A stretch of 50,043 nt of DNA, taken from positions 1 through 50,043 of the IMG/VR virus record IMGVR_UViG_3300043410_001172; one strand, 5' to 3'. Of the stretch, positions 1 to 50,043 are shown one piece after another. This DNA is from a virus. A model generated the notes under the pieces. The model had not been told where the DNA came from. It ran no database searches and saw only the letters and a list, made by a program, of their open reading frames with translations. The position numbers and the translations under genes are program-made. Position 1 is the stretch's first letter. Each line of letters starts with the position of its first letter.

Positions 1-1
1 T

Positions 2-370
2 TTGGGGGCCCTTATGGCTATGGGCTGGAGTGCAGACAACATTGCTTTCGGTATGGGTGGCGCCCTTCTACAGCAAATCGACCGAGACACACAACGATTC
101 GCAATGAAGTGCTCAAGTGTCCAGGTCGATGGTAAATGGATTGATGTGCAAAAAGACCCTGTCACTGATAGTGGCAAAAAGTCTAAAGCAGGTCGTGTCC
201 GTCTCTGGACTAACAGTGGTCGTGAATTCGCAAGTAGCGTAAATGCACCAACTGGTTGGACTGACAAAGGTATCGGTGGCTGGGTAGATGCATTGGAAAC
301 AGTGTACGAGAACGGCAAACTGATTCGCAACATGACTTTTGACGAAGTCCGAGCTAACTCTCGCAAATAA
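2..370 (+). CDS. nadV: Nicotinamide phosphoribosyltransferase, C-terminal part (5' end outside window)
   Basis: This is the last 122 residues of a NAMPT/NadV-type enzyme, which makes nicotinamide mononucleotide from nicotinamide and PRPP in NAD salvage. The block GMGGALLQQ, followed by RDTQRFAMKCS and then KDPVTDSGKKSKAGR, matches the conserved C-terminal region of NAMPT, where GxGGALLQ lies near the active site. The reading frame is open to the window edge, so the true start lies upstream. NadV is a known auxiliary gene in large phages, often paired with a PRPP synthetase, but any partner is outside this window. A hairpin terminator follows directly. The family call is strong; completeness cannot be judged. 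Confidence 0.9.
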   Translation: MGALMAMGWSADNIAFGMGGALLQQIDRDTQRFAMKCSSVQVDGKWIDVQKDPVTDSGKKSKAGRVRLWTNSGREFASSVNAPTGWTDKGIGGWVDALETVYENGKLIRNMTFDEVRANSRK

Positions 371-395
371 AGAAAGGGGCATTTGCCCTTTTCTT
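370..395 (+). terminator. Hairpin after nadV
   Basis: An 11-bp stem (AAGAAAGGGGC pairing with GCCCTTTTCTT, one G-T wobble) around the loop ATTT starts on the stop codon of nadV. The descending arm is T-rich but there is no long U tract after it, so termination may be partial. A promoter follows within one base. Confidence 0.6.
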
Positions 396-424
396 CTGAC
401 AAAAAATCAAATCGGTAGTATACT
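396..424 (+). promoter_or_regulatory. Sigma70-type promoter for the AAA+ gene
   Basis: CTGACA (396-401) and TATACT (419-424) are separated by exactly 17 bases. The -10 sits in the palindromic stretch GTAGTATACTAC, also seen at 13491-13499. It lies just upstream of the AAA+ ATPase gene. Confidence 0.75.
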
Positions 425-462
425 ACACTTCTTAAATCGTTAAACACACACAAAGGTAATAC

Positions 463-1509
463 ATGGCATACTTTATGAAAAACGGCAATACATATCGCAT
501 TGCACGTAAAGAAGCATTGGACATCACAGAGCATTTGCCCGGTGGCAACTACACTGTTGGTAAGGATGAAATGACCGGCCAATTCTTCCTTGAACACATT
601 GACAACTTCAACATCCCTTCTAAGATTTACGGTGATTGCTTGAAGCACACTGACCGTATTATCCGTACGTTCATGGCACGTGACAACTCTACTGGTGTCA
701 TGTTGACTGGTGAAAAGGGTTCTGGTAAAACTCTCTTGTCTAAGAACGTTTGTGCTGATTTGGCAGAACAAAATGTTCCAACAATCGTGATTAACGCTCC
801 GTGGTGCGGCGACAAGTTCAATACATTCATTCAATCTATTGAGCAGCCTTGCGCTATCTTGTTTGATGAATTCGAGAAGGTGTATGATTCTGAACAACAA
901 GAAATGATTTTGACATTGTTGGATGGTGTGTTCCCTTCTAAGAAGTTGTTCATGTTGACAACAAACGACAAGTGGCGTGTGGATCGTCACATGCGTAACC
1001 GCCCAGGTCGTATCTTCTACATGATTGACTTTAAAGGTGTTGATGCTAAATTCATTCGTGAATACTGCAACGACAACTTGGAAGCTAAGGATCAGATTGA
1101 ACGTATCGTTTCTATCTCTACTTTGTTCTCTGAATTCAACTTTGATATGTTGAAGGCATTGTGCGAAGAAATGAATCGCTACAATGAATCTCCAGTTGAC
1201 GCATTGAAGATGTTGAACGCTAAGCCAGAATTTGATGGTGGTACAACATACGAAATGAAAGTTGTTCACGAGGGTAAGGACGTTGAGTACAAAGATACAT
1301 TCCGTGGCAACCCATTGAATGCTGATGGTGTTCAAGTTGGTTTCGATGCTGACCCAGAAGATGACTTGTCTGAGTACATCCACAAAACTTTCACAGCTAA
1401 CACTTTGGTGACTGTGAAAGACGGTAACTTTATCTTTGAAGATAAGGGCACCCGTGTTACACTGACACGCAAAATCGAGAAGCAACCCCACTACTGGGAT
1501 GCATTCTGA
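463..1509 (+). CDS. AAA+ ATPase of phage type
   Basis: A 348-residue P-loop ATPase. Walker A is GEKGSGKT (residues 83-90), Walker B is ILFDEFEK (132-139), a sensor-1-like TTND lies at about 166-169, and an arginine-rich RNRPGR at about 179-183 could be the arginine finger. The C-terminal third (from about 250) is an acidic, beta-rich extension of unknown role. The start has a good ribosome site (AAAGG, 6 bases before ATG). It has its own promoter and terminator, so it is a single-gene unit. The exact substrate is not clear; DNA, protein remodelling or a replication-linked role are all possible. Confidence 0.85.
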   Translation: MAYFMKNGNTYRIARKEALDITEHLPGGNYTVGKDEMTGQFFLEHIDNFNIPSKIYGDCLKHTDRIIRTFMARDNSTGVMLTGEKGSGKTLLSKNVCADLAEQNVPTIVINAPWCGDKFNTFIQSIEQPCAILFDEFEKVYDSEQQEMILTLLDGVFPSKKLFMLTTNDKWRVDRHMRNRPGRIFYMIDFKGVDAKFIREYCNDNLEAKDQIERIVSISTLFSEFNFDMLKALCEEMNRYNESPVDALKMLNAKPEFDGGTTYEMKVVHEGKDVEYKDTFRGNPLNADGVQVGFDADPEDDLSEYIHKTFTANTLVTVKDGNFIFEDKGTRVTLTRKIEKQPHYWDAF

Positions 1510-1528
1510 AACTGAAAGTATTCAGTTT

Positions 1529-1557
1529 AAAAAGAGTACGAAAGTACTCTTTTTTTG
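1529..1557 (+). terminator. Rho-independent terminator after the AAA+ gene
   Basis: AAAAAGAGTAC, loop GAAA, GTACTCTTTTTTT: a strong stem with a seven-T tract. Just before it (1509-1528) is a second perfect hairpin, AAACTGAA-AGTA-TTCAGTTT. The next promoter starts 13 bases downstream, so this is a terminator-promoter junction. Confidence 0.9.
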
Positions 1558-1569
1558 TGGCTAAAAAGG

Positions 1570-1598
1570 TTGACAATAAATGGGTTTGGGTATATAAT
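1570..1598 (+). promoter_or_regulatory. Perfect consensus sigma70 promoter, repeat cassette copy 1
   Basis: TTGACA (1570-1575), 17-base spacer, TATAAT (1593-1598). Box, spacer and about 25 bases downstream (to the AAGAAA before the ribosome site) recur almost unchanged at 1859, 5102, 26007 and 26210. Confidence 0.95.
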
Positions 1599-1632
1599 AT
1601 ATCTCATAGACAGTTAAGAAACGGAGCAAAAA

Positions 1633-1854
1633 ATGGAACTCTCGATTGGTACAAAGATTCTCTATACATCTGCCGCAGGTGTTCGTGAAGCTACTATTGA
1701 CAATATCAAAGTCGGACCCACATCAAAGCCCGGTTTCTTGAACACTTGGTTGACACTTGACATTCCTGTTCAGAAGGGTGTCAAATTTAATACTAAAGTT
1801 CAAATCCCCGCTGATGACACTTCACTCAAGGCTTTTCGTGTCGAGCTAGTCTAA
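1633..1854 (+). CDS. Small early hypothetical protein (73 aa)
   Basis: Not recognised. It is a soluble-looking protein with beta-strand-like alternation and several Thr/Val/Lys-rich segments (residues 8-45), suggesting a small beta-barrel, possibly SH3/KOW-like, but I see no diagnostic motif. It has its own perfect promoter and an ACGGAG ribosome site 7 bases before the ATG. A second identical promoter begins 5 bases after the stop, so it is expressed as a one-gene early cassette. Confidence 0.75.
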   Translation: MELSIGTKILYTSAAGVREATIDNIKVGPTSKPGFLNTWLTLDIPVQKGVKFNTKVQIPADDTSLKAFRVELV

Positions 1855-1858
1855 AAGG

Positions 1859-1887
1859 TTGACAATAAATGGGTTTGGGTATATAAT
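1859..1887 (+). promoter_or_regulatory. Perfect consensus sigma70 promoter, repeat cassette copy 2
   Basis: TTGACA (1859-1864), 17 bases, TATAAT (1882-1887). Spacer and downstream bases are identical to copy 1. Confidence 0.95.
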
Positions 1888-1920
1888 ATATCTCATAGAC
1901 AGTTAAGAAAAGGAATCAAA

Positions 1921-2127
1921 ATGTCGTTCGAAAAAGAAGTTCTCGCTAAAGTAGCAACTATCCTCAAAGACGAAAATTCTGCTAGTTTCTTCTGCGGTTC
2001 ATTGACAGTGATTTGTGATGAACGTCAAGCCCGTTCTATCTGGCACAAACTGTTCAAAGACTACAACGGTAAAGTTCAAATTCATCGTGATGGTTCTTAC
2101 GGTTACATTTACGACTTTACAGCATGA
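1921..2127 (+). CDS. Small early hypothetical protein (68 aa)
   Basis: Not recognised. Residues 25-33 (FFCGSLTVI) look like a buried strand; the C-terminus is rich in Tyr/Gly/Asp. It has a strong ribosome site (AAAAGGAA) from the promoter cassette. Its stop overlaps the start of the next tiny gene (ATGA at 2124-2127), so the two are translationally coupled. Confidence 0.75.
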   Translation: MSFEKEVLAKVATILKDENSASFFCGSLTVICDERQARSIWHKLFKDYNGKVQIHRDGSYGYIYDFTA

Positions 2128-2234
2128 TTGACGTACAAAAACACAATCGCAAGTACAAGCGTGACCAAATCATCTTCTGGATCATCATGTTCTTGCCCGC
2201 AATCTTCGGTATCATCAAACACTTTTTTGCTTAA
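2124..2234 (+). CDS. 36-residue membrane microprotein
   Basis: A tiny reading frame with a basic N-terminus (KHNRKYKR, residues 6-13) followed by one hydrophobic segment (IIFWIIMFLPAIFGII, 16-31) and KHFFA at the end. This is a positive-inside single-pass inner-membrane topology. The start overlaps the previous stop by four bases (ATGA), and the next gene follows nine bases after the stop with an AAGGA site. Function unknown; such microproteins are common in phage early regions. Confidence 0.6.
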   Translation: MIDVQKHNRKYKRDQIIFWIIMFLPAIFGIIKHFFA

Positions 2235-2243
2235 GGATTCAAA

Positions 2244-2552
2244 ATGTCTCTCACTCCCCTCACTGAACGTCAAAAAACTCTGATTGTTTCTAACGTTGTC
2301 AAAGCATGTAAAGATATTACCTTGCTCAACAAACAAGGTTACAAATTTTTGCATCTTGCAAACGGTTTCATTGCTCATTATGACATGTACGGTTTCATTG
2401 ATTTTTATTCAGGCTGTGTATCGTTGAAGAATGACATTATCGGCTTTGCTGGTTCTAATCAATGGAACAACTTTCGCCCAGGTGAACGTGACTATGAATA
2501 CTACATGGCTAAGAAAGACGTTTACAATCGTATTCTCTCGGAGATTATGTAA
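2244..2552 (+). CDS. Hypothetical phage protein (102 aa)
   Basis: Not recognised. The N-terminal 30 residues are predicted helical; the middle is aromatic-rich (FIAHYDMYGFIDFYSG, about residues 48-63) and the C-terminus is charged. AAGGA precedes the ATG. The stop codon overlaps the next start by one base (TAATG), placing it in the run of coupled genes from 1921 to 5078. Confidence 0.75.
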   Translation: MSLTPLTERQKTLIVSNVVKACKDITLLNKQGYKFLHLANGFIAHYDMYGFIDFYSGCVSLKNDIIGFAGSNQWNNFRPGERDYEYYMAKKDVYNRILSEIM

Positions 2553-2803
2553 TGTCACAAAAAATTGTGTATGACGGTTTGACTCGCAACCAAATGATTA
2601 ACCGCATCCATATGGAGACTGATACATCCAGCTGGTGCTATAAATCTAATGACGAGGAATTGACTAAAGGATATATTGAAGTGTTCGGTAAGCCAATGGA
2701 CGAACGTACTAAGTTGATTCTTGAGGTCGCTAGTGTTGCACAACAAGCTATCGACAACGGCAATGATATTGTCAAAACTGTAAAACAGCGTTACGGAGTT
2801 TAA
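2552..2803 (+). CDS. Hypothetical phage protein (83 aa)
   Basis: Not recognised. Mostly helical and charged, with a C-terminal half (residues 50-83) resembling small helical phage proteins. Starts on the last base of the previous stop codon (TAATG), with the next gene one base after its own stop, so it is in the middle of an operon. Confidence 0.75.
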   Translation: MSQKIVYDGLTRNQMINRIHMETDTSSWCYKSNDEELTKGYIEVFGKPMDERTKLILEVASVAQQAIDNGNDIVKTVKQRYGV

Positions 2804-2804
2804 G

Positions 2805-3578
2805 ATGCCTGGTTTCATTGATGTATCTGGGATGACTAGCGAAGAGGTTCGCCGTCTCGGTCATGCTGATGACTATGACGAGGAAACTAACCAACACCAA
2901 GCACGTGCGTACAGTACATATCGCAATACGGCAAAAATCAAAAAGCCCTTATTCAGTTACGATGCTGATAAAGTTTGGGGTGCGGCTGTAGTTGCTTATC
3001 GCACTAACGGTGGTTATGTAAAAGCACTTGCACCTGCACACCCTGCAGTTCCTACTCGACAAACCAATCGTCAAATCGTTGAGGTATTGTTGTCTACTAA
3101 TTCTATTATTCCTGAAGCTGACATTGAGGAAGGTAGTAAGATTCGTCAATATTTCAAGGGTCTGACATTCAAAGTTATTGAGGGTAAGACACTTACTCCA
3201 TTCTTGACTCAAGCAATGAACCTTGCTAGTAATGAATTTATCACTGACAATCTTGGTGTAGGCACAATCGCAAGTTTGCCTGCAACATACGAAAAGATGA
3301 CCGAGCGTGATTCGGTTGCTAATCGAATCAAATGGGCACGAGGTGGTTTCATTGGTCAAGTGGGTGACAATACTACTCAAACGATTGAGATTATCAAGGA
3401 GATGTGGTCTAGCAACTACAATTGCATGTACTATACGGGCATCACTGATAACGACCAAGTGTTGTTTTTTAGTCACAAAGGCAACTTGATGGTCAATTCT
3501 CGTGTTACAATAGAGGGCAAAGTAAAAAGCCATCGTGACAATTCAACTCAACTTTCACACGTAAAGGTAATCAAATGA
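2805..3578 (+). CDS. Hypothetical phage protein (257 aa)
   Basis: Not recognised. A soluble protein without membrane segments. N-terminal 50 residues are acidic and Gln/His-rich; residues about 50-85 (VWGAAVVAYRTNGGYVKAL) and 195-250 look like beta sheet. No nuclease, kinase or zinc motif was found. It is the largest gene in the 1921-5078 run of small early genes and overlaps the following membrane microprotein gene by four bases (ATGA). A real gene by length, codon use and operon position. Confidence 0.8.
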   Translation: MPGFIDVSGMTSEEVRRLGHADDYDEETNQHQARAYSTYRNTAKIKKPLFSYDADKVWGAAVVAYRTNGGYVKALAPAHPAVPTRQTNRQIVEVLLSTNSIIPEADIEEGSKIRQYFKGLTFKVIEGKTLTPFLTQAMNLASNEFITDNLGVGTIASLPATYEKMTERDSVANRIKWARGGFIGQVGDNTTQTIEIIKEMWSSNYNCMYYTGITDNDQVLFFSHKGNLMVNSRVTIEGKVKSHRDNSTQLSHVKVIK

Positions 3579-3703
3579 AAACATTTATTCTTGGAACAAT
3601 CTTTGGTATCGTAGTCGCTACAGTGGGCTTCTCGGGCATTGCTAAAATGCTAGACAATGGCGTAGAGAAAACTAAAGCTATTGCAGTTGAAAGTTCAAAA
3701 TGA
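3575..3703 (+). CDS. 42-residue membrane microprotein
   Basis: One hydrophobic segment near the N-terminus (residues 4-23, TFILGTIFGIVVATVGFSGI) followed by a short charged tail (KMLDNGVEKTKA). It overlaps both neighbours by four bases (ATGA at each end). A single-pass membrane peptide or uncleaved signal anchor; no function can be assigned. Confidence 0.6.
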   Translation: MKTFILGTIFGIVVATVGFSGIAKMLDNGVEKTKAIAVESSK

Positions 3704-4020
3704 CAAAGCGTAAAATCATCACTGAGAAGGTGAGTTATTCTTCTACTTATGAGTTTGAAGGTTCATTGCAAAGCGTCCTAGAGCGTGTCCAAGAACTTAT
3801 CAAAGAGCATGGACCCGAAGCATGGCTTGACTACAACCCACATTACTACTATGATTACGACAACGAGCCAAGCCCTCGTTATGAAATTTACATTAAGCGT
3901 GAAGAAACTGATGACGAGGTTAAACTGCGTGTATTGTCCGAAGCGGAAGAAAAACGTAAACGTGAAGATGTTGAACGCAAAGAGTTTGAACGACTAAGCA
4001 AAAAGTTTGGAGCAAAGTAA
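3700..4020 (+). CDS. Hypothetical phage protein, Tyr-rich with a charged helix (106 aa)
   Basis: The middle is unusually rich in Tyr and Asp (NPHYYYDYDNE, about residues 46-56) and is followed by a strand (RYEIYIKREE) and a long, highly charged helix (about 70-106). The type is familiar among phage hypothetical proteins but has no assigned role. Coupled to both neighbours by start/stop overlaps. Confidence 0.75.
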   Translation: MTKRKIITEKVSYSSTYEFEGSLQSVLERVQELIKEHGPEAWLDYNPHYYYDYDNEPSPRYEIYIKREETDDEVKLRVLSEAEEKRKREDVERKEFERLSKKFGAK

Positions 4021-4169
4021 TGGACAAGTGGTTCTATATTCTTATGATTGCACTTGTTGCAGGAATGTTCTCTCCTGTCGTAGTGTCCGAGCATTCAAAA
4101 AGTAACTGCAAGATAGAAGCTATCAAAGCAGGTATGCCAGCTGACGACATTCTGAAATTGTGTAAGTGA
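4020..4169 (+). CDS. 49-residue secreted or membrane microprotein
   Basis: Starts in the TAATG overlap with the previous gene. Residues 4-22 are hydrophobic (WFYILMIALVAGMFSPVVV) and could be a signal peptide or anchor. The rest has two cysteines (CKIEAIKAGMPADDILKLC) that may form a disulphide outside the cytoplasm. Function unknown. Confidence 0.55.
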   Translation: MDKWFYILMIALVAGMFSPVVVSEHSKSNCKIEAIKAGMPADDILKLCK

Positions 4170-4198
4170 AATTCAAACGTAAACAAGTAGAGGATAAG

Positions 4199-4636
4199 AT
4201 GGGACTAGATATGTACGCATACGTTGGTCGTCCGGGTCAACGTGCTGAATTTTATGAACAGGATAACCTTGAGTATGATTCAAAAACAGGTGATTGGATT
4301 GTTCCTGAAGGCGGCGTCACTAAGCCGATTGAAATAGCTTACTGGCGTAAGCATCCTAGCTTGCATGGCTGGATGAATCAACTCTGGATTCAACGAGGTC
4401 GTCCAGGACAAGATCCGAACTATCCTGAGTTCAATGGCGTTGAACTTGAATTGAGTTGGGAAGATATTGACGACTTAGAACGTGCTGTACGTACAGGTAA
4501 CTTGCCCTTCACTGAAGGTTTCTTCTTTGGTAAACCCTCTGACAATGTTTACTTTGAAGAGGATTTGAAATTTTGCACTGAGGCTAAGGCAGAAATCTTT
4601 TTGGGTTTCAAGGTGTTCTACAATTCAAGCTGGTGA
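4199..4636 (+). CDS. Conserved phage protein, MGLDMYAY family (145 aa)
   Basis: The start MGLDMYAYVGR, the motif EIAYWRKHPSLHGWM (about residues 43-57) and the block LPFTEGFFFG (about 104-113) mark a family common in phages and often mis-annotated as phosphoglycerate kinase; I do not support that label. Function unknown. An in-frame ATG exists at 4166, overlapping the previous stop, but the ATG at 4199 is preceded by a good ribosome site (AGAGGATAAG) and gives the conserved N-terminus, so I use 4199. Confidence 0.8.
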   Translation: MGLDMYAYVGRPGQRAEFYEQDNLEYDSKTGDWIVPEGGVTKPIEIAYWRKHPSLHGWMNQLWIQRGRPGQDPNYPEFNGVELELSWEDIDDLERAVRTGNLPFTEGFFFGKPSDNVYFEEDLKFCTEAKAEIFLGFKVFYNSSW

Positions 4637-4851
4637 TGACTAAGTTACGTGTTGACATTCGTCCATACTTCCCGCATATAGCTAACTACTATTGGGACAA
4701 TATGGACCCGTCAATTGATGGTAGCATTTGGGATTGGCTCAAGCGTGATTATGATATCATCAAAATCGGAACTATCGGGAACAAGAAAGAACTATGGGTT
4801 CACTTCCCTGATAACAAAATGTTGATGTGGTTTAAGTTGAGGTGGGAATGA
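4636..4851 (+). CDS. Small W/F-rich protein, FKLRW-tail family (71 aa)
   Basis: Ends in the pattern hydrophobic-W-F-KLRW (residues 64-70), shared with four other small proteins here (4848-5078, 36827-37033, 40797-40982, 40979-41209). The common layout is a WDWLK-like helix, a short beta hairpin and a C-terminal aromatic tail. The ATG at 4636 overlaps the previous stop (TGATG); a GTG three bases earlier is possible but less likely. Function unknown. Confidence 0.7.
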   Translation: MTKLRVDIRPYFPHIANYYWDNMDPSIDGSIWDWLKRDYDIIKIGTIGNKKELWVHFPDNKMLMWFKLRWE

Positions 4852-5078
4852 AAGTTAATCTATTGAATCATTGGTTCAAACTCAAAGTTCCAGTTGAGAA
4901 CCACATTGACCTGATTCAAGATGCTTGGTATTATGATAAGGAGAGACGATATAGTAGTCTTTGGGGCTGGCTCAATGATAAATTTGATGTTGGGCAATAC
5001 TACAATTGGAAAGAGGGAAGAAACTATTTGTGTTTCAATGATGAAAAACACTATATGATGTTCCTACTAAAATTGTAA
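4848..5078 (+). CDS. Small W/F-rich protein, FKLRW-tail family (76 aa)
   Basis: Paralogue of the preceding gene: SLWGWLNDKFDV (about residues 40-51) parallels IWDWLKRDYDI there, and the ends align (CFNDEKHYMMFLLKL against HFPDNKMLMWFKLRW). The start overlaps the previous stop (ATGA). Last gene of the run started by the promoter at 1859. Function unknown. Confidence 0.7.
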   Translation: MKVNLLNHWFKLKVPVENHIDLIQDAWYYDKERRYSSLWGWLNDKFDVGQYYNWKEGRNYLCFNDEKHYMMFLLKL

Positions 5079-5101
5079 CTAAAGTACTCATTTTAAAACG
5101 G

Positions 5102-5130
5102 TTGACAATAAATGGGTTTGGGTATATAAT
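5102..5130 (+). promoter_or_regulatory. Perfect consensus sigma70 promoter, repeat cassette copy 3
   Basis: TTGACA (5102-5107), 17 bases, TATAAT (5125-5130); same spacer and downstream bases as copies 1 and 2. Confidence 0.95.
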
Positions 5131-5163
5131 ATATCTCATAGACAGTTAAGAAAAGGACTCGAA

Positions 5164-5451
5164 ATGACCAAAATGTATAGTTTTACCCCCAAGTTCTTTA
5201 TCTACTTGTTTGGTGGTCTTGCTTTGTTCTTTGTCGGTACATTGTTTCTTTGCGCTGTCAATGATGCTATGGCTACTAAAACGGTGCTAGAAACTTTCCC
5301 AGGCACTAAGTCAGTGTGTACTCACCAAGAGTACAACTATAGTGTTAAACACACAGTTTGCAAAACTTACGCTACTGTCCCTGCTACTTGTAAGAAAACT
5401 GAAACAGTTGGTCCCATCTTTGACCCTTATGTGAATACAGATTGTAACTAA
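5164..5451 (+). CDS. Membrane-anchored, cysteine-containing early protein (95 aa)
   Basis: A hydrophobic segment at residues 10-33 (KFFIYLFGGLALFFVGTLFL) is followed by an extracytoplasmic-looking domain with four cysteines (about residues 52, 66, 76 and 94), consistent with disulphides in the periplasm. It has its own perfect promoter and an AAAGGA ribosome site. An early membrane protein could alter the envelope or exclude other phages, but nothing in the sequence proves it. Confidence 0.75.
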   Translation: MTKMYSFTPKFFIYLFGGLALFFVGTLFLCAVNDAMATKTVLETFPGTKSVCTHQEYNYSVKHTVCKTYATVPATCKKTETVGPIFDPYVNTDCN

Positions 5452-5456
5452 ACCGG

Positions 5457-5485
5457 TTGACAATAAATCGTTTTGGGTATATAAT
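5457..5485 (+). promoter_or_regulatory. Consensus sigma70 promoter, variant cassette (B type)
   Basis: TTGACA (5457-5462), 17 bases, TATAAT (5480-5485). The downstream sequence (ACTTGTATTGATTGA) differs from copies 1-3 but resembles those at 25132 and, on the minus strand, at 43391. Confidence 0.95.
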
Positions 5486-5514
5486 ACTTGTATTGATTGA
5501 TTAAAGGAGCATGT

Positions 5515-5742
5515 ATGCAAGGTTTCACTGAGTATGTTTTGAGTTTCTATGGTCCCGACAGCGAAATCTACCCTGAGTTGGGTTTCACTGAACTCCAAGT
5601 TGAAATTGCTACTGCTATCTACAAGATGCGCCTTGACGCAAAAGGTGAAGAATTTTGCGGTGACACTGTTGACCGCGAAAACGTCCGTGACATTATCTTA
5701 GAAGCACGCCAATCTGTCTTGCCCGAATTTGCAAAAGTTTAA
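5515..5742 (+). CDS. Small acidic early protein (75 aa)
   Basis: Not recognised. Acidic, mostly helical, with one Cys. The ATG at 5515 has an AAAGGAGC ribosome site five bases upstream; an in-frame TTG at 5497 lacks one and lies too near the transcription start. Followed after 11 bases by the next gene with its own AAAAGGAA site. Confidence 0.75.
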   Translation: MQGFTEYVLSFYGPDSEIYPELGFTELQVEIATAIYKMRLDAKGEEFCGDTVDRENVRDIILEARQSVLPEFAKV

Positions 5743-5753
5743 AAGGAATCAAC

Positions 5754-5972
5754 ATGTTTAACGCAAAACAAACCCGCTTGATGAACACTTTGGGCATCGT
5801 TAGTGATGCAGACCGCGAAATGATGTACGAAGGATATTGTGAGGTTGCCTGTGAAATGTCAGCCGAAGGTATGAACGCTGGAACATTCACCGATTACTTG
5901 GAGCGCAAGGTTGCGTTTGCTAAGTTCATTGCCGATCGCAATGCGAAAAAAGCCCTCAAAGACTTGGCTTGA
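5754..5972 (+). CDS. Small helical early protein (72 aa)
   Basis: Not recognised. An all-helical protein with many Met, Ala and Glu residues and two cysteines in YCEVACEM (about residues 27-34). The 3' end carries the -35 box of the ligase promoter, so coding and promoter sequence overlap. Co-transcribed with the gene at 5515. Confidence 0.75.
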   Translation: MFNAKQTRLMNTLGIVSDADREMMYEGYCEVACEMSAEGMNAGTFTDYLERKVAFAKFIADRNAKKALKDLA

Positions 5973-5997
5973 CAATAATCTATCACAGTGTTATACT
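5969..5997 (+). promoter_or_regulatory. Sigma70 promoter for DNA ligase
   Basis: TTGACA (5969-5974) overlaps the stop codon of the preceding gene; 17 bases later is TATACT (5992-5997). Confidence 0.9.
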
Positions 5998-6022
5998 ATA
6001 AGCATATTTTGAAAGGATTGTA

Positions 6023-7372
6023 ATGTCAGCAAGTTGGATCAATAAATTGAATGAGTCAGATGGTCGTCTTCACAAAGAGGATGTACTCAAGCAGGCACTA
6101 GAAGCTAGCATCCTAGGTTCAACTAATAGTCAAATTTTCTTGGGCTTTCTCAAAGCCTGCTACAATCCCTACGTGACATTCGGTGTCAAACAAATCCCAG
6201 AATCAGTTGGCATCACTGGTGCTGAGAATCCTTGGGATGAATTCAATACTCTTATGGTTGACTTGTCACAGCGCAAGTTGTCTGGTCACGCCGCACGTGA
6301 TGCTATCGAAGCAATGATGGAACGTTTTGATAGTGAAGAATGGAACACATTCTTAGCTCCTGTACTACGCAGAGACATGCGGGCAGGCATTAGTTCTACT
6401 ACAATCAATAAAATCTGCAAGAAAACAGACTATGAAATCCCAGTGTTCGGTTGTCAACTAGCAACTAACTCAGAGGGTCGTCCCGAAATGAAAGGCATCA
6501 AACGCCTTGAGCCTAAACTAGATGGTGTTCGTGCGTTGTTCATGGTCATCCCCGCTGATGACGGCGAGGTGAACGTGATTTGTTTTAGTCGCAACGGTAA
6601 AGTATTCGATAACTTTACTCATATCGAAGAACAAATCCAGAAAAGTTTTGTGAAGATTGTTCGTGCTTGTAACGGCGTGGATCAAGGTCGTAGTCTCGTT
6701 AATGGTTTCGTACTTGACGGCGAAGTTATCGGTAACAGTTTCCAAGAACTCATGCGACAAGCACGCCGCAAATCAGATGTACAGGCAGACGATTCTGTTC
6801 TTAACGTATTTGACATTGTTCCGCTAGATGACTTCCGTCGAGGTTATTGGAATGCTCAACTATCTAAGCGAATCAAATTGCTTGATGCAATGCGCCCCGT
6901 GATTGACAATTTGCCTAACGTTGAATTGTTGCCTCACATCATGGTTGACTTAGATACAGCCGCAGGTCGTGACCAACTTGAACGTTATGCTAAGGACAAT
7001 GTTAACGCAGGGTTCGAAGGCATTATGATTAAAGAAATGGAAGCTCCATATCAGTGCAAGCGTAGCACAGATTGGATGAAGTGGAAGCCTACAATCACAG
7101 TTGACTTGGAGGTTATCGGTGTTGAAGAAGGTACGGGACGTAATATTGGACGTTTGGGTGCGCTTGTATGTAACGGCATTGATGATGGTAAAGAGATTAC
7201 TGTCAACGTTGGATCAGGTTTCAGTGATGCAGACCGTGATGATTATTGGGCTAACTCTAACAGCGTTGTTGGTCGTACTGCCGAAATCTTGTGCGATGTG
7301 ATTACACAAAACCAAGATGGTACTTACAGTTTAAGATTCCCTCGCTTTGTGAGATTTAGGGATGACAAGTAA
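6023..7372 (+). CDS. ATP-dependent DNA ligase (T4 gp30-like)
   Basis: A 449-residue ATP-dependent DNA ligase that seals nicks during replication and repair. The adenylation motif I is EPKLDGVRA with the nucleotide-accepting lysine at K165. Other family motifs are FSRNGK (motif III region), LDGEV (IIIa/IV region), GFEGIMIKE (motif IV) and DWMKWKP (motif V). The N-terminal 150 residues match the helical DNA-binding domain of T4-type ligases, including the ARDAI and RRDMRAGIS stretches. Length is close to T4 ligase (487). Own sigma70 promoter and a strong ribosome site (AAAGGA). Its last 11 bases overlap the next gene. Confidence 0.95.
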   Translation: MSASWINKLNESDGRLHKEDVLKQALEASILGSTNSQIFLGFLKACYNPYVTFGVKQIPESVGITGAENPWDEFNTLMVDLSQRKLSGHAARDAIEAMMERFDSEEWNTFLAPVLRRDMRAGISSTTINKICKKTDYEIPVFGCQLATNSEGRPEMKGIKRLEPKLDGVRALFMVIPADDGEVNVICFSRNGKVFDNFTHIEEQIQKSFVKIVRACNGVDQGRSLVNGFVLDGEVIGNSFQELMRQARRKSDVQADDSVLNVFDIVPLDDFRRGYWNAQLSKRIKLLDAMRPVIDNLPNVELLPHIMVDLDTAAGRDQLERYAKDNVNAGFEGIMIKEMEAPYQCKRSTDWMKWKPTITVDLEVIGVEEGTGRNIGRLGALVCNGIDDGKEITVNVGSGFSDADRDDYWANSNSVVGRTAEILCDVITQNQDGTYSLRFPRFVRFRDDK

Positions 7373-7562
7373 CGCTGGTCCCATAATCAGTAACTTAACC
7401 TATAACATAGTACAGGATCCTGACCCAGCAAAACTGGTAACTAAAGTAAATACCCTTCTACTTGCCGGTTGGTTTCTAATCGGGGGCTTGGGATATGGAG
7501 ATGGGCTCTATATGCAAGCAATGGGTATTAGATTAGAAGATTTTAACGGGAAACTACTATGA
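7362..7562 (+). CDS. DUF1737-like small protein (66 aa)
   Basis: The pattern YNIV, then VNTLLLAGWFLIGGLG, then YMQAM (residues 14-55) matches the short DUF1737 fold, a small domain found alone in bacteria and phages with unknown function. The ATG lies inside the ligase 3' end and the stop overlaps the next start, so the gene is translationally coupled in the ligase operon. Confidence 0.75.
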   Translation: MTSNAGPIISNLTYNIVQDPDPAKLVTKVNTLLLAGWFLIGGLGYGDGLYMQAMGIRLEDFNGKLL

Positions 7563-7795
7563 ACAACAAAATTGAAGAATTGAAAAAACAATGTACAGTC
7601 GATAAGTACTGGGACGGTGAGAAAGAACTTTGGGTACACAAACACGTTGACTTGGATAAATTTGCTCAGTCGATTATCAATGAATGTGCAGGAGCTATTG
7701 TAAAAGAAGTGAATAACTGGCAACAGTTAGCACCTTTCAATAACATTATTAAACAACGAGGCGTTCACGCCATCAAACAACACTTTGGATTATGA
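7559..7795 (+). CDS. Small phage protein, IKxHFG family (78 aa)
   Basis: Contains the layout FAQSIINEC (about residues 35-43), a helix and AIKQHFGL at the C-terminus. The same layout is present in the gene at 7956 (FAELIVQEC ... TIKEHFGV), so these are paralogues. The type is frequent in phages, function unknown. ATGA overlaps at both ends. Confidence 0.75.
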   Translation: MNNKIEELKKQCTVDKYWDGEKELWVHKHVDLDKFAQSIINECAGAIVKEVNNWQQLAPFNNIIKQRGVHAIKQHFGL

Positions 7796-7959
7796 TCCCA
7801 TACACTGACTACGAAAAACTCATGCTACTTGAAGAAATTGAGCGAGGGGATAAAGTTGTTATCCCAACGAGTATTGAACATGCTGAGTTTATGTTGATGG
7901 TGGCAAATGCCTATATCAAGGAACACAAAAAAGAAATGTGGAGTAACTTGACACAATGA
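7792..7959 (+). CDS. Small acidic hypothetical protein (55 aa)
   Basis: A 55-residue frame that links two paralogous genes, sharing four-base ATGA overlaps with both. Mostly helical and Glu-rich (LLEEIERGD, about residues 12-20). Not recognised. The perfect overlaps at both ends are the main evidence that it is real. Confidence 0.6.
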   Translation: MIPYTDYEKLMLLEEIERGDKVVIPTSIEHAEFMLMVANAYIKEHKKEMWSNLTQ

Positions 7960-8219
7960 ACGAAAAAATTAAAGAACTCTTTAAAAGAGCAGGTGGTAAA
8001 ACATCTATTCATAATTTAATGAGTAACCCAATGCAACAACGAGAGTATAGTGAGCTATGGGATGACAATATTCAAAAGTTCGCTGAGTTGATTGTTCAGG
8101 AATGTGCCTCGGTAGCATATAAAACAGCATGGGATGATTTAACTCTCGGTTATGGGATAGGTGTTATTCCACTACACATTAGCAATACGATTAAAGAACA
8201 TTTCGGAGTTGAAGAATGA
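7956..8219 (+). CDS. Small phage protein, IKxHFG family (87 aa)
   Basis: Paralogue of 7559-7795: FAELIVQECAS (about residues 45-55) and TIKEHFGVEE at the end. Coupled to neighbours by ATGA overlaps. Function unknown. Confidence 0.75.
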   Translation: MNEKIKELFKRAGGKTSIHNLMSNPMQQREYSELWDDNIQKFAELIVQECASVAYKTAWDDLTLGYGIGVIPLHISNTIKEHFGVEE

Positions 8220-8650
8220 AAACAAAAACAGTTGAAGCATTTGATTGGCAAGAAGATGTTGAGCCAGAACTTCTTAAAAATCTAAACGAACTACTTGTTG
8301 CTAAAGGTCATGAACCAGCCCATGACTTACATGGTGGTGCGTTTCTGGATGGTAAGTGGGTAGGCATTAGTGAAACCCGAGACTATCGTAACTACTGGCA
8401 TGCTTACATTGAATTGTGGGGTGAAAAACTTCACAATGATAGTTACCAAACAATGTGGTTCCCGGCGCATGACGATGATGAAGAATGGGAATACTGTCGT
8501 GACCGCCTTCGTGAATGGTCAGCTAGTCCAACTAATGGACACAAACATGTTGATCCTAACTGGACAGATGATTTGGTAACTTCTATGCGTAAAGTTGTTA
8601 AAGACCATTTCCCATACGATGAACGAGTTGTATTCTGGTGGTGCTGGTAA
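8216..8650 (+). CDS. Trp-rich hypothetical phage protein (144 aa)
   Basis: Not recognised. Unusually rich in Trp, His and Asp/Glu, with HDDDEEWEY (about residues 84-92) and a WWCW C-terminus. It may be a metal-binding or protein-mimicking soluble protein, but no known motif is visible. Starts in the ATGA overlap with the previous gene. Confidence 0.75.
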   Translation: MKTKTVEAFDWQEDVEPELLKNLNELLVAKGHEPAHDLHGGAFLDGKWVGISETRDYRNYWHAYIELWGEKLHNDSYQTMWFPAHDDDEEWEYCRDRLREWSASPTNGHKHVDPNWTDDLVTSMRKVVKDHFPYDERVVFWWCW

Positions 8651-8886
8651 TGAGTTGTAATCACCAAAGAACAAAAAGTACTTGGGTAGATGATGACGAA
8701 TGGTCACCAAATGATGGCGGGTCAACAGGTTATTGGCAATACGAAACTGTTCAAACAACAGTGGACATTGACCTACATCGTTACAAGTGTACACAATGCG
8801 GTGAAGTGATGTACTACTCTGGTCGTGCTAGGGAGTACTATGAAGACGGTAAGAAGTTTGATTGGATCAAAGGATTGGATAAATGA
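8650..8886 (+). CDS. Small zinc-ribbon-like protein (78 aa)
   Basis: Cys3/His5 near the N-terminus and a CTQCGE knuckle at about residues 47-52 suggest a small zinc ribbon. The start is the ATG in the TAATG overlap with the previous gene; an in-frame GTG 12 bases earlier would extend it but is unnecessary. Function unknown. Confidence 0.7.
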   Translation: MSCNHQRTKSTWVDDDEWSPNDGGSTGYWQYETVQTTVDIDLHRYKCTQCGEVMYYSGRAREYYEDGKKFDWIKGLDK

Positions 8887-9005
8887 ACTACGAAGTATTA
8901 TTGTTAATCTGCTTAGTCTACATTATTCCTATAGTGATAATCTATAGGCGTTTTGTAAGAGAGAATGAACGTATTGAGGAAGTTTACCGAAAGAGTAAAC
9001 ATTAA
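8883..9005 (+). CDS. 40-residue membrane microprotein
   Basis: A hydrophobic N-terminal segment (residues 4-20, EVLLLICLVYIIPIVII) is followed by a charged cytoplasmic tail (YRRFVRENERIEEVYRKSKH). Overlaps the previous stop (ATGA). Last gene of the ligase operon. Confidence 0.6.
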   Translation: MNYEVLLLICLVYIIPIVIIYRRFVRENERIEEVYRKSKH

Positions 9006-9018
9006 TTCAGTTTTGTTG

Positions 9019-9024
9019 TATAAT
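9019..9024 (+). promoter_or_regulatory. Possible -10 box before the SPFH gene
   Basis: TATAAT at 9019-9024 in the short gap before the SPFH gene. No good -35 lies 17 bases upstream, so this would be weak or activator-dependent. Confidence 0.4.
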
Positions 9025-9049
9025 GTGTTTTTAACTTAAAGGAACTTAA

Positions 9050-9901
9050 ATGTTTTCTATCTTGTTTTTCGTAATCCTCGGTATTATCGCAGGTGCTGCT
9101 GTTGCGGTTCTTTTGAATCAGAAGGCACTGGGCACGTTGACAACTATTTGTATTATTACATTTGGTTTTGTGTTCAGTTCAGTTGTAATTGTGCCCGCAG
9201 GTCATCGTGGCGTACAAGTAACAATGGGTACCGTTAACCCAACATCACTTGATAGTGGTTGGCAGTTTATTAACCCAATCTCAAGTGTTAAAGAAGTTAA
9301 CGTACAGATTCAACGTGCAACGTATGAGGGTGCGGCAGCGGGTACTAAAGACTTGCAACAAGTTCACACTGACATTGTTGCAAACTATCACTTGAGTCCA
9401 GACAAGGTTGCACTTATCTATCGTGACTTTGGTCTTAATGTGATTGATAAAGTTCTTGGTCCGGCTATGAACGAATCATTCAAATCTGTAACTGGTCACT
9501 ATACAAGTGAAGAATTGATTACAAAGCGTGACGAAGTTTCACAAGCTGTCTTGGCACAAGTACGAGCCAAAGTAGCACAGTTCGACATTAACATTGATAA
9601 CGTGAGTTTGGTGAACTTTGGATTCAGTAATGAATATCAAAAGGCTATTGAGCAAAAGGTTATTGCTACACAGCAAAAGCAAAAAGCCGAGCAAGACTTG
9701 CAACGTATTGAAGTTGAAGCTAAGTCTCGTATCGCACAAGCTGAAGGTGAAGCTAAAGCTATCGCAATTCAAGCACAAGCGATTCAAAGTCAAGGTGGTC
9801 AAGCATACGTACAGTTGCAATGGATCGAAAAGTGGAATGGTCAGATGCCTAACACAGTTGTGAATGGTTCTCAAGGCATGATGCTTAACTTGGGTAAGTA
9901 A
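9050..9901 (+). CDS. SPFH/prohibitin (band 7) membrane protein
   Basis: Two hydrophobic segments at the N-terminus (about residues 2-20 and 28-48) precede an SPFH domain (about 49-190) that begins VVIVPAGHRGVQVTMG and has the typical LDSGWQFINP. The C-terminal part (195-260) is an Ala/Glu/Gln coiled coil (QKQKAEQDLQRIEVEAKSR) as in prohibitin and HflK/C. In bacteria HflK/C form a membrane scaffold that restrains the protease FtsH, and FtsH control matters to several phages. A role in shielding phage proteins from membrane proteolysis is therefore plausible but inferred. Ribosome site AAAGGAA; overlaps the next gene by one base. Confidence 0.9.
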   Translation: MFSILFFVILGIIAGAAVAVLLNQKALGTLTTICIITFGFVFSSVVIVPAGHRGVQVTMGTVNPTSLDSGWQFINPISSVKEVNVQIQRATYEGAAAGTKDLQQVHTDIVANYHLSPDKVALIYRDFGLNVIDKVLGPAMNESFKSVTGHYTSEELITKRDEVSQAVLAQVRAKVAQFDINIDNVSLVNFGFSNEYQKAIEQKVIATQQKQKAEQDLQRIEVEAKSRIAQAEGEAKAIAIQAQAIQSQGGQAYVQLQWIEKWNGQMPNTVVNGSQGMMLNLGK

Positions 9902-10365
9902 TGTCATCTGGACTATATCTGTTCGGCGTATCAGCGATGTATTTCATCGCTGGTATGTTTAATATTTTCATCTACAAGTATGACCAAAATGGATTGCTAC
10001 CAATAGCATATATTGTTATACTAAGTCTACCACTATTCATACCACAGTTAGCAAGAATGTTCAATATGGAATCAATCAATATTTTCAATCTCTTTAAAAA
10101 GAAAGAGGTAATAGAGGATGAACCTAGTAATGTAGTTCAGTTTCCTAAACCAAAAGCTCCATTAGAACTAGTAAAACCAGCATCACGTGAGTGTTATCGT
10201 ATTGGTTACGATGAACATGCCGAAATGGTGTCTCTTACATTGTTGACTGACGGCGGTGGTTCTGTGACAATGCGTATGAACTATGCGGCTGCACAGCAAA
10301 TGATTAAAATGATTAACACTGCGTTTCCTGAATACGACCCTGAGTTAGACGAAAGCAACAAATGA
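9901..10365 (+). CDS. Membrane protein with soluble C-terminal domain (154 aa)
   Basis: Two hydrophobic segments (about residues 4-24 and 30-50) followed by a linker and a small soluble domain (90-150). Not recognised. The TAATG overlap with the SPFH gene suggests the two membrane proteins are made together and may interact. Confidence 0.75.
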   Translation: MSSGLYLFGVSAMYFIAGMFNIFIYKYDQNGLLPIAYIVILSLPLFIPQLARMFNMESINIFNLFKKKEVIEDEPSNVVQFPKPKAPLELVKPASRECYRIGYDEHAEMVSLTLLTDGGGSVTMRMNYAAAQQMIKMINTAFPEYDPELDESNK

Positions 10366-10859
10366 ATATTTACTTAGACATGGATGACGTAGTAGCTGAT
10401 TGGCTAGTTTACGCACAAGATTTTCTAAAGATGCGTTGGGATGAAGCAAAAGGCGAACGCATCCCACAAGCTGATTGGGACAGATTAAAAGAGAATGCAC
10501 GATTCTATCGTGAATTGCCAATTAAGCCAGGCGCACATGAGTTAGTTAACTGGTGTCGTACATACTGTGCAAAGACAGGTGCGAACTTATATTTTCTTAC
10601 AGCACTGCCCCATGACTATTCAGCACCCTATGCGGCATATGACAAAGTTCATTGGGGTGATAAGAACTTTCCGGGCATTCCTGTGTTCTTTGGACCTTTC
10701 AGCCATGACAAATATCGTTACTGTAAAAGCCCAGAAGATATTTTGATTGACGACCGTCATTCAAATTGTCACGAATGGAAAGCAGCCGGTGGTCGTAGTC
10801 ATATCTACACTACATGGGAAAATTGCAAGCCTTGGTTAGAACAAACACTAGGAGAATGA
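10362..10859 (+). CDS. 5'(3')-deoxyribonucleotidase-like HAD phosphatase
   Basis: HAD-type motif I, YLDMDDVVADW (residues 4-14), has the nucleophile and acid aspartates. Motif II is probably FLTALP (about residues 78-83) and motif III/IV is ILIDDRHSNC (about 127-136). This order and the length (165) fit the NT5C family of (deoxy)nucleotide 5'-phosphatases found in many phages, which would adjust nucleotide pools. The exact substrate is not shown by the sequence. Starts in an ATGA overlap. Confidence 0.85.
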   Translation: MNIYLDMDDVVADWLVYAQDFLKMRWDEAKGERIPQADWDRLKENARFYRELPIKPGAHELVNWCRTYCAKTGANLYFLTALPHDYSAPYAAYDKVHWGDKNFPGIPVFFGPFSHDKYRYCKSPEDILIDDRHSNCHEWKAAGGRSHIYTTWENCKPWLEQTLGE

Positions 10860-10860
10860 A

Positions 10861-11412
10861 ATGGTAACAATCGTCAAACATGAGTGGCACAGTCATGACC
10901 GTCAATATGCAGTAGAGCTTGATGAAGCATTGTTGGCAGAAATCTATCCTGATATGGAGAACGATGAAATTGATGCACTACTGAAAGAGATTGAAAACGG
11001 TAATGTATCAGTTGAAGATGTTATCAATGATGCATGGGAAAACAATGTTGACATTGATTGGGATTTTCAGTACGATGATTGTTGGACTGACCGCAAAGGT
11101 GGTTACGAAGTTACTTACGAACTAGGTGACGAAGATAGTTGGCACACAGAACCAGAAGAACCACCGGCAACACACAAATGTACAAAGTGTCGTTGGGAAG
11201 GTAAATCATGGGAAACTCGCACAACGTATGTAAATGAACAAGGCGAAGCATTACCTGATGACTGTGACGATTGGCATGATACAAAAGATGTTTGTCCAAT
11301 GTGCGACAGTGCTATCGGATTAACTGAATACGGTCAACAAGAACAAGAAGAACGTGCAAAACGTATGGCTGAAATTGATGCCATGTTCGCAGACGAGGAA
11401 GAGAATGAGTGA
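10861..11412 (+). CDS. Acidic protein with zinc-ribbon (183 aa)
   Basis: Very acidic N-terminal half, then a zinc ribbon formed by HKCTKC (about residues 101-106) and CPMC (about 144-147). The spacing of about 40 residues contains an acidic loop. Such ribbons bind nucleic acid or protein; no enzyme motif is present. Starts two bases after the previous stop and overlaps the next gene by eight bases. Confidence 0.75.
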   Translation: MVTIVKHEWHSHDRQYAVELDEALLAEIYPDMENDEIDALLKEIENGNVSVEDVINDAWENNVDIDWDFQYDDCWTDRKGGYEVTYELGDEDSWHTEPEEPPATHKCTKCRWEGKSWETRTTYVNEQGEALPDDCDDWHDTKDVCPMCDSAIGLTEYGQQEQEERAKRMAEIDAMFADEEENE

Positions 11413-11605
11413 CTTAGTAGGTAAGAGTTTTACATTTGATGACGATAGTAAAATTGAAGTCATTCAAGTAAAAAAGCGTGAGGAGAACACTACTATAGTA
11501 GAGGTAGTAACTTACAATATCTCACAAGGAAGAAGTTTACCAAGGAAGTTGGTGATGGAAAAAAGTCTTTTCATTCAACACTTTGGTCATCTGTTCAAAG
11601 AGTAA
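11405..11605 (+). CDS. Small beta-rich hypothetical protein (66 aa)
   Basis: Not recognised. Alternating strand pattern (FTFDDDSKIEVIQVKK, then TTIVEVVTYNI) suggests a small beta barrel. The ATG at 11405 lies in an eight-base overlap with the preceding gene. The 3' end runs up to the late promoter box for the next gene. Confidence 0.65.
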   Translation: MSDLVGKSFTFDDDSKIEVIQVKKREENTTIVEVVTYNISQGRSLPRKLVMEKSLFIQHFGHLFKE

Positions 11606-11606
11606 A

Positions 11607-11614
11607 GATAAATA
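11607..11614 (+). promoter_or_regulatory. T4-late-type promoter GATAAATA
   Basis: GATAAATA ends five bases before the ATG at 11620. On the T4 late layout (box -13 to -6) transcription would start on the A of that ATG. No ribosome site is present between box and ATG. Confidence 0.65.
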
Positions 11615-11619
11615 TCAAG

Positions 11620-13473
11620 ATGTTCCGTAAATTATTTTCATTAAGTAATGGTGCTCTATTCGTAGCACTTGCGTTAAGTACTATTGCCGCATGGTATAGT
11701 ATTGTAGGTTTGACCGCTATCTTTGCAGGTGCGGTTGTCCCCATTATCATTATGGGTACTGCACTTGAGTTTGCAAAGATTACAACTACAGTGTGGCTAC
11801 GCAAGTACTGGCATCGTTGCTCAATCATTATGAAGATATATCTTGTGCCTGCAGTTGTAGCACTTGCAGTACTAACAAGTATGGGCATCTTTGGATTCTT
11901 ATCGAAGGCTCACTTAGACCAGAACATTGGTTCAGGTGATGTGCAGGCGCAAGTGTCCTTGCTTGACGAAAAGATTGCTACTCAGCGTGAAACCATTCGT
12001 TCAAGTAAAGCTATGTTGGCTCAGATGGATCAACAAGTTAACGACATTATGACTAAGGGCGACAGTGAAAAGTCAGTTGAACGTTCGGTTGTGATTCGTA
12101 AACAACAAGCCAAAGAACGTGCTAGTTTGCAGAAAGATATCGAAGTTGCTAACAAAGAGATTCAAAAGTTAAACGAAGAACGTGCTCCTATCGCCAGCGA
12201 AATGCGTAAGGTAGAGGCAGAAGTCGGCCCTATCAAATATATTGCTGCATTGATTTACGGAGACAATCCTGATGCGAATGTATTAGAACGTGCTGTTCGT
12301 TGGGTTATTATCTTACTAGTTGTCGTATTCGATCCTCTTGCTATCATGCTTGTATTGGCAGCTAACCAGTCAAAAGATTGGGACGAGAATGATGACGTAG
12401 AACAAGAAAACAAACTACGTGAACAAGTTGAGCATGAACAGGTAATGGCTGACATTCAACCTATCTATGTTACTGATGTGGGTGAGAAGCCCACACCGGA
12501 AGAATTAAAAGAGATTGAAGAAGATTTCACAGATATCAATCACGAGTTAGCAGAGGCAGCAGTTGTTAATGAGACAATTATTGAAGAACCAAAAGTCGAA
12601 GAACCAATTGATGAACTATCTGTTTTCGAAAAGCATCCATACCTGAACACACCGTTTGTTCACTTCACTGACATGAAACCGTTAGTAAGTCGTATTGAAG
12701 AACCAAAGTATGAACAAGATGATGGTCCTCTCACCGAAGAACAAGTTGAACAACTTAAAGAATCAGTTGAACTATTCAAAGAAAGATTAGTCGAAGAGGA
12801 TCAGGCAGCTATGTCTATCGTTCCTCCTGAAGAATTGGCTATTGAAACTCGACCATTCACTGAGGAAGAAGTAAAAGCACTAGATGAACCTACAATTCTT
12901 ACATTGGGTGTTGATGACGTTGAACGCCCAGGTGACTATGTTACTCCACCTGTCATTGAAACAGTAGTTGAAGAAGTCAAGCAAGATGACACTCCTGCAT
13001 TCGAAGGTGTTAAGGTTGGTGATGAATGGGTTCAGACCGGTCCTGCATTACCAGAAGAAAAACCAAAACCTGCCCCAGCAATTCTTCCAACTACCCCATA
13101 CAAAAAGCTAGCAGGTGGCTATGTTGAATTTGAAGGCAAGCGTATGCATGAGCGTGTGTTGCGTGATACACGTCCTGACTTGTTTTTGAAAGAAGACAAT
13201 CCAAGAAGTATAGCAATCACATTCGGTGCAGGCTTACCCAATCAAGCTAATTTGGGCGACATGCACATCAGCACCGACGCATTGCCTCATAATGTATTCA
13301 AGTTCAACGGAACGAAATGGGTACAAATTAATAAGTTAGTTTCTAGTTCTTACTTAGGTAATACTGAATACTTACAACATCTAATGGACAAGATTAGCAC
13401 AGGAGAGTATGATCCTGAGCATTTGACAGACGCAGAGCAAGACGCAATCACCGCCCTTATCAACAAGGCTTGA
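11620..13473 (+). CDS. Large membrane protein with coiled coil, DUF4407-like layout (617 aa)
   Basis: Four hydrophobic segments: about residues 10-30, 30-50, 70-95 and 225-248. Between the third and fourth is a long coiled coil (about 105-205, rich in Glu/Lys/Gln). This order resembles DUF4407 membrane proteins, though I cannot confirm it. The remainder (250-510) is acidic and Pro/Glu-rich, probably extended in the cytoplasm, and the last 110 residues form a compact domain (FNGTKWVQINK at about 565-575). A late box sits five bases upstream. Possibly an inner-membrane or virion-associated late protein; role unknown. Confidence 0.8.
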   Translation: MFRKLFSLSNGALFVALALSTIAAWYSIVGLTAIFAGAVVPIIIMGTALEFAKITTTVWLRKYWHRCSIIMKIYLVPAVVALAVLTSMGIFGFLSKAHLDQNIGSGDVQAQVSLLDEKIATQRETIRSSKAMLAQMDQQVNDIMTKGDSEKSVERSVVIRKQQAKERASLQKDIEVANKEIQKLNEERAPIASEMRKVEAEVGPIKYIAALIYGDNPDANVLERAVRWVIILLVVVFDPLAIMLVLAANQSKDWDENDDVEQENKLREQVEHEQVMADIQPIYVTDVGEKPTPEELKEIEEDFTDINHELAEAAVVNETIIEEPKVEEPIDELSVFEKHPYLNTPFVHFTDMKPLVSRIEEPKYEQDDGPLTEEQVEQLKESVELFKERLVEEDQAAMSIVPPEELAIETRPFTEEEVKALDEPTILTLGVDDVERPGDYVTPPVIETVVEEVKQDDTPAFEGVKVGDEWVQTGPALPEEKPKPAPAILPTTPYKKLAGGYVEFEGKRMHERVLRDTRPDLFLKEDNPRSIAITFGAGLPNQANLGDMHISTDALPHNVFKFNGTKWVQINKLVSSSYLGNTEYLQHLMDKISTGEYDPEHLTDAEQDAITALINKA

Positions 13474-13498
13474 CAATAAATGGTGAAGGTAGTATACT
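13470..13498 (+). promoter_or_regulatory. Sigma70 promoter for the lipoprotein pair and possibly clpX
   Basis: TTGACA (13470-13475) overlaps the stop of the preceding gene; 17 bases on is TATACT (13493-13498), in the same GTAGTATACTA context as the promoter at 396-424. It probably also reads into clpX, since no other promoter is visible before 15183. Confidence 0.9.
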
Positions 13499-13529
13499 AT
13501 CTTCATTGTTTAACTAAATGAGGTTCTCC

Positions 13530-14144
13530 ATGAAATTTCGTAATACTCTTTTGCTTGCCAGTGTGCTAGCATTGACAGCATGTAGTAGCATGAATGGTAG
13601 CAAGGGTCCAATCGCTGACCAGAAACTGTCAACCAGTTTCGTAAGTGAGAAAATTAAAATCGAAACCAAGTGTTCATGGTTCGGTATGGGTTCTGATTGT
13701 CAACTAGTCGCAATCGAATCGACAGGCACAGCAGTGTCATTCGGTGGTACAGCTAACAACCGTCGCATCGCATTGAAGCGAGCCGAAATGCAAGCTAACG
13801 TTAATGTGTCCGAATTCTTGAGTAAGGAAGTGTCTAGCAATCGTGTGAACGAAACAATTGCCAAGAACATTGAAAAGGCTACTGACCGAGTTCGTTCAGG
13901 TAAAGCAGATGGTAGCACAGTTGAAATGACTGACCAAGAAGCTAAGAACATTAGCCTACAAGAAAATCAAAATCACACAGCAGTCCAATTGACTGAAACC
14001 ATTCGCACAAGCTCACGTGCGATTCTGAAAGGTTTCGTCAAGATTAAGGAAGAAGTCGTAGGCGATCAAGAGGTTGCAGTGACTATTCGTTGGGATGCTC
14101 AATCTGAATCTGCCCGCAATCAACTTGCACGTAGAATGCAATGA
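13530..14144 (+). CDS. Lipoprotein 1 of a tandem pair (LPP20-like)
   Basis: A bacterial lipoprotein signal: MKFRN, a hydrophobic stretch and lipobox LTAC with Cys18, Ser at +2 (outer-membrane sorting in enteric rules). The mature part has a block (GTANNRRIALKRAEMQANVNVSEF region, about residues 75-98) reminiscent of LPP20/FlgT-like domains, where small residues and Ala-rich helices follow a strand. The ATG at 13530 has TGAGG seven bases upstream; the in-frame ATG at 13518 has none. Lipoproteins are rare in phages except as exclusion or lysis factors. Overlaps the next gene by four bases. Confidence 0.8.
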   Translation: MKFRNTLLLASVLALTACSSMNGSKGPIADQKLSTSFVSEKIKIETKCSWFGMGSDCQLVAIESTGTAVSFGGTANNRRIALKRAEMQANVNVSEFLSKEVSSNRVNETIAKNIEKATDRVRSGKADGSTVEMTDQEAKNISLQENQNHTAVQLTETIRTSSRAILKGFVKIKEEVVGDQEVAVTIRWDAQSESARNQLARRMQ

Positions 14145-15160
14145 AATATTTGATTGTAATAGCCATGCTGTTTCTTACAGCATGTGCTAGCACACCGCAA
14201 ACTAAAACATCAGGCTCTATATACGAACCCAAATCATATCGTGTGATTGGTAACGGTCGTACTTATGACGAGGCAAAGAACGATGGATTCAACAGTGCAA
14301 TTGAGTTTGCAGTTGGGTTCGTTATTCTAAGCGACAAAGAAGCAAAGAACGACCGACTAGTGCGTGACGATATTGCTAAACATTCAGCAGGTTACATTGA
14401 TAACTACCACATTGTTGATGAAATGAAATCAAGTCGTGGTTACACATTGGTAATGGATGTTGATGTTAAGAGTAGCAAGATTGCCGAGCGCATGTTAAAT
14501 CGTGGCAAGTCAGAAGGTGTCGTTGAAGGTGAAAAGCTAGCTGACCAATACAACTCTTACCTCAGTGAGCGTAAGACCGGTGACAGATTCATTAAGAATG
14601 TGTTATCTTCATACCCAAACAATGCTTACAATGTTGAACAAGGCAAGGTTAACTTCATGCTAGATGCGAATCGCAATTCTATCATCATTGTGCCCTATAC
14701 CGTACGTTGGAATTATGAATGGGTCGTTGCATTGCGTGAATCATTGGGTGTCTTACAAGACGGTGATAACAGGAGTGGTGATAAAATCACAGTTACATCA
14801 AGGAAACCGGGTGCATGGACAGGCGAGACGAGTGAATTTAACTTTGATGATTCTATTAGAGTTGGACAGGTCGTTGATGTATTGAGTGTGCGTACATACG
14901 TATTGGTAAAAATTGTGAACCGCGATGGTGCTACTGTCTACACTGGCTGTTTTAATGGTTTGGATCAAAATATGAAGCCAAACTATAAGTTTAGCCGAAG
15001 TCGTGCAGTGCTAGGGCACGAAACAATGTATAATGAAGCACACATTCCAGTGGCAGTCGGAAGCACATTGCATCGCAGTTTGCAAACTATGGATAGAGTA
15101 GAAACGTCCGTGATTGATGCAACCAAATCACGTACAGCATGTCACGAAAAAGCAGATTAA
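14141..15160 (+). CDS. Lipoprotein 2 of a tandem pair (339 aa)
   Basis: Short signal peptide with lipobox LTAC (Cys15), Ala at +2. The N-terminal mature region (YRVIGNGRTYDEAKNDGF, about residues 31-48) again resembles the LPP20/FlgT N-terminal domain. The C-terminal half is beta-rich with two cysteines (about residues 268 and 336). ATGA overlap with lipoprotein 1 suggests that the two form a periplasmic complex. Whether they alter the host surface or serve lysis is unknown. Confidence 0.8.
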   Translation: MKYLIVIAMLFLTACASTPQTKTSGSIYEPKSYRVIGNGRTYDEAKNDGFNSAIEFAVGFVILSDKEAKNDRLVRDDIAKHSAGYIDNYHIVDEMKSSRGYTLVMDVDVKSSKIAERMLNRGKSEGVVEGEKLADQYNSYLSERKTGDRFIKNVLSSYPNNAYNVEQGKVNFMLDANRNSIIIVPYTVRWNYEWVVALRESLGVLQDGDNRSGDKITVTSRKPGAWTGETSEFNFDDSIRVGQVVDVLSVRTYVLVKIVNRDGATVYTGCFNGLDQNMKPNYKFSRSRAVLGHETMYNEAHIPVAVGSTLHRSLQTMDRVETSVIDATKSRTACHEKAD

Positions 15161-15182
15161 ACAAAACGGGGATAAGTAATAC

Positions 15183-16409
15183 ATGACCGATGAAACCAAA
15201 TCATTAAAATACTGTCACTTTTGCGGTAACAGTAAAGAGAGTGTTAAGAAACTCATTGTTGGTAACGATGTTGCCATTTGTAATGAGTGTGTTGACCTTT
15301 GCAAAGGATTGATTGATGATGAATCTTTTGATGCAGTAGAGACAACTCCACAACAAGATCCACAGTCAATCAAAGAGTACTTGGATCAACACATCATTGG
15401 TCAAGATGACGCTAAAATGGTATTGAGTGTCGCTATCTCAAATCACTATAAGCGTATCAATCATCCACCTACAGACTTAGAGATTCAAAAGGGTAACGTT
15501 CTTATCGTAGGACCCACTGGTTCAGGTAAAACATTACTTGCAAAGACAGCGGCTAAGTATCTTAAAGTTCCTTTTGTAGTCGCAGACGCTACAAGTTTAA
15601 CCGAAGCCGGTTATGTAGGTGATGACGTTGAATCAATGGTAACTATGTTGATTAACGCCGCAAATGGTGATATCAAACTAGCAGAGCGCGGTATCATTTT
15701 CGTTGACGAAATCGACAAAATCGCACGTAAGGGCGAATCAACTTCTATTACACGTGACGTATCAGGTGAGGGTGTTCAACAAGCGTTGCTAAAACTTGTT
15801 GAGGGCACAACTATCCGTGTCCCTAAAGAAGCAGGACGCAAGCATCCAGGTAATGAAATGAATGAAATCAACACGAAAGACATTCTATTCATTGCAGGTG
15901 GTGCGTTTGTTGGGTTGAAAGACGTTATCGCTAATCGAATGAACGGTACAAGCATTGGTTTCAATGCTAGCGTCAAGGATACTAAGGTCGAGGGCGAACT
16001 GAAAGAAGTATCACCTGACGACTTGACTAAGTTTGGTATGATTCCCGAGTTCATCGGACGTTTCACAACTACAGTTAGTATCAGTGAACTATCAAAAGAG
16101 CAGTTGATTCACATCCTAACCGATGTTAAGAACAACTATATCAGTCAGTACAAGTACTTGCTAAGTCTAGATGGGCTTGAATTGTCTTTCACAGAGGATG
16201 CGCTAGACCAAATCGCTGAAAATACTCTAGCATTGAAGACAGGAGCACGTGGATTACACACTGAGATTGAGCGTGTGTTGATGTGTCACATGTATCATAC
16301 TAGAGAATACAAAGAAAATAACATTACCAAGCTAAATATAGACAGAGATTTAGTTTTGGAGCCGAGACCAACATATGAGCAGAAAAGGAAGACGGGTACA
16401 GGTAACTGA
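15183..16409 (+). CDS. clpX: ATP-dependent Clp protease unfoldase ClpX
   Basis: Full-length ClpX (408 residues; E. coli 424), which unfolds proteins and feeds them to ClpP. All functional elements are visible: N-terminal zinc domain with Cys11, Cys14, Cys33, Cys36; Walker A GPTGSGKT (110-117); pore loop GYVG (143-146); Walker B FVDEID (173-178); RKH loop (219-221); the ClpP-docking IGF tripeptide (258-260); and sensor-2 GARG (354-357). It therefore looks able to bind ClpP. The C-terminal 30 residues differ from bacterial ClpX. Its 3' end overlaps the bS21 gene by 35 bases, tying the two together. Ribosome site GGGGATAAG. Confidence 0.97.
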   Translation: MTDETKSLKYCHFCGNSKESVKKLIVGNDVAICNECVDLCKGLIDDESFDAVETTPQQDPQSIKEYLDQHIIGQDDAKMVLSVAISNHYKRINHPPTDLEIQKGNVLIVGPTGSGKTLLAKTAAKYLKVPFVVADATSLTEAGYVGDDVESMVTMLINAANGDIKLAERGIIFVDEIDKIARKGESTSITRDVSGEGVQQALLKLVEGTTIRVPKEAGRKHPGNEMNEINTKDILFIAGGAFVGLKDVIANRMNGTSIGFNASVKDTKVEGELKEVSPDDLTKFGMIPEFIGRFTTTVSISELSKEQLIHILTDVKNNYISQYKYLLSLDGLELSFTEDALDQIAENTLALKTGARGLHTEIERVLMCHMYHTREYKENNITKLNIDRDLVLEPRPTYEQKRKTGTGN

Positions 16410-16596
16410 CGGCAACGTTGAAAAGGCGTTACGTAAGTTCAAGAAAAAGATTACTGAGCAAGGATTGCTTCAGGAAGTCCGTGACCGTCAGGAATATGTA
16501 AAGCCCACAACACAGCGTAAACTCGACAAGAGTAAAGCTAAAAGTCGTTGGAAGAAACACTTGCGTAGTCAGCAACTTCCACCAAAACTCTATTAA
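16375..16596 (+). CDS. rpsU: Ribosomal protein bS21
   Basis: A 73-residue bS21. The block NVEKALRKFKKK (residues 14-25) aligns with the E. coli PFDVALRRFKRS region, followed by LLQEVRDRQEYVKPTTQRK against the E. coli REFYEKPTTERK, and a basic C-terminus. bS21 sits near the anti-Shine-Dalgarno end of 16S rRNA and affects initiation. It is among the ribosomal proteins already known in phages. Here it lies inside the clpX-dnaK block, starting within clpX. A phage copy could replace host bS21 on ribosomes and change mRNA preference; that is inference. Confidence 0.93.
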   Translation: MSRKGRRVQVTDGNVEKALRKFKKKITEQGLLQEVRDRQEYVKPTTQRKLDKSKAKSRWKKHLRSQQLPPKLY

Positions 16597-16636
16597 CCCA
16601 ATAATATACAAATATTTTGCACAATCGTGTAAAATA

Positions 16637-16644
16637 TATAAATA
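16637..16644 (+). promoter_or_regulatory. T4-late-type promoter TATAAATA before dnaK
   Basis: A perfect match to the T4 late box TATAAATA. Predicted start is near 16650, giving a leader of about 50 bases to the dnaK ATG. That start lies inside the left arm of the leader hairpin, so the hairpin would be complete only on read-through from clpX-rpsU. Confidence 0.65.
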
Positions 16645-16645
16645 C

Positions 16646-16696
16646 AATGTAGATGCTTAACAGGTCTACATTTATAATCTTGCTTTTTTAAAGGAG
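16646..16696 (+). promoter_or_regulatory. dnaK leader: hairpin plus ATCTTGCTT motif
   Basis: An 8-bp stem AATGTAGA/TCTACATT (16646-16653 with 16665-16672) is followed by ATAATCTTGCTT and the AAAGGAG ribosome site. The hsp20 leader has the same order: hairpin ending CTACATT, then AATCTTGCTT, then AAGGAG. The shared layout suggests common control of the two chaperone genes (RNA stability, temperature or protein binding); mechanism unknown. Confidence 0.55.
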
Positions 16697-16702
16697 AACA
16701 CA

Positions 16703-18586
16703 ATGAGCAAAGTCATCGGTATCGACTTGGGTACCACAAATTCATGCGTAGCCGTTATCGAAAACGGAATCCCCAAAGTAATTGAAAACTCAGAAGGTGC
16801 TAGAACAACACCCTCAATCGTTGCCTACGCAAACGATGAAATCTTGGTAGGTGCAGCCGCAAAACGCCAAGCAGTTACAAACCCAAAGAATACAGTATAC
16901 GCCGCAAAGCGTTTAATCGGTCGTAAGTATGCCGAAGAAGCTGTACAAAAAGACATTGACTTGATGCCATACAAAATCGTTAAGAATGATAACGGTGATG
17001 CATGGGTTCAAGTAAACGAAGATAAGTTAGCACCCCCACAGATTAGTGCCGAAGTCTTGCGTAAGATGAAGAAGACCGCAGAGGACTATCTAGGTCATGA
17101 AGTCACACAAGCTGTTATTACAGTTCCTGCGTACTTCAATGATAGTCAACGTCAAGCAACGAAAGATGCTGGTCGTATTGCAGGTCTAGAAGTTTTACGT
17201 ATCATTAACGAGCCCACAGCTGCCGCTCTAGCATACGGCGTGGATAAACAAGATAAAAAGGATCGCAAGGTCGCAGTGTATGACTTAGGTGGTGGTACGT
17301 TTGACGTATCTATCATTGAGTTAGCGGACGTTGATGGTGACAAGCAAATTGAAGTACTTAGTACCAATGGCGACACTTTCTTGGGTGGTGAAGACTTTGA
17401 CCAACGCATCATGGACTTCTTGGTCGCTGAGTTCTTGAAAGAGAACGGCATTGATTTGACTAAAGATGTATTGGCATTGCAACGTTTGAAGGAAGCCGCG
17501 GAAAAAGCAAAGATTGAATTAAGTAGTTCGGCCCAGACAGACGTTAACTTGCCATACGTTACAGCAGATTCAAGTGGTCCTAAGCACTTGAACGTGAAAT
17601 TGACACGTGCTAAGTTTGAGTCTCTAGTTGATGAACTAATCCAACGTAGTCTTGTTCCATGTAAACAAGCTATGAAAGACGCAGGGGTTAACCCATCTGA
17701 CATTGACGAAGTTATCTTAGTAGGTGGCATGACACGTATGCCTAAAGTACAGGAAGCAGTTGAATCATTGTTTGGTAAAGCTCCTCGTAAGGATGTTAAC
17801 CCAGATGAAGCAGTTGCATCCGGTGCAGCTATTCAAGGTGCTGTGTTGAGCGGCGACCGTAAAGACGTTTTGTTGCTTGACGTTACCCCACTATCATTGG
17901 GTATCGAAACAATGGGTGGAGTATTCACTAAAGTTATTCAGAAGAATACAACAATCCCAACTAAGGCTTCACAGACTTTCAGTACTGCGGATGATAATCA
18001 ACCAGCAGTTACAATCAAAGTTGGTCAAGGTGAACGTGAAATGTTCCAGTACAACAAGACACTAGGTGAGTTCAACTTAGATGGTATTGCACCCGCGCCA
18101 CGCGGTATTCCTCAAATCGAAGTTACATTTGATATTGACGCAAACGGTATCATGCACATCAGTGCTAAAGACAAAGGTACCGGTAAAGAGAACAAGATTA
18201 CTATCAAATCTAATTCAGGCTTATCTGAGACTGAGATTCAACAGATGGTCAAAGACGCTGAGGATAATGCCGAAGCAGATAAGAAACAAGTTGAATTGAT
18301 CCAAGCACGTAATGGTGCTGAAGGTACATACAACAACTTTAAGAAAGACTTTGACGCACACAAGGACGAAGTCACAGAAGAAGAACGTACTAAGGCAGAA
18401 GAAGCATTGAATGCTGTACAAGAGGCAATCAAAGGCGATGATGTTGAGGCTATCAACAAAGCTAATACTGAATTGTATCAAGCAATCAGCCCAATCACTG
18501 CTAAGAAGTTTGAAGCCGAACAAAAGGCTAACGAATCTAAGACAGATGATAATGTCGAAGATGTTGAGGTTAAAGAAACAAAGTAA
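16703..18586 (+). CDS. dnaK: Molecular chaperone DnaK (Hsp70)
   Basis: Full-length Hsp70 (627 residues; E. coli 638). It starts [15 protein letters not shown], with phosphate loop GTTNS, the second phosphate motif [11 protein letters not shown] (about residue 193), adenosine motif VGGMTRMP (about 336), the interdomain linker [13 protein letters not shown] (about 390) and a complete substrate-binding domain and helical lid ending EDVEVKETK. Sequence blocks are close to beta/gamma-proteobacterial DnaK. No DnaJ or GrpE partner is in the window, so it would use host cochaperones or ones encoded elsewhere. Strong AAAGGAG ribosome site; late box and structured leader upstream. Confidence 0.98.
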
Positions 18587-18596
18587 CCTCAACTAA

Positions 18597-18645
18597 GTAG
18601 GGTGCCGATAGTCGGGCCCTACATTAATCTTGCTTAACTAAGGAG
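18597..18645 (+). promoter_or_regulatory. hsp20 leader: strong hairpin plus ATCTTGCTT motif
   Basis: GTAGGG pairs with CCCTAC (18597-18602 with 18617-18622) around an inner stem CCGA/TCGG. Then come ATTAATCTTGCTT and the AAGGAG ribosome site. The part after the hairpin matches the dnaK leader. There is no T run, so it is not an ordinary terminator; it could protect or regulate the hsp20 mRNA. Confidence 0.55.
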
Positions 18646-18651
18646 ATAAAA

Positions 18652-19098
18652 ATGAGCAATAGAGAATTAACACTAAGAGCGTTGGACATTCCAACTATTC
18701 ACAAATTTGGGGTCGGCTTTGACCAAATGTTTGACGAACTAATGCGTGTAACATCACGCCAGTCTACAAACTATCCCCCACACAACATTCTAAAAGTTGA
18801 TGAAAACAACTTTGTCGTACAACTTGCAGTAGCAGGTTTCGATGAAGGTGATGTTGATATTCAAGTAGAAGGTCGTATCCTATCAATCATCGGTAGCTCA
18901 AAGAAAGACAACAAGTACGGTGCTGAATATCTAATCCAAGGTATCAGTATGCGTGATTTTGAACGTACATTCACTTTAGCAGAACACGTTGAAGTTAAGA
19001 GTGCCGAAGTCACAAATGGTATTTTGTCAATCGAATTGGAAAGAATTGTTCCGGTAGAAAATCTTCCAAAGAAGATTGACATTAAGTACAACAAGTGA
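18652..19098 (+). CDS. Small heat-shock protein (Hsp20/IbpA type)
   Basis: A 148-residue alpha-crystallin-domain chaperone that holds unfolding proteins for refolding by DnaK. The N-terminal GFDQMFDEL (about residues 22-30) and NYPPHNI (about 41-47) are typical of IbpA-class proteins. The crystallin core runs from about 45 to 140, with DFERTFTLAEHV and the conserved NGILSIEL strand (about 122-129). Hsp20 is known from T4-like cyanophages. It lies directly after dnaK with a related leader, so the pair is probably co-regulated. Confidence 0.95.
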   Translation: MSNRELTLRALDIPTIHKFGVGFDQMFDELMRVTSRQSTNYPPHNILKVDENNFVVQLAVAGFDEGDVDIQVEGRILSIIGSSKKDNKYGAEYLIQGISMRDFERTFTLAEHVEVKSAEVTNGILSIELERIVPVENLPKKIDIKYNK

Positions 19099-19122
19099 TA
19101 CAATAACATTTCATAAACAAAC

Positions 19123-19144
19123 AGTGGGCGGGCAACTGCCCACT
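19123..19144 (+). terminator. Hairpin between hsp20 and clpS
   Basis: AGTGGGC (19123-19129) pairs with GCCCACT (19138-19144) around an eight-base loop, followed by TTTC only. A weak terminator or processing site; clpS may be partly uncoupled from hsp20. It is 16 bases before the clpS ATG. Confidence 0.55.
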
Positions 19145-19160
19145 TTCAAGAAAGCAAATC

Positions 19161-19472
19161 ATGGGAAACACAAAAACAGATTCCGTAGTCAAAATCAAAC
19201 CCGTCATCGATATTCCAGAACCCCCAATGTTCAAGGTAATCTATATTAATGACGACCAAACTAGCATGGAATTTGTAGTTCGTTCACTAGTAGACCATTT
19301 CAACTATACAACTGAAACTGCGGCTACAATCACAATGGAAATCCATGAATCTGGTAGTTCAGTAGTAGCAGTACTACCTTACGAAATTGCAGAGCAAAAG
19401 GGAATTGAAGTAACTATGGAAGCAAGAACTGAGGGCTTCCCGTTGCAAGTTAAGATTGAAGCAGAATCTTAA
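19161..19472 (+). CDS. clpS: ClpS N-degron adaptor
   Basis: A 103-residue ClpS. Aligning with E. coli ClpS at a constant offset of four gives the N-degron pocket residues Asn30, Asp31, Asp32 (E. coli N34, D35, D36), Met36 (M40) and His62 (H66). The N-terminal 22 residues are the flexible tail, ending in PPMFKVIYINDD as in the family. ClpS delivers proteins with Leu, Phe, Tyr or Trp at the N-terminus to ClpA, not ClpX. No ClpA is in this window, so the phage would use host ClpA or another unfoldase. Its last four bases overlap the convergent gene. Confidence 0.95.
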   Translation: MGNTKTDSVVKIKPVIDIPEPPMFKVIYINDDQTSMEFVVRSLVDHFNYTTETAATITMEIHESGSSVVAVLPYEIAEQKGIEVTMEARTEGFPLQVKIEAES

Positions 19473-20161
19473 TATAAAACTTCTATGCGTTTCGCATAGT
19501 AAGGCATTCTAGTAAACTTAGGGTTATTCACGTAATTGATATCATCATCCATGATATCAATTATCCTATCTGTGGATCCGAAAACCCAATGTGATATCTT
19601 TTTCTCAGTATCACTTTCTAATACAGCGTCCAATGCAATATCGCTGTATGACTTAGGGACATGTCCGTAGTGTAGTTTATCTAACGGTACACTATTCGTT
19701 ATCAAAACAATCTTTTTCACATCCATGTGCGTTTGTAGCTTTTTGACTGTGCTTCCTAGATACGATAAATCCTCGTACTCAGCACAGACTAACTCAATTT
19801 CGCACGTAGTGTCCTGGGGTGTATAATTTCCATGCCATCCGTTTGCACCGACTAATGCGACACTATCAACGATGACTACGTTATCATGTAAGAAAACTAG
19901 ATTCTTGATTATCTTAGTAATCTTAGTTATCTCTCTTAATCTGGAATCTCGGTCTTTGATAATGATATGCTCTAACGAACCATCAATGAAAAACACACCT
20001 TGATACTGCATACTCAGTTTTGTAAGGACATCACGCACAATGTCAATATCTTCACTGATATTTCCAGGGATCAAACAATAAAGACTTGTAGCCTTTCCTT
20101 CCCAATCAAAATCGTTAGAAGTAAGGTTCAAGTCGCTGATAACGTCAAAACCGATATTCAT
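19469..20161 (-). CDS. Degenerate metallophosphoesterase-like protein (230 aa)
   Basis: The overall order matches calcineurin-like phosphoesterases, but the metal ligands are lost. SDLNL (residues 9-13) stands for the usual SDLHL, PGNIS for GDI, DGSLEH for GNHE, ITNSVP for GHHAP and FGSTDR for GHMH. The active relative at 39949-40800 in this window keeps all five. The fold is probably intact (ANGWHGNY is the usual NGW block), so this looks like a pseudoenzyme with a binding or structural role. A hairpin near the 3' end (19483-19499) may end transcription. No clear ribosome site at the ATG. Confidence 0.75.
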   Translation of the reverse strand: MNIGFDVISDLNLTSNDFDWEGKATSLYCLIPGNISEDIDIVRDVLTKLSMQYQGVFFIDGSLEHIIIKDRDSRLREITKITKIIKNLVFLHDNVVIVDSVALVGANGWHGNYTPQDTTCEIELVCAEYEDLSYLGSTVKKLQTHMDVKKIVLITNSVPLDKLHYGHVPKSYSDIALDAVLESDTEKKISHWVFGSTDRIIDIMDDDINYVNNPKFTRMPYYAKRIEVLY

Positions 20162-20172
20162 GTAGTCTATAG

Positions 20173-20196
20173 GAAAGGGGACCGAAGTCCCCTTTC
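20173..20196 (-). terminator. Palindromic hairpin between the two minus-strand genes
   Basis: GAAAGGGGAC, loop CGAA, GTCCCCTTTC: a perfect 10-bp stem in the 44-base gap between the genes at 20206-20463 and 19469-20161. No long T run follows on either strand. Confidence 0.6.
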
Positions 20197-20205
20197 AGGG
20201 TTTAA

Positions 20206-20463
20206 TTAAGCCTTAGGCTTTGCTGCTTTTTTAGCTGCTGGTTTCTTAGCTTTAGGAGCTGCTGGCTTCTTAGCTGCTGCTTTTTTAGCGGCTGGCTTTT
20301 TAGCTGGCTTAGCTTCTTCAATGGGTTGAGCATTTACTGCTTCAACTTTAGCTTCTTCAACTACTGGTGCTGCTTCAACAACTGTAGTTTCTTCCTTCTT
20401 TTTATTTGCGATGAAAAGTAGAAATGCAACTACTACAACAACGCCTCCAATGATTAATTCCAT
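20206..20463 (-). CDS. Membrane-anchored Lys/Ala/Pro-rich (histone H1-like) protein
   Basis: An N-terminal hydrophobic segment (residues 2-19, ELIIGGVVVVVAFLLFIA) is followed by an acidic stretch (25-52) and a C-terminal tail of repeated KPAAKKA and KKPAAPKA units (53-85). Such tails bind DNA non-specifically in histone H1-like and AlgP-type proteins. Here the tail would hang from the membrane. Own late box (TCTAAATA, 20499-20506 minus strand) and an AAGGAG ribosome site. It could tether DNA or neutralise charge during packaging or lysis; unproven. Confidence 0.75.
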   Translation of the reverse strand: MELIIGGVVVVVAFLLFIANKKKEETTVVEAAPVVEEAKVEAVNAQPIEEAKPAKKPAAKKAAAKKPAAPKAKKPAAKKAAKPKA

Positions 20464-20498
20464 GTTCTTTCTCCTTGTACAAGTATATGGATACTTTA

Positions 20499-20506
20499 TA
20501 TTTAGA
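20499..20506 (-). promoter_or_regulatory. T4-late-type promoter TCTAAATA (minus)
   Basis: TCTAAATA on the minus strand; predicted start near 20493, giving a leader of about 30 bases with AAGGAG before the ATG at 20463. It is back-to-back with the plus-strand late box at 20532. Confidence 0.65.
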
Positions 20507-20531
20507 CGTATACTTAGCGCCCGTGAATTTT

Positions 20532-20539
20532 TCTAAATA
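20532..20539 (+). promoter_or_regulatory. T4-late-type promoter TCTAAATA
   Basis: TCTAAATA ends five bases before the ATG at 20545, so the predicted transcription start coincides with the start codon. Confidence 0.65.
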
Positions 20540-20544
20540 AGGGT

Positions 20545-21033
20545 ATGTTCAATCTGAGCCTGACGGAATTGATGGATTTGCCCCTGCCGACCAGAAGTCA
20601 GCAGAAGCGCCTTATTTTCCGTCCTAGTAGATACGTATTTCATCATATTTATGAACTGATAAACTATGAGATATTCGACAATGTGCTATATAAACCCAAG
20701 ATAGAGATTCAATCAAACTGTCAAAAATACTGGGGGATGTGCATGGGGCACATCAAACAAGATTACTACACTAAAAGCCACTGTACTATCAGAATGATGG
20801 ACAAGTGGTTTTGTCCACAGTGGATGATAACTACGCTAGCACACGAAATGGTGCATCAGTATCAGTGGGATGTGTTAGGCCCTATAAGAGAAGAAGAGGG
20901 CAAAGATTGGTTAATGAGTCACGGACCTAGCTTCTATGAATTCAAGCCAGACATGGAAGAACACAATATATCATTAAAAACGGCGCATTCTCAGCGCCGT
21001 TGGTTTAAACATCAAGACTTGTTCAAAGCATGA
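20545..21033 (+). CDS. SprT-like zinc metalloprotease
   Basis: Contains the zinc-protease motif HEMVHQYQW (about residues 101-109), followed by SHGPSFYE (about 130-137), the usual third-ligand area of SprT/Spartan-like domains. Length (162) is typical. In cells this family acts in DNA-protein crosslink repair or protein turnover; in phages the role is not settled. The late box five bases before the ATG implies late, possibly leaderless expression. A minus-strand terminator hairpin is embedded in the last 60 bases of the coding region. Confidence 0.85.
   Translation: MFNLSLTELMDLPLPTRSQQKRLIFRPSRYVFHHIYELINYEIFDNVLYKPKIEIQSNCQKYWGMCMGHIKQDYYTKSHCTIRMMDKWFCPQWMITTLAHEMVHQYQWDVLGPIREEEGKDWLMSHGPSFYEFKPDMEEHNISLKTAHSQRRWFKHQDLFKA
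20974..21001 (-). terminator. Rho-independent terminator for the minus-strand gene, inside the SprT-like gene
   Basis: Read on the minus strand: AACGGCGC, seven-base loop, GCGCCGTT and then TTT. It ends transcripts of the gene at 21034-22116 while lying inside the coding sequence of the convergent SprT-like gene. Confidence 0.8.
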
Positions 21034-22116
21034 TTATTTGATGTTTGGGTTCGCTACTACGTTCCCGTTCACATCAACGAGCACAACATCTTTAGTACCA
21101 GACTTACCGATACCACGAGTTAATGTAGCGCCCAGAGTACGCAATCCTGGGATAGGGTTGCTACGTGTACTGTCGTTACGAATCAACCAAACCATCATGT
21201 GACTTGTAGGAATCTCACTTGCGTTTCTGATAACCGCATGTGCTTTGATAGTGATGTTGTTACCTTGGCATACAAAGTGTTCTTCTTTGAAAGTCTGAAT
21301 AACGATACCACCGTCTGGGTTCAAGTCAGCACCAAAGATAGCATTCAATGCTTCTTCCGGAGTAGGCTCAACAACGATTTCCTTGCTTAATTTGTAAACA
21401 GGAGTCTCTTGACCTGTGCGTTTGTTAGTCTTAGAACCGATCTGATTCAATGACACAACGCCCTTTTTGACTAGCTTATCGATGATAGCTTTAGCACGTT
21501 CCCCGAATAGAGTATCAGCACTTTCCCATGTATCTGCATCAAGTTGTTTTAAACTGATTGGCAATCGGCCCTTTTTACCAACCACGATAGCGTCAGACTT
21601 TTTACGTCCTACAACATCTTTACCTACTAACTCAACTGATGTAGCGTTGGCCATGCTCAACTTGTAACCACGGTCGTCAACGAATGTAACGTCAACGCTA
21701 CCGTACTGTTTGATAAGTTTCTCTAGCATGTTCTTTAGGTTAGCTTCATTAGCAACACCCGCTGACTTTTCGCCCTGTTTACCCACATCCTTCACAACGA
21801 TACCAATCCCGATATTTGGGAAAATGATGCCACCGCGACTGCTAAGTGACTTGTCTGGGCTGTAAGTTGGCTTCTCTGCTGCCATTGACTTTTGCAGCTT
21901 GATTAGTAACCCTTTTAGCACCTCGTCACGGTACTCGTTTTTGTTCTGCCCTGCGGGGATTTCAACCAAAACGTGAAGTACGTTTCCAACGGGCTTAATG
22001 TCGCTGTAACCCGCATTCATAATGGCTGCTTGAACAGTAGCCTTATTTGCTGAGGGTTGGGCAACTGGTGCGGGCGCACGTTCAGCCAAAGTAGTTGCAA
22101 ATTCCATGTATCTCAT
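21034..22116 (-). CDS. Late protein with possible PD-(D/E)XK-like core (360 aa)
   Basis: Starts MRYMEFATTLAE, like the short N-terminal targeting peptides of T4 internal head proteins. The middle has KKSDAIVV then LPISLKQ and WESAD (about residues 185-215), a layout seen in some restriction-endonuclease-like folds where an Asp precedes a [I/L]SLK strand. I hold this as possible only. The C-terminal third (about 270-360) is beta-rich. The ATG at 22116 is preferred; an upstream in-frame TTG at 22131 has no ribosome site. Late box on the minus strand at 22168-22175. Confidence 0.6.
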   Translation of the reverse strand: MRYMEFATTLAERAPAPVAQPSANKATVQAAIMNAGYSDIKPVGNVLHVLVEIPAGQNKNEYRDEVLKGLLIKLQKSMAAEKPTYSPDKSLSSRGGIIFPNIGIGIVVKDVGKQGEKSAGVANEANLKNMLEKLIKQYGSVDVTFVDDRGYKLSMANATSVELVGKDVVGRKKSDAIVVGKKGRLPISLKQLDADTWESADTLFGERAKAIIDKLVKKGVVSLNQIGSKTNKRTGQETPVYKLSKEIVVEPTPEEALNAIFGADLNPDGGIVIQTFKEEHFVCQGNNITIKAHAVIRNASEIPTSHMMVWLIRNDSTRSNPIPGLRTLGATLTRGIGKSGTKDVVLVDVNGNVVANPNIK

Positions 22117-22167
22117 GTAAAATTCTCTCAAGTAGTTAATGAAGTGATTATTGTATCACCGATTTAG

Positions 22168-22175
22168 TATTTATC
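22168..22175 (-). promoter_or_regulatory. T4-late-type promoter GATAAATA (minus)
   Basis: GATAAATA on the minus strand, predicted start near 22162, leader about 46 bases to the ATG at 22116. Confidence 0.6.
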
Positions 22176-22198
22176 GCAAATTTTTTTAAAGGATAGTT

Positions 22199-22795
22199 AT
22201 GAGTTTAGTCCCTATTGTCGTAGAAACAACAGCCAAAGGTGAGCGTAGTTACGACATTTATTCACGTTTGCTACGTGACCGCGTCATTCTTTTAGAGGGT
22301 GAAGTTCATGACCACATGGCGAATTTGATTGTCGCCCAACTACTTTTCTTGGAGTCAGAGGATGCTACTAAAGACATTAGTATGTATATTAACTCGCCTG
22401 GCGGGTCAGTCACGGCGGGGATGGCGATATACGATTGTATGCAATTCATTGGTCCCGATGTGCAAACAATTGTTATGGGGCAGGCATGTTCTATGGGTAG
22501 TTTACTCGCACAAGCGGGAGCGCCAGGCAAAAGGTTTATGCTCCCCAATGCACGCCACATGATTCATCAGCCCTCTGGTGGCGCACGTGGTATGCAAAGT
22601 GACATTGAAATCAGTTATAAAGAAATCACCTACTTGAAAAAGCGTTTGACTGAAATCTACGTTGAACACAATTCAAAGGGCAAGACCTACGCTGAGTTTG
22701 AGAAGGACATGGATCGTGATACATTCATGTCGGCACAGCAAGCGTTGGAATACGGTTTGATTGATAAGATTGTTTCTAAGCGCACTCAGTCTTAA
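22199..22795 (+). CDS. clpP: ClpP serine protease
   Basis: A 198-residue ClpP with the full catalytic triad: Ser98 in GQACSMGS, His123 in MIHQPSGG and Asp174 in DRDTF. The N-terminus [23 protein letters not shown] region corresponds to the mature E. coli enzyme, so the propeptide is absent. Oxyanion-region glycines [11 protein letters not shown] (about 64-74) are intact. With the IGF-bearing ClpX encoded 6 kb upstream, a complete phage ClpXP is possible. The two genes are not adjacent, unlike in bacteria. Ribosome site AAAGGATAG. Confidence 0.97.
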
Positions 22796-22811
22796 AACAA
22801 AAGTATTCAGT

Positions 22812-22840
22812 TTGACAGTAAAGCCTTTTGGCGTTAGAAT
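22812..22840 (+). promoter_or_regulatory. Sigma70 promoter of the FG-GAP lipoprotein gene
   Basis: TTGACA (22812-22817), 17 bases, TAGAAT (22835-22840). The ATG at 22847 begins six bases after the -10, where transcription should start, so the mRNA would be leaderless. Confidence 0.8.
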
Positions 22841-22846
22841 ACGGGT

Positions 22847-23974
22847 ATGAAAACTCACATTCTAACGTCATTAGCCATTTCATTCTTGCTCACTGCATGT
22901 GGGGGAGGTGGCGGCGGTTCAGCGACTACAAACACACCCGTTGTAAGTCAGCCAGTAATTGCGGCAACACTGTATGACACATCATACAAAAATTTCAAAT
23001 CGTTTCCCGTTGACACACTGACGTATCCTACTAGTAACTATGGACTATCGGGCTGGGAACCATTGACATATGGTTACGGTGAGTTCAACAAACAAGGTGA
23101 GTTGGGTGTGTTCATTGCTAATCAGAATTACACACCGCAGAATGACAGTCTGGCTACTGTCACTAGTGATCCTCGATACTTGAGTGACTTTACATTCTGG
23201 ACGGTAAACAGTGACAAGACACTGACGAGGGTTTCATCAGTCAAAGGATGTTTGCATCCACGAAAAGCAGTGGTAGCAGACTTCAATCGAGACGGACTAC
23301 CTGATGTGTATGTCGCATGTACTGGGTACGATAGTGCTCCGTTCCCCGGTGAGAAAAGTAAACTATTAATGAGTGTTAGCCGAGGTGTTTACAACATGAC
23401 TGATGTTGGTGATGTTGCATTCAATCACGGTGCAAGTGCGGCTGATGTGAACAACGATGGATATCCTGATATCGCAGTAGTGGCAGGTCAAGGTGTATTC
23501 TTCTATATCAACCAACGCAACGGTACATTCGTGAAAGACGAAACACGGGTTTCTAACGTCACGCCCACTGGCTACTATTCGATTGAATTGATTGATGCGA
23601 ACAACGACAACATTGTTGACATCGTTGCCGGCGGTGCAGAGTTAACCGGGCCCGCTGTGACAAAGATTTTCTATGGCGATAACACAGGTAACTTTGGTGC
23701 AACAACTACAGTGATACCAAGCATACAAGGATTGACTAACATTCTTGACTTCACTTTGATTGGGACGAAACTTTATGTAGGTCGTGCTTATGACAATACG
23801 AAGGCGCAGGGGTTCTATGGTGGTTGGGGTATCCAAGTTGTAGATTTGGGTACAGGCGTGTCAACTGTGTTAGCAGACGTACCTGGTAGAATGCCCGTTT
23901 GGTTCGTACCAAAGACAGTAAACGGGCAAACTGGTATAGTCCCACTAACTGTTAGTACTACATTCTATCATTGA
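22847..23974 (+). CDS. Exported FG-GAP/VCBS-like lipoprotein (375 aa)
   Basis: A lipoprotein signal (residues 1-17) ends in lipobox LTAC (Cys18) followed by a run of six glycines, a tether common in proteobacterial surface lipoproteins. The mature part has three Asp-rich calcium-type loops, DFNRDGLPD (about 145), DVNNDGYPD (about 200) and DANNDNIVD (about 249), as in FG-GAP/VCBS beta-propellers. Such propellers bind ligands or other proteins outside the cell. An early promoter suggests that the infected cell displays it soon after infection, perhaps to change phage adsorption. It looks like a gene taken from a bacterium. Confidence 0.85.
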   Translation: MKTHILTSLAISFLLTACGGGGGGSATTNTPVVSQPVIAATLYDTSYKNFKSFPVDTLTYPTSNYGLSGWEPLTYGYGEFNKQGELGVFIANQNYTPQNDSLATVTSDPRYLSDFTFWTVNSDKTLTRVSSVKGCLHPRKAVVADFNRDGLPDVYVACTGYDSAPFPGEKSKLLMSVSRGVYNMTDVGDVAFNHGASAADVNNDGYPDIAVVAGQGVFFYINQRNGTFVKDETRVSNVTPTGYYSIELIDANNDNIVDIVAGGAELTGPAVTKIFYGDNTGNFGATTTVIPSIQGLTNILDFTLIGTKLYVGRAYDNTKAQGFYGGWGIQVVDLGTGVSTVLADVPGRMPVWFVPKTVNGQTGIVPLTVSTTFYH

Positions 23975-23997
23975 CAAATAAACATAAAGGATGTACA

Positions 23998-24237
23998 ATG
24001 AGTTACTTTGATGTATTTGAAGAAAATACCAAGAATCTTCCCCCGATACATTTGCCCTGTGGTGGCACAGCATATTTCGATAGGGGGAGTGGTATTAGTT
24101 ATCGTTGTGAATGCGGTGCTACTGTCGGTTCAATCGGCATGTCACAACATTGCAAAGACGAACAAACGAAGTGGGACAACTGGAAAAAGTTGGGCGGTAA
24201 AGGTTGGGATGTTTTTACAGGAGCAGAGGAAAAATGA
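23998..24237 (+). CDS. Small cysteine-containing protein (79 aa)
   Basis: LPCGG (about residues 19-23) and YRCECGA (about 35-41), with His/Cys later (QHCK), suggest a small zinc site. Start at 23998 with an AAAGGATG ribosome site; an upstream in-frame TTG is not supported. Overlaps the next gene by four bases. Function unknown. Confidence 0.7.
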   Translation: MSYFDVFEENTKNLPPIHLPCGGTAYFDRGSGISYRCECGATVGSIGMSQHCKDEQTKWDNWKKLGGKGWDVFTGAEEK

Positions 24238-24386
24238 AAGCTAAGGTTTATTTCTACGCAAAAGGTCAGAGTGCCCGCGCACGTGGCTGGAGTAAAATGT
24301 TTGCAGAGAGTTTCTATCGCATTGACGCGGCAGAGGATTTTGCACGTATCGCATTTGATGCAGGATATCGAGGTCTAGGACTATGA
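24234..24386 (+). CDS. Small basic hypothetical protein (50 aa)
   Basis: Not recognised. Basic N-terminal half (KVYFYAKGQSARARGW, residues 4-19) and helical C-terminal half. Bounded by ATGA overlaps on both sides, which supports translation. Confidence 0.6.
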   Translation: MKAKVYFYAKGQSARARGWSKMFAESFYRIDAAEDFARIAFDAGYRGLGL

Positions 24387-24625
24387 GTGATAATGAACGT
24401 AAACTGCCTAATGGCATGAAGCTGGTGTTTGCACCTGGGTGCTTTGACCACTTCGATGGTACACAGGAAGAATTGGATGCTCTTGTAAAAGAGATTGAAG
24501 ATTCTTTTGCTAACGGTGAGGCATTTGAGCAGGCCCGTGCAATTGAAGATTTGGATGAAGACGAGATCCAAGAACTATTGAGTCACTTGGAAGACGATGA
24601 CGAAACCCCAAGGTTGTTGCAATGA
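24383..24625 (+). CDS. Conserved acidic phage protein (80 aa)
   Basis: The block MKLVFAPGCFDHFDGTQEEL (residues 12-31) is the signature of a hypothetical family often seen in T4-like and other large phages. The rest is acidic and helical. Function unknown. ATGA overlaps with both neighbours. Confidence 0.8.
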   Translation: MSDNERKLPNGMKLVFAPGCFDHFDGTQEELDALVKEIEDSFANGEAFEQARAIEDLDEDEIQELLSHLEDDDETPRLLQ

Positions 24626-24861
24626 TGGACAAAATGCATCACGACTTGCTAGGTCGTGAAGTAAATGAAGATGACACTGTTGCCTTTGTACATCATAATG
24701 CAATGTACATTGGCAAAGTTATCAAAGTAACTCCCAAGCAGGTACGTGTTGTACCCATGCTTACAAAGTATAGACAAGACAAAGGATACTTAAAATACAC
24801 TAGCCAATGTGTATTAGTAGGTGGACCTGAATTGACTATGCATCTTTTGAAAAATCTATAA
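24622..24861 (+). CDS. Small beta-barrel-like phage protein (79 aa)
   Basis: DLLGREVNEDDTVAFVHHNAM followed by KVIKVTPKQVRVVP looks like a small SH3/KOW-type barrel (about residues 8-45). Such proteins accompany similar early genes in many phages. Overlaps the previous gene by four bases; function unknown. Confidence 0.7.
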   Translation: MMDKMHHDLLGREVNEDDTVAFVHHNAMYIGKVIKVTPKQVRVVPMLTKYRQDKGYLKYTSQCVLVGGPELTMHLLKNL

Positions 24862-24869
24862 GGAACTTT

Positions 24870-25112
24870 ATGTTTGACCCTAATCTGTTGACGCCACAGC
24901 AAAAGGCGTTTATCTCTGTTGCAGTTTTGTTAATCAGTGCTTTTCTGGGCGCAGGCTTAATTGCACTATGCATTGAGTTTGGATTGCTGATATATCTAGG
25001 CTACGCACTGATTGCATTTGGTATGTATGGACTTATCAAAACTGTATACGAATTGGAAGTCTCCAAGTTTGAACGTCAAGACCGATTGAGGGACACAAAC
25101 AAAAAGGCTTGA
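24870..25112 (+). CDS. Two-segment membrane protein (80 aa)
   Basis: Two hydrophobic helices (about residues 14-34 and 36-58) and a charged cytoplasmic tail (65-80). Not recognised. AAGGAA ribosome site; last bases carry the -35 of the next promoter. Could be a small holin-like or envelope protein, but its early position argues against a holin. Confidence 0.7.
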   Translation: MFDPNLLTPQQKAFISVAVLLISAFLGAGLIALCIEFGLLIYLGYALIAFGMYGLIKTVYELEVSKFERQDRLRDTNKKA

Positions 25113-25137
25113 CAGTAAATGGTTTTGGGCATATAAT
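25109..25137 (+). promoter_or_regulatory. Consensus sigma70 promoter, B-type cassette
   Basis: TTGACA (25109-25114), 17 bases, TATAAT (25132-25137), followed by ACATGTATTGATTGAGAGGA, shared with the minus-strand promoter at 43386-43414. Confidence 0.95.
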
Positions 25138-25161
25138 ACATGTATTGATTGAGAGGAACAC

Positions 25162-25332
25162 ATGAAATATACGCTCATTACAAGTAACGGTAAAGTATTC
25201 ATTTTCAACGTGAAGGCTTGTGCTGAAACCTTTCAAGGAGCTTACGGTGGAACTATCGTAACGCAAGAGATTTTGGTTGACAATAATTCCCAAAACGTGT
25301 ATAATTCTTCTATTGAACAACAAGGAGTTTGA
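25162..25332 (+). CDS. Small early protein (56 aa) overlapping a promoter
   Basis: Not recognised. Beta-rich N-terminal half (TLITSNGKVFIFNV). It has a GAGAGGA ribosome site, and its last third contains a complete promoter for the following gene, so its transcription crosses that promoter. Confidence 0.6.
   Translation: MKYTLITSNGKVFIFNVKACAETFQGAYGGTIVTQEILVDNNSQNVYNSSIEQQGV
25277..25305 (+). promoter_or_regulatory. Consensus sigma70 promoter inside the previous coding region
   Basis: TTGACA (25277-25282), 17 bases, TATAAT (25300-25305), inside 25162-25332 and 29 bases before the next ATG. Confidence 0.9.
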
Positions 25333-25333
25333 C

Positions 25334-25615
25334 ATGACTACAATTCAGGACATCAATTCTGCAATTATCGCCGGTAACTTTACTAACGACCAATTGAATT
25401 CAATCGGAATGGCAATCAAATTTGCTCGTAACCAACTTGCTACAAAAGCCAAGTTTACTTTCCGAGCAGGTTCTAGCGTTAAGTTTACAAACAATCAAGG
25501 TCAAACTGTTTTGGCTACTGTTGAAAAAGTCAATCGCAAGTACATCATGGTTCGTGAGAACGGTAAAGCATATGGTACTTGGCGTGTCCCAGCTAACATG
25601 TTAGAGGCAGCATAA
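25334..25615 (+). CDS. Conserved phage protein with SH3/KOW-like domain (93 aa)
   Basis: Helical N-terminus (residues 1-40), then RAGSSVKFTNNQGQTVLATVEKVNRKYIMV and a C-terminal WRVPANML, the signature of a small-barrel protein frequent in T4-like phages. Probably nucleic-acid or protein binding; no proven role. Start at 25334 has a CAAGGAG site. Confidence 0.8.
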   Translation: MTTIQDINSAIIAGNFTNDQLNSIGMAIKFARNQLATKAKFTFRAGSSVKFTNNQGQTVLATVEKVNRKYIMVRENGKAYGTWRVPANMLEAA

Positions 25616-25809
25616 TGAGTAAGATGGCTGACTTGGATATTGAAATCCGTGAACTATTGGAAGATGGAGTTCGTCCATCTGTAGTAGCCAGTGAACTAAA
25701 GGTTCCGGTGACTTGGGTCTATGCTACAATGAAGGAACTGGAGCAAGAAACTCTAGCTGAAAAAGGGAATACTGAAGTATTCAGTCCTTTTGTAACCGTC
25801 AATTCCTAA
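25615..25809 (+). CDS. Small helix-turn-helix-like protein (64 aa)
   Basis: Residues 10-40 (REL-LEDGVRPSVVASELKVPVTWVYATMKEL) fit a homeodomain-like helix-turn-helix, suggesting DNA binding. Starts on the TAATG overlap with the previous gene. A hairpin-forming repeat (GAATACT-GA-AGTATTC, 25768-25783) lies in its 3' part. Confidence 0.65.
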   Translation: MSKMADLDIEIRELLEDGVRPSVVASELKVPVTWVYATMKELEQETLAEKGNTEVFSPFVTVNS

Positions 25810-25810
25810 A

Positions 25811-26017
25811 ATGTATACTTTAATATTCGTTACAAACTTCGTGTTCTTGGGCACGTATGCTGACCTCAAAAGTTGCGAAAATGCACTGAGGGAGATTTAC
25901 TTGACGAGGTCGAATGCCCCGGGTCAGCGTGATCCTAATATTGAAGCGGCTGTAGAAAGTAAACTAAAGTACTCAAATCAATTTGCTTGTATTCCAGTCA
26001 AAAAGGTTGACAAATAA
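25811..26017 (+). CDS. Small hypothetical protein (68 aa)
   Basis: Not recognised. The hydrophobic N-terminus (residues 2-16, YTLIFVTNFVFLGTY) might be a strand pair or a weak signal sequence; two Cys later (about 22 and 60). Its 3' end holds the -35 of the next promoter. Confidence 0.6.
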   Translation: MYTLIFVTNFVFLGTYADLKSCENALREIYLTRSNAPGQRDPNIEAAVESKLKYSNQFACIPVKKVDK

Positions 26018-26035
26018 TCAGTTTGGGTATATAAT
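26007..26035 (+). promoter_or_regulatory. Perfect sigma70 promoter, cassette copy 4
   Basis: TTGACA (26007-26012), 17 bases with a slightly different spacer start, TATAAT (26030-26035), then the same downstream bases as copies 1-3. Confidence 0.95.
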
Positions 26036-26069
26036 ATATCTCATAGACAGTTAAGAAAAGGACTCGAAA

Positions 26070-26204
26070 ATGGATACGATTGATATCATTGCAGTTACCC
26101 TAGGTGTGTTGTTTATTTGCAACGAATTGTACGCTATGATGAACGCACGAAACCAAGCTGTCCAAGCTAAAATTGATGCCGAAATCGACCGTCTAAGTCG
26201 ATAA
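26070..26204 (+). CDS. 44-residue membrane microprotein
   Basis: A hydrophobic segment (residues 4-19, IDIIAVTLGVLFICNE) followed by a helical charged tail (NARNQAVQAKIDAEIDRLSR). It has a dedicated perfect promoter and AAAGGA site, and the next promoter starts six bases after the stop, so it is a complete single-gene early cassette. Function unknown. Confidence 0.65.
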   Translation: MDTIDIIAVTLGVLFICNELYAMMNARNQAVQAKIDAEIDRLSR

Positions 26205-26209
26205 AACGG

Positions 26210-26238
26210 TTGACAATAAATGGGTTTGGGTATATAAT
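26210..26238 (+). promoter_or_regulatory. Perfect sigma70 promoter, cassette copy 5
   Basis: TTGACA (26210-26215), 17 bases, TATAAT (26233-26238), identical to copies 1-3. Confidence 0.95.
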
Positions 26239-26272
26239 ATATCTCATAGACAGTTAAGAAAAGGACTCGAAA

Positions 26273-26695
26273 ATGGCTTACTTCAATCAAGACCGCAAAG
26301 CAGAACGTGCCCCAGCTATCAAAGCTATCCTCAAAAAGTACGGTATCAAAGGTTCGCTTGCAGTGCGTAACCACTCTACTTTCGTTTTGAACGTCAAATC
26401 AGGTTCGATTGATTTTATCGAAAACTTCATCAAGACCGATGCCGACAAGCCCTATGCTAACAAGATGTCCGATGACCGTATCGCATACATTCGCAAAGAA
26501 CAATGTTTGGATGTAAACCCCTACTGGTTCCAAGAACACTACTCAGGTAAAGCAAAAGAGTTTTTGACCGAAGTGTTCGCCGCAATGAATAAAGGTAACC
26601 ACAATAACTCTGACATTCAAACCGACTACTTTGACGTGGGTTGGTACGTTGATGTGAATATCGGTTCTTGGAACAAACCTTACACTGTTGCCTAA
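26273..26695 (+). CDS. LPD29-like phage protein (140 aa)
   Basis: The N-terminal half (APAIKAILKKYGIKGSLAVRNHS, about residues 13-35) and the C-terminal YFDVGWYVDVNIG (about 118-130) resemble the small domain called LPD29 in polyvalent phage proteins. Its function is not known. It is the most 3' and longest gene of the repeated promoter cassettes. The next tiny gene follows after 10 bases with an AAGGAG site. Confidence 0.7.
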   Translation: MAYFNQDRKAERAPAIKAILKKYGIKGSLAVRNHSTFVLNVKSGSIDFIENFIKTDADKPYANKMSDDRIAYIRKEQCLDVNPYWFQEHYSGKAKEFLTEVFAAMNKGNHNNSDIQTDYFDVGWYVDVNIGSWNKPYTVA

Positions 26696-26705
26696 GGAGA
26701 TAATT

Positions 26706-26846
26706 ATGTACCGCATTCGTGTTTTTCTCAGTGCATCACAATACCAAGATATTGTACTTCCAGGTGCAACATGTTGGATCGCTGAGAGTCTTGGTAAAGG
26801 TATGAGCCCGATTGGACGTGCTCAATTTTTGGGTGAGGCTTACTGA
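26706..26846 (+). CDS. 46-residue hypothetical protein
   Basis: Not recognised. A short beta-then-helix peptide (RIRVFLSASQYQDIVLPG, then WIAESLGKGMSPIGRAQFLG). Good AAGGAG ribosome site at the right distance. Real by context, function unknown. Confidence 0.6.
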   Translation: MYRIRVFLSASQYQDIVLPGATCWIAESLGKGMSPIGRAQFLGEAY

Positions 26847-26853
26847 TTTTGGG

Positions 26854-26874
26854 TAACTGTCTTGTTGACAGTTA
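26854..26874 (+). promoter_or_regulatory. Inverted repeat over a -35 box (possible operator)
   Basis: TAACTGTC (26854-26861) and GACAGTTA (26867-26874) form a perfect 8-bp inverted repeat with a 5-base centre. The right arm overlaps the -35 box TTGACA (26865-26870). A repressor could bind here, or the RNA could form a hairpin for transcripts from upstream. Confidence 0.45.
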
Positions 26875-26893
26875 TTCATTCCCATGTTACAAT
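26865..26893 (+). promoter_or_regulatory. Sigma70 promoter
   Basis: TTGACA (26865-26870), 17 bases, TACAAT (26888-26893); 55 bases before the next ATG. Confidence 0.8.
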
Positions 26894-26948
26894 TGTAACT
26901 ATGCTGAAAGGCATTTCTTAAACTTAACTTTCTTTAAAAGGAAAACAA

Positions 26949-27302
26949 ATGGCTAAACAAACTTTCAAGGTCGCAGGTATTACTACTCATAACGGTAACA
27001 CTAAGGTTCGTTTCACTGATGATATGGTTCGCCGTATCAAACAATTCACTAAAGGTGGTGCATCACGCATTGACCTCGTAGAGTTGCCGAGCGAAATGAC
27101 TAAGATTGAGGCACTCAAGTATTTGCAAACCCATGCAGATTTTGCAAGCGCAGAGGATCAGGCAACAATCGCTGATTCACTTGCAGACAAAGAAAAAGAA
27201 GCTCGTAAGGGTACAGTCAAGGTCAAGGCTGACAAAAAGCCAAGCATGGATGCTATCAAGGCACGTGCAAAGGCAAAAGCAACAGAATCTACTGAGGCTT
27301 AA
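26949..27302 (+). CDS. Conserved T4-like phage protein (117 aa)
   Basis: FKVAGITTHNGNTKVRFTDDMVRR (residues 5-28) and IKQFTKGGASRIDLVELP (about 30-47) are typical of a conserved hypothetical family in T4-like marine phages. The C-terminal 40 residues are charged and Lys/Ala-rich. Function unknown. Own promoter; overlaps the next start by one base. Confidence 0.8.
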   Translation: MAKQTFKVAGITTHNGNTKVRFTDDMVRRIKQFTKGGASRIDLVELPSEMTKIEALKYLQTHADFASAEDQATIADSLADKEKEARKGTVKVKADKKPSMDAIKARAKAKATESTEA

Positions 27303-27514
27303 TGCAAGAGTATAATCGTTTACGTGAATTCAGTGGAGAGCGCCGACGATTCGATCCCTCTAGCAAAGAAGACCTCAAAGAGTTGGCGTACTTTAACAAA
27401 CACCGAACATGGAAAACAACTTGTCCATTCTTACTAGAATGGCCGCACAAAGATATCATTTCAATGTGTCAAGTGTTCTATGCCGAACACATGCTAAAGA
27501 GATTAGCAAAATAA
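27302..27514 (+). CDS. Small conserved phage protein (70 aa)
   Basis: RRRFDPSSKEDLKELAYF (about residues 14-31) and CPFLLEWPHKDIISMC (about 41-56) form a type that usually follows the preceding gene in related phages. Function unknown. TAATG overlap; a strong terminator starts at its 3' end. Confidence 0.8.
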   Translation: MQEYNRLREFSGERRRFDPSSKEDLKELAYFNKHRTWKTTCPFLLEWPHKDIISMCQVFYAEHMLKRLAK

Positions 27515-27538
27515 AAAGCCCCGAAAGGGGCTTTTTTT
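27513..27538. terminator. Bidirectional rho-independent terminator
   Basis: AAAAAGCCCC, loop GAAA, GGGGCTTTTTTT between convergent genes, with T runs usable on both strands. Confidence 0.95.
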
Positions 27539-28895
27539 ATGCCATCGTAATTGTCTTCCAAGCAGTACCATCATAACACTTTAATGCGTGTGCTACGCTA
27601 TCATAATAGATTGTTCCTTCTGAAGGACTAGTTGGTGCTGTTGACTGCGGGGTTAGCTTAACCAAGTATGTAACATTCACATAAGTAAAGCCAGCGTTAC
27701 CGGTGATGGTTAAATTACCACTGGCACCGATATCTTGAAGTGCAGTAACGTTACCTGCTAATACATCACCTTGCAATAAGTTAGCATGAACTGTATGTGT
27801 GACGTTTACATTGCCACTGACGTTAGCATTACCTGTAACTGATAACTTGCCTGCCGTCGTTAAGTTGCCGCCGGTGATGTTTCCTGTTGCAGTAATTAGA
27901 CCAGCAGTCACTAAGTTTCCACCTGTAACGTTGCCTGTTGCGACAATTAATCCTGAAGTGCCCAGGTTTCCAACGTTTGCGTTAGCACTGATAGTTAGCT
28001 TGGCACCTGAAATATTACCACTAGTAGTTAAGTTACCTACTGTAGCAGTGCCTACAACGGCTGCTGTTGTGTTAATAGTAAACGTATTCGTTGTTACGGT
28101 GTTAGAAATTAAGTTACCGGCTAACGTAATGTTGTCTGGAATCTCTACACTGATTGTACCTGACCTAGTGATAGGGCTATTCAATACAGTCAATGTGTTA
28201 CTTGCAACGTCTACACGTGTTACTGTACCCTGAGCCTGCAATGATGAACTAACTGTGATGTTTCCGTTACTACCACTTAGTGCAATGCCTGCGCCAGCAT
28301 TAAGTCTAGTTACACCGGTGTTAGTGATTGTGATAGTGCCATCATCGATTACCGGGCTTCCTGTAATAGCTAAACCAGGACCATCTGTTGTGATAGCAAT
28401 ACTTGTTACTGTGCCAATCGCTGTAGTGTTTGCAATCTCAGTGATACGACCGGTATGGTCAACTGTAACTGTAGGAGCGATGTATTGACCAGGCTCGATT
28501 GATTGTGTAGGTAGTTCAACAGTGATAACACCTGAACTGATTACAGGGCTGTTTGTGACAGTTAATGTACTAGAAGATACGCCTACGTTAGTTACGCCTG
28601 CTTGACCGTTGCCTGATGCTGAAATAGTTACAACGCCGTCTACATCTAAAACTGTAACTCCTGTGCCTGCCTGGACACTTAACACACCTGTGTTCTCTAT
28701 AGAGACCGTGCCATTGCCTGGTGTTGCTGTCGTGGAAATACCGTTACCAGCTACAAAGTTGGTATACGGACTTGCACATGAAAATAGGTTTGCAAAGTTG
28801 TTAGCAGTCTTGTTAAACGCATCAAAGATAGTATCGCTACCTGATGCTTGATTCTCTGCACCAACTTGTATAATCTGTTGTCCTGAAATTGCCAT
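27537..28895 (-). CDS. Tail-fibre-like repetitive structural protein (452 aa)
   Basis: The N-terminus (MAISGQQIIQVG ... GSDTIFDAFNKTANNF) is typical of tail-fibre/baseplate-attached proteins in T4-like marine phages. The rest is a repetitive beta structure: units around SGNITV, TLTV-NSP and long runs of GN[VI]TGGNL-TAG repeats (about residues 285-400). The C-terminus has a tip-like block (PTSPSEGTIYYDS and WKTITMA) often seen at fibre ends. Probably host-receptor contact. Late box GATAAATA and an AAGGA ribosome site upstream. Low-complexity repeats generate spurious frames on the other strand. Confidence 0.8.
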   Translation of the reverse strand: MAISGQQIIQVGAENQASGSDTIFDAFNKTANNFANLFSCASPYTNFVAGNGISTTATPGNGTVSIENTGVLSVQAGTGVTVLDVDGVVTISASGNGQAGVTNVGVSSSTLTVTNSPVISSGVITVELPTQSIEPGQYIAPTVTVDHTGRITEIANTTAIGTVTSIAITTDGPGLAITGSPVIDDGTITITNTGVTRLNAGAGIALSGSNGNITVSSSLQAQGTVTRVDVASNTLTVLNSPITRSGTISVEIPDNITLAGNLISNTVTTNTFTINTTAAVVGTATVGNLTTSGNISGAKLTISANANVGNLGTSGLIVATGNVTGGNLVTAGLITATGNITGGNLTTAGKLSVTGNANVSGNVNVTHTVHANLLQGDVLAGNVTALQDIGASGNLTITGNAGFTYVNVTYLVKLTPQSTAPTSPSEGTIYYDSVAHALKCYDGTAWKTITMA

Positions 28896-28915
28896 GATAA
28901 ATCATCCTTATCATG

Positions 28916-28923
28916 TATTTATC
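28916..28923 (-). promoter_or_regulatory. T4-late-type promoter GATAAATA (minus)
   Basis: GATAAATA on the minus strand; the predicted start near 28910 leaves a 15-base leader with AAGGA before the ATG at 28895. Confidence 0.7.
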
Positions 28924-28928
28924 AGAAC

Positions 28929-29144
28929 TTATCTACGACGGGTAATGCGCCCTTTTGTCAAGTCGTAGGGTGAGAATTCGACTTCTACTGTGTCGCCCTC
29001 TAGAATTTTGATAGTGTGCTGTCGCATTTTACCGGACAAATAGCCCATAATCTTGGCTCCATTGTCTAGTGTTACTCTAAATTTAGTGTCAGGGAGTACT
29101 TCTGTAACTTTCCCGTCCATCTTAATTCCTTCTTCTTTAGCCAT
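28929..29144 (-). CDS. infA: Translation initiation factor IF-1
   Basis: A 71-residue S1/OB-fold protein matching IF-1 over its full length (E. coli 72). [13 protein letters not shown] corresponds to [21 protein letters not shown] to [20 protein letters not shown] to ISGKMRKNYIRI, and [10 protein letters not shown] to TPYDLSKGRI. IF-1 binds the ribosomal A site with IF-2 and IF-3 and controls start selection. Finding it in a phage structural-gene cluster, together with bS21 at 16375, points to manipulation of translation initiation. AAGGAG lies 14 bases before the ATG, a slightly long spacing. Confidence 0.93.
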
Positions 29145-29162
29145 TTTGGTTTCACTTCTCCT

Positions 29163-29429
29163 TTAAATATTTTGTGCTTTAAGTTTTGTCCACATGAACT
29201 GTTTCAACTCATCTTGTGATAGTGTTCTTGGAACACTAGACCCTGTAAATCTATTCTTCACCCAGAACACACCATCCTCAGTTTCTTTGCAAACTGAATT
29301 AGATATTTGAATCAATCTAGAACGTGTTATCCATCCCATTTGACGCCCGTCATCACTAAACGTGTAAATGCCCGGTGGGTATCTACTACTATGCTCAAAA
29401 GTGACTTCACAGTAGTAAGTATTATCCAC
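29163..29429 (-). CDS. Hypothetical phage protein (88 aa)
   Basis: Not recognised. Beta-rich N-terminus (YYCEVTFEHSSRYPPGIYTF, about residues 4-23). I choose the GTG at 29429, which overlaps the upstream stop and has AAGGA six bases before it; a GTG at 29465 would force a 44-base overlap. Sits between infA and 29422-29811. Confidence 0.65.
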   Translation of the reverse strand: MDNTYYCEVTFEHSSRYPPGIYTFSDDGRQMGWITRSRLIQISNSVCKETEDGVFWVKNRFTGSSVPRTLSQDELKQFMWTKLKAQNI

Positions 29430-29811
29430 GGCGCATCCTTGCAATATCTTGTGCCTCTTCGTCACTGAAGATTGGCACGGCGTTTGATTTGTGCATTGTA
29501 CCGATACCTAGAATCTTAGTACCGGTATAGACTTTGTGAACTGGGGCAGTAGAGCCGCCGGGTGTTACTCTACTCGGTAGTCTTTGCGTTTCACGACCTG
29601 CGGGAGCACCTAAACTGTACGATAGTGGTTCCGCCGAAAGGGCACGTTTACGCTTTTTGTCTTCCTGCTCTACGCCCCACTTCTTTTGCAATTCTTTCCA
29701 GTCGTTGTCAAGCTCACGGGCCTTACGTGCCTCGTCAGCATTGCGAAACTTTTTCTTACCCTTGCGTTTACCCGTCATCGTGAGGGCGGGCCCTACTAAA
29801 TGCATTGTCAT
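29422..29811 (-). CDS. Conserved phage protein (129 aa)
   Basis: GKKKFRNADEARKARELDNDW (about residues 18-38), the long charged helix, and a C-terminus with KILGIGTMHKSNAVPIFSDEEA (about 99-120) identify a family common in phages and often found near HNH endonucleases. Role unknown. The ATG at 29811 is used; the in-frame TTG at 29841 lies within the promoter -10. Direct repeats overlap the promoter. Confidence 0.8.
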   Translation of the reverse strand: MTMHLVGPALTMTGKRKGKKKFRNADEARKARELDNDWKELQKKWGVEQEDKKRKRALSAEPLSYSLGAPAGRETQRLPSRVTPGGSTAPVHKVYTGTKILGIGTMHKSNAVPIFSDEEAQDIARMRRG

Positions 29812-29840
29812 AGAACTTGATTCATAGTGGATTATAGACA

Positions 29841-29869
29841 ATTATAGTGGATTTTGGATATAGTGTCAA
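29841..29869 (-). promoter_or_regulatory. Perfect consensus sigma70 promoter (minus)
   Basis: TTGACA (29864-29869) and TATAAT (29841-29846) on the minus strand, 17-base spacer. The 10-base direct repeat ATAGTGGATT (plus-strand 29824-29833 and 29844-29853, 20-base period) overlaps the -10 and start. Confidence 0.9.
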
Positions 29870-30654
29870 GCATTTGGTGCCCAGCCCTGTGTAGTAATAA
29901 TGTCTACAATTTTTTGGGCAATAACTTTACTACCCTCTAGACTTAGACTATTTGGGTTACGTTCAGCACCATAGGGTGAAGGGTATTGTGTAAGCATCTT
30001 TTGTATTTCAGTGCTTACTACCCCTGATTTAAAACTGAACCAAGACATACCTATGTTCTTTGGTTCGTCTGTTATGTGGATCACGTTAATACCGCGGTTG
30101 AGACAATATGTATCTATCATCAACATTGCACTTTCCAATCTGTTCTTTAGTAGATCCTGATGATTGAAATAGTTCTTGTAGCAATGCATTGCATTTATGA
30201 ATTCTTCTTTTGTTTTGAATACTGTAGGTATGTCAGACGAGTACCCAAACTCCATATCAAATTCTTCTTCGCTAGGAACATAATCCGTACCTAACTCAGA
30301 TGCATAGATTGGCATTTCAGACCACAGCAGTCTTGCTTTGTCATCCGGTATAACATCGGCGGCAAAGTCTCTGTTGCACTTAGGAACAAAGAAGTATCTA
30401 GGATGTTGCTGATGGAAGATGACTGCAACATGCAGCTTTTTACTAGGAATCTTCTTTTTAAGATTGAACAGAATTCGTTCTTCTGTGCATTGAGGGACTC
30501 CGCTGTGAACAATGTTACAGTTTAACATATCACGCACATGGATAGGGATATTGTTGTATACGTTAGGGTCATACAAACAAGTTGAATGTCCATAGAACCC
30601 GACATTCAAACCCTTGTTAACATAACTCATAAAGTAATCTCTATTCCCACTCAT
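29866..30654 (-). CDS. SGNH-hydrolase-like protein, possibly degenerate (262 aa)
   Basis: The N-terminal strand-turn (GLNVGFYGHSTC, about residues 15-26), the central VAVIFHQQHPR and the C-terminal NSLSLEGSKVIAQKI (about 239-253) have the layout of phage SGNH/GDSL hydrolases. The usual block I GDS is GHS here, and the usual DxxH near the end has no clear His. It may therefore be inactive or a divergent carbohydrate-binding relative. Start at 30654, two bases after the previous stop. Its 3' end overlaps the -35 of the promoter for 29422-29811. Confidence 0.55.
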   Translation of the reverse strand: MSGNRDYFMSYVNKGLNVGFYGHSTCLYDPNVYNNIPIHVRDMLNCNIVHSGVPQCTEERILFNLKKKIPSKKLHVAVIFHQQHPRYFFVPKCNRDFAADVIPDDKARLLWSEMPIYASELGTDYVPSEEEFDMEFGYSSDIPTVFKTKEEFINAMHCYKNYFNHQDLLKNRLESAMLMIDTYCLNRGINVIHITDEPKNIGMSWFSFKSGVVSTEIQKMLTQYPSPYGAERNPNSLSLEGSKVIAQKIVDIITTQGWAPNA

Positions 30655-30655
30655 A

Positions 30656-31018
30656 TCACTTTTTAAGAATAGACCAGACTTTTTCTTTTTCAATAATTTC
30701 GGCTTCTAGCTCCATATATAACTTACGCAAGCCGCGGAGTTGTTCCCATTTTTCTTCTAGTTCTTCATTTGGGTGCAAGATAGCTAACCGTTCTTCTATC
30801 TTTTCTAGTGATTCTTTGAGACTTTTACCCTGAACCTTTATGTCACCCAAAAAGTTTGCGTCCTCTTCAAACTCTGAGTTACCCTTAACTTGTAATGTAT
30901 TGGGCGATAGATTTGATGAGCCATTTGCTGAGACTGTAGCCCATGCTGTGTTAGTAGCCGAACCGGCTGCAAGTGTATACGTAGTTGATGTAGATGGGTA
31001 GTTAATAAGATATGACAT
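30656..31018 (-). CDS. Phage structural protein with C-terminal coiled coil (120 aa)
   Basis: A Ser/Thr-rich beta N-terminus (about residues 1-40), then LQVKGNSEFEEDANFLGDIKVQGKSL and a coiled coil with EERLAILHPNEELEEKWEQL and ELEAEIIEKEKVWSILKK at the end. This matches a structural/tail-associated family seen in T4-like marine phages. Overlaps the previous stop by one base. Confidence 0.75.
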   Translation of the reverse strand: MSYLINYPSTSTTYTLAAGSATNTAWATVSANGSSNLSPNTLQVKGNSEFEEDANFLGDIKVQGKSLKESLEKIEERLAILHPNEELEEKWEQLRGLRKLYMELEAEIIEKEKVWSILKK

Positions 31019-31191
31019 TAGTTACTTTTGGTTACAATGATCCTACCCTGATCGTCTTTGCTAAAGTCTACGGTATCTCCCTCTTTCAATCCCATTTGTT
31101 TAAGTAACATGGGTGGTAGTGGAATGATGATATCACCGGTCTCAGGATCTTCCTGAGTAATAATCTCATAGCTGTCAGGTGTATTGCTCAT
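31018..31191 (-). CDS. AbrB/SpoVT-like small protein (57 aa)
   Basis: IIIPLPPMLLKQMGLKEGDTV (about residues 21-41) followed by IIVTK is the swapped-hairpin AbrB/MazE-type DNA-binding pattern (proline, helix, GxKEGD, strand). It could be a regulator or antitoxin-like protein; no toxin gene is adjacent. It overlaps the next gene start by one base (TAATG). Confidence 0.7.
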   Translation of the reverse strand: MSNTPDSYEIITQEDPETGDIIIPLPPMLLKQMGLKEGDTVDFSKDDQGRIIVTKSN

Positions 31192-31243
31192 AACGTATTG
31201 TATCTTTTGTACTACTATATAGTCAACGATTTAGGTCAACTAA

Positions 31244-31906
31244 TTAAACGTTCATCACCGTTACGTATTGTTTGTAATTCTCAAACCTGTCTTTCAACCC
31301 ACGCAATGCCGGGTTGATAAGTTTGGTTACAGTAGTTGTGTCGTTGAAGTTAGCGACATTTGGTTTAACTCTAGTCTTCCAGTACCATACTGCAATTCTA
31401 GCAGCTACTTCAGGCTTAGCAGCCATTTCAGGATGCTGTTCTAATGGCAAGTTTAGTGCTTGTCCTGCCATGCGATAGTTATCACGTCCGGTTATCTGAA
31501 TGTAGCCTCTACCGTGATATTTTGCTCCGTCTCCGGGCTTTTTGTTTCCTAGAATTCTTGCTTTTGCAGGTGCGAACTTAGGATCATAATGCTGTGCAAA
31601 ATACTGTGCTCCACCAATTTCCTTCATACGGGAGAAATCAGCAGATTCGTGCTTTACTTGAGCCATAAACTGTGCTAGTTCACGGCCCTTAATTCCAGAG
31701 CGGATAGCAGTGCGTTGAACTAAGTCCTCAGCGTTTGTGTTCATGCTAATGTTTGTAGTCTCAATTCCAACGTTAGGTGCATATTGCTGTGCGTGTTTTT
31801 TTGGTTTTGCTTGAGCAACACCGGAAGCTGCCATTGCACCGGCACCCAAAGCACCTAAAAAGCCCCTACGGCTCATATCTTCACTAACAAACTCTTTTGC
31901 TCTCAT
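31244..31906 (-). CDS. GH19-type endolysin with twin-arginine signal-like N-terminus (220 aa)
   Basis: The C-terminal 150 residues fit the GH19 chitinase/lysozyme fold: KHESADFSRM with the acid Glu (about residues 84-93), then HGRGYIQITGRDNYRMAGQAL (about 134-154) and ARIAVWYWKTR. The N-terminus is MRAKEFVSED, then SRRGFLGALGAG (residues 12-23) with an Ala-rich stretch ending in AQA, a textbook Tat signal. MRAKEFVSED alone resembles the capsid-targeting peptides of T4 internal proteins. The ATG at 31906 lies five bases after a late box. Likely peptidoglycan cleavage at lysis or entry. Confidence 0.8.
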   Translation of the reverse strand: MRAKEFVSEDMSRRGFLGALGAGAMAASGVAQAKPKKHAQQYAPNVGIETTNISMNTNAEDLVQRTAIRSGIKGRELAQFMAQVKHESADFSRMKEIGGAQYFAQHYDPKFAPAKARILGNKKPGDGAKYHGRGYIQITGRDNYRMAGQALNLPLEQHPEMAAKPEVAARIAVWYWKTRVKPNVANFNDTTTVTKLINPALRGLKDRFENYKQYVTVMNV

Positions 31907-31911
31907 ACAAG

Positions 31912-31919
31912 TATTTATC
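31912..31919 (-). promoter_or_regulatory. T4-late-type promoter GATAAATA (minus)
   Basis: GATAAATA on the minus strand ends five bases before the ATG at 31906, so the predicted start is the start codon. Confidence 0.65.
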
Positions 31920-31931
31920 AATCCTGAAGTT

Positions 31932-31939
31932 TATTTATA
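31932..31939 (-). promoter_or_regulatory. T4-late-type promoter TATAAATA (minus)
   Basis: A perfect T4 late box on the minus strand, 20 bases upstream of the GATAAATA box. It would give a leader of about 20 bases; the only AGGA is too far from the ATG to help. Confidence 0.55.
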
Positions 31940-31976
31940 CTACTATTTTGCACTCACAAACTTTTGATCTACCTCA

Positions 31977-31984
31977 ACTAAATA
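31977..31984 (+). promoter_or_regulatory. T4-late-type promoter ACTAAATA
   Basis: ACTAAATA on the plus strand; predicted start near 31990, leader about 29 bases with AAAGGGAG before the ATG at 32019. Back-to-back with the minus-strand boxes. Confidence 0.65.
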
Positions 31985-32018
31985 GTAGTATAAAAACAAT
32001 TTTAAAAAGGGAGTCAAT

Positions 32019-32564
32019 ATGGCAGAAGTAAAAGCAGAGGTGAAACCTCTAACACGTTCAGAACGTGAAGCACAGATTAAAGACAAAGCAGGTCTAGTTA
32101 TCGTTATTATGGCGTTATTCATGGCTGTAACAACGTACTTTTCTAACCAGCATTCTGGTGCCGCGATGAAGAACATGTTGAAGGCTACTGATACCTACGC
32201 ATTTTTCCAGTCAAAATCAATCAAGCAAGCAATCGCTGAAGGTCAACGTGACGACTATATCGCTCGTGGTGACAAGGCTAAAGCCGATAAACTACAAGCT
32301 AAAATTGACCGTTACGAAAGTGATCCTGAAAAGGGTGAGGGCAAGAAAGAGTTACTAGCAAAAGCACAAGCATTCGAGAAAGCACGTGACGATGCAGGTA
32401 AGCACAGCCCATGGCTAACATTCGCTTCAATGGCATTCCAACTAGCTATCGTTTTGTTGTCAGCATCTATCATTGCTGTTAACAACACTATGTACAAAGT
32501 TAGTGAAGTAGTTGCTGTTATTGGTGTATTGTTATTAAGCCAAGGCATCTGGCTCTGGTTCTAA
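32019..32564 (+). CDS. DUF4337-like membrane protein (181 aa)
   Basis: A hydrophobic segment at about residues 25-44, a helical region with AFFQSKSIKQAIAEGQRDD (about 61-79) and two further hydrophobic segments near the C-terminus (about 132-152 and 158-180). This order, especially YAFFQSKSIKQ, is the DUF4337 layout. Function unknown. Late promoter and good ribosome site; probably co-transcribed with the two membrane proteins that follow. Confidence 0.8.
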   Translation: MAEVKAEVKPLTRSEREAQIKDKAGLVIVIMALFMAVTTYFSNQHSGAAMKNMLKATDTYAFFQSKSIKQAIAEGQRDDYIARGDKAKADKLQAKIDRYESDPEKGEGKKELLAKAQAFEKARDDAGKHSPWLTFASMAFQLAIVLLSASIIAVNNTMYKVSEVVAVIGVLLLSQGIWLWF

Positions 32565-32581
32565 TTTAATCAGGAGCCGTC

Positions 32582-33364
32582 GTGGATCCGTTAACGCTGT
32601 TTGCATTAGCCAACGGCGCTGTTAACGCAGTCAAAGCAGGGTGTAAACTCTACAAAGACATTAAGGGCGCCGCAGGGGAGGTCAAAGACGTCCTCAAGGA
32701 TATGGATGAGCAGTTTAAGAAACTGCATCCAGCCGATAAACCTGCGACTACAGAACAACGAAACGCATTCGTTAAGCAACGAAATGAAGTTGTCGAACTA
32801 AACAAAAAAGCAAACGAAGGTCAGCACACTGGCATTTACCAAGAAATCGGTGAAAAGTTAGGCGAGTATTACGATAACTTCTACAAGTGCTTGGCTATCA
32901 TGGAAGAAGAAGAACGTAGAGCAGAGAATGAAGTTTACACCGGTGACGCATCATTAGGTAAACGTGCTTTACAACGTGTTCTAATGCGTAAGCAATTAGA
33001 GCAAATGTCAGTTGAATTGCGAGAATTGATGGTCTATCAATCGCCTCCCGAACTAGGTGCATTGTACACTGAAGTTGAATTAATGATGAAACACATGGGT
33101 GAGACTCAGCGTGTGCTCATCCAGAAACAGATGCAAGATGACGCTGCAAGATCCAGAAAGATTAAGAAAAGAATCGACAAATTGTGGATAGAAGCTGCAT
33201 GGGGAATCGGTGCTGTGTTTCTTGCTGCTTCTATGGGACTAGCACTTGCTATGGTTGTTGAAGATAGAATCAAAAAGTACCCGCACTTAGGCACTGAATG
33301 GGTTCCCAAGACCGAAGAACAACGTAGGCTTGAAGCACTACCTAAGAAGTACATAGGACGATAA
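32582..33364 (+). CDS. Membrane/coiled-coil late protein (260 aa)
   Basis: N-terminal amphipathic region (residues 1-35), a long charged helical middle (40-205) and one hydrophobic segment (about 207-226, AAWGIGAVFLAASMGLALAM). Starts with GTG, preceded by AGGAGCC. Not recognised. Late-region position next to two other membrane proteins suggests an envelope or virion-entry role. Confidence 0.7.
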   Translation: MDPLTLFALANGAVNAVKAGCKLYKDIKGAAGEVKDVLKDMDEQFKKLHPADKPATTEQRNAFVKQRNEVVELNKKANEGQHTGIYQEIGEKLGEYYDNFYKCLAIMEEEERRAENEVYTGDASLGKRALQRVLMRKQLEQMSVELRELMVYQSPPELGALYTEVELMMKHMGETQRVLIQKQMQDDAARSRKIKKRIDKLWIEAAWGIGAVFLAASMGLALAMVVEDRIKKYPHLGTEWVPKTEEQRRLEALPKKYIGR

Positions 33365-33365
33365 T

Positions 33366-33533
33366 ATGAAATTAGTCAAAGAGATTAGAGAGCAATATGC
33401 TTGGCTTTGGTGGTGGCTTTTGGATCAAGGATTGTTTATATCAACGATTCTTGTGAATGTCTTTATGTTGGCTATATTTCTTGTCGCAATGACCGCTTTC
33501 TATTTTATAATGCGATGGCTTAAAGGGCACTAA
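33366..33533 (+). CDS. 55-residue membrane protein
   Basis: Basic N-terminus (MKLVKEIREQ), Trp-rich interface (AWLWWWLL) and a hydrophobic segment (about 23-50). Starts one base after the previous stop region. A late box overlaps its stop codon. Resembles holin-type microproteins in size and topology, but that is only a possibility. Confidence 0.6.
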   Translation: MKLVKEIREQYAWLWWWLLDQGLFISTILVNVFMLAIFLVAMTAFYFIMRWLKGH

Positions 33534-33536
33534 ATA
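33529..33536 (+). promoter_or_regulatory. T4-late-type promoter ACTAAATA
   Basis: ACTAAATA overlapping the stop codon of the preceding gene; predicted start near 33542, leader about 12 bases including AAAGGGG. Confidence 0.65.
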
Positions 33537-33553
33537 CGTCAAAGGGGATTTAT

Positions 33554-33769
33554 ATGAGTGAAACGATCGGTACAATCTTAGATAGAATCAAAAATCTACA
33601 AGTGTTTGATGTTGAAGTAGACATTCCAGACGGATTCTTCTTCAGTGGTGTCATCCCGTTTGATGCTACTATTAGTCAAAATAAGGGCATCTTCAAAGTA
33701 TACGCAAGTAATCAAGAAGAAGCAAATGAGAGAGTTAATAGTTATCTAACTAGAAACACAGAAGAATGA
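33554..33769 (+). CDS. Small conserved late phage protein (71 aa)
   Basis: FDVEVDIPDGFFFSGVIPFDATI (about residues 18-40) followed by KVYASNQEEANERVNSYL is a conserved hypothetical family in marine T4-like phages. Function unknown. Own late box and ribosome site; a terminator follows immediately. Confidence 0.8.
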   Translation: MSETIGTILDRIKNLQVFDVEVDIPDGFFFSGVIPFDATISQNKGIFKVYASNQEEANERVNSYLTRNTEE

Positions 33770-33772
33770 AAT

Positions 33773-33792
33773 AGCCCCGAAAGGGGCTTTTT
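33773..33792 (+). terminator. Rho-independent terminator
   Basis: AGCCCC, loop GAAA, GGGGCT and TTTT, four bases after the stop at 33769. Confidence 0.9.
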
Positions 33793-33806
33793 ACCCTAGT
33801 ATATAG

Positions 33807-33814
33807 AATAAATA
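33807..33814 (+). promoter_or_regulatory. T4-late-type promoter AATAAATA
   Basis: AATAAATA ends five bases before the ATG at 33820; predicted transcript starts on the start codon. No ribosome site is present. Confidence 0.65.
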
Positions 33815-33819
33815 GATAT

Positions 33820-34680
33820 ATGGATATAGGCAGCGGAATAACATTTACTAGTGGATTGAGCTTGACGGCTCCCCCACCATCTACATACACATCAGCAACA
33901 GGTGGCACAATCACCACGTCTGGCAACTATAAGATTCACACGTTTACTACCTCAGGTACACTAACGCTAACTGCTATCGGTAGCGACATTCAATACTTTG
34001 TCGTCGGTGGTGGTGGCGGTGGCGGCGGTAACGGCGGCATTCGAGGTGGTGGTGGCGGTGGCGCCGGTAAAGTATTATCAGGTACAACAACACCTACATC
34101 AACCGGTGCGATTGCAGTTTCTATAGGTGGAGGTGGTGCAGGTGGTACATACCTAACTAACTCTCCTACTGGTATAACTGGTACGGCGACCACTGTAGCT
34201 GACTTCGGTGCAGGTGCATTATCTAGTACAGGTGGTAATGGTGGTCAACGAGGTGGTGGTGGCGGTGGAGCCGGGGGTACTAGCGGTAACGGTTACACCG
34301 GTGGTACAGTTGCGTCTACACAGTATAACGGTGGTGGTGGTGGCGGCTCTACTGCTAACGGTGATAATGGTACTGGTACTGCTGGATCAGGTGACGGCGG
34401 TGCAGGCACTACAACTACAATTAGAGACACTTCAGAAGCATATGCAGGTGGTGGCGGTGGTGGAGCGTCTGACGGCGTCGCTGCTGAACCGTTTTTACCT
34501 GGTTCGGGCGCAGCCGGTGGTGGCGACGGCGGTGGCATTGATTATAGCGGCTCAGGTGATATATACGCACCTAGTGCTACAGTAAACACTGGCTCAGGTG
34601 GTGGTGGAGGAGGCACGACTGCATCACGTGGTGGTACAGGTGGCTCTGGTATAGTCATCGTTCGCTATCGTTATCAATAA
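33820..34680 (+). CDS. Glycine-rich tail/adhesin protein (286 aa)
   Basis: After a short N-terminal domain (residues 1-60), the core is a Gly-rich region (about 63-270) with many GGGG runs, like the glycine-rich domains of phage distal tail-fibre proteins that form polyglycine-II bundles. The end is SGIVIVRYRYQ, which is typical for this class. Probably contacts the host surface. The adjacent gene has a similar C-terminal domain, suggesting duplicate or co-adhesin proteins. Start codon directly at the predicted transcription start. Confidence 0.8.
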   Translation: MDIGSGITFTSGLSLTAPPPSTYTSATGGTITTSGNYKIHTFTTSGTLTLTAIGSDIQYFVVGGGGGGGGNGGIRGGGGGGAGKVLSGTTTPTSTGAIAVSIGGGGAGGTYLTNSPTGITGTATTVADFGAGALSSTGGNGGQRGGGGGGAGGTSGNGYTGGTVASTQYNGGGGGGSTANGDNGTGTAGSGDGGAGTTTTIRDTSEAYAGGGGGGASDGVAAEPFLPGSGAAGGGDGGGIDYSGSGDIYAPSATVNTGSGGGGGGTTASRGGTGGSGIVIVRYRYQ

Positions 34681-34688
34681 GAGTTATC

Positions 34689-35882
34689 ATGCCGTTAATC
34701 TTTTCAGGTGGACTTTCAGTTACTGGTGGGTATTCAATAGAGCCAGCGAACATTGTAGCTAGCACTGCGGTTTCGTCTTCATCATTTTATACTCAATTAG
34801 CTATAACAGCATTTACACCAGTAACTATCGCAAATGCTCTAGGGTCAGAAACATTTAGTGTTTCGCCATCGTTGCCAAGTGGCTTATCATTAAACACCTC
34901 AACTGGACAAATAACAGGTACACCTACTGTAGCATCATCGTCTACAAGTTATACTATCACTGCTACCAATGCGTACGGGTCTACATCTTCTTCATTTAAT
35001 ATCACAGTTACTGCCTCAGCTATAGGTCAACAAGCGTATACTACAGCAGGGACATATTCTTGGACTGCACCAGCTGGCGTTACGTCAGTGTCAGTTGTTT
35101 GCGTTGGCGGCGGCGCTGGTGGCTCAGGTGGATATGGATTCAACGGATTTTCAGAAGCGGGCGGGGGCGGAGGTGGTTTACTATGGGTAAACAACATCAG
35201 TGTTACTCCGGGATCCTCATACACAGTTGTAGTAGGTGCAGGAGGAATAGCTGGATATAGCACTACTAGGGCTACAGCAGGTGGCGATAGCTATTTTATA
35301 TCATCCACTGCTGCGGTCGCATACGGCGGTGGCAGATATAGAAGTGACACGCTAGGTGGACTAGGTGGAACATATGCCACTACGTATTCTACATACGGAG
35401 GTGGCGCTGGTGGCAACGGCGGCGACGGTATTTCTAACTTTAGAGGTGGTGCCGGTGGCGGTGCCGGCGGATATTCAGGTGCGGGCGGCGCAGGTGGAAC
35501 ATTTCAGAACAACGGCAATGCAGGATCCGGAGGCGGTGGAGGTGGTGGCGCTGGTACATTATATGATGCTAGCGGAGGTCACGCATCCGGTGGTGGCGGT
35601 GGTGTAGGTATACTAGGCGAGGGAGCTAGTGGGGCAGGCGGGGCTGCTAGCTCTGGCGGTGGCGGTGGCGGTTCAAGTGGTACTGCTGGTGCAACGGGTC
35701 ATGATCCATATAACGGTGGCACTGTCGGATCTGGTGCAGGTGGCGGCTTCGGTGGTGGTGGCGGTGGTATGGGTGCTGGTGGAACGGGTACTGAACCCGG
35801 TGGCGCTGGGGCCGGTGGTGCAGTACGTATCATCTGGGGTCCAGGTCGTGCGTTCCCATCAACAAATACAGCCGACATGTGA
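34689..35882 (+). CDS. Ig-like plus glycine-rich tail/adhesin protein (397 aa)
   Basis: Residues about 30-110 form a putative immunoglobulin-like (He_PIG-type) domain with LPSGLSLNTSTGQITGTP. From about 120 there is a glycine-rich domain (many GGGG runs to about 380), with VVCVGGGAGGSGG at its start and VRIIWGPG near the end. Both domains occur in phage tail fibres and bacterial adhesins. Follows the previous adhesin gene after eight bases. No separate promoter is visible. Confidence 0.8.
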   Translation: MPLIFSGGLSVTGGYSIEPANIVASTAVSSSSFYTQLAITAFTPVTIANALGSETFSVSPSLPSGLSLNTSTGQITGTPTVASSSTSYTITATNAYGSTSSSFNITVTASAIGQQAYTTAGTYSWTAPAGVTSVSVVCVGGGAGGSGGYGFNGFSEAGGGGGGLLWVNNISVTPGSSYTVVVGAGGIAGYSTTRATAGGDSYFISSTAAVAYGGGRYRSDTLGGLGGTYATTYSTYGGGAGGNGGDGISNFRGGAGGGAGGYSGAGGAGGTFQNNGNAGSGGGGGGGAGTLYDASGGHASGGGGGVGILGEGASGAGGAASSGGGGGGSSGTAGATGHDPYNGGTVGSGAGGGFGGGGGGMGAGGTGTEPGGAGAGGAVRIIWGPGRAFPSTNTADM

Positions 35883-35888
35883 TAACGT

Positions 35889-35896
35889 ACTAAATA
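35889..35896 (+). promoter_or_regulatory. T4-late-type promoter ACTAAATA
   Basis: ACTAAATA ends seven bases before the ATG at 35904, giving a predicted leader of about two bases. Confidence 0.6.
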
Positions 35897-35903
35897 CGTT
35901 ACC

Positions 35904-36215
35904 ATGAAACTACTATTAACATCTTTACTATTTTGCTCTGTCGCACATGCCGGCGAACGTACACCAACTGACATGTATTGTGACGAGACTAAGAAAATCG
36001 TAAAGTCGTTGAGAGAAGAATACAAAGAAGCACCATTTATGATTGGCAAAGCAGGTGATGTTGCAGGAAGCGTAATGACTTTCTGGATCAACCCTGAAAC
36101 GAAAAGCTGGTCAATCGTAGCTACGAAAGATAACACCAGCTGCATCGTGGGAGTAGGAGACAGTATTGAACTTATCTCCTACGATAAAAAAGCTAGAACA
36201 ATTAAGTACTATTAA
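35904..36215 (+). CDS. Small exported late protein (103 aa)
   Basis: A signal peptide (residues 1-16, KLLLTSLLFCSVAHA with AHA before the mature part) and two later cysteines (about residues 25 and 80) that could form a disulphide in the periplasm. The mature part is beta-rich and not recognised. Near-leaderless late expression. Stop overlaps the convergent gene by four bases. Confidence 0.75.
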   Translation: MKLLLTSLLFCSVAHAGERTPTDMYCDETKKIVKSLREEYKEAPFMIGKAGDVAGSVMTFWINPETKSWSIVATKDNTSCIVGVGDSIELISYDKKARTIKYY

Positions 36216-36577
36216 ACCATCATATACGCAATAAAGATGTATGTAAGTTGATGCATCATTTGGTCTAAGCCAAGATGATTCCAAAAAGCGGGAGTTGTGA
36301 TATCACGATTCCCGTAATTCATTTTCAGCCAGTCAATGTGATAGTGAACTACAAAGTCAATCAATGCTAGTACTATAGCAAAGAACATGTATGGTGTTCC
36401 TACTACTAAAACAATACACAACAATGTTCCTAGTCCATGCTTTAGACTATGCATGATGCCATGAAAGTCTCCATAGATACCTTTACTTGCAACCTCAATG
36501 TTGCTTTGGTTTACAAAGTCAATGTACCAATGCTTAATCTGCAAAAGTATCAATAGGGTAATCATTGCTTCAATCAT
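36212..36577 (-). CDS. DUF3307-like membrane protein (121 aa)
   Basis: Four hydrophobic helices with conserved His/Asp positions: HWYIDFVNQ (about residues 15-23), HGIMHSLKHG (about 39-48), HYHIDWLK (about 78-85) and FWNHLGLDQMMHQL (about 98-111). These match the DUF3307 layout. Function unknown. GAGGAAA precedes the ATG. Confidence 0.75.
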   Translation of the reverse strand: MIEAMITLLILLQIKHWYIDFVNQSNIEVASKGIYGDFHGIMHSLKHGLGTLLCIVLVVGTPYMFFAIVLALIDFVVHYHIDWLKMNYGNRDITTPAFWNHLGLDQMMHQLTYIFIAYMMV

Positions 36578-36578
36578 T

Positions 36579-36830
36579 TTATTTCCTCTTTGGGATGTAG
36601 TCTTTGTTAGGTATTGGGCGATAGTCTTTTGTCAAGGGACCTCGAATGTCATCGCCGTACTTCAATGTTATGTAGGAGAACGTCTTATCTGCATCTTTTT
36701 CATAGTCGTTGATACCAATCATGTAGTAATTCTTCCAACGAATCTTTTCCATCACAAACTTTTTTAGGTTGGTGTCTTTGATGATATCATCAAAGTTGTT
36801 ACTTTCACGATAAAACGTATAGTACTTCAT
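36579..36830 (-). CDS. Conserved T4-like phage protein (83 aa)
   Basis: MKYYTFYRESNNFDDI (1-16) and the C-terminal ITLKYGDDIRGPLTKDYRPIP (about 54-74) are typical of a conserved hypothetical family of T4-like phages. Function unknown. Overlaps 36827-37033 by four bases. Confidence 0.8.
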   Translation of the reverse strand: MKYYTFYRESNNFDDIIKDTNLKKFVMEKIRWKNYYMIGINDYEKDADKTFSYITLKYGDDIRGPLTKDYRPIPNKDYIPKRK

Positions 36831-37033
36831 TGTTTCCAGAGTATGAATTTGAAATAATCTTCTTCGGAGTAGAAGTTGAACTTGTATGTGCCAACATTTC
36901 CCCCGGGTTGCTCTATTATCTCATAGTTCCAATTATTTGTACAGTGTTCCTTTACCCAATCTATCATGGGTTTTAGTTCACCGAATCTTAGATGAACCTC
37001 AGCTTCATGTCTCTTTAGTATATTGGTTGACAT
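36827..37033 (-). CDS. Small W/F-rich protein, FKLRW-tail family (68 aa)
   Basis: Ends FYSEEDYFKFILWKQ, matching the C-terminal layout of the paralogues at 4636, 4848, 40797 and 40979. The ATG at 37033 has AAGGGTGG seven bases upstream, overlapping the deaminase gene by 29 bases. Function unknown. Confidence 0.65.
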   Translation of the reverse strand: MSTNILKRHEAEVHLRFGELKPMIDWVKEHCTNNWNYEIIEQPGGNVGTYKFNFYSEEDYFKFILWKQ

Positions 37034-37547
37034 TGATGCCACCCTTCTCTAGGAAGTCAACGCCTTTTGTATCGCGGTATGATTCACGATAAAAAACGTT
37101 CTTTATACCTGATTGAAAAATCATTTTCGCACAGTGTATACAAGGTGCAGTAGTTACAAACAATGTAGCATCTTCGCTAGATTCTGTACTTCCTGATACC
37201 TTGGCAATTGCGTTACTCTCGGCATGTAACACTTCATCTTTCGTTACAAGTTTGTAACGAGCATTGTACTTGTACTCTTCGCCTGATTCAGTTATCTTAG
37301 TAACTTCTTCCTTATAGGGCCAACGTTCAAAGATTTCATCTGGATTGAGCCATCCACCTGCGTCTGCACTCATGTATTCTTTGTATTCGCATTCGTTATC
37401 CCAACCACTTGGCATGCCGTTGTAGCCATACGACAGAATGCGATTGTCTTTAACGATTACAGCCCCTACTTGTCTGCGAATCGCATGGCTGAGTTTACCT
37501 GTACGTTCTGCAACGTCCATGTAATAGTCTATGTATTTTTGTTTCAT
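37005..37547 (-). CDS. dCMP deaminase-like zinc enzyme
   Basis: A cytidine-deaminase fold enzyme of 180 residues. The zinc site is HAESNAIAK (His-Ala-Glu, about residues 108-116) and APCIHCAKM (Cys-x2-Cys, about 133-141). The N-terminus (YMDVAERTGKLSHAIRRQVGAVIV, about 9-32) and length fit dCMP deaminases of T4-like phages, which convert dCMP to dUMP for dTMP supply. The insert EEVTKITESGEEYKYNAR (about 79-96) is longer than in minimal forms. Overlaps both neighbours. Confidence 0.9.
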   Translation of the reverse strand: MKQKYIDYYMDVAERTGKLSHAIRRQVGAVIVKDNRILSYGYNGMPSGWDNECEYKEYMSADAGGWLNPDEIFERWPYKEEVTKITESGEEYKYNARYKLVTKDEVLHAESNAIAKVSGSTESSEDATLFVTTAPCIHCAKMIFQSGIKNVFYRESYRDTKGVDFLEKGGINVNQYTKET

Positions 37548-37789
37548 CTAACGTATTTGCAATATCTAATGTGTTGGATGATGTCTCGGTCATCAACGAA
37601 TATACTTAGTACTCTATCTTGTACCCCGAACTTTTCTGAAAAGAGTTTACCTAAATGTGTGCCTTTGAGTTTTTCGAACGTTGCTTCTTTTAAGAAAGAC
37701 TGAAATTCTTCTTCTGTAATAGGAGCGAATCCATTATCTTTGAACGCATCACTTGCGATCCTCAAGTCCTTGACCATATTCTGAAACAT
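37544..37789 (-). CDS. Hypothetical phage protein (81 aa)
   Basis: Not recognised. Helical, with a C-terminal block VLSIFVDDRDIIQHIRYCKYV. The frame is open further upstream but would overlap 37791-38330 by over 200 bases, so I use the ATG at 37789, two bases past that gene's stop. ATGA overlap with the deaminase gene. Confidence 0.7.
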   Translation of the reverse strand: MFQNMVKDLRIASDAFKDNGFAPITEEEFQSFLKEATFEKLKGTHLGKLFSEKFGVQDRVLSIFVDDRDIIQHIRYCKYVR

Positions 37790-37790
37790 A

Positions 37791-38330
37791 TCAATCCCAC
37801 AGGTTGCGAAAGTACTTACCGAACAATTCGAAACCTTCTTGCATTCGTTCTTCATGTAGTCTATGTCCGACACTATCATACCAATGTTCGTCAGGATTCT
37901 TATCGACCATTTGATATGTTGCTTCCATCTTTCCTGTAATGGGATTAGGATATAACTTGTCTGTCTCAACCCAATCGTACTTAGCAGTACCATGGTGATA
38001 TTGACCATCGTAGTCTTCGAAAGCAAGTTGTCCGAATGACCAAATCATTTTGTCTAGTACATCATCCCAACCTGCACATGCTATATTCCATGCGTCTTGG
38101 TGACTTTCTTTGTAGAAATCAAAGCTGTCCTGCTGTGCGTAATCTTCACCCCCAACGTTATCAACAAAATCACCAGGTACACCCATTTTGTTTTCTTTGA
38201 GTTGCACTAGCATCGGATAGATAATCCTAGCAAGTGTTACGTCAACATTCCAGGTGTCCCAACGGTCTAATTGAATGTCAATCTTTTGACCGCGACCGTT
38301 CTTCGGGAACTTACCAATGTTAATTTTCAT
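37791..38330 (-). CDS. Conserved T4-like phage protein (179 aa)
   Basis: IDIQLDRWDTWNVDVTLARIIYPML (about residues 17-41), QLKENKMGVPG and WDDVLDKMIWSF (about 88-99) mark a family common in cyanophages and other T4-like phages. Function unknown. Overlaps 38327-38686 by four bases. Confidence 0.8.
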   Translation of the reverse strand: MKINIGKFPKNGRGQKIDIQLDRWDTWNVDVTLARIIYPMLVQLKENKMGVPGDFVDNVGGEDYAQQDSFDFYKESHQDAWNIACAGWDDVLDKMIWSFGQLAFEDYDGQYHHGTAKYDWVETDKLYPNPITGKMEATYQMVDKNPDEHWYDSVGHRLHEERMQEGFELFGKYFRNLWD

Positions 38331-38686
38331 GCTAGTACTTCGATGGATTCACCGTTCTTGAATGCAAAAATCTTGCCGTCATACTTCACTGCCGCAAGTG
38401 TGACATTCTTGTATTCTTTTGCAAGTTTAGCTAACTCCTGGACACTTGAACCCTGACAGATAAAGTTGTCTGATTCTTTGTCAAAGAGGTACAACATGTT
38501 GCCATGCGTTTCAACCTCAAGTTTGTAAACTTCAGGGATCTTAGGCTCCTCTTTGGTGAGTCCTAATTCTTTCTCTAAGTTGAAGCCGTTCTCTTCGGCT
38601 ACTTCTTTCATCATCTTGACTATCTTGTAATAGCCATACATTTTACCAAGGATGAATCCAACAACAAATGTAAGTAAAAGTTCCAT
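38327..38686 (-). CDS. Membrane-anchored conserved phage protein (119 aa)
   Basis: A hydrophobic N-terminal segment (residues 2-20, ELLLTFVVGFILGKMYGYY) and a soluble C-terminal half with a YLFDKESDNFICQGSSVQELAKLAKEY region (about 66-91) common in T4-like phages. The ATG is five bases after a late box on the minus strand, so its transcript is predicted to be leaderless. Confidence 0.75.
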   Translation of the reverse strand: MELLLTFVVGFILGKMYGYYKIVKMMKEVAEENGFNLEKELGLTKEEPKIPEVYKLEVETHGNMLYLFDKESDNFICQGSSVQELAKLAKEYKNVTLAAVKYDGKIFAFKNGESIEVLA

Positions 38687-38690
38687 GATA

Positions 38691-38972
38691 TTATTTATTG
38701 ATGGTTAGATTAGACCACTGTTTTAGCTTCTCAAATTTACGCATTTTTGCTTCACGCAAGTTATCATCATCGATGCCCACTTGCAAGTCAACTAACAATT
38801 CAATCATCGCTTGAACATCTCCAAGCTCTTGCGTAAGTCGTTGTAGATTCGTTGAGTCGGATCCTGGCACAAGCTGGTCAGGACCGAAACGAAATATCTT
38901 ACTGATAACTTGGGCGGCTTCAATAAGCTCCTCTTGTAAGATAATAAGCGTTTCTCGGAGGTCTTCATTCAT
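38691..38972 (-). CDS. MazG-like nucleotide pyrophosphohydrolase (93 aa)
   Basis: The two MazG-type helices are present: LQEELIEAAQVISKIFRFG (about residues 12-30) and LTQELGDVQAMIELL (about 45-59), giving the EExxE and ExxD metal ligands. Small MazG-like enzymes are common in phages and may lower NTP or ppGpp-type alarm molecules. The 3' end carries a late box for the next gene. Overlaps 38965-39087 by eight bases. Confidence 0.85.
   Translation of the reverse strand: MNEDLRETLIILQEELIEAAQVISKIFRFGPDQLVPGSDSTNLQRLTQELGDVQAMIELLVDLQVGIDDDNLREAKMRKFEKLKQWSNLTINK
38692..38699 (-). promoter_or_regulatory. T4-late-type promoter AATAAATA (minus)
   Basis: AATAAATA on the minus strand, inside the 3' end of 38691-38972, ends five bases before the ATG at 38686. 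Confidence 0.6.
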
Positions 38973-39087
38973 TTTCTTTTGCTTTCATTCCGTCATTGTA
39001 ACCGAGTTTATATCCGATTATTAATGCAACATACATACCGATTGTCACTGACAGCAACGTTACTATTACTGGTAACTGTTCTGTCAT
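38965..39087 (-). CDS. 40-residue membrane microprotein
   Basis: One hydrophobic segment (residues 5-26) ending in a charged tail (KLGYNDGMKAKENE). Overlaps both neighbours (four bases with the cupin gene). Function unknown. Confidence 0.6.
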   Translation of the reverse strand: MTEQLPVIVTLLSVTIGMYVALIIGYKLGYNDGMKAKENE

Positions 39088-39554
39088 GCTGCCTTCTTTT
39101 GTTGCTTACGTGCTAGATAATCTTCCCACTGAAACCACTTGTTACCTTTCAAGAAACCCCATTCACGTTGTTGAGGTCCCATGAAGAATAGTGATGTAGT
39201 GGGTCCTACAGTCTCATCCATTTCAAGCCAGTGAAATTCGTTTGCACTTCGCTTGATGATAGAGCCGGGACCTCGCCATGTAGTATATTCAGCGAATTGT
39301 TTGCCTTCATTGTTGAAGACAGGGGTGTGTTCCCAGTAGCCGCCTTTGAGAATAATTGTCATATAGGGCCAAGGGTGGTCGTGAAACACTGGTTCATCGC
39401 CCTTCATAATCTTGTGAAGTGTCACGTTGAAGGGGAACCATTTACGATCCTTAAGAAACAGGTAGTAACGATGCATGTACTCCTCACCTGTTTCTCTGTC
39501 AGGAATTAAACGGTAACGATCCAACTTAACCATCAAATTATGAAACCAACTCAT
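39084..39554 (-). CDS. Cupin-like phage protein (156 aa)
   Basis: The N-terminal YYLFLKDRKWFPFNVTLH (about residues 30-47), EPVFHDHPWPYMTIILKGGYWEH (about 54-76) and FHWLEMDE (about 107-114) form a cupin barrel with possible metal-binding His (HDH, H107). FFMGPQQREWGFL (about 123-135) is a family signature. It may be a dioxygenase-like or sugar-binding cupin; the substrate is unknown. Common in T4-like phages. Confidence 0.8.
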   Translation of the reverse strand: MSWFHNLMVKLDRYRLIPDRETGEEYMHRYYLFLKDRKWFPFNVTLHKIMKGDEPVFHDHPWPYMTIILKGGYWEHTPVFNNEGKQFAEYTTWRGPGSIIKRSANEFHWLEMDETVGPTTSLFFMGPQQREWGFLKGNKWFQWEDYLARKQQKKAA

Positions 39555-39569
39555 TTTAACTCCTGATAA

Positions 39570-39597
39570 AAATTCTGAACGGGCTTGAGGTGCCCGT
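39570..39597 (-). terminator. Likely terminator (minus)
   Basis: ACGGGC, loop, GCCCGT (39579-39597), followed on the minus strand, after a few bases, by TTTTT; ends the gene at 39616-39855. Confidence 0.6.
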
Positions 39598-39615
39598 AAA
39601 ACCTGTCAGCACATT

Positions 39616-39855
39616 TTACTGTGCTTGCAATGCGCGGTAGCCTGCTGCGACTACTTCGCGGCTTGGAGTACCCAAACGATACTTAACGCCTGTCTTGTGT
39701 TCATTTGCATAAACTGCATAACCACCACGCAAGCGCAAGTCGCTTACTGTAGCTGTTGGGTTAGCAATACCAAAACGTGCTTTGATTTGTGCCGCTGTGA
39801 GTTCTTCACCTTTACGTAGTGCCTCGATTAGGCGTTCGCTTTTGCTCTTTGTCAT
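39616..39855 (-). CDS. Winged-helix-like small protein (79 aa)
   Basis: LIEALRKGEELTAAQIKARFGIANPTATVSDLRLRGGYAVYA (about residues 9-50) is a winged helix-turn-helix layout, then a short C-terminal wing. Probably DNA binding. ATG at 39855 with an AAAGGAA site; the frame upstream is open but runs through the promoter. It could regulate its own promoter (palindrome CGTTCATTGAACG at 39877-39889). Confidence 0.75.
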   Translation of the reverse strand: MTKSKSERLIEALRKGEELTAAQIKARFGIANPTATVSDLRLRGGYAVYANEHKTGVKYRLGTPSREVVAAGYRALQAQ

Positions 39856-39895
39856 TTTGTTTCCTTTAAATGTTTCGTTCATTGAACGTACATAG

Positions 39896-39924
39896 ATTAT
39901 ACGACACATTCTATTACGAAACAA
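39896..39924 (-). promoter_or_regulatory. Promoter of the winged-helix gene (minus)
   Basis: TATAAT (39896-39901) and a weak -35 TTGTTT (39919-39924), 17-base spacer, minus strand. The weak -35 fits a regulated promoter. Confidence 0.6.
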
Positions 39925-39948
39925 GTAGTATTGGACACCTGTTTTCAA

Positions 39949-40800
39949 TTAGATATCCAGAAACTTTAACTCAAACACATCGGCTTGAGGATCATGTCCA
40001 CCATAGCCACGAGGGTTACATACAATTCGGGTAGTACCGATATTGTAATCAAACGGGTCGTGCATGTGCCCGTGAGTCCACAATTTGATTTGGGGATGAT
40101 CCAAAATGAATTCACTCAAGTCACTAGCGTAACCACCGTTCATCAAGGATTGTGAAGGATCACGGTAGCGTTCATGGATTGATTCCAAGCTAGGAGCATG
40201 GTGACCAACTACCACAATGTTTTCGTCTTTCCTATCACCAATAACTGTCTTGAAATAGTTAACAGTTTGTTGGTGACGATACATCGCATGTGCTGGACGC
40301 AACTTAGTGTACCCATGTTCGTCATTGCGAATGATGCGGAAGTCATTCATCATGTCAGCCAATGCATGAAGTGTCAATGGATCACCTTTATTACAATCAG
40401 TCCACAATGTCGCACCCACAAACGTGTAGCCATTGATTTCTTTAATGTCACGTTCTAAGTAGTAAACGTTATCAAAACGTGCGGCTTCATAGCGTAGGTC
40501 ATCAATAGAACCTTTCCACTTGCCGTGATAGAACTCGTGATTGCCAGCAACATAAACAACATGAGGGAATTCAAAACTCACACGCTTAAGGAAGTCACGA
40601 TAGCGTTGAGCCATCAATGCGTTATGCCCTAATTGCTTGTAGGGTTCATATGGACTAGTCACAGTAGGAGGTGCGTGATTGTGCAAACTGTCAGCAATCA
40701 TAATGTCCCCAGACAGGATCAATACCTCAGCACCTTCTGTGTTGAATAGTTCAATGTCTTTAAATTCTAAGTGCAGGTCACTGCATACTGCTATTTTCAT
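39949..40800 (-). CDS. Metallophosphoesterase (calcineurin-like)
   Basis: All metal-site motifs are intact: SDLHLEF (residues 7-13), SGDIM (about 32-36), VAGNHEFYH (about 84-92), VGHHAP (about 193-198) and HGHMHD (about 239-244), followed by NPRGYG. Substrate unknown; phage relatives may act on nucleic acid ends, cyclic nucleotides or 2',3'-phosphates. Start at the ATG overlapping the previous stop. This is the active counterpart of the degenerate protein at 19469-20161. Confidence 0.9.
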   Translation of the reverse strand: MKIAVCSDLHLEFKDIELFNTEGAEVLILSGDIMIADSLHNHAPPTVTSPYEPYKQLGHNALMAQRYRDFLKRVSFEFPHVVYVAGNHEFYHGKWKGSIDDLRYEAARFDNVYYLERDIKEINGYTFVGATLWTDCNKGDPLTLHALADMMNDFRIIRNDEHGYTKLRPAHAMYRHQQTVNYFKTVIGDRKDENIVVVGHHAPSLESIHERYRDPSQSLMNGGYASDLSEFILDHPQIKLWTHGHMHDPFDYNIGTTRIVCNPRGYGGHDPQADVFELKFLDI

Positions 40801-40982
40801 AACCACCTCAACTTAAACCACAGATAGTCTTTTTCTTCCGTGAACCAAAATTCTTCATTCATGTAATCCCAACGACCACACGAATTTGCTCTACACCAGT
40901 TGCTTATTTCAGCCCAGTCACCAGTCCACCAGTTTGCAGTGCGCTCGTATGGGATTCTGAATTTCGCATCTTTTCTATTCAT
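40797..40982 (-). CDS. Small W/F-rich protein, FKLRW-tail family (61 aa)
   Basis: Ends FWFTEEKDYLWFKLRWL, the best example of the tail pattern shared with 4636-4851 and other members. Four-base ATGA overlaps on both sides. Function unknown. Confidence 0.7.
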   Translation of the reverse strand: MNRKDAKFRIPYERTANWWTGDWAEISNWCRANSCGRWDYMNEEFWFTEEKDYLWFKLRWL

Positions 40983-41209
40983 ATCCACAACAACCCAAAA
41001 TGTACTGCGTCACTTTCTTTTTGAAACTTAAAGACACCCGATGAAAATTTATTTTGAATCACATATTCACCTTTAGATTTTTTCTTAACCCAGGCGACTG
41101 CCTTCTCTACTCTGTTATCGTAGTCCATCCAGTCTTCATCCCCGCGGCGTTGAAGTGTGACTTTATACTTTGTTTTTCGTTCTAACTGTCTACGTTGTTT
41201 TGAATTCAT
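40979..41209 (-). CDS. Small basic protein, FKLRW-tail family, divergent (76 aa)
   Basis: Basic N-terminus (QRRQLERKTKYK, residues 4-15) and a C-terminus FKFQKESDAVHFGLLWI that fits the family pattern loosely. ATGA overlaps with both neighbours. Confidence 0.65.
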   Translation of the reverse strand: MNSKQRRQLERKTKYKVTLQRRGDEDWMDYDNRVEKAVAWVKKKSKGEYVIQNKFSSGVFKFQKESDAVHFGLLWI

Positions 41210-41409
41210 TCTGAAAACTTCCGTTCATCGTAATAGTTGCAACACGCACAATAACGTGCTTGACGAATATAGATGCTACCTGGATGACGTTTGGGGTCTC
41301 CCCACTTAAGCCACGTATGCCAACCCAATCTACAAAAGATAGGATTAGTAGCTAGTAAAGGTTGATCCCTAAGAGCCCTTGCTGTGTTCTCTTTTTCCAG
41401 TGCATACAT
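41206..41409 (-). CDS. Small cysteine-containing phage protein (67 aa)
   Basis: FCRLGWHTWLKWG (about residues 25-37) and RYCACCNYYDE (about 52-62) form a probable zinc site of a type frequent in phages. It overlaps the upstream gene 41369-41539 by 41 bases. Function unknown. Confidence 0.7.
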   Translation of the reverse strand: MYALEKENTARALRDQPLLATNPIFCRLGWHTWLKWGDPKRHPGSIYIRQARYCACCNYYDERKFSE

Positions 41410-41539
41410 GTGTCTTAGCTTCTTTCTTATCAGGTGTGATTAATTCGCATTCTTTGCAACGATACATATATGCGAAGGACTGCTTGATTCTGCCTTCTGG
41501 TCTAGTGTATCCTTGATAAGTGCGAATTATTTCAATCAT
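41369..41539 (-). CDS. Small zinc-finger-like protein (56 aa)
   Basis: MYRCKECELIT (about residues 25-35) and KTHVCTGK (about 42-49) give a CxxC...HxC zinc-knuckle layout. The start lies in the ATGA-type overlap with 41536-41901. The 41-base overlap with the next gene lowers confidence. Confidence 0.55.
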   Translation of the reverse strand: MIEIIRTYQGYTRPEGRIKQSFAYMYRCKECELITPDKKEAKTHVCTGKREHSKGS

Positions 41540-41901
41540 TTTAAGTTGTCCACATGTTTACATTTGTGCCTGAATGCAAATCCAGGACATGTACATGTGT
41601 ATTTACTCCCAATCTTGGTAATAGAGTACTCTTTACCATTTGATCCTTTTACAATTATAGCAGCCTTTGGAACAAAAGTTTCTTGTTTGGTAAAGTAAAC
41701 TGAGTCAGGTTCGCCCTTCTTCTTTAGCTCTATGAACTTACGACCCTTTGTGTAGATACTGATTGGGTTTTTGAACTTGAAGAGGTCAGTAGTACCCTGC
41801 TTGATGTACCCAACCATTTTGGTCTTGTCATCTGAAACATAGTATGTATGATTCTGGGCATCTTTACTGTCCCACTCAGTAACCTCTTGCAAGTATTTCA
41901 T
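41536..41901 (-). CDS. SWIM-type zinc finger protein (121 aa)
   Basis: The C-terminal YTCTCPGFAFRHKCKHV (about residues 101-117) is a SWIM zinc finger (CxC...CxH). The N-terminal part (1-90) is a beta-rich domain with MVGYIKQG and SVYFTKQE. SWIM domains bind DNA or proteins. The type is found in several T4-like phages; role unknown. ATGA overlap with the upstream gene. Confidence 0.8.
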   Translation of the reverse strand: MKYLQEVTEWDSKDAQNHTYYVSDDKTKMVGYIKQGTTDLFKFKNPISIYTKGRKFIELKKKGEPDSVYFTKQETFVPKAAIIVKGSNGKEYSITKIGSKYTCTCPGFAFRHKCKHVDNLK

Positions 41902-42059
41902 AGTTCCTCTTTAACCCATAACCAATTGTAAATTAGAATAGCAACAAGTTGATTCCAACCTGTTTCTAACGCTTTCTCATAGTTCGGAACATCATGCCAT
42001 GCTTCAACTAGGAAGCAAGCCAGTATCATCGTCAATGAACAGATTATAGCGCCTCTCAT
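41898..42059 (-). CDS. 53-residue membrane protein
   Basis: Hydrophobic segments at residues 3-18 and 38-48, separated by a polar loop (WHDVPNYEKALETG). Overlaps both neighbours by four bases. Function unknown. Confidence 0.6.
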   Translation of the reverse strand: MRGAIICSLTMILACFLVEAWHDVPNYEKALETGWNQLVAILIYNWLWVKEEL

Positions 42060-42487
42060 GCCTCTTCCTTAGCCATTTCTTCTGCGAGGGCTTCTGACAA
42101 AACTTTCCACTCAGCACCTTCAGAGACATACCAAACATTGTCTTTCATCACGTAAAAGTATTCGGCGTCAATGCCTGCAAACAATTCTTGGTCATTGTGA
42201 AACACTTTGAAGTCAACACCTGTTTCGTCACGGTCACGCTTGTAGAATCGGCATTGCTTTGCAATGTTGTCAGTATCATAAACCATGCGGTCGTTGAAGT
42301 CAATCTTCTCGCCAATTTCTTTACCCAACATGCTCATGTCACCTTGAGCAACTAGGAAATTTGCTTTGGTGCTGTCGTAATAATTGAGCAACACACGACC
42401 TACATAAGAGAGGTAACCATCTGAATGTGAATAAATTGCTTTACACTTGTCACCATGCATGATACCGATTGCTGAACGAGTTGACAT
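42056..42487 (-). CDS. Conserved early phage protein (143 aa)
   Basis: MSTRSAIGIMHGDKCKAIYSHSDGYLSYVG (1-30) is the start of a well-known hypothetical family in phages (usual form MSTRSTIAI...IYCHWDGY). Function unknown. It is the first gene behind the promoter at 42521-42549, with an AAGGAA ribosome site. Confidence 0.85.
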   Translation of the reverse strand: MSTRSAIGIMHGDKCKAIYSHSDGYLSYVGRVLLNYYDSTKANFLVAQGDMSMLGKEIGEKIDFNDRMVYDTDNIAKQCRFYKRDRDETGVDFKVFHNDQELFAGIDAEYFYVMKDNVWYVSEGAEWKVLSEALAEEMAKEEA

Positions 42488-42520
42488 TTTGATTCCTTCT
42501 CTTTGACTGTTTAAGATTCT

Positions 42521-42549
42521 ATTATATACCCAAAACGATTATTTGTCAA
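42521..42549 (-). promoter_or_regulatory. Perfect consensus sigma70 promoter (minus)
   Basis: TTGACA (42544-42549) and TATAAT (42521-42526), 17-base spacer, minus strand; spacer similar to the plus-strand cassettes. A short hairpin (TAGTAC/GTACTA at 42560-42573) lies just upstream. Confidence 0.95.
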
Positions 42550-42572
42550 CCGTTTTTTATAGTACTTTAGTA

Positions 42573-42734
42573 CTACATGGACTTGATGCGGTTGATGACT
42601 TGATTAGCCTCAATGAACTCGGTGCTCTGCATTAAGAGATTTTCAACTAGTTCGTCCATTGCATCCTGCAAAGGTTTCATGGAGTAAGTTTGGGTCCAAA
42701 CAATTTGATACAATTCATTTTTTTCGGGATTCAT
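42573..42734 (-). CDS. Small hypothetical protein (53 aa)
   Basis: Not recognised. Helical and acidic (LQDAMDELVENLLMQSTEFIEANQVI, about residues 22-47). Follows the microprotein at 42742 after seven bases and ends at a small hairpin before the next promoter. Confidence 0.6.
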   Translation of the reverse strand: MNPEKNELYQIVWTQTYSMKPLQDAMDELVENLLMQSTEFIEANQVINRIKSM

Positions 42735-42741
42735 ATACACC

Positions 42742-42867
42742 TCACAGAAAAATCATAAAACAAACCAAAGCACAGATAACCATCAACCCTATGCTATCTG
42801 CAAGATCCTCACCCGGGGTAACTTTACGCTCGGGTTCTAGTGATTTAAGCCATTCTTTAAAGTTCAT
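42742..42867 (-). CDS. 41-residue membrane microprotein, leaderless mRNA predicted
   Basis: Charged N-terminal half (FKEWLKSLEPERK) and a hydrophobic C-terminus (residues 25-41, SIGLMVICALVCFMIFL), so it is tail-anchored. The ATG begins six bases after the -10 box, so the mRNA should start on or next to the A of the ATG, and there is no ribosome site. Confidence 0.6.
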   Translation of the reverse strand: MNFKEWLKSLEPERKVTPGEDLADSIGLMVICALVCFMIFL

Positions 42868-42873
42868 ATATGT

Positions 42874-42902
42874 ATTATACAACCAAAATGATTATTTGTC
42901 AA
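42874..42902 (-). promoter_or_regulatory. Perfect consensus sigma70 promoter (minus)
   Basis: TTGACA (42897-42902) and TATAAT (42874-42879), 17-base spacer; the ATG of the next gene is at 42867. Confidence 0.9.
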
Positions 42903-43102
42903 CCTTTTCGCAGGGTGTCAAAAATTTCATTCAAGTAGATGGATGCTTCGTCATGCTCCAAGTAGAAGTCTGTGGTAGGATCGTAGTACTTTCCTTCTAC
43001 TGGATCGTAATACAAGACTTTACCCGAGGGGTATGCGAACGGACCCTCAAGACCCTTGCGGGGTTTGAAGTCATGTTTTGGGATGAAAGAAATGTAACTC
43101 AT
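42899..43102 (-). CDS. Conserved small phage protein (67 aa)
   Basis: KHDFKPRKGLEGPFAYPSGKVLYYDPVEGKYYDPTTDFYLEHDE spans most of the length and is typical of a small phage family with a Tyr/Asp-rich repeat (YYDP twice). Start at 43102 with AAAGG; frame upstream rejected. Its 3' end contains the -35 of the next promoter. Confidence 0.75.
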   Translation of the reverse strand: MSYISFIPKHDFKPRKGLEGPFAYPSGKVLYYDPVEGKYYDPTTDFYLEHDEASIYLNEIFDTLRKG

Positions 43103-43113
43103 TAGTATTACCT

Positions 43114-43356
43114 TTAAGCAATGTTGAGTTGAACTTGAAGACCTTCCCAAGTACCTGCAAGACCTACTGAACACTGGTCTGCTACACCCGAACCTGAACG
43201 GGTGAACTCAAGTGCATCCAATGCTTTTTGAGTTGCGGAATTGCACTTCACAAAGTCACCGACGCCGTTGCGAATCTGTTTGGCAGTAGCATAGAAACAT
43301 GCAGTACCGACAATAACACGAAACTTCTGGGATTGTTTGAAACGCTTGACTGTCAT
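43114..43356 (-). CDS. Small conserved early phage protein (80 aa)
   Basis: RFKQSQKFRVIVGTACFYATAKQIRNG (about residues 5-31) and an SGSGVADQCSVGLAGTW region (about 54-70) resemble small conserved phage proteins of unknown role. ATG at 43356 with AAAGGAG. Confidence 0.75.
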   Translation of the reverse strand: MTVKRFKQSQKFRVIVGTACFYATAKQIRNGVGDFVKCNSATQKALDALEFTRSGSGVADQCSVGLAGTWEGLQVQLNIA

Positions 43357-43385
43357 AGTGACTCCTTTTCTCAATCAATACATGT

Positions 43386-43414
43386 ATTATATGCCCAAAG
43401 CCATTTACTGTCAA
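43386..43414 (-). promoter_or_regulatory. Consensus sigma70 promoter, B-type cassette (minus)
   Basis: TTGACA (43409-43414), TATAAT (43386-43391), 17-base spacer. Downstream ACATGTATTGATTGAGA matches the plus-strand promoter at 25109-25137. Confidence 0.95.
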
Positions 43415-43425
43415 CCTTTTTAGCC

Positions 43426-43457
43426 AAAAAAAGTAGTACTAAAAAGTACTACTTTTT
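43426..43457. terminator. Terminator between early cassettes
   Basis: AGTAGTACT, loop AAAA, AGTACTACT flanked by A and T runs, usable on both strands. It overlaps the 3' end of 43439-43597 and precedes the promoter at 43414: another terminator-promoter junction. Confidence 0.85.
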
Positions 43458-43597
43458 CGGTGCTTGTCATGTCGTCGGTACTCATTCTTTTTGTTCTTCA
43501 CAACCTTAGGTTTGAAAGGTGTGTTTTCACAGAACAAAACACGATGTGCCCGGTGCTTGGGCTGTTCAACAGTAAATTTTAAAAGTTCTTTTTTCAT
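43439..43597 (-). CDS. Small basic early protein (52 aa)
   Basis: Very basic, with KVVKNKKNEYRRHDKHRK (about residues 31-48), so it may bind nucleic acid. Not recognised. Its ATG is nine bases after the -10 box, leaving almost no leader. Confidence 0.6.
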   Translation of the reverse strand: MKKELLKFTVEQPKHRAHRVLFCENTPFKPKVVKNKKNEYRRHDKHRKSSTF

Positions 43598-43606
43598 AAT
43601 ACCGAT

Positions 43607-43635
43607 ATTATAGCAGAACTTCTATTTATTGTCAA
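43607..43635 (-). promoter_or_regulatory. Perfect consensus sigma70 promoter (minus)
   Basis: TTGACA (43630-43635) and TATAAT (43607-43612), 17-base spacer, minus strand. Confidence 0.9.
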
Positions 43636-43636
43636 G

Positions 43637-44470
43637 TTACCGAATTCGGTGTTTAGTGATGACTTTCTTCATGTCAATCATCATTTGGTCATACTTTTCT
43701 GGTTTGCCACCTACTGGTTTAAACGTGAATGAGTTTTTTAACCACTCTACCAGTTCGGGGTCAGCTAGTACTTGATTCAATGCTTTGTTCAACTTAACCC
43801 TATCTTGTTCAGGGAAAGTTTTGTATACTGCATAGCCAGTACCAGCTAGAACCTCATGCGTATGTATCACTTTCAACGATTCTTTGTGTGACTTCAAATA
43901 GGGATTAAAAGTAGTAGTCTCAATCATATCCACTGTGCCACTCAACAAGGCTAGTGTGGATTCACTATCTGATTTATAGTTGATTACTTGGGTGTCTGAG
44001 TTCTTTGGCGCTTCTGTAGTTATCAAATACTCTGATAGAGGATTACTAACACCTACGTTTACTTTGCCACTCAAACTATTCATCGAATCAAACTTAGAAT
44101 CACTTCTAGTGACCAACAACGATGATATGTATTGTGTGAGAACTAACCCCTTCAACTCATTGACAGGATCTATATCATGTTCCTTCATTAGGTATGCGTT
44201 CACTGCATAAACACTACCACCGTGTAAAATAACGTTAGGATCACGATGCGCTTCTTCAATGAATGCTCGGTAGGCGATCATAAGATTAGCACCAGGCTTG
44301 TTGAACACAACAAATGTGTCACCAGTTATCTTTCCTACTTCTTCAAATATTCTACGGGTTTGAACATCCGCCCCGGATCCAGCAGGGACACCGATAAAAA
44401 TCTTATATATCGTAGCATCTGCTGATAGTGATAGAAAACTAAGTAGGATTGCGATTATATATTTTGTCAT
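43637..44470 (-). CDS. Bug/TctC-family solute-binding protein (277 aa)
   Basis: A periplasmic binding protein of the tripartite tricarboxylate (Bug) family. A signal peptide (residues 1-19, ending SADA) precedes IFIGVPAGSGADVQTRRI (about 24-41), where the family has the ligand-binding PxGSGxD loop, then VVFNKPGANLMIAYRAF (about 52-68). C-terminal helices with FPEQDRVKLNKALNQVL complete the fold. In bacteria it captures small carboxylates for TctAB or sensors. Here it is alone in a phage early-region run, without a transporter. Starts in an ATGA overlap with 44467-45000. An unusual auxiliary gene; ligand unknown. Confidence 0.88.
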   Translation of the reverse strand: MTKYIIAILLSFLSLSADATIYKIFIGVPAGSGADVQTRRIFEEVGKITGDTFVVFNKPGANLMIAYRAFIEEAHRDPNVILHGGSVYAVNAYLMKEHDIDPVNELKGLVLTQYISSLLVTRSDSKFDSMNSLSGKVNVGVSNPLSEYLITTEAPKNSDTQVINYKSDSESTLALLSGTVDMIETTTFNPYLKSHKESLKVIHTHEVLAGTGYAVYKTFPEQDRVKLNKALNQVLADPELVEWLKNSFTFKPVGGKPEKYDQMMIDMKKVITKHRIR

Positions 44471-45000
44471 TGTGTCCAACTTGGTTGTGTGCGGTCACGC
44501 CAGTTAAACATGCGGCGCTTGTCACCGTTATAGTAATTGCGATACGACTGAATAGAATCGCCGGGAACCTTGTAAGCATCCGGCATCGCAGGTGTTGGTT
44601 GTGTAAAAACGCCCACTGGTATATTAGTAGGTGTACTAGACAGTGCAGGAATCAATCGCTCACATGCATGGACTTTCTTGTAACGGTGAGTATACTCGGT
44701 CATCAATTTCAACCAAAGGTCGTACAAGAATTCGTAATTCTGCTTTGACTGACGAACCCACACCGCTGATGGATGATTCACGTGAGTAGCACGATATAAC
44801 TCCAAGTCACGTGCATCAGGTAATACCAGCGTTGTTTGCTTACGACCTGACTTTGACAGTCCAACTTGAGGTGTGCCGTCAAGCACACGGTGAGTAGTAC
44901 TCAACAACTGAGCATACTCTAAAATCATTTTAACAACGTGCTTATCCACGTGCATTTCAGCACATGTTTTAGGATCAGCATCTAAGTAGAAAATGTTCAT
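44467..45000 (-). CDS. Conserved phage protein, YLDxDPK..CDKH family (177 aa)
   Basis: MNIFYLDADPKTCAEMHVDKHVVKMILEYAQLL (1-33) and ATHVNHPSAVWVRQSKQNYEFL (about 71-92), with AMPDAYK near the end, mark a very widespread phage/bacterial hypothetical family. Conserved Asp, His and Lys suggest an enzyme, but I cannot name the reaction. Confidence 0.85.
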   Translation of the reverse strand: MNIFYLDADPKTCAEMHVDKHVVKMILEYAQLLSTTHRVLDGTPQVGLSKSGRKQTTLVLPDARDLELYRATHVNHPSAVWVRQSKQNYEFLYDLWLKLMTEYTHRYKKVHACERLIPALSSTPTNIPVGVFTQPTPAMPDAYKVPGDSIQSYRNYYNGDKRRMFNWRDRTQPSWTQ

Positions 45001-45287
45001 TGCAATAGCATCCGAATAAGACCGACTGTATCGATAGAGGTTAAAAGAATGTAGTTAGCCAACATCCCAAAAGATTTCCTAGTGAAAGCAGCCCAAGCAT
45101 AAAGAGCGCAGCCACTAATCCAGACAGGATATAGTAAGAGAAGAGGAGGGTTAGGGACTGTGATTGCCATTGTGAGAGAACAGCCAATAGAAATAGCCCA
45201 AGCAAGGAGCTCAATACAAAACCTAAAGGGATGAGTACGATAGTCATCTTTGATCCAGTTAAAAATACCTGCTACAATGTCGTTCAC
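44997..45287 (-). CDS. Small polytopic membrane protein (96 aa)
   Basis: Three hydrophobic helices (about residues 25-42, 46-66 and 75-95) with DDYRTHPFRFCIELLAW (about 14-30) at the start; a type frequently seen in phages. ATGA overlaps with both neighbours. Confidence 0.75.
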   Translation of the reverse strand: MNDIVAGIFNWIKDDYRTHPFRFCIELLAWAISIGCSLTMAITVPNPPLLLLYPVWISGCALYAWAAFTRKSFGMLANYILLTSIDTVGLIRMLLQ

Positions 45288-45487
45288 TTCGTTACCTCGT
45301 CAGTCAATGTAGGTATCTGGCTCTTTGTCTCATTGATATAGTTCCAAAGAATAGCTTCTACCATTTCATTAAATGTGATATCACGCTCGTGTGCCATCTT
45401 GGCGATTGACAGAAACTCTGCGTCTGACAAATCAACCGGAATGTCCACTTTCCCGTCTTTTGATTGCTTCGTTGTATTTTCGTTCAT
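45284..45487 (-). CDS. Ribbon-helix-helix-like small protein (67 aa)
   Basis: KVDIPVDLSDAEFLSIAKMAHERDITFNEMVEAIL (about residues 13-47) is a ribbon-helix-helix layout (short strand, two helices), suggesting DNA binding. Overlaps the upstream gene by 56 bases, which is unusual but supported by the family signature on both sides. Confidence 0.75.
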   Translation of the reverse strand: MNENTTKQSKDGKVDIPVDLSDAEFLSIAKMAHERDITFNEMVEAILWNYINETKSQIPTLTDEVTK

Positions 45488-45671
45488 AGTGCTCCATCAT
45501 CGGTTCAATGTCATTAGTGTAAATCTGCTCCATAGTCTTATAGAGCATCTTTGCTTCTTCCGCTGTCATCCCAGCAGTCCATGACGGATCGCCAGGTTGT
45601 TTTCTTAACCCATAATCATGTCTGTAAGTTAGACACATATCATGGATGATTTCCTCTTTTGTCTTATTCAT
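45432..45671 (-). CDS. Conserved small phage protein (79 aa)
   Basis: MNKTKEEIIHDMCLTYRHDYGL (1-22) and AGMTAEEAKMLYKTMEQIY (about 33-51) are typical of a phage family with two helices. Function unknown. 56-base overlap with the RHH-like gene. Confidence 0.7.
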   Translation of the reverse strand: MNKTKEEIIHDMCLTYRHDYGLRKQPGDPSWTAGMTAEEAKMLYKTMEQIYTNDIEPMMEHYERKYNEAIKRRESGHSG

Positions 45672-45885
45672 TGGCTCTCATTTGTTTACATTGTTGCACC
45701 ACAAACTCTGGGTAGTTGTTTTGACTTCCTAGAACTTGTGTGCAATTGAAAGTAACTGTAATTGTGTCTTCGTCATCATATTCATCATCGTTGGCAAAGT
45801 AGTTGTATAGGTTACTTATAACAAACAATACACCCAGTACGATTAGCACCGGCACGAATAAACTTGATGCACGTGAAGGGCTCAT
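45664..45885 (-). CDS. Small membrane-anchored protein (73 aa)
   Basis: A hydrophobic N-terminal segment (about residues 8-28) and an acidic DDEYDDEDT stretch (about 33-41), then a Cys-containing domain. Not recognised. Shares overlaps with both neighbours. Confidence 0.7.
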   Translation of the reverse strand: MSPSRASSLFVPVLIVLGVLFVISNLYNYFANDDEYDDEDTITVTFNCTQVLGSQNNYPEFVVQQCKQMRANE

Positions 45886-46049
45886 TATTCACTCAGTTTA
45901 TAGTTTAGGTATGCTAGAGCAAAGTCAATCAATGCGCCAATCAAGTCACCGCGTTGAATCTCATGTAAGCCTGCTAATACAAGCCAGCCGATCAAGAACC
46001 AGGTAATCTCTGTGCGATATGTTGCGAACCAAATTCTAATTTTATTCAT
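45885..46049 (-). CDS. 54-residue membrane protein
   Basis: Basic N-terminus then a hydrophobic Trp-rich segment (about residues 16-27) and a second shorter one (about 35-48). TAATG overlap with the downstream gene. Function unknown. Confidence 0.6.
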   Translation of the reverse strand: MNKIRIWFATYRTEITWFLIGWLVLAGLHEIQRGDLIGALIDFALAYLNYKLSE

Positions 46050-46050
46050 A

Positions 46051-46356
46051 TTATAACCAGCTATGTGCTGTCCATGTGTTGAGGAATCTCATGCTTGCGT
46101 TGCCACTATTGGCAAAGTGTTTCTTCTCAAACTGATTATACGCTGCCTTCCATTTCTTTGCAACTGGTTCGGGTGCGTGACATGCTAAGTAGTGTAACTT
46201 TTGAAACTGCTTAACAATGGTTTTCTGATTGAGTTTGTAGCCAGCTGGATACCATTCGTTTCGAGTTTGCCAATTGTAAGTATCAGATTGACCATATTTC
46301 AACCTTTGTTTCATTACATAAGTTTTACCCAAGTCTTGTGGTCTAAATCTATTCAT
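46051..46356 (-). CDS. Conserved phage protein (101 aa)
   Basis: LGKTYVMKQRLKYGQSDTYNWQTRNEWYPAGYKLN (about residues 9-43) and FLNTWTAHSWL at the end are strongly conserved in phage relatives that I recognise by pattern only. Basic and aromatic, possibly RNA/DNA-binding. Function unknown. Confidence 0.75.
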   Translation of the reverse strand: MNRFRPQDLGKTYVMKQRLKYGQSDTYNWQTRNEWYPAGYKLNQKTIVKQFQKLHYLACHAPEPVAKKWKAAYNQFEKKHFANSGNASMRFLNTWTAHSWL

Positions 46357-46357
46357 A

Positions 46358-46831
46358 TCATTCTCCTACTACCCAAATTTCTTTGAAGCCTTCATCCATT
46401 GAGGGGACTTCAAAATTCTTAATCATACTTTCCATCACGTCAGGTGGAATCACTTTTCCCGGACGACTTGCTAGACGGCGAGACAATTCAGCTGGCTCAG
46501 GTACTTTGAACACTACTGCAATGTGTTCGTATTGCGAAGGCAGCAGTGTGTTGAACTTTCGAGCACGGGTCTTTACTGTAGTGCTAGTCTGGTCCCAGAT
46601 AAAGTCCAAGTGGTTAGCTTGACAGATTAATGCTTGATTAACCATCAACTTAACCGCAATTGGCATGTATGCTTCAAAGACTTCTGAGTAAGTCTTGCCT
46701 TGTCGTTTAGCCTCTGCTTCCACAAAATGGTCAGTGCTAACAACTGGTAAGTCTTTAGCCCATGCTTGACTCTTGATCCAAGTACTCTTACCTGAACCGG
46801 GTACGCCTACTAATTGATAACACTTGTTCAT
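46358..46831 (-). CDS. P-loop kinase-like protein (Pnk-type N-terminal domain, 157 aa)
   Basis: Walker A GVPGSGKST (residues 8-16), a DHF-containing loop (about 35-37), a WDQT stretch (about 78-81) and an Arg-rich RRLASRPGK lid (about 119-127) fit the polynucleotide-kinase/AAA kinase fold that phosphorylates nucleic acid 5' ends or small molecules. No phosphatase domain follows, unlike full T4 Pnk. Start at 46831 with an AAGGAGAATAAG site; own promoter. Confidence 0.8.
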   Translation of the reverse strand: MNKCYQLVGVPGSGKSTWIKSQAWAKDLPVVSTDHFVEAEAKRQGKTYSEVFEAYMPIAVKLMVNQALICQANHLDFIWDQTSTTVKTRARKFNTLLPSQYEHIAVVFKVPEPAELSRRLASRPGKVIPPDVMESMIKNFEVPSMDEGFKEIWVVGE

Positions 46832-46851
46832 CTTATTCTCCTTGAGCATGT

Positions 46852-46880
46852 AGTATATGCTCAAACTGATTTGTTGTCAA
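46852..46880 (-). promoter_or_regulatory. Sigma70 promoter (minus)
   Basis: TTGACA (46875-46880) and TATACT (46852-46857), 17-base spacer; -35 overlaps the 3' end of the upstream gene. Confidence 0.9.
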
Positions 46881-47167
46881 CCTCTGGGTTTGCGAAACCA
46901 GTCAGGCTTATCACGGAAGCGATATTGAAGATACTCTTTTACTACTTCTGTTTTCATTTTTGAAAACCCTGTCTTGAGTAGAAAAAATATCTCATCCTTC
47001 TCAGAATCTACGCCAACTTGATAAACATCACCTTCACTTATCCTAGCGTGACTATTGCAAACAAACTCAATCAGTGCTCCAGTCTCTATTCTCAGAATAT
47101 CAGAAGGGGACTTGGCAATACTCCAATCATATTTGTAATCGACAACGTCCACATAGAAAATGTGCAT
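46877..47167 (-). CDS. Hypothetical phage protein (96 aa)
   Basis: Not recognised. Beta-rich middle (GALIEFVCNSHARISEGDVYQVGVD, about residues 30-54) and a basic C-terminus. Overlaps 47167-47403 by one base. Confidence 0.65.
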   Translation of the reverse strand: MHIFYVDVVDYKYDWSIAKSPSDILRIETGALIEFVCNSHARISEGDVYQVGVDSEKDEIFFLLKTGFSKMKTEVVKEYLQYRFRDKPDWFRKPRG

Positions 47168-47403
47168 TACACACGTTCTTTCTTAACACGACCGATACGT
47201 GAAGCCTTGTTCCAGTCATAAGCAACGCCGTCTGGACACTTGCCATCTTTGATTGAATCAACACCAAACATACCTACGATTTCAAAGTCTGGACCGGTGA
47301 TGGTCACAAACTCATTCATTTGCTTTGCATACTTCATTGCTTCGTCCAAGGACAAAACTTCGTATGAAGTTGACTTACCAGTTACTTTATACATTAAACT
47401 CAT
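47167..47403 (-). CDS. Conserved small phage protein (78 aa)
   Basis: YEVLSLDEAMKYAKQMNEFVTITGPDFEIVGMFGVDSI (about residues 14-51) is a phage family with a helix followed by a strand pair. Start at 47403 (AAGGA nine bases upstream) overlaps 47387-47644 by 17 bases. Function unknown. Confidence 0.75.
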   Translation of the reverse strand: MSLMYKVTGKSTSYEVLSLDEAMKYAKQMNEFVTITGPDFEIVGMFGVDSIKDGKCPDGVAYDWNKASRIGRVKKERV

Positions 47404-47644
47404 GTTTACTTATCCTTTTCAATTTGAACTTGCGTTCATACTCAATATGACCTCGTGCGGCATCTTCTTTTGTCGTATATCGCTCCAACACTTCACTGTC
47501 GCCGTTCGCATAGAATACACAAGTTTCAAATGGTGTATCTTTATACACTCTGCTATCCAACTCGACTGTACTCAACGAGATATCAGGTGGGTAAAACCAC
47601 ACATGGTCATCACTTACAAGTTGCCAACGATTCTTTCGCATCAT
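47387..47644 (-). CDS. Conserved phage protein (85 aa)
   Basis: KNRWQLVSDDHVWFYPPDISLSTVELDSRVY (about residues 4-34) and PFETCVFYANGDSEVLERY (about 37-55) mark a conserved hypothetical phage family. The open frame upstream would overlap the phosphatase gene by 95 bases, so the ATG at 47644, two bases after that stop, is used. Confidence 0.8.
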   Translation of the reverse strand: MMRKNRWQLVSDDHVWFYPPDISLSTVELDSRVYKDTPFETCVFYANGDSEVLERYTTKEDAARGHIEYERKFKLKRISKHEFNV

Positions 47645-47645
47645 A

Positions 47646-48146
47646 TTAAATGTCACCAGAATGTTCCTCATCTCGCTTAGGGATAATGAGTCCGGATTCA
47701 AGTTGAATTCCGTTAATCGTGTGAGGTTCGTTTTCGTCATAAGTCCAACCCAATGCTTTCATCATTTTATGTTTAACTAAGAGATTAGGGCTACGAAACA
47801 CTTCTGTGTCGTCAAAGCCCAACATCACGCCAACTTCGCAAACTGCACCACTACGGCACACGCCTGCGACACAATGAACGATAACATTCATCCGTTGACC
47901 ATATGCCTTTTGCAACAAGTCAACCAATTGTTGTGCTTGTTCATCGGTGATTTTGAATTCCTCAGCACTTGGCATGTCGTCTTTTTCAAGATCCAAGAAT
48001 TCAAACTGATGAACTTCACGGAACTCATACTTGGGAGTAGGAAACTCCATGCATGGGTCAACGATTTGAATCAACATGGCATTAATGCCGGGGTTGATAT
48101 GAAACCCTTTCTGAATGTCACTCAATGCTACGTTTTGAATCCACAT
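47646..48146 (-). CDS. Tyrosine/dual-specificity phosphatase-like protein (166 aa)
   Basis: The signature VHCVAGVCRSGAV (about residues 90-102) has the catalytic Cys and Arg in HCx5R. Upstream DEQAQQLVDLLQ and an acidic loop with PSAEEF resemble the general-acid region of the fold. It would remove phosphate from protein or small molecules. Similar proteins occur in T4-like phages. Sigma70 promoter and AGGAGATAA site. Confidence 0.85.
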   Translation of the reverse strand: MWIQNVALSDIQKGFHINPGINAMLIQIVDPCMEFPTPKYEFREVHQFEFLDLEKDDMPSAEEFKITDEQAQQLVDLLQKAYGQRMNVIVHCVAGVCRSGAVCEVGVMLGFDDTEVFRSPNLLVKHKMMKALGWTYDENEPHTINGIQLESGLIIPKRDEEHSGDI

Positions 48147-48171
48147 GTTGTTTTATCTCCTAATTACAGAT

Positions 48172-48200
48172 ATTATACAACAGTTTGGATTTATTGTCAA
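48172..48200 (-). promoter_or_regulatory. Perfect consensus sigma70 promoter (minus)
   Basis: TTGACA (48195-48200) and TATAAT (48172-48177), 17-base spacer, minus strand. Confidence 0.95.
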
Positions 48201-48502
48201 ATCTTAAACGTAGCCCAAAATGCTGTCTTTTCTAAGTCTTGTTGGAAGTCGGGGTAGACTTCATCTAGGTAACGCTGGTCGACCTCTTCGTATTCACCGC
48301 GTAATTTTTTACGTGCTAACTCCTCTGCTTCGTAGTTGCTGCCAGTCCACAATTTAGTCTGTAGTTTAGCGCCCCTACGTCCCCAGACAGTTAGAAACTT
48401 ACCATTAGAGTAACCATATCCTTCGGGCTCGTATAAACAAATAACACCCCATACTTTATCGTGCTTACCTTCATTGCACCAAAGGATATGTGCGTATCGC
48501 AT
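48197..48502 (-). CDS. WGR-domain-like protein (101 aa)
   Basis: KFLTVWGRRGAKLQTKLWTG (about residues 35-54) followed by AEELARKKLRGEYEEVD (about 58-74) has the layout of a WGR domain, which binds nucleic acid in PARPs and bacterial regulators. Start at 48502 (AAAGGAC), two bases after the previous stop. Confidence 0.75.
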   Translation of the reverse strand: MRYAHILWCNEGKHDKVWGVICLYEPEGYGYSNGKFLTVWGRRGAKLQTKLWTGSNYEAEELARKKLRGEYEEVDQRYLDEVYPDFQQDLEKTAFWATFKI

Positions 48503-48503
48503 A

Positions 48504-48719
48504 TTAGTCCTTTTTGCGTGAGGAACCTGTACTAAACAAGATTCCAAACAAGATGTTCAAGCCCCATGCTTGCAACCAAGTAACTTCATTGACACCTGTG
48601 ATTGCACCGACCAAGCAACCATTCCACAGCATGTAAACTGGCCAACTGAGCAAGAAACTCAAGAATAGCAAGAATGCCAAGCCACCGACAACTGTAATGA
48701 ACAATTCAAAAACTTTCAT
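48504..48719 (-). CDS. Small membrane protein (71 aa)
   Basis: Two hydrophobic segments (about residues 5-33 and 48-63) and a basic C-terminus (SSRKKD). Not recognised. Confidence 0.7.
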   Translation of the reverse strand: MKVFELFITVVGGLAFLLFLSFLLSWPVYMLWNGCLVGAITGVNEVTWLQAWGLNILFGILFSTGSSRKKD

Positions 48720-48728
48720 AATAACTCC

Positions 48729-48890
48729 TTAGAAAAAATGATCCATGAAAACTGCGCCGTTTAGGGCACTTGCGAAAACGTTGACCCAACCACCTTTGTT
48801 GTTCCCATCGTTGAAAGCATGATATGCTACCCAACCCGAGAAAAACATAAAGGCTAAGTTGATAAAAAAGATATAGTCAATCCAAGTCAT
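48729..48890 (-). CDS. 53-residue membrane protein
   Basis: Hydrophobic N-terminal segment (residues 5-19) then an aromatic, Asn/Gly-rich C-terminus (AFNDGNNKGGW). Part of a run of five small membrane proteins, 48504-49246 plus the edge gene. Function unknown. Confidence 0.6.
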   Translation of the reverse strand: MTWIDYIFFINLAFMFFSGWVAYHAFNDGNNKGGWVNVFASALNGAVFMDHFF

Positions 48891-48891
48891 A

Positions 48892-49128
48892 TCAAGCCTT
48901 TAGTGTGTCAAACAAATGCGCTTTGTCATGGTAGTATTTTACATACTTGGTTTCATCACGCCAGATTGCCAACTTACGTGCAAACTGCTCTGTCCAAGAA
49001 AGCATATTATTGCGAAACCAGAAGGGGTTGAGAATTGCTAGCAACACGATTATAACCATTGGAATCATCATAGGTGCAGTCAATGACCAAAACGCCATCT
49101 TGTATTTGAACATCGGAGACAATTTCAT
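48892..49128 (-). CDS. Small membrane protein (78 aa)
   Basis: A hydrophobic segment (about residues 14-35) and a basic/aromatic tail (KYVKYYHDKAHLFD). Starts 10 bases after the next gene upstream; function unknown. Confidence 0.65.
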   Translation of the reverse strand: MKLSPMFKYKMAFWSLTAPMMIPMVIIVLLAILNPFWFRNNMLSWTEQFARKLAIWRDETKYVKYYHDKAHLFDTLKA

Positions 49129-49138
49129 TTCTAGTTCC

Positions 49139-49246
49139 TCACTCGTCTTTGTTACTTGACTTTCCTGCTTTGTAGCCAGTGTAGATAAGACTACCTACAA
49201 TTGCTACAACACCTACTGCCATTAAGAATTCTGCAATTACAATCAT
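49139..49246 (-). CDS. 35-residue membrane microprotein
   Basis: One hydrophobic segment (residues 2-22) and a basic/charged tail (YKAGKSSNKDE). Function unknown. Confidence 0.5.
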   Translation of the reverse strand: MIVIAEFLMAVGVVAIVGSLIYTGYKAGKSSNKDE

Positions 49247-49248
49247 AA

Positions 49249-50043
49249 TTAATCCCAAGAGCTTGATGAACTTGAATCGCTAGAACTAGACCAGCTTGAG
49301 CTTGAATCGCTTGAGCTAGAACTAGACCAAGAGCTTGAGGAGCTTGAGCTACGTGAGCTAGAATCATCATCCCAGCTTGAGCTACGTGAGGAACTTGTGC
49401 TAGGAGTGTCATCCCAAGAACTGTCACGGCTACTGCGACTTGCGGGCACTTCACGAATTACCTCACGTTCGACAACTCGGGTAGTATCGTGACTGTGATG
49501 ATTCATCATGTCGCCAATTAAGATACCAGTCAACAAGCCATCATTGCTGTTGTTCACCACTGTAGTGTGTGCTGGACCCGAACTTGCGTTACTACGAGCG
49601 AGGCGTGCATCCATTTCTGCGCGGTCAGCACGAGCCCTAGCTTCACGCAACTCTGCCGCTTGTAACTCTGCCGCACGTGCCGCTTCTTGTTCTGCCTTAA
49701 ACTGTTTCACAGACTTCAACTTGTCAGGGTTAGCCGGGTCGAAACGTTCGTGACCATAATTCTTGTGCGCTTTGAGTGCGGCTTCTGCGGCCAATTCGGC
49801 TTTGCGTTCTGCATCTTGCTTGGCAAGCATTTCCATGTGTTCACGCTTACGTTGTGCTTCACGTTCTTGGCGCGCCTTTTCTTCACGCAAAAACTCTGCA
49901 TCACGTTCGGCTTGTTCTTCCTCTTGTTTACGAGCATAAACACTATACATGAAATAACATGCTACAGCAAAGCCAGCGAACATGGCAAACAGTACAAAGT
50001 TTCGCAAGGCATGTGATTCCTCTACAGCCTCAATCTTTGCTAC
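49249..50043 (-). CDS. Membrane/coiled-coil protein with Ser/Trp-rich tail (partial at window edge)
   Basis: The frame is open to the window edge, so the gene may start outside. From the in-frame TTG at 50007 it is 252 residues: a hydrophobic segment (about 3-22), a long Glu/Arg/Ala coiled coil (about 26-145), a short Asn/Gly patch (VVNNSNDGLLTG) and a C-terminal low-complexity tail of Ser runs broken by Trp or Asp (about 185-252). Similar tails occur in bacterial surface proteins. It could be a virion or envelope protein; role unknown. Confidence 0.7.
   Translation of the reverse strand, partial: VAKIEAVEESHALRNFVLFAMFAGFAVACYFMYSVYARKQEEEQAERDAEFLREEKARQEREAQRKREHMEMLAKQDAERKAELAAEAALKAHKNYGHERFDPANPDKLKSVKQFKAEQEAARAAELQAAELREARARADRAEMDARLARSNASSGPAHTTVVNNSNDGLLTGILIGDMMNHHSHDTTRVVEREVIREVPASRSSRDSSWDDTPSTSSSRSSSWDDDSSSRSSSSSSSWSSSSSSDSSSSWSSSSDSSSSSSWD

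Follow-up and report, generated by a model that had tools for sequence, protein, structure and literature searches.

Why should a phage endolysin-type enzyme begin with a sequence resembling a capsid-targeting peptide and continue with one resembling a twin-arginine translocation (Tat) signal? The question is raised by a minus-strand gene (31906..31244, stop codon at 31244-31246) in the viral DNA analyzed here, a fragment of 50,043 nucleotides (IMG/VR record IMGVR_UViG_3300043410_001172) that we call the window. The coding part (31247..31906) specifies a protein of 220 amino acids, and its start, the ATG at 31906, is consistent with the MRA.. starts among relatives. The N terminus is MRAKEFVSE-DM-SRRGFLGALGAGAMAASGVAQA, read continuously as MRAKEFVSED MSRRGFLGALGAGAMAASGVAQA, and is followed by a linker and a domain of glycoside hydrolase family 19 (GH19). 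The protein matches Pfam PF00182 (GH19) above the cutoff (E = 8e-12) and a PHROG endolysin family (2e-42), which bears out an earlier note, made from the letters alone, that had called it a GH19 endolysin-type protein. In an AlphaFold2 model based on 37 homologues, residues 57 to 218 (31253..31738, minus) form a confident domain, and the solved structures nearest to it belong to phage endolysins and chitinases of the GH19 family. The tail before residue 40 is disordered, with a low-confidence helix at residues 6 to 12 as its sole predicted element, and the linker (residues 34 to 56; 31739..31807, minus) is of low confidence, with a pLDDT below 50 up to residue 39. Two residues nine positions apart, E87 and E96, are invariant in the homologue comparison and align with the Glu pair of the SPN1S endolysin (4ok7); they are taken to be the catalytic pair, as in that endolysin family. 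Family profile, fold, and Glu pair are together those of a GH19 glycoside hydrolase.

The surroundings of the gene were read as well. Divergent to it, on the plus strand, a gene at 32019..32564 encodes a membrane protein without assigned function, with 87% identity to that of a relative (L205:3734-4279). The T4 late-promoter box sequence, TATAAATA, occurs at 31932..31939 (minus), 26 to 33 bases before the GH19 start codon. We rejected it as a T4-like late promoter, as the window holds 2 copies against 2.3 expected and none was found upstream of 72 relatives; its presence is possibly due to chance. Directly downstream of the GH19 gene, a 57-aa open reading frame (31018-31191, minus) reads like an AbrB/MazE-type DNA-binding protein. 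Elsewhere in the window are genes that look ClpX-like (15183-16409), DnaK-like (16703-18586), small-heat-shock-like (18652-19098), and ClpP-like (22199-22795), named by reading, with PHROG matches for the first. The product of 43637-44479 (minus), like those of L003:10997-11956 and L001:9302-10306, reads like a TctC/Bug periplasmic solute-binding protein with a signal peptide.

The capsid-targeting-like tag, MRAKEFVSE, occupies residues 1 to 9 (31880..31906, minus), with a putative prohead-protease cut after E9 (VSE, then D). The T4 ipIII product, read from NC_000866, starts with MKTYQEFIAE. In T4, the first 10 residues of IPIII are enough for packaging, and gp21 cleaves after L/I-X-E (review, PMC9026906). 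We took relatives of the window GH19 from IMG/VR, many of them on contigs of 100 to 524 kb, and found that their GH19 proteins mostly start with MRAxEF(I/L/V)xE or a close variant. In the jumbo-phage loci of these relatives, 119 of 934 distinct open reading frames (~13%) have a start tag versus 9 of 3735 internal ATGs, a ratio somewhat inflated by the several candidate start codons permitted per frame. With a stricter pattern, 33 matches were obtained across 14 virus records, versus none for its backwards reading; the window has one match. Of the 119 tags, 96 have E at residue 9 and 1 has D; among the 96, residue 7 is I (51), L (33), or V (8), that is, I or L in 84. The VSE of the window, with V at residue 7, is a minority form, T4 preferring L or I there. 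Tagged neighbors of other kinds include NUDIX (1e-25), sigma-70 region 4, and amidoligase-type proteins and, with weak matches only, GNAT-like and ADP-ribosyltransferase-like ones, so that in the relatives' loci a short N-terminal tag ending in L/I-x-E is common to unrelated cargo, as in a capsid-targeting sequence (CTS).

A gp21-family protease (PF03420) is encoded in 8 of 13 relatives' contigs, and no prohead protease was recognized in the 50-kb window. From the tag counts, the pattern at residues 9 and 7, and this protease, the tag set in the relatives looks like that of the T4 internal proteins, extended to many enzymes. What places the window in the tagged group is its kinship, with 66% identity between its ATPase and that of a 364-kb relative and 87 to 90% identity between the gene at 32019 and genes of the relatives. 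We consider packaging of the GH19 enzyme into the virion highly probable. Capsid targeting, offered in the earlier note only as an alternative, has become the better-supported half of its proposal. No phage with a tagged GH19 was found in the annotated phage isolate collection, no convincing tag matches were seen in RaK2, Phosso, XaC1, Lu11, SCTP-2, and Motura, and the PaBG paper held nothing usable on virion proteomics of such tagged proteins.

Several further tag-like features came to light. Runs of five or six consecutive genes, mostly with MRAxEF..E starts, occur at L070:1476-6922 and L290:413-3223; they are probably islands of virion-packaged proteins, several of them ADP-ribosyltransferase-like by eye. 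Four consecutive genes of Pseudomonas phage Lu11 (L183, 1169-4567) start with (M/V)(K/R)IQLAVA, and one of these MKIQLAVA-type genes is a homologue of the tagged L070:4241-5143 protein, perhaps revealing another capsid tag, in an isolate. The motif GVAEG, single or repeated within long tagged or core-like proteins (L003:2987-6328, L022:5703-8913, L070:5143-5907, and L073:7222-9237), possibly marks further prohead-protease sites. In the window itself, a frame at 21034-22131 (minus) has a tag-like start, MRYMEFATTLAE (22116..21034), a possible second capsid tag. This frame matches PHROG 12709 (function not assigned; 2e-32) and contains KKSDAIVV...PISLKQ, by eye like a PD-(D/E)XK nuclease core; it has no relatives among the fetched loci.

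The second signal occupies residues 12 to 33 (31808..31873, minus), with RR at 13 and 14, a hydrophobic stretch, and AQA at 31 to 33. The window protein passes the NCBIfam Tat model TIGR01409 narrowly (17.1 bits; cutoff, 16.7), the L003 protein reaching 21.6, and stays below the cutoff of Pfam TAT_signal (15.2 versus 22.7), which is exceeded in L292 and L300. Twin-arginine consensus, h-region, AxA, and a score above the cutoff of a curated model, TIGR01409, are thus found together. Across the family, the segment preceding the GH19 linker exists in two forms. The RR form (26 distinct segments) has [STDN]RR[GN]F[LMA] and a G/A-rich stretch, and the W form (23 distinct segments) has a GWKDW-like motif and a similar stretch; about half of the homologues have the W form without RR. 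TIGR01409 matches 17 of 37 homologues (best, 1e-7) and 0 of 10 W-form homologues. In the RR form, R, R, and F are invariant and no K occurs, an invariance partly built in, since the class was defined by the RR motif itself. The telling points are for that reason the lack of K-containing intermediates in the remaining sequences and the AxA motif. AxA is present in 22 of the 26 RR segments, versus 10.9 in shuffles, and in 9 of 11, versus 5.5, after thinning at 80% identity (P = 0.0015), counts that, like those of RR, are based on related sequences; in the W form, it is at chance level. Among 80 GH19 loci of GTDB genomes, the RR segment was found in none except one obvious chance match. The twin-arginine signal described earlier is upheld by the TIGR01409 score and by its conservation in the 26 distinct homologues, though not by the Pfam cutoff, and we lean toward a working Tat signal in the window protein.

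How the two signals relate is suggested by their spacing. The distance from the start codon to the RR motif ranges from 10 to 393 residues and is 84 to 393 residues in many relatives. Nevertheless, an [LIVM]xE site stands 1 to 2 residues before the RR motif in 25 of 26 cases and directly before the W-form segment in 23 of 23, while the background rate of such sites in 8-mers of these proteins is 8.5%. With hundreds of residues in front of it, a Tat signal should be inactive until cleavage, and a cut at [LIVM]xE would unmask it. The cargo units, as far as sequence tells, are also joined and split at cut sites: the domain fused upstream of GH19 in L013-L015 has a counterpart in L033 that is a separate tagged gene, 64% identical over its full 158 aa and ending where the cut site begins. 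Trimming of the precursor appears probable. Because the Tat segment sits deep inside fused homologues, directly behind a site of the prohead-protease type, the two signals can be read as consecutive steps; they had been presented as alternatives, which they need not be.

We investigated whether the composite leader occurs elsewhere using a DNA pattern of tag, E, two residues, and [ST]RRxF, with no hydrophobic stretch required, against 2.9 million viral contigs. Twenty stretches were found; in the leaders inspected, the residues that come next are G/A-rich and include at most one charge. The cargo comprises GH19 of more than one subfamily, a LysM and SLT transglycosylase protein, proteins without assigned family, and three Peptidase_M48 proteins (5e-9, 7e-12, and 8e-10). 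L302 carries an M48 gene and a GH19 gene in back-to-back arrangement, and both have leaders of their own. A scan with one M48 protein matched only itself. The recognizable cargo would meet its substrate in the envelope, which would fit Tat better than mere charge. Some jumbo phages may possess a mobile two-part leader that loads envelope enzymes (GH19, lytic transglycosylase, and M48 peptidase) into the head for injection and delivery by the Tat system of the new host, the Tat signal being masked in fused precursors until the prohead-protease cut; we put this forward tentatively, as somewhat short of an even chance.

We propose that the window protein is cargo, an enzyme whose leader directs its delivery in two steps. 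Residues 1 to 9, as a T4-type CTS, would place the GH19 enzyme in the prohead core, where the prohead protease would cut after E9, leaving a mature protein that begins DMSRRGFLG... The enzyme would then enter the next cell by injection together with the DNA, and the host Tat system would recognize the exposed signal and move the protein, folded by then, to the periplasm. There, signal peptidase could cut after AQA, and the enzyme would act on peptidoglycan. This full chain, from packaging and capsid trimming to injection and Tat export, seems to us just a little likelier to be right than wrong. As for the timing of export, we see at best an even chance that the enzyme serves in the newly infected cell and not in the one that produced it.

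The most serious competitor agrees on packaging and trimming and takes the second segment as a general membrane-contact or SAR-like element, its RR providing positive charge only, so that the enzyme is anchored at the inner membrane or slides into it. The two forms of the segment, RR and W, lie in the same place, and on the GH19-domain tree they have been exchanged at least 5 times, on well-supported branches; hence, RR is not essential to the role of the family. Either two delivery routes serve equally well, or the RR form is merely one way of contacting the membrane, and plain membrane contact might be enough. Both segments are also weakly hydrophobic and G/A-rich, like SAR domains (PMC9239132). 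Such a role, however, does not call for the full Tat consensus with invariant R, R, and F and no K, for an AxA excess in the RR form only, for Tat models that match RR members and not W members, or for the same RR leader on other cargo that reads as periplasmic. We regard it as rather unlikely.

Other phages carry internal-virion lysins, and the tag and protease that point to packaging would equally suit an entry lysin that cuts peptidoglycan during DNA ejection and is never exported, its hydrophobic segment helping to seat it in the entry channel. This explanation leaves the Tat consensus and the reuse of the leader on M48 and SLT cargo unaccounted for, and a lysozyme domain is already present in at least one relative (G007), within a 920-aa frame as long as a tail protein. 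The entry-lysin reading is unlikely in our judgment, and less probable than simple membrane contact. The same 920-aa frame is the only place where PF00959 was found, in one relative, and a T4-type lysozyme was accordingly rejected as the true lysis enzyme, a place that a plain GH19 fills.

This plain GH19 is a second enzyme of ~205 to 210 aa that has neither tag nor hydrophobic segment and is found in 9 of 9 large contigs of the relatives; none was found in the 50-kb window. In four contigs (L198, L205, L206, and L199), it is followed by genes with weak Rz-like and Rz1-like matches, and in some of these a capsid-tagged gene sits between the two spanin-like genes. Homologues of the divergent membrane-protein neighbor (32019..32564) also lie beside the plain endolysin and spanin genes in some relatives. 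A holin-dependent cytoplasmic endolysin has no targeting signal and belongs to a lysis cassette; the tagged GH19, with its leader, does not fit this type, and the plain paralogue of the relatives lacks a leader. From the plain GH19 of the large contigs, beside spanin-like genes in several, we conclude that the tagged GH19, on sequence grounds, is not the lysis endolysin of the relatives. The main idea of the earlier note, in which a Tat-exported endolysin lyses the producing cell with no holin and the tag is secondary, could appeal to the ordinary Tat position of RR in short forms (starting at residue 12 or 13) and to the single GH19 of the window, but it finds no support in the relatives and is very improbable, given their separate endolysin, an RR segment that in fused forms is internal and cannot act before cleavage, and a tag carried also by NUDIX, sigma-region-4, amidoligase-type, and other nonlysis proteins.

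If the two-step delivery holds, phage-injected proteins are not confined to the cytoplasm, and enzymes reach the envelope early in infection through the host export system for folded proteins. This delivery would also explain why the features of an injected enzyme are those of Tat and not of Sec, as the protein is complete on arrival. The sequence rule of tag, cut site, and signal would find virion-packaged effectors in uncultured jumbo phages and sort them by destination. Taken singly, capsid tags, prohead proteases, Tat signals, and GH19 lysins are familiar. A search of the open-access literature, a scope outside which most subscription papers fall, turned up neither Tat export of a phage endolysin nor a phage leader in which a capsid tag is coupled to a Tat signal.

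Known systems resemble parts of the proposed chain. The fold and the aligned Glu pair are those of the GH19 phage endolysins SPN1S (4ok7) and PWe2 (9ms7), but the window protein has a two-part leader, and its relatives keep a second, plain GH19. Like the SAR endolysins (Mu gp22, P1 Lyz, and phage 21 R), it combines a muralytic domain with a weakly hydrophobic stretch toward the N terminus. A SAR segment, however, is uncleaved and lies at the protein's own N terminus, whereas here a capsid tag and a protease site come first, the weakly hydrophobic segment is internal in many homologues, and the RR form has, in addition, the Tat consensus and an AxA excess. The segment shares [ST]RRxFL, the weakly hydrophobic stretch, and AxA with Tat signal peptides (TIGR01409 and PF10518), from which it differs in following a capsid tag and in being often internal in a precursor, where its exposure would require a phage protease. 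In the giant phages phiKZ and SPN3US, ejection proteins have propeptides that are cut after x-x-E by a gp21-like protease before ejection into the cell, but their tag and cut motif (A/S-x-E) are different, and the portion of that source consulted mentions no Tat-like signal for them (PMC5694885). There is also a likeness to the T4 internal proteins IPI, IPII, and IPIII and to Alt, in which an N-terminal CTS of ~10 residues ending in a gp21 cut site is placed on unrelated cargo, with a protease whose family is present in relatives of the window phage. The T4 proteins go to the cytoplasm, whereas here a Tat-like or W-type segment stands behind the cut site and the recognizable cargo consists of envelope enzymes.

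Follow-up and report, generated by a model that had tools for sequence, protein, structure and literature searches.

What does a phage gain from a periplasmic solute-binding protein that no TctA permease gene accompanies? The question is raised by a TctC/Bug-type gene in a 50,043-base virus record, which was analysed over its whole length (the window), and for which an earlier note had suggested either an increased uptake of an organic acid during infection or the alteration of a host sensor. In all likelihood the window is only a part of the genome of a large phage, since phage contigs as long as 525 kb encode relatives of its DnaK-like protein (16703-18586) that are 77-90% identical, and T4-type capsid genes are present on two of the contigs with DnaK relatives. 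A 6.8-kb IMG/VR contig (L001) is identical to window positions 43194-49981 and constitutes an independent record of the same phage. In the cultured-phage collection no match was found to the TctC protein, nor to the window DNA.

The TctC frame is confirmed at 43637-44470 on the minus strand, although the listing of open reading frames starts it at a TTG at 44479, nine bases upstream of the ATG at 44470. The ATG was preferred as it forms an ATGA overlap with the stop codon of the preceding gene, and as the homologous gene of a related, diverged phage contig (L002), the product of which is 70% identical, has the identical 4-nt overlap although its preceding gene is a different one. The first 19 residues, MTKYIIAILLSFLSLSADA, read by eye as a Sec-like signal with an AxA site. 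The signal of the L002 homologue, MKKLLAVIFCLLALTANA, likewise has a K, a hydrophobic run and a cut site, which is ANA as opposed to ADA in the window protein. The export signal that had been claimed for the window protein is thus borne out by reading both sequences, and the protein looks like an exported, periplasmic one.

The protein is confirmed as a TctC/Bug solute-binding protein. It matches Pfam TctC (PF03401) with E=7.2e-10 and 39.3 bits, the curated cut-off being 27, and more weakly a phosphonate-binding family, just under the cut-off of the latter; PHROGs contains no family for it. The best phmmer match in the PDB is Bug27 (E=8e-7). AlphaFold2 gave a two-lobed fold with pLDDT 91.6 and pTM 0.84 from an alignment of 31 sequences, while two sequences alone yielded a pLDDT of 35. 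The top PDB matches of this model in Foldseek are all Bug/TctC proteins with TM scores of about 0.70-0.78, among them Bug27 (E=2.3e-15), TctC 4x9t (TM 0.78) and the open form of TphC (TM 0.78), and the nearest solved structures comprise Bug27, a BugE-type transporter protein, TctC, terephthalate-binding proteins, MatC and BugD. The identity to the structural relatives in PDB and BFVD is low, 16-19%, so that the ligand specificity is not readable from them.

The binding site is kept in part. In Bug proteins the loop between beta1 and alpha1, the pincer loop, holds the ligand carboxylate; it carries the domain-1 motif P-F-x-A-G-G-x-x-D, at which two bound waters bridge to the carboxylate (PMC5812351). 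The window protein has G-V-P-A-G-S-G-A-D, in which the Ala, the first Gly and the Asp are retained, while P is replaced by G, F by V and the second G by S. Hydroxyl substitutions in the motif occur in some Bug proteins (PMC5812351), and the Ser is of that sort. Between the window protein and L002 the NKPGAN segment and the loops HGGSVYAVN, GVSNPLSE and YKSD are nearly unchanged; the cleft loops are 81% identical versus 69% elsewhere, a difference that is suggestive only and not significant (p=0.08). The mature protein has about 258 residues compared with about 300 in Bug proteins, a typical size and not a strict criterion, and according to the alignment the missing 20-odd residues correspond to the LPDVPT region with the stretch S..R...LPDVPT..E.G. 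A relative on the viral contig L062 (276 residues) is equally short. Judged from the model, the window protein is a compact form that retains the fold and a good part of the pocket. Of the typical TctC/Bug motifs reported for it earlier, NKPGAN stands, as do family and fold, with the pincer motif being altered; with the fold and the cleft loops kept, the protein does not represent a purely structural phage family devoid of ligand-binding residues.

Table 1. Features of the TctC locus and of related viral contigs; positions refer to the window unless a contig (L number) is named.
Feature	Position	Strand	Basis or remark
TctC/Bug-type solute-binding protein, 277 aa	43637..44470	(-)	stop codon included; Pfam TctC, AF2, Foldseek
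Sec-type signal peptide, residues 1-19, predicted cut after ADA	44414..44470	(-)	sequence reading; equivalent signal in L002
ATGA start/stop overlap of TctC with preceding gene (translational coupling, predicted)	44467..44470	(-)	same overlap in L002 at 3700-3703
beta1-alpha1 pincer loop IGVPAGSGADV, residues 26-36	44363..44395	(-)	alignment; second conserved Gly replaced by Ser
NKPGAN, residues 57-62, family hallmark segment	44285..44302	(-)	alignment; identical in L002
First gene of the run, AAA_33 / kinase-like P-loop protein	46358..46831	(-)	Pfam AAA_33 E=2.5e-16; 82% identical in L002
96-aa hydrophobic (membrane-like) protein of the run	44997..45287	(-)	84% identical in L002
Gene preceding TctC, phrog_624 family ("DNA binding protein"), weak Pyr_excise similarity	44467..45000	(-)	other ORF in L002
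Sigma-70-type promoter TTGACA-17-TATACT ahead of the nine-gene run	46852..46880	(-)	near-consensus
Perfect TTGACA-17-TATAAT promoter, starting 2 nt past the TctC stop	43607..43635	(-)	sequence
TctC/PP-loop interleaved contigs (IMG/VR)	L015, L016, L018, L022, L025, L030, L035, L036, L038, L046, L053, L062 and others		
DctP genes	L055:1918-2889, L063:1709-2692, L040:2380-3345		
Loci with sulfotransferase-, methyltransferase- or APS-kinase-like neighbours	L149, L150, L151, L152, L026, L155:1552-2241, L155:6011-6862		
Small beta-barrel-like exported protein	L018:11310-11870, L015:2226-2783, L038:8889-9455, L155:6922-7476, L160:4126-4683, L161:6448-7005		

Nine minus-strand genes follow one another closely here; the first encodes the AAA_33 kinase-like protein (its start taken at the ATG of MNKCYQ) and the last is TctC. 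The promoter behind the TctC stop codon probably serves the genes that follow and delimits the run. That TctC is transcribed with conserved phage genes, as stated in the earlier note, fits the gene layout, from which co-transcription itself is a prediction. Many near-identical TTGACA-17-TATAAT promoters with similar spacers precede small genes across the window, at 1570, 1859, 5102, 5457, 25109, 26007, 26210, 42521, 42874, 43386, 43607 and other positions, which suggests early expression by the host RNA polymerase. Further window genes with lipoprotein-type or other export signals lie at 13518-14144, 14141-15160, 22847-23974 and 35904-36215, and the phage is accordingly predicted to send several proteins to the envelope.

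In L002 the order of genes to either side of TctC is largely the same, except that the gene just upstream of it differs. The dN/dS ratio between the two TctC genes is 0.127, an approximate value as synonymous sites are nearly saturated at this distance, and lies within the range of neighbouring phage genes (0.08-0.22); by this measure the window gene appears to be an old phage gene, maintained under purifying selection. Its nearest sequences are phage genes, those of L002 and L062 (30% identical), and the best bacterial matches, obtained in a plasmid search, are 23-29% identical and come mostly from Cupriavidus, Variovorax, Rhizobium and relatives. No bacterial homologue above about 30% was found, and two scans of bacterial contigs gave no relative, the phage-derived peptide patterns used in them probably being too specific. 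In IMG/VR, a pattern scan for a conserved segment followed by a profile search revealed TctC-like genes on several dozen viral contigs, most of them of low GC; among DnaK-related phage records TctC is rare (5 of 50, including the window). Phylogenetic analyses grouped the window protein with L002 and L062 (98/94; 98 in another tree), and this clade is nested in a group of 18 that consists of phage sequences only (93/83) and is separate from the bacterial Bug proteins in the tree, a small sample of 17, with long branches. Phage TctC proteins fall in several clades, so it is likely that they have more than one origin. A recent acquisition from Betaproteobacteria, in which Bug proteins are numerous according to the earlier note, is not supported, given the low bacterial identities and the grouping with phage genes.

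The earlier note had seen no transporter genes nearby. As far as TctA (PF01970) goes, this holds for the entire 50-kb window, in which no match was found. Other phages do encode the permease. On the 383-kb phage contig L155, the DnaK of which is 78% identical to that of the window, a TctA gene (E=4e-92) lies 10 bp before a TctC gene (L155:3408-5946). TctA proteins 61-67% identical to the one of L155 are encoded on 15 further viral contigs (L160-L174), and in 14 of these TctC follows on the same strand 0-2 genes downstream, while the 15th contig ends there; TctA and TctC are therefore a recurrent phage pair. The 383-kb phage and two of the 15 contigs (117 and 167 kb) carry T4-type major capsid and terminase genes. 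A kinship of the window protein with the TctA-linked phage TctC proteins, seen in one tree (87/84), was withdrawn after bacterial TctC proteins adjoining TctA had been added, as the TctA-linked phage proteins join the bacterial ones of that type in the enlarged tree (99/98). With bacterial relatives included the window gene belongs to a different clade, and the TctA+TctC operons are thus an analogy and not direct kin.

A second recurrent neighbour of phage TctC is a PP-loop ATPase. At about 19 low-GC loci TctC directly adjoins a gene with an SGGxDS motif, the product of which mostly has 280-490 residues, and on many contigs the two are interleaved, in up to several copies each, with start and stop codons often overlapping (Table 1). 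In a profile search the PP-loop family was found in 22 of 33 viral records with TctC versus 1 of 45 DnaK-related phage records without it, which is to be read as an association and not as a rate, since the records are related and the comparison group is another phage lineage. Pfam and PHROGs barely recognise these proteins, matching only QueC-like, MnmA-like and PAPS-reductase-like fragments around the motif, and their PDB matches, an NAD synthase domain and N-type ATP pyrophosphatases, are marginal. The window, a 50-kb fragment of its phage, contains neither an SGGxD open reading frame nor a PP-loop profile match. It is conceivable, though unlikely, that the window gene belongs to a phage radiation in many members of which the binding protein imports an organic or amino acid that the PP-loop protein, a cytoplasmic enzyme resembling ATP pyrophosphatases, activates for a phage-specific modification; the window copy would then be stand-alone, or its enzyme would lie outside the fragment.

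The reading that we prefer, and to which we give about an even chance, is that the window protein is a stand-alone periplasmic binding protein, made early, which supplies a permease of the host in the manner of PstS. The gene would be transcribed early from a host-type sigma-70 promoter, as the consensus elements suggest, and the protein would be exported through Sec, bind a small anion between the two lobes, with a carboxylate as the likeliest candidate, and pass this ligand on to an existing host permease, TctAB or a different one. The benefit for the phage would be that solute uptake keeps going after host gene expression has been shut down. Support comes from the family and fold, the signal peptide in both homologues, the retained hallmark segments and most of the cleft loops, the dN/dS ratio and the TctA+TctC pairs of other phages. 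There is a precedent in phage PstS feeding host uptake (PMC10976474), and bacterial Bug proteins often occur as orphans with no transporter gene beside them (PMC5812351). Counted against it are the missing permease, the different clade of the TctA-linked proteins, the short length, the absent LPDVPT stretch and the altered domain-1 motif.

Instead of mediating uptake, the protein, loaded or empty, might dock on a host two-component sensor or chemoreceptor and switch regulation. In Bordetella, BctC has a part in transport and also acts on the sensor BctE, many genomes encode far more Bug proteins than TctA proteins (PMC5812351), and the missing permease in the window fits as well; the window itself offers no specific evidence for such a role, and beside the phage TctC genes examined no such regulatory gene was identified, while permease genes were. 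We regard regulation as improbable, and of the two options of the earlier note, uptake is likelier than an altered host sensor because related phages carry TctA+TctC operons. The same operons point to transport and away from a periplasmic decoy or blocker, that is, a protein sitting on an inner-membrane permease or envelope protein in order to stop superinfection or to counter an envelope defence. The diversity of phage TctC genes, their multiple copies and their sporadic occurrence are what a genetic conflict would produce, promoters of the early type suit genes for host take-over, and the ligand loop is altered; ordinary purifying selection, the intact two-lobed fold and the mostly kept cleft loops point to ligand binding, and a decoy is in our view unlikely.

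Ligand binding without transport would be the role of a sponge, which captures a periplasmic ligand, for instance a pyridine such as quinolinate, and thereby starves a competitor or shields a phage enzyme. Bug27, the top PDB match of the window protein, and Bug69 were reported to bind quinolinate at sub-micromolar affinity in vitro (PMC11452294). At the identity given above this specificity cannot be carried over to the window protein, no other feature supports a sponge, and we consider it very unlikely. Hardly credible is a mere passenger, picked up from a host by chance and without benefit to the phage: the scarcity of TctC among DnaK-related phages would suit it, but the open frame, the synteny, the low dN/dS relative to the diverged L002, even with synonymous sites nearly saturated, and the fact that the nearest homologues are phage genes all speak against it.

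Compared with known systems, the window protein shares the Pfam TctC match, the two-lobed fold, the signal peptide, NKPGAN and the Gly and Asp of the pincer loop with bacterial TctC/Bug proteins such as Bug27, BugD, BugE, TphC, MatC and AdpC, and differs from them in its shorter mature form, the lack of LPDVPT and the altered pincer motif. It differs from a complete TTT transporter (TctABC) in the lack of TctA. Like cyanophage PstS, it is a phage-borne periplasmic binding protein for which feeding of a host transporter during infection is proposed (PMC10976474), but it belongs to another family of solute-binding proteins with another ligand; moreover, PstS clusters with the genes of its hosts, whereas the window protein groups with phage sequences alone and shows no recognisable bacterial donor. 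The same fold is found in entries of uncultured Caudovirales named "PBP2_Bug_TTT domain" or "Bordetella uptake protein" (A0A6J5T9X7, A0A6J5L7K0, A0A6J5T247 and A0A6J5M1T7; BFVD, E 4e-12 to 1e-14), which are known by annotation only and are 16-19% identical to the window protein. A tctA gene was reported as a domain hit on a SUP05 viral contig (PMC4164917), and tricarboxylate-transport genes were mentioned with a norB/nirK virus in connection with a genomic island (PMC8115048); neither of these passages describes the binding protein as a phage family. In a search that covered subscription journals only to a small extent, no paper was found that treats the phage TctC proteins as a family or reports that their genes are paired with those for TctA or PP-loop proteins. 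The fold family and a few phage entries are already known, and the window gene is a new compact variant.

Phage nutrient-binding proteins are known mainly from cyanophage PstS, and TctC/Bug represents a second, diverse family, found in low-GC phages in two recurrent contexts, adjoining a TctA permease or adjoining PP-loop ATPases. If the protein indeed feeds a host permease, phages would control the uptake of organic acids as well as that of phosphate. The TctA+TctC pairs make transport directly testable by expression, and the window protein, being compact, could serve as a minimal Bug protein in structural and ligand studies.

Several other genes were observed near phage TctC genes (Table 1). 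A small exported protein that ends in F and resembles an outer-membrane beta-barrel is encoded nearby in several phages and could possibly be the outer-membrane part of an uptake route. Genes for TRAP-type DctP binding proteins (PF03480, E 1e-42 to 1e-50) also lie near TctC; all three lack a signal peptide when read by eye, which is odd for a periplasmic binding protein. On contig L032 TctC is flanked by an amidohydrolase gene on one side and a DctP gene on the other. TctC genes of large phages lie beside sulfotransferase-like, methyltransferase-like and APS-kinase-like genes with weak or no Pfam matches, and on two contigs without a PP-loop gene an AMP-binding, acyl-CoA-synthetase-like enzyme is encoded directly before TctC (L048:2-1441 and L056:1526-2965).
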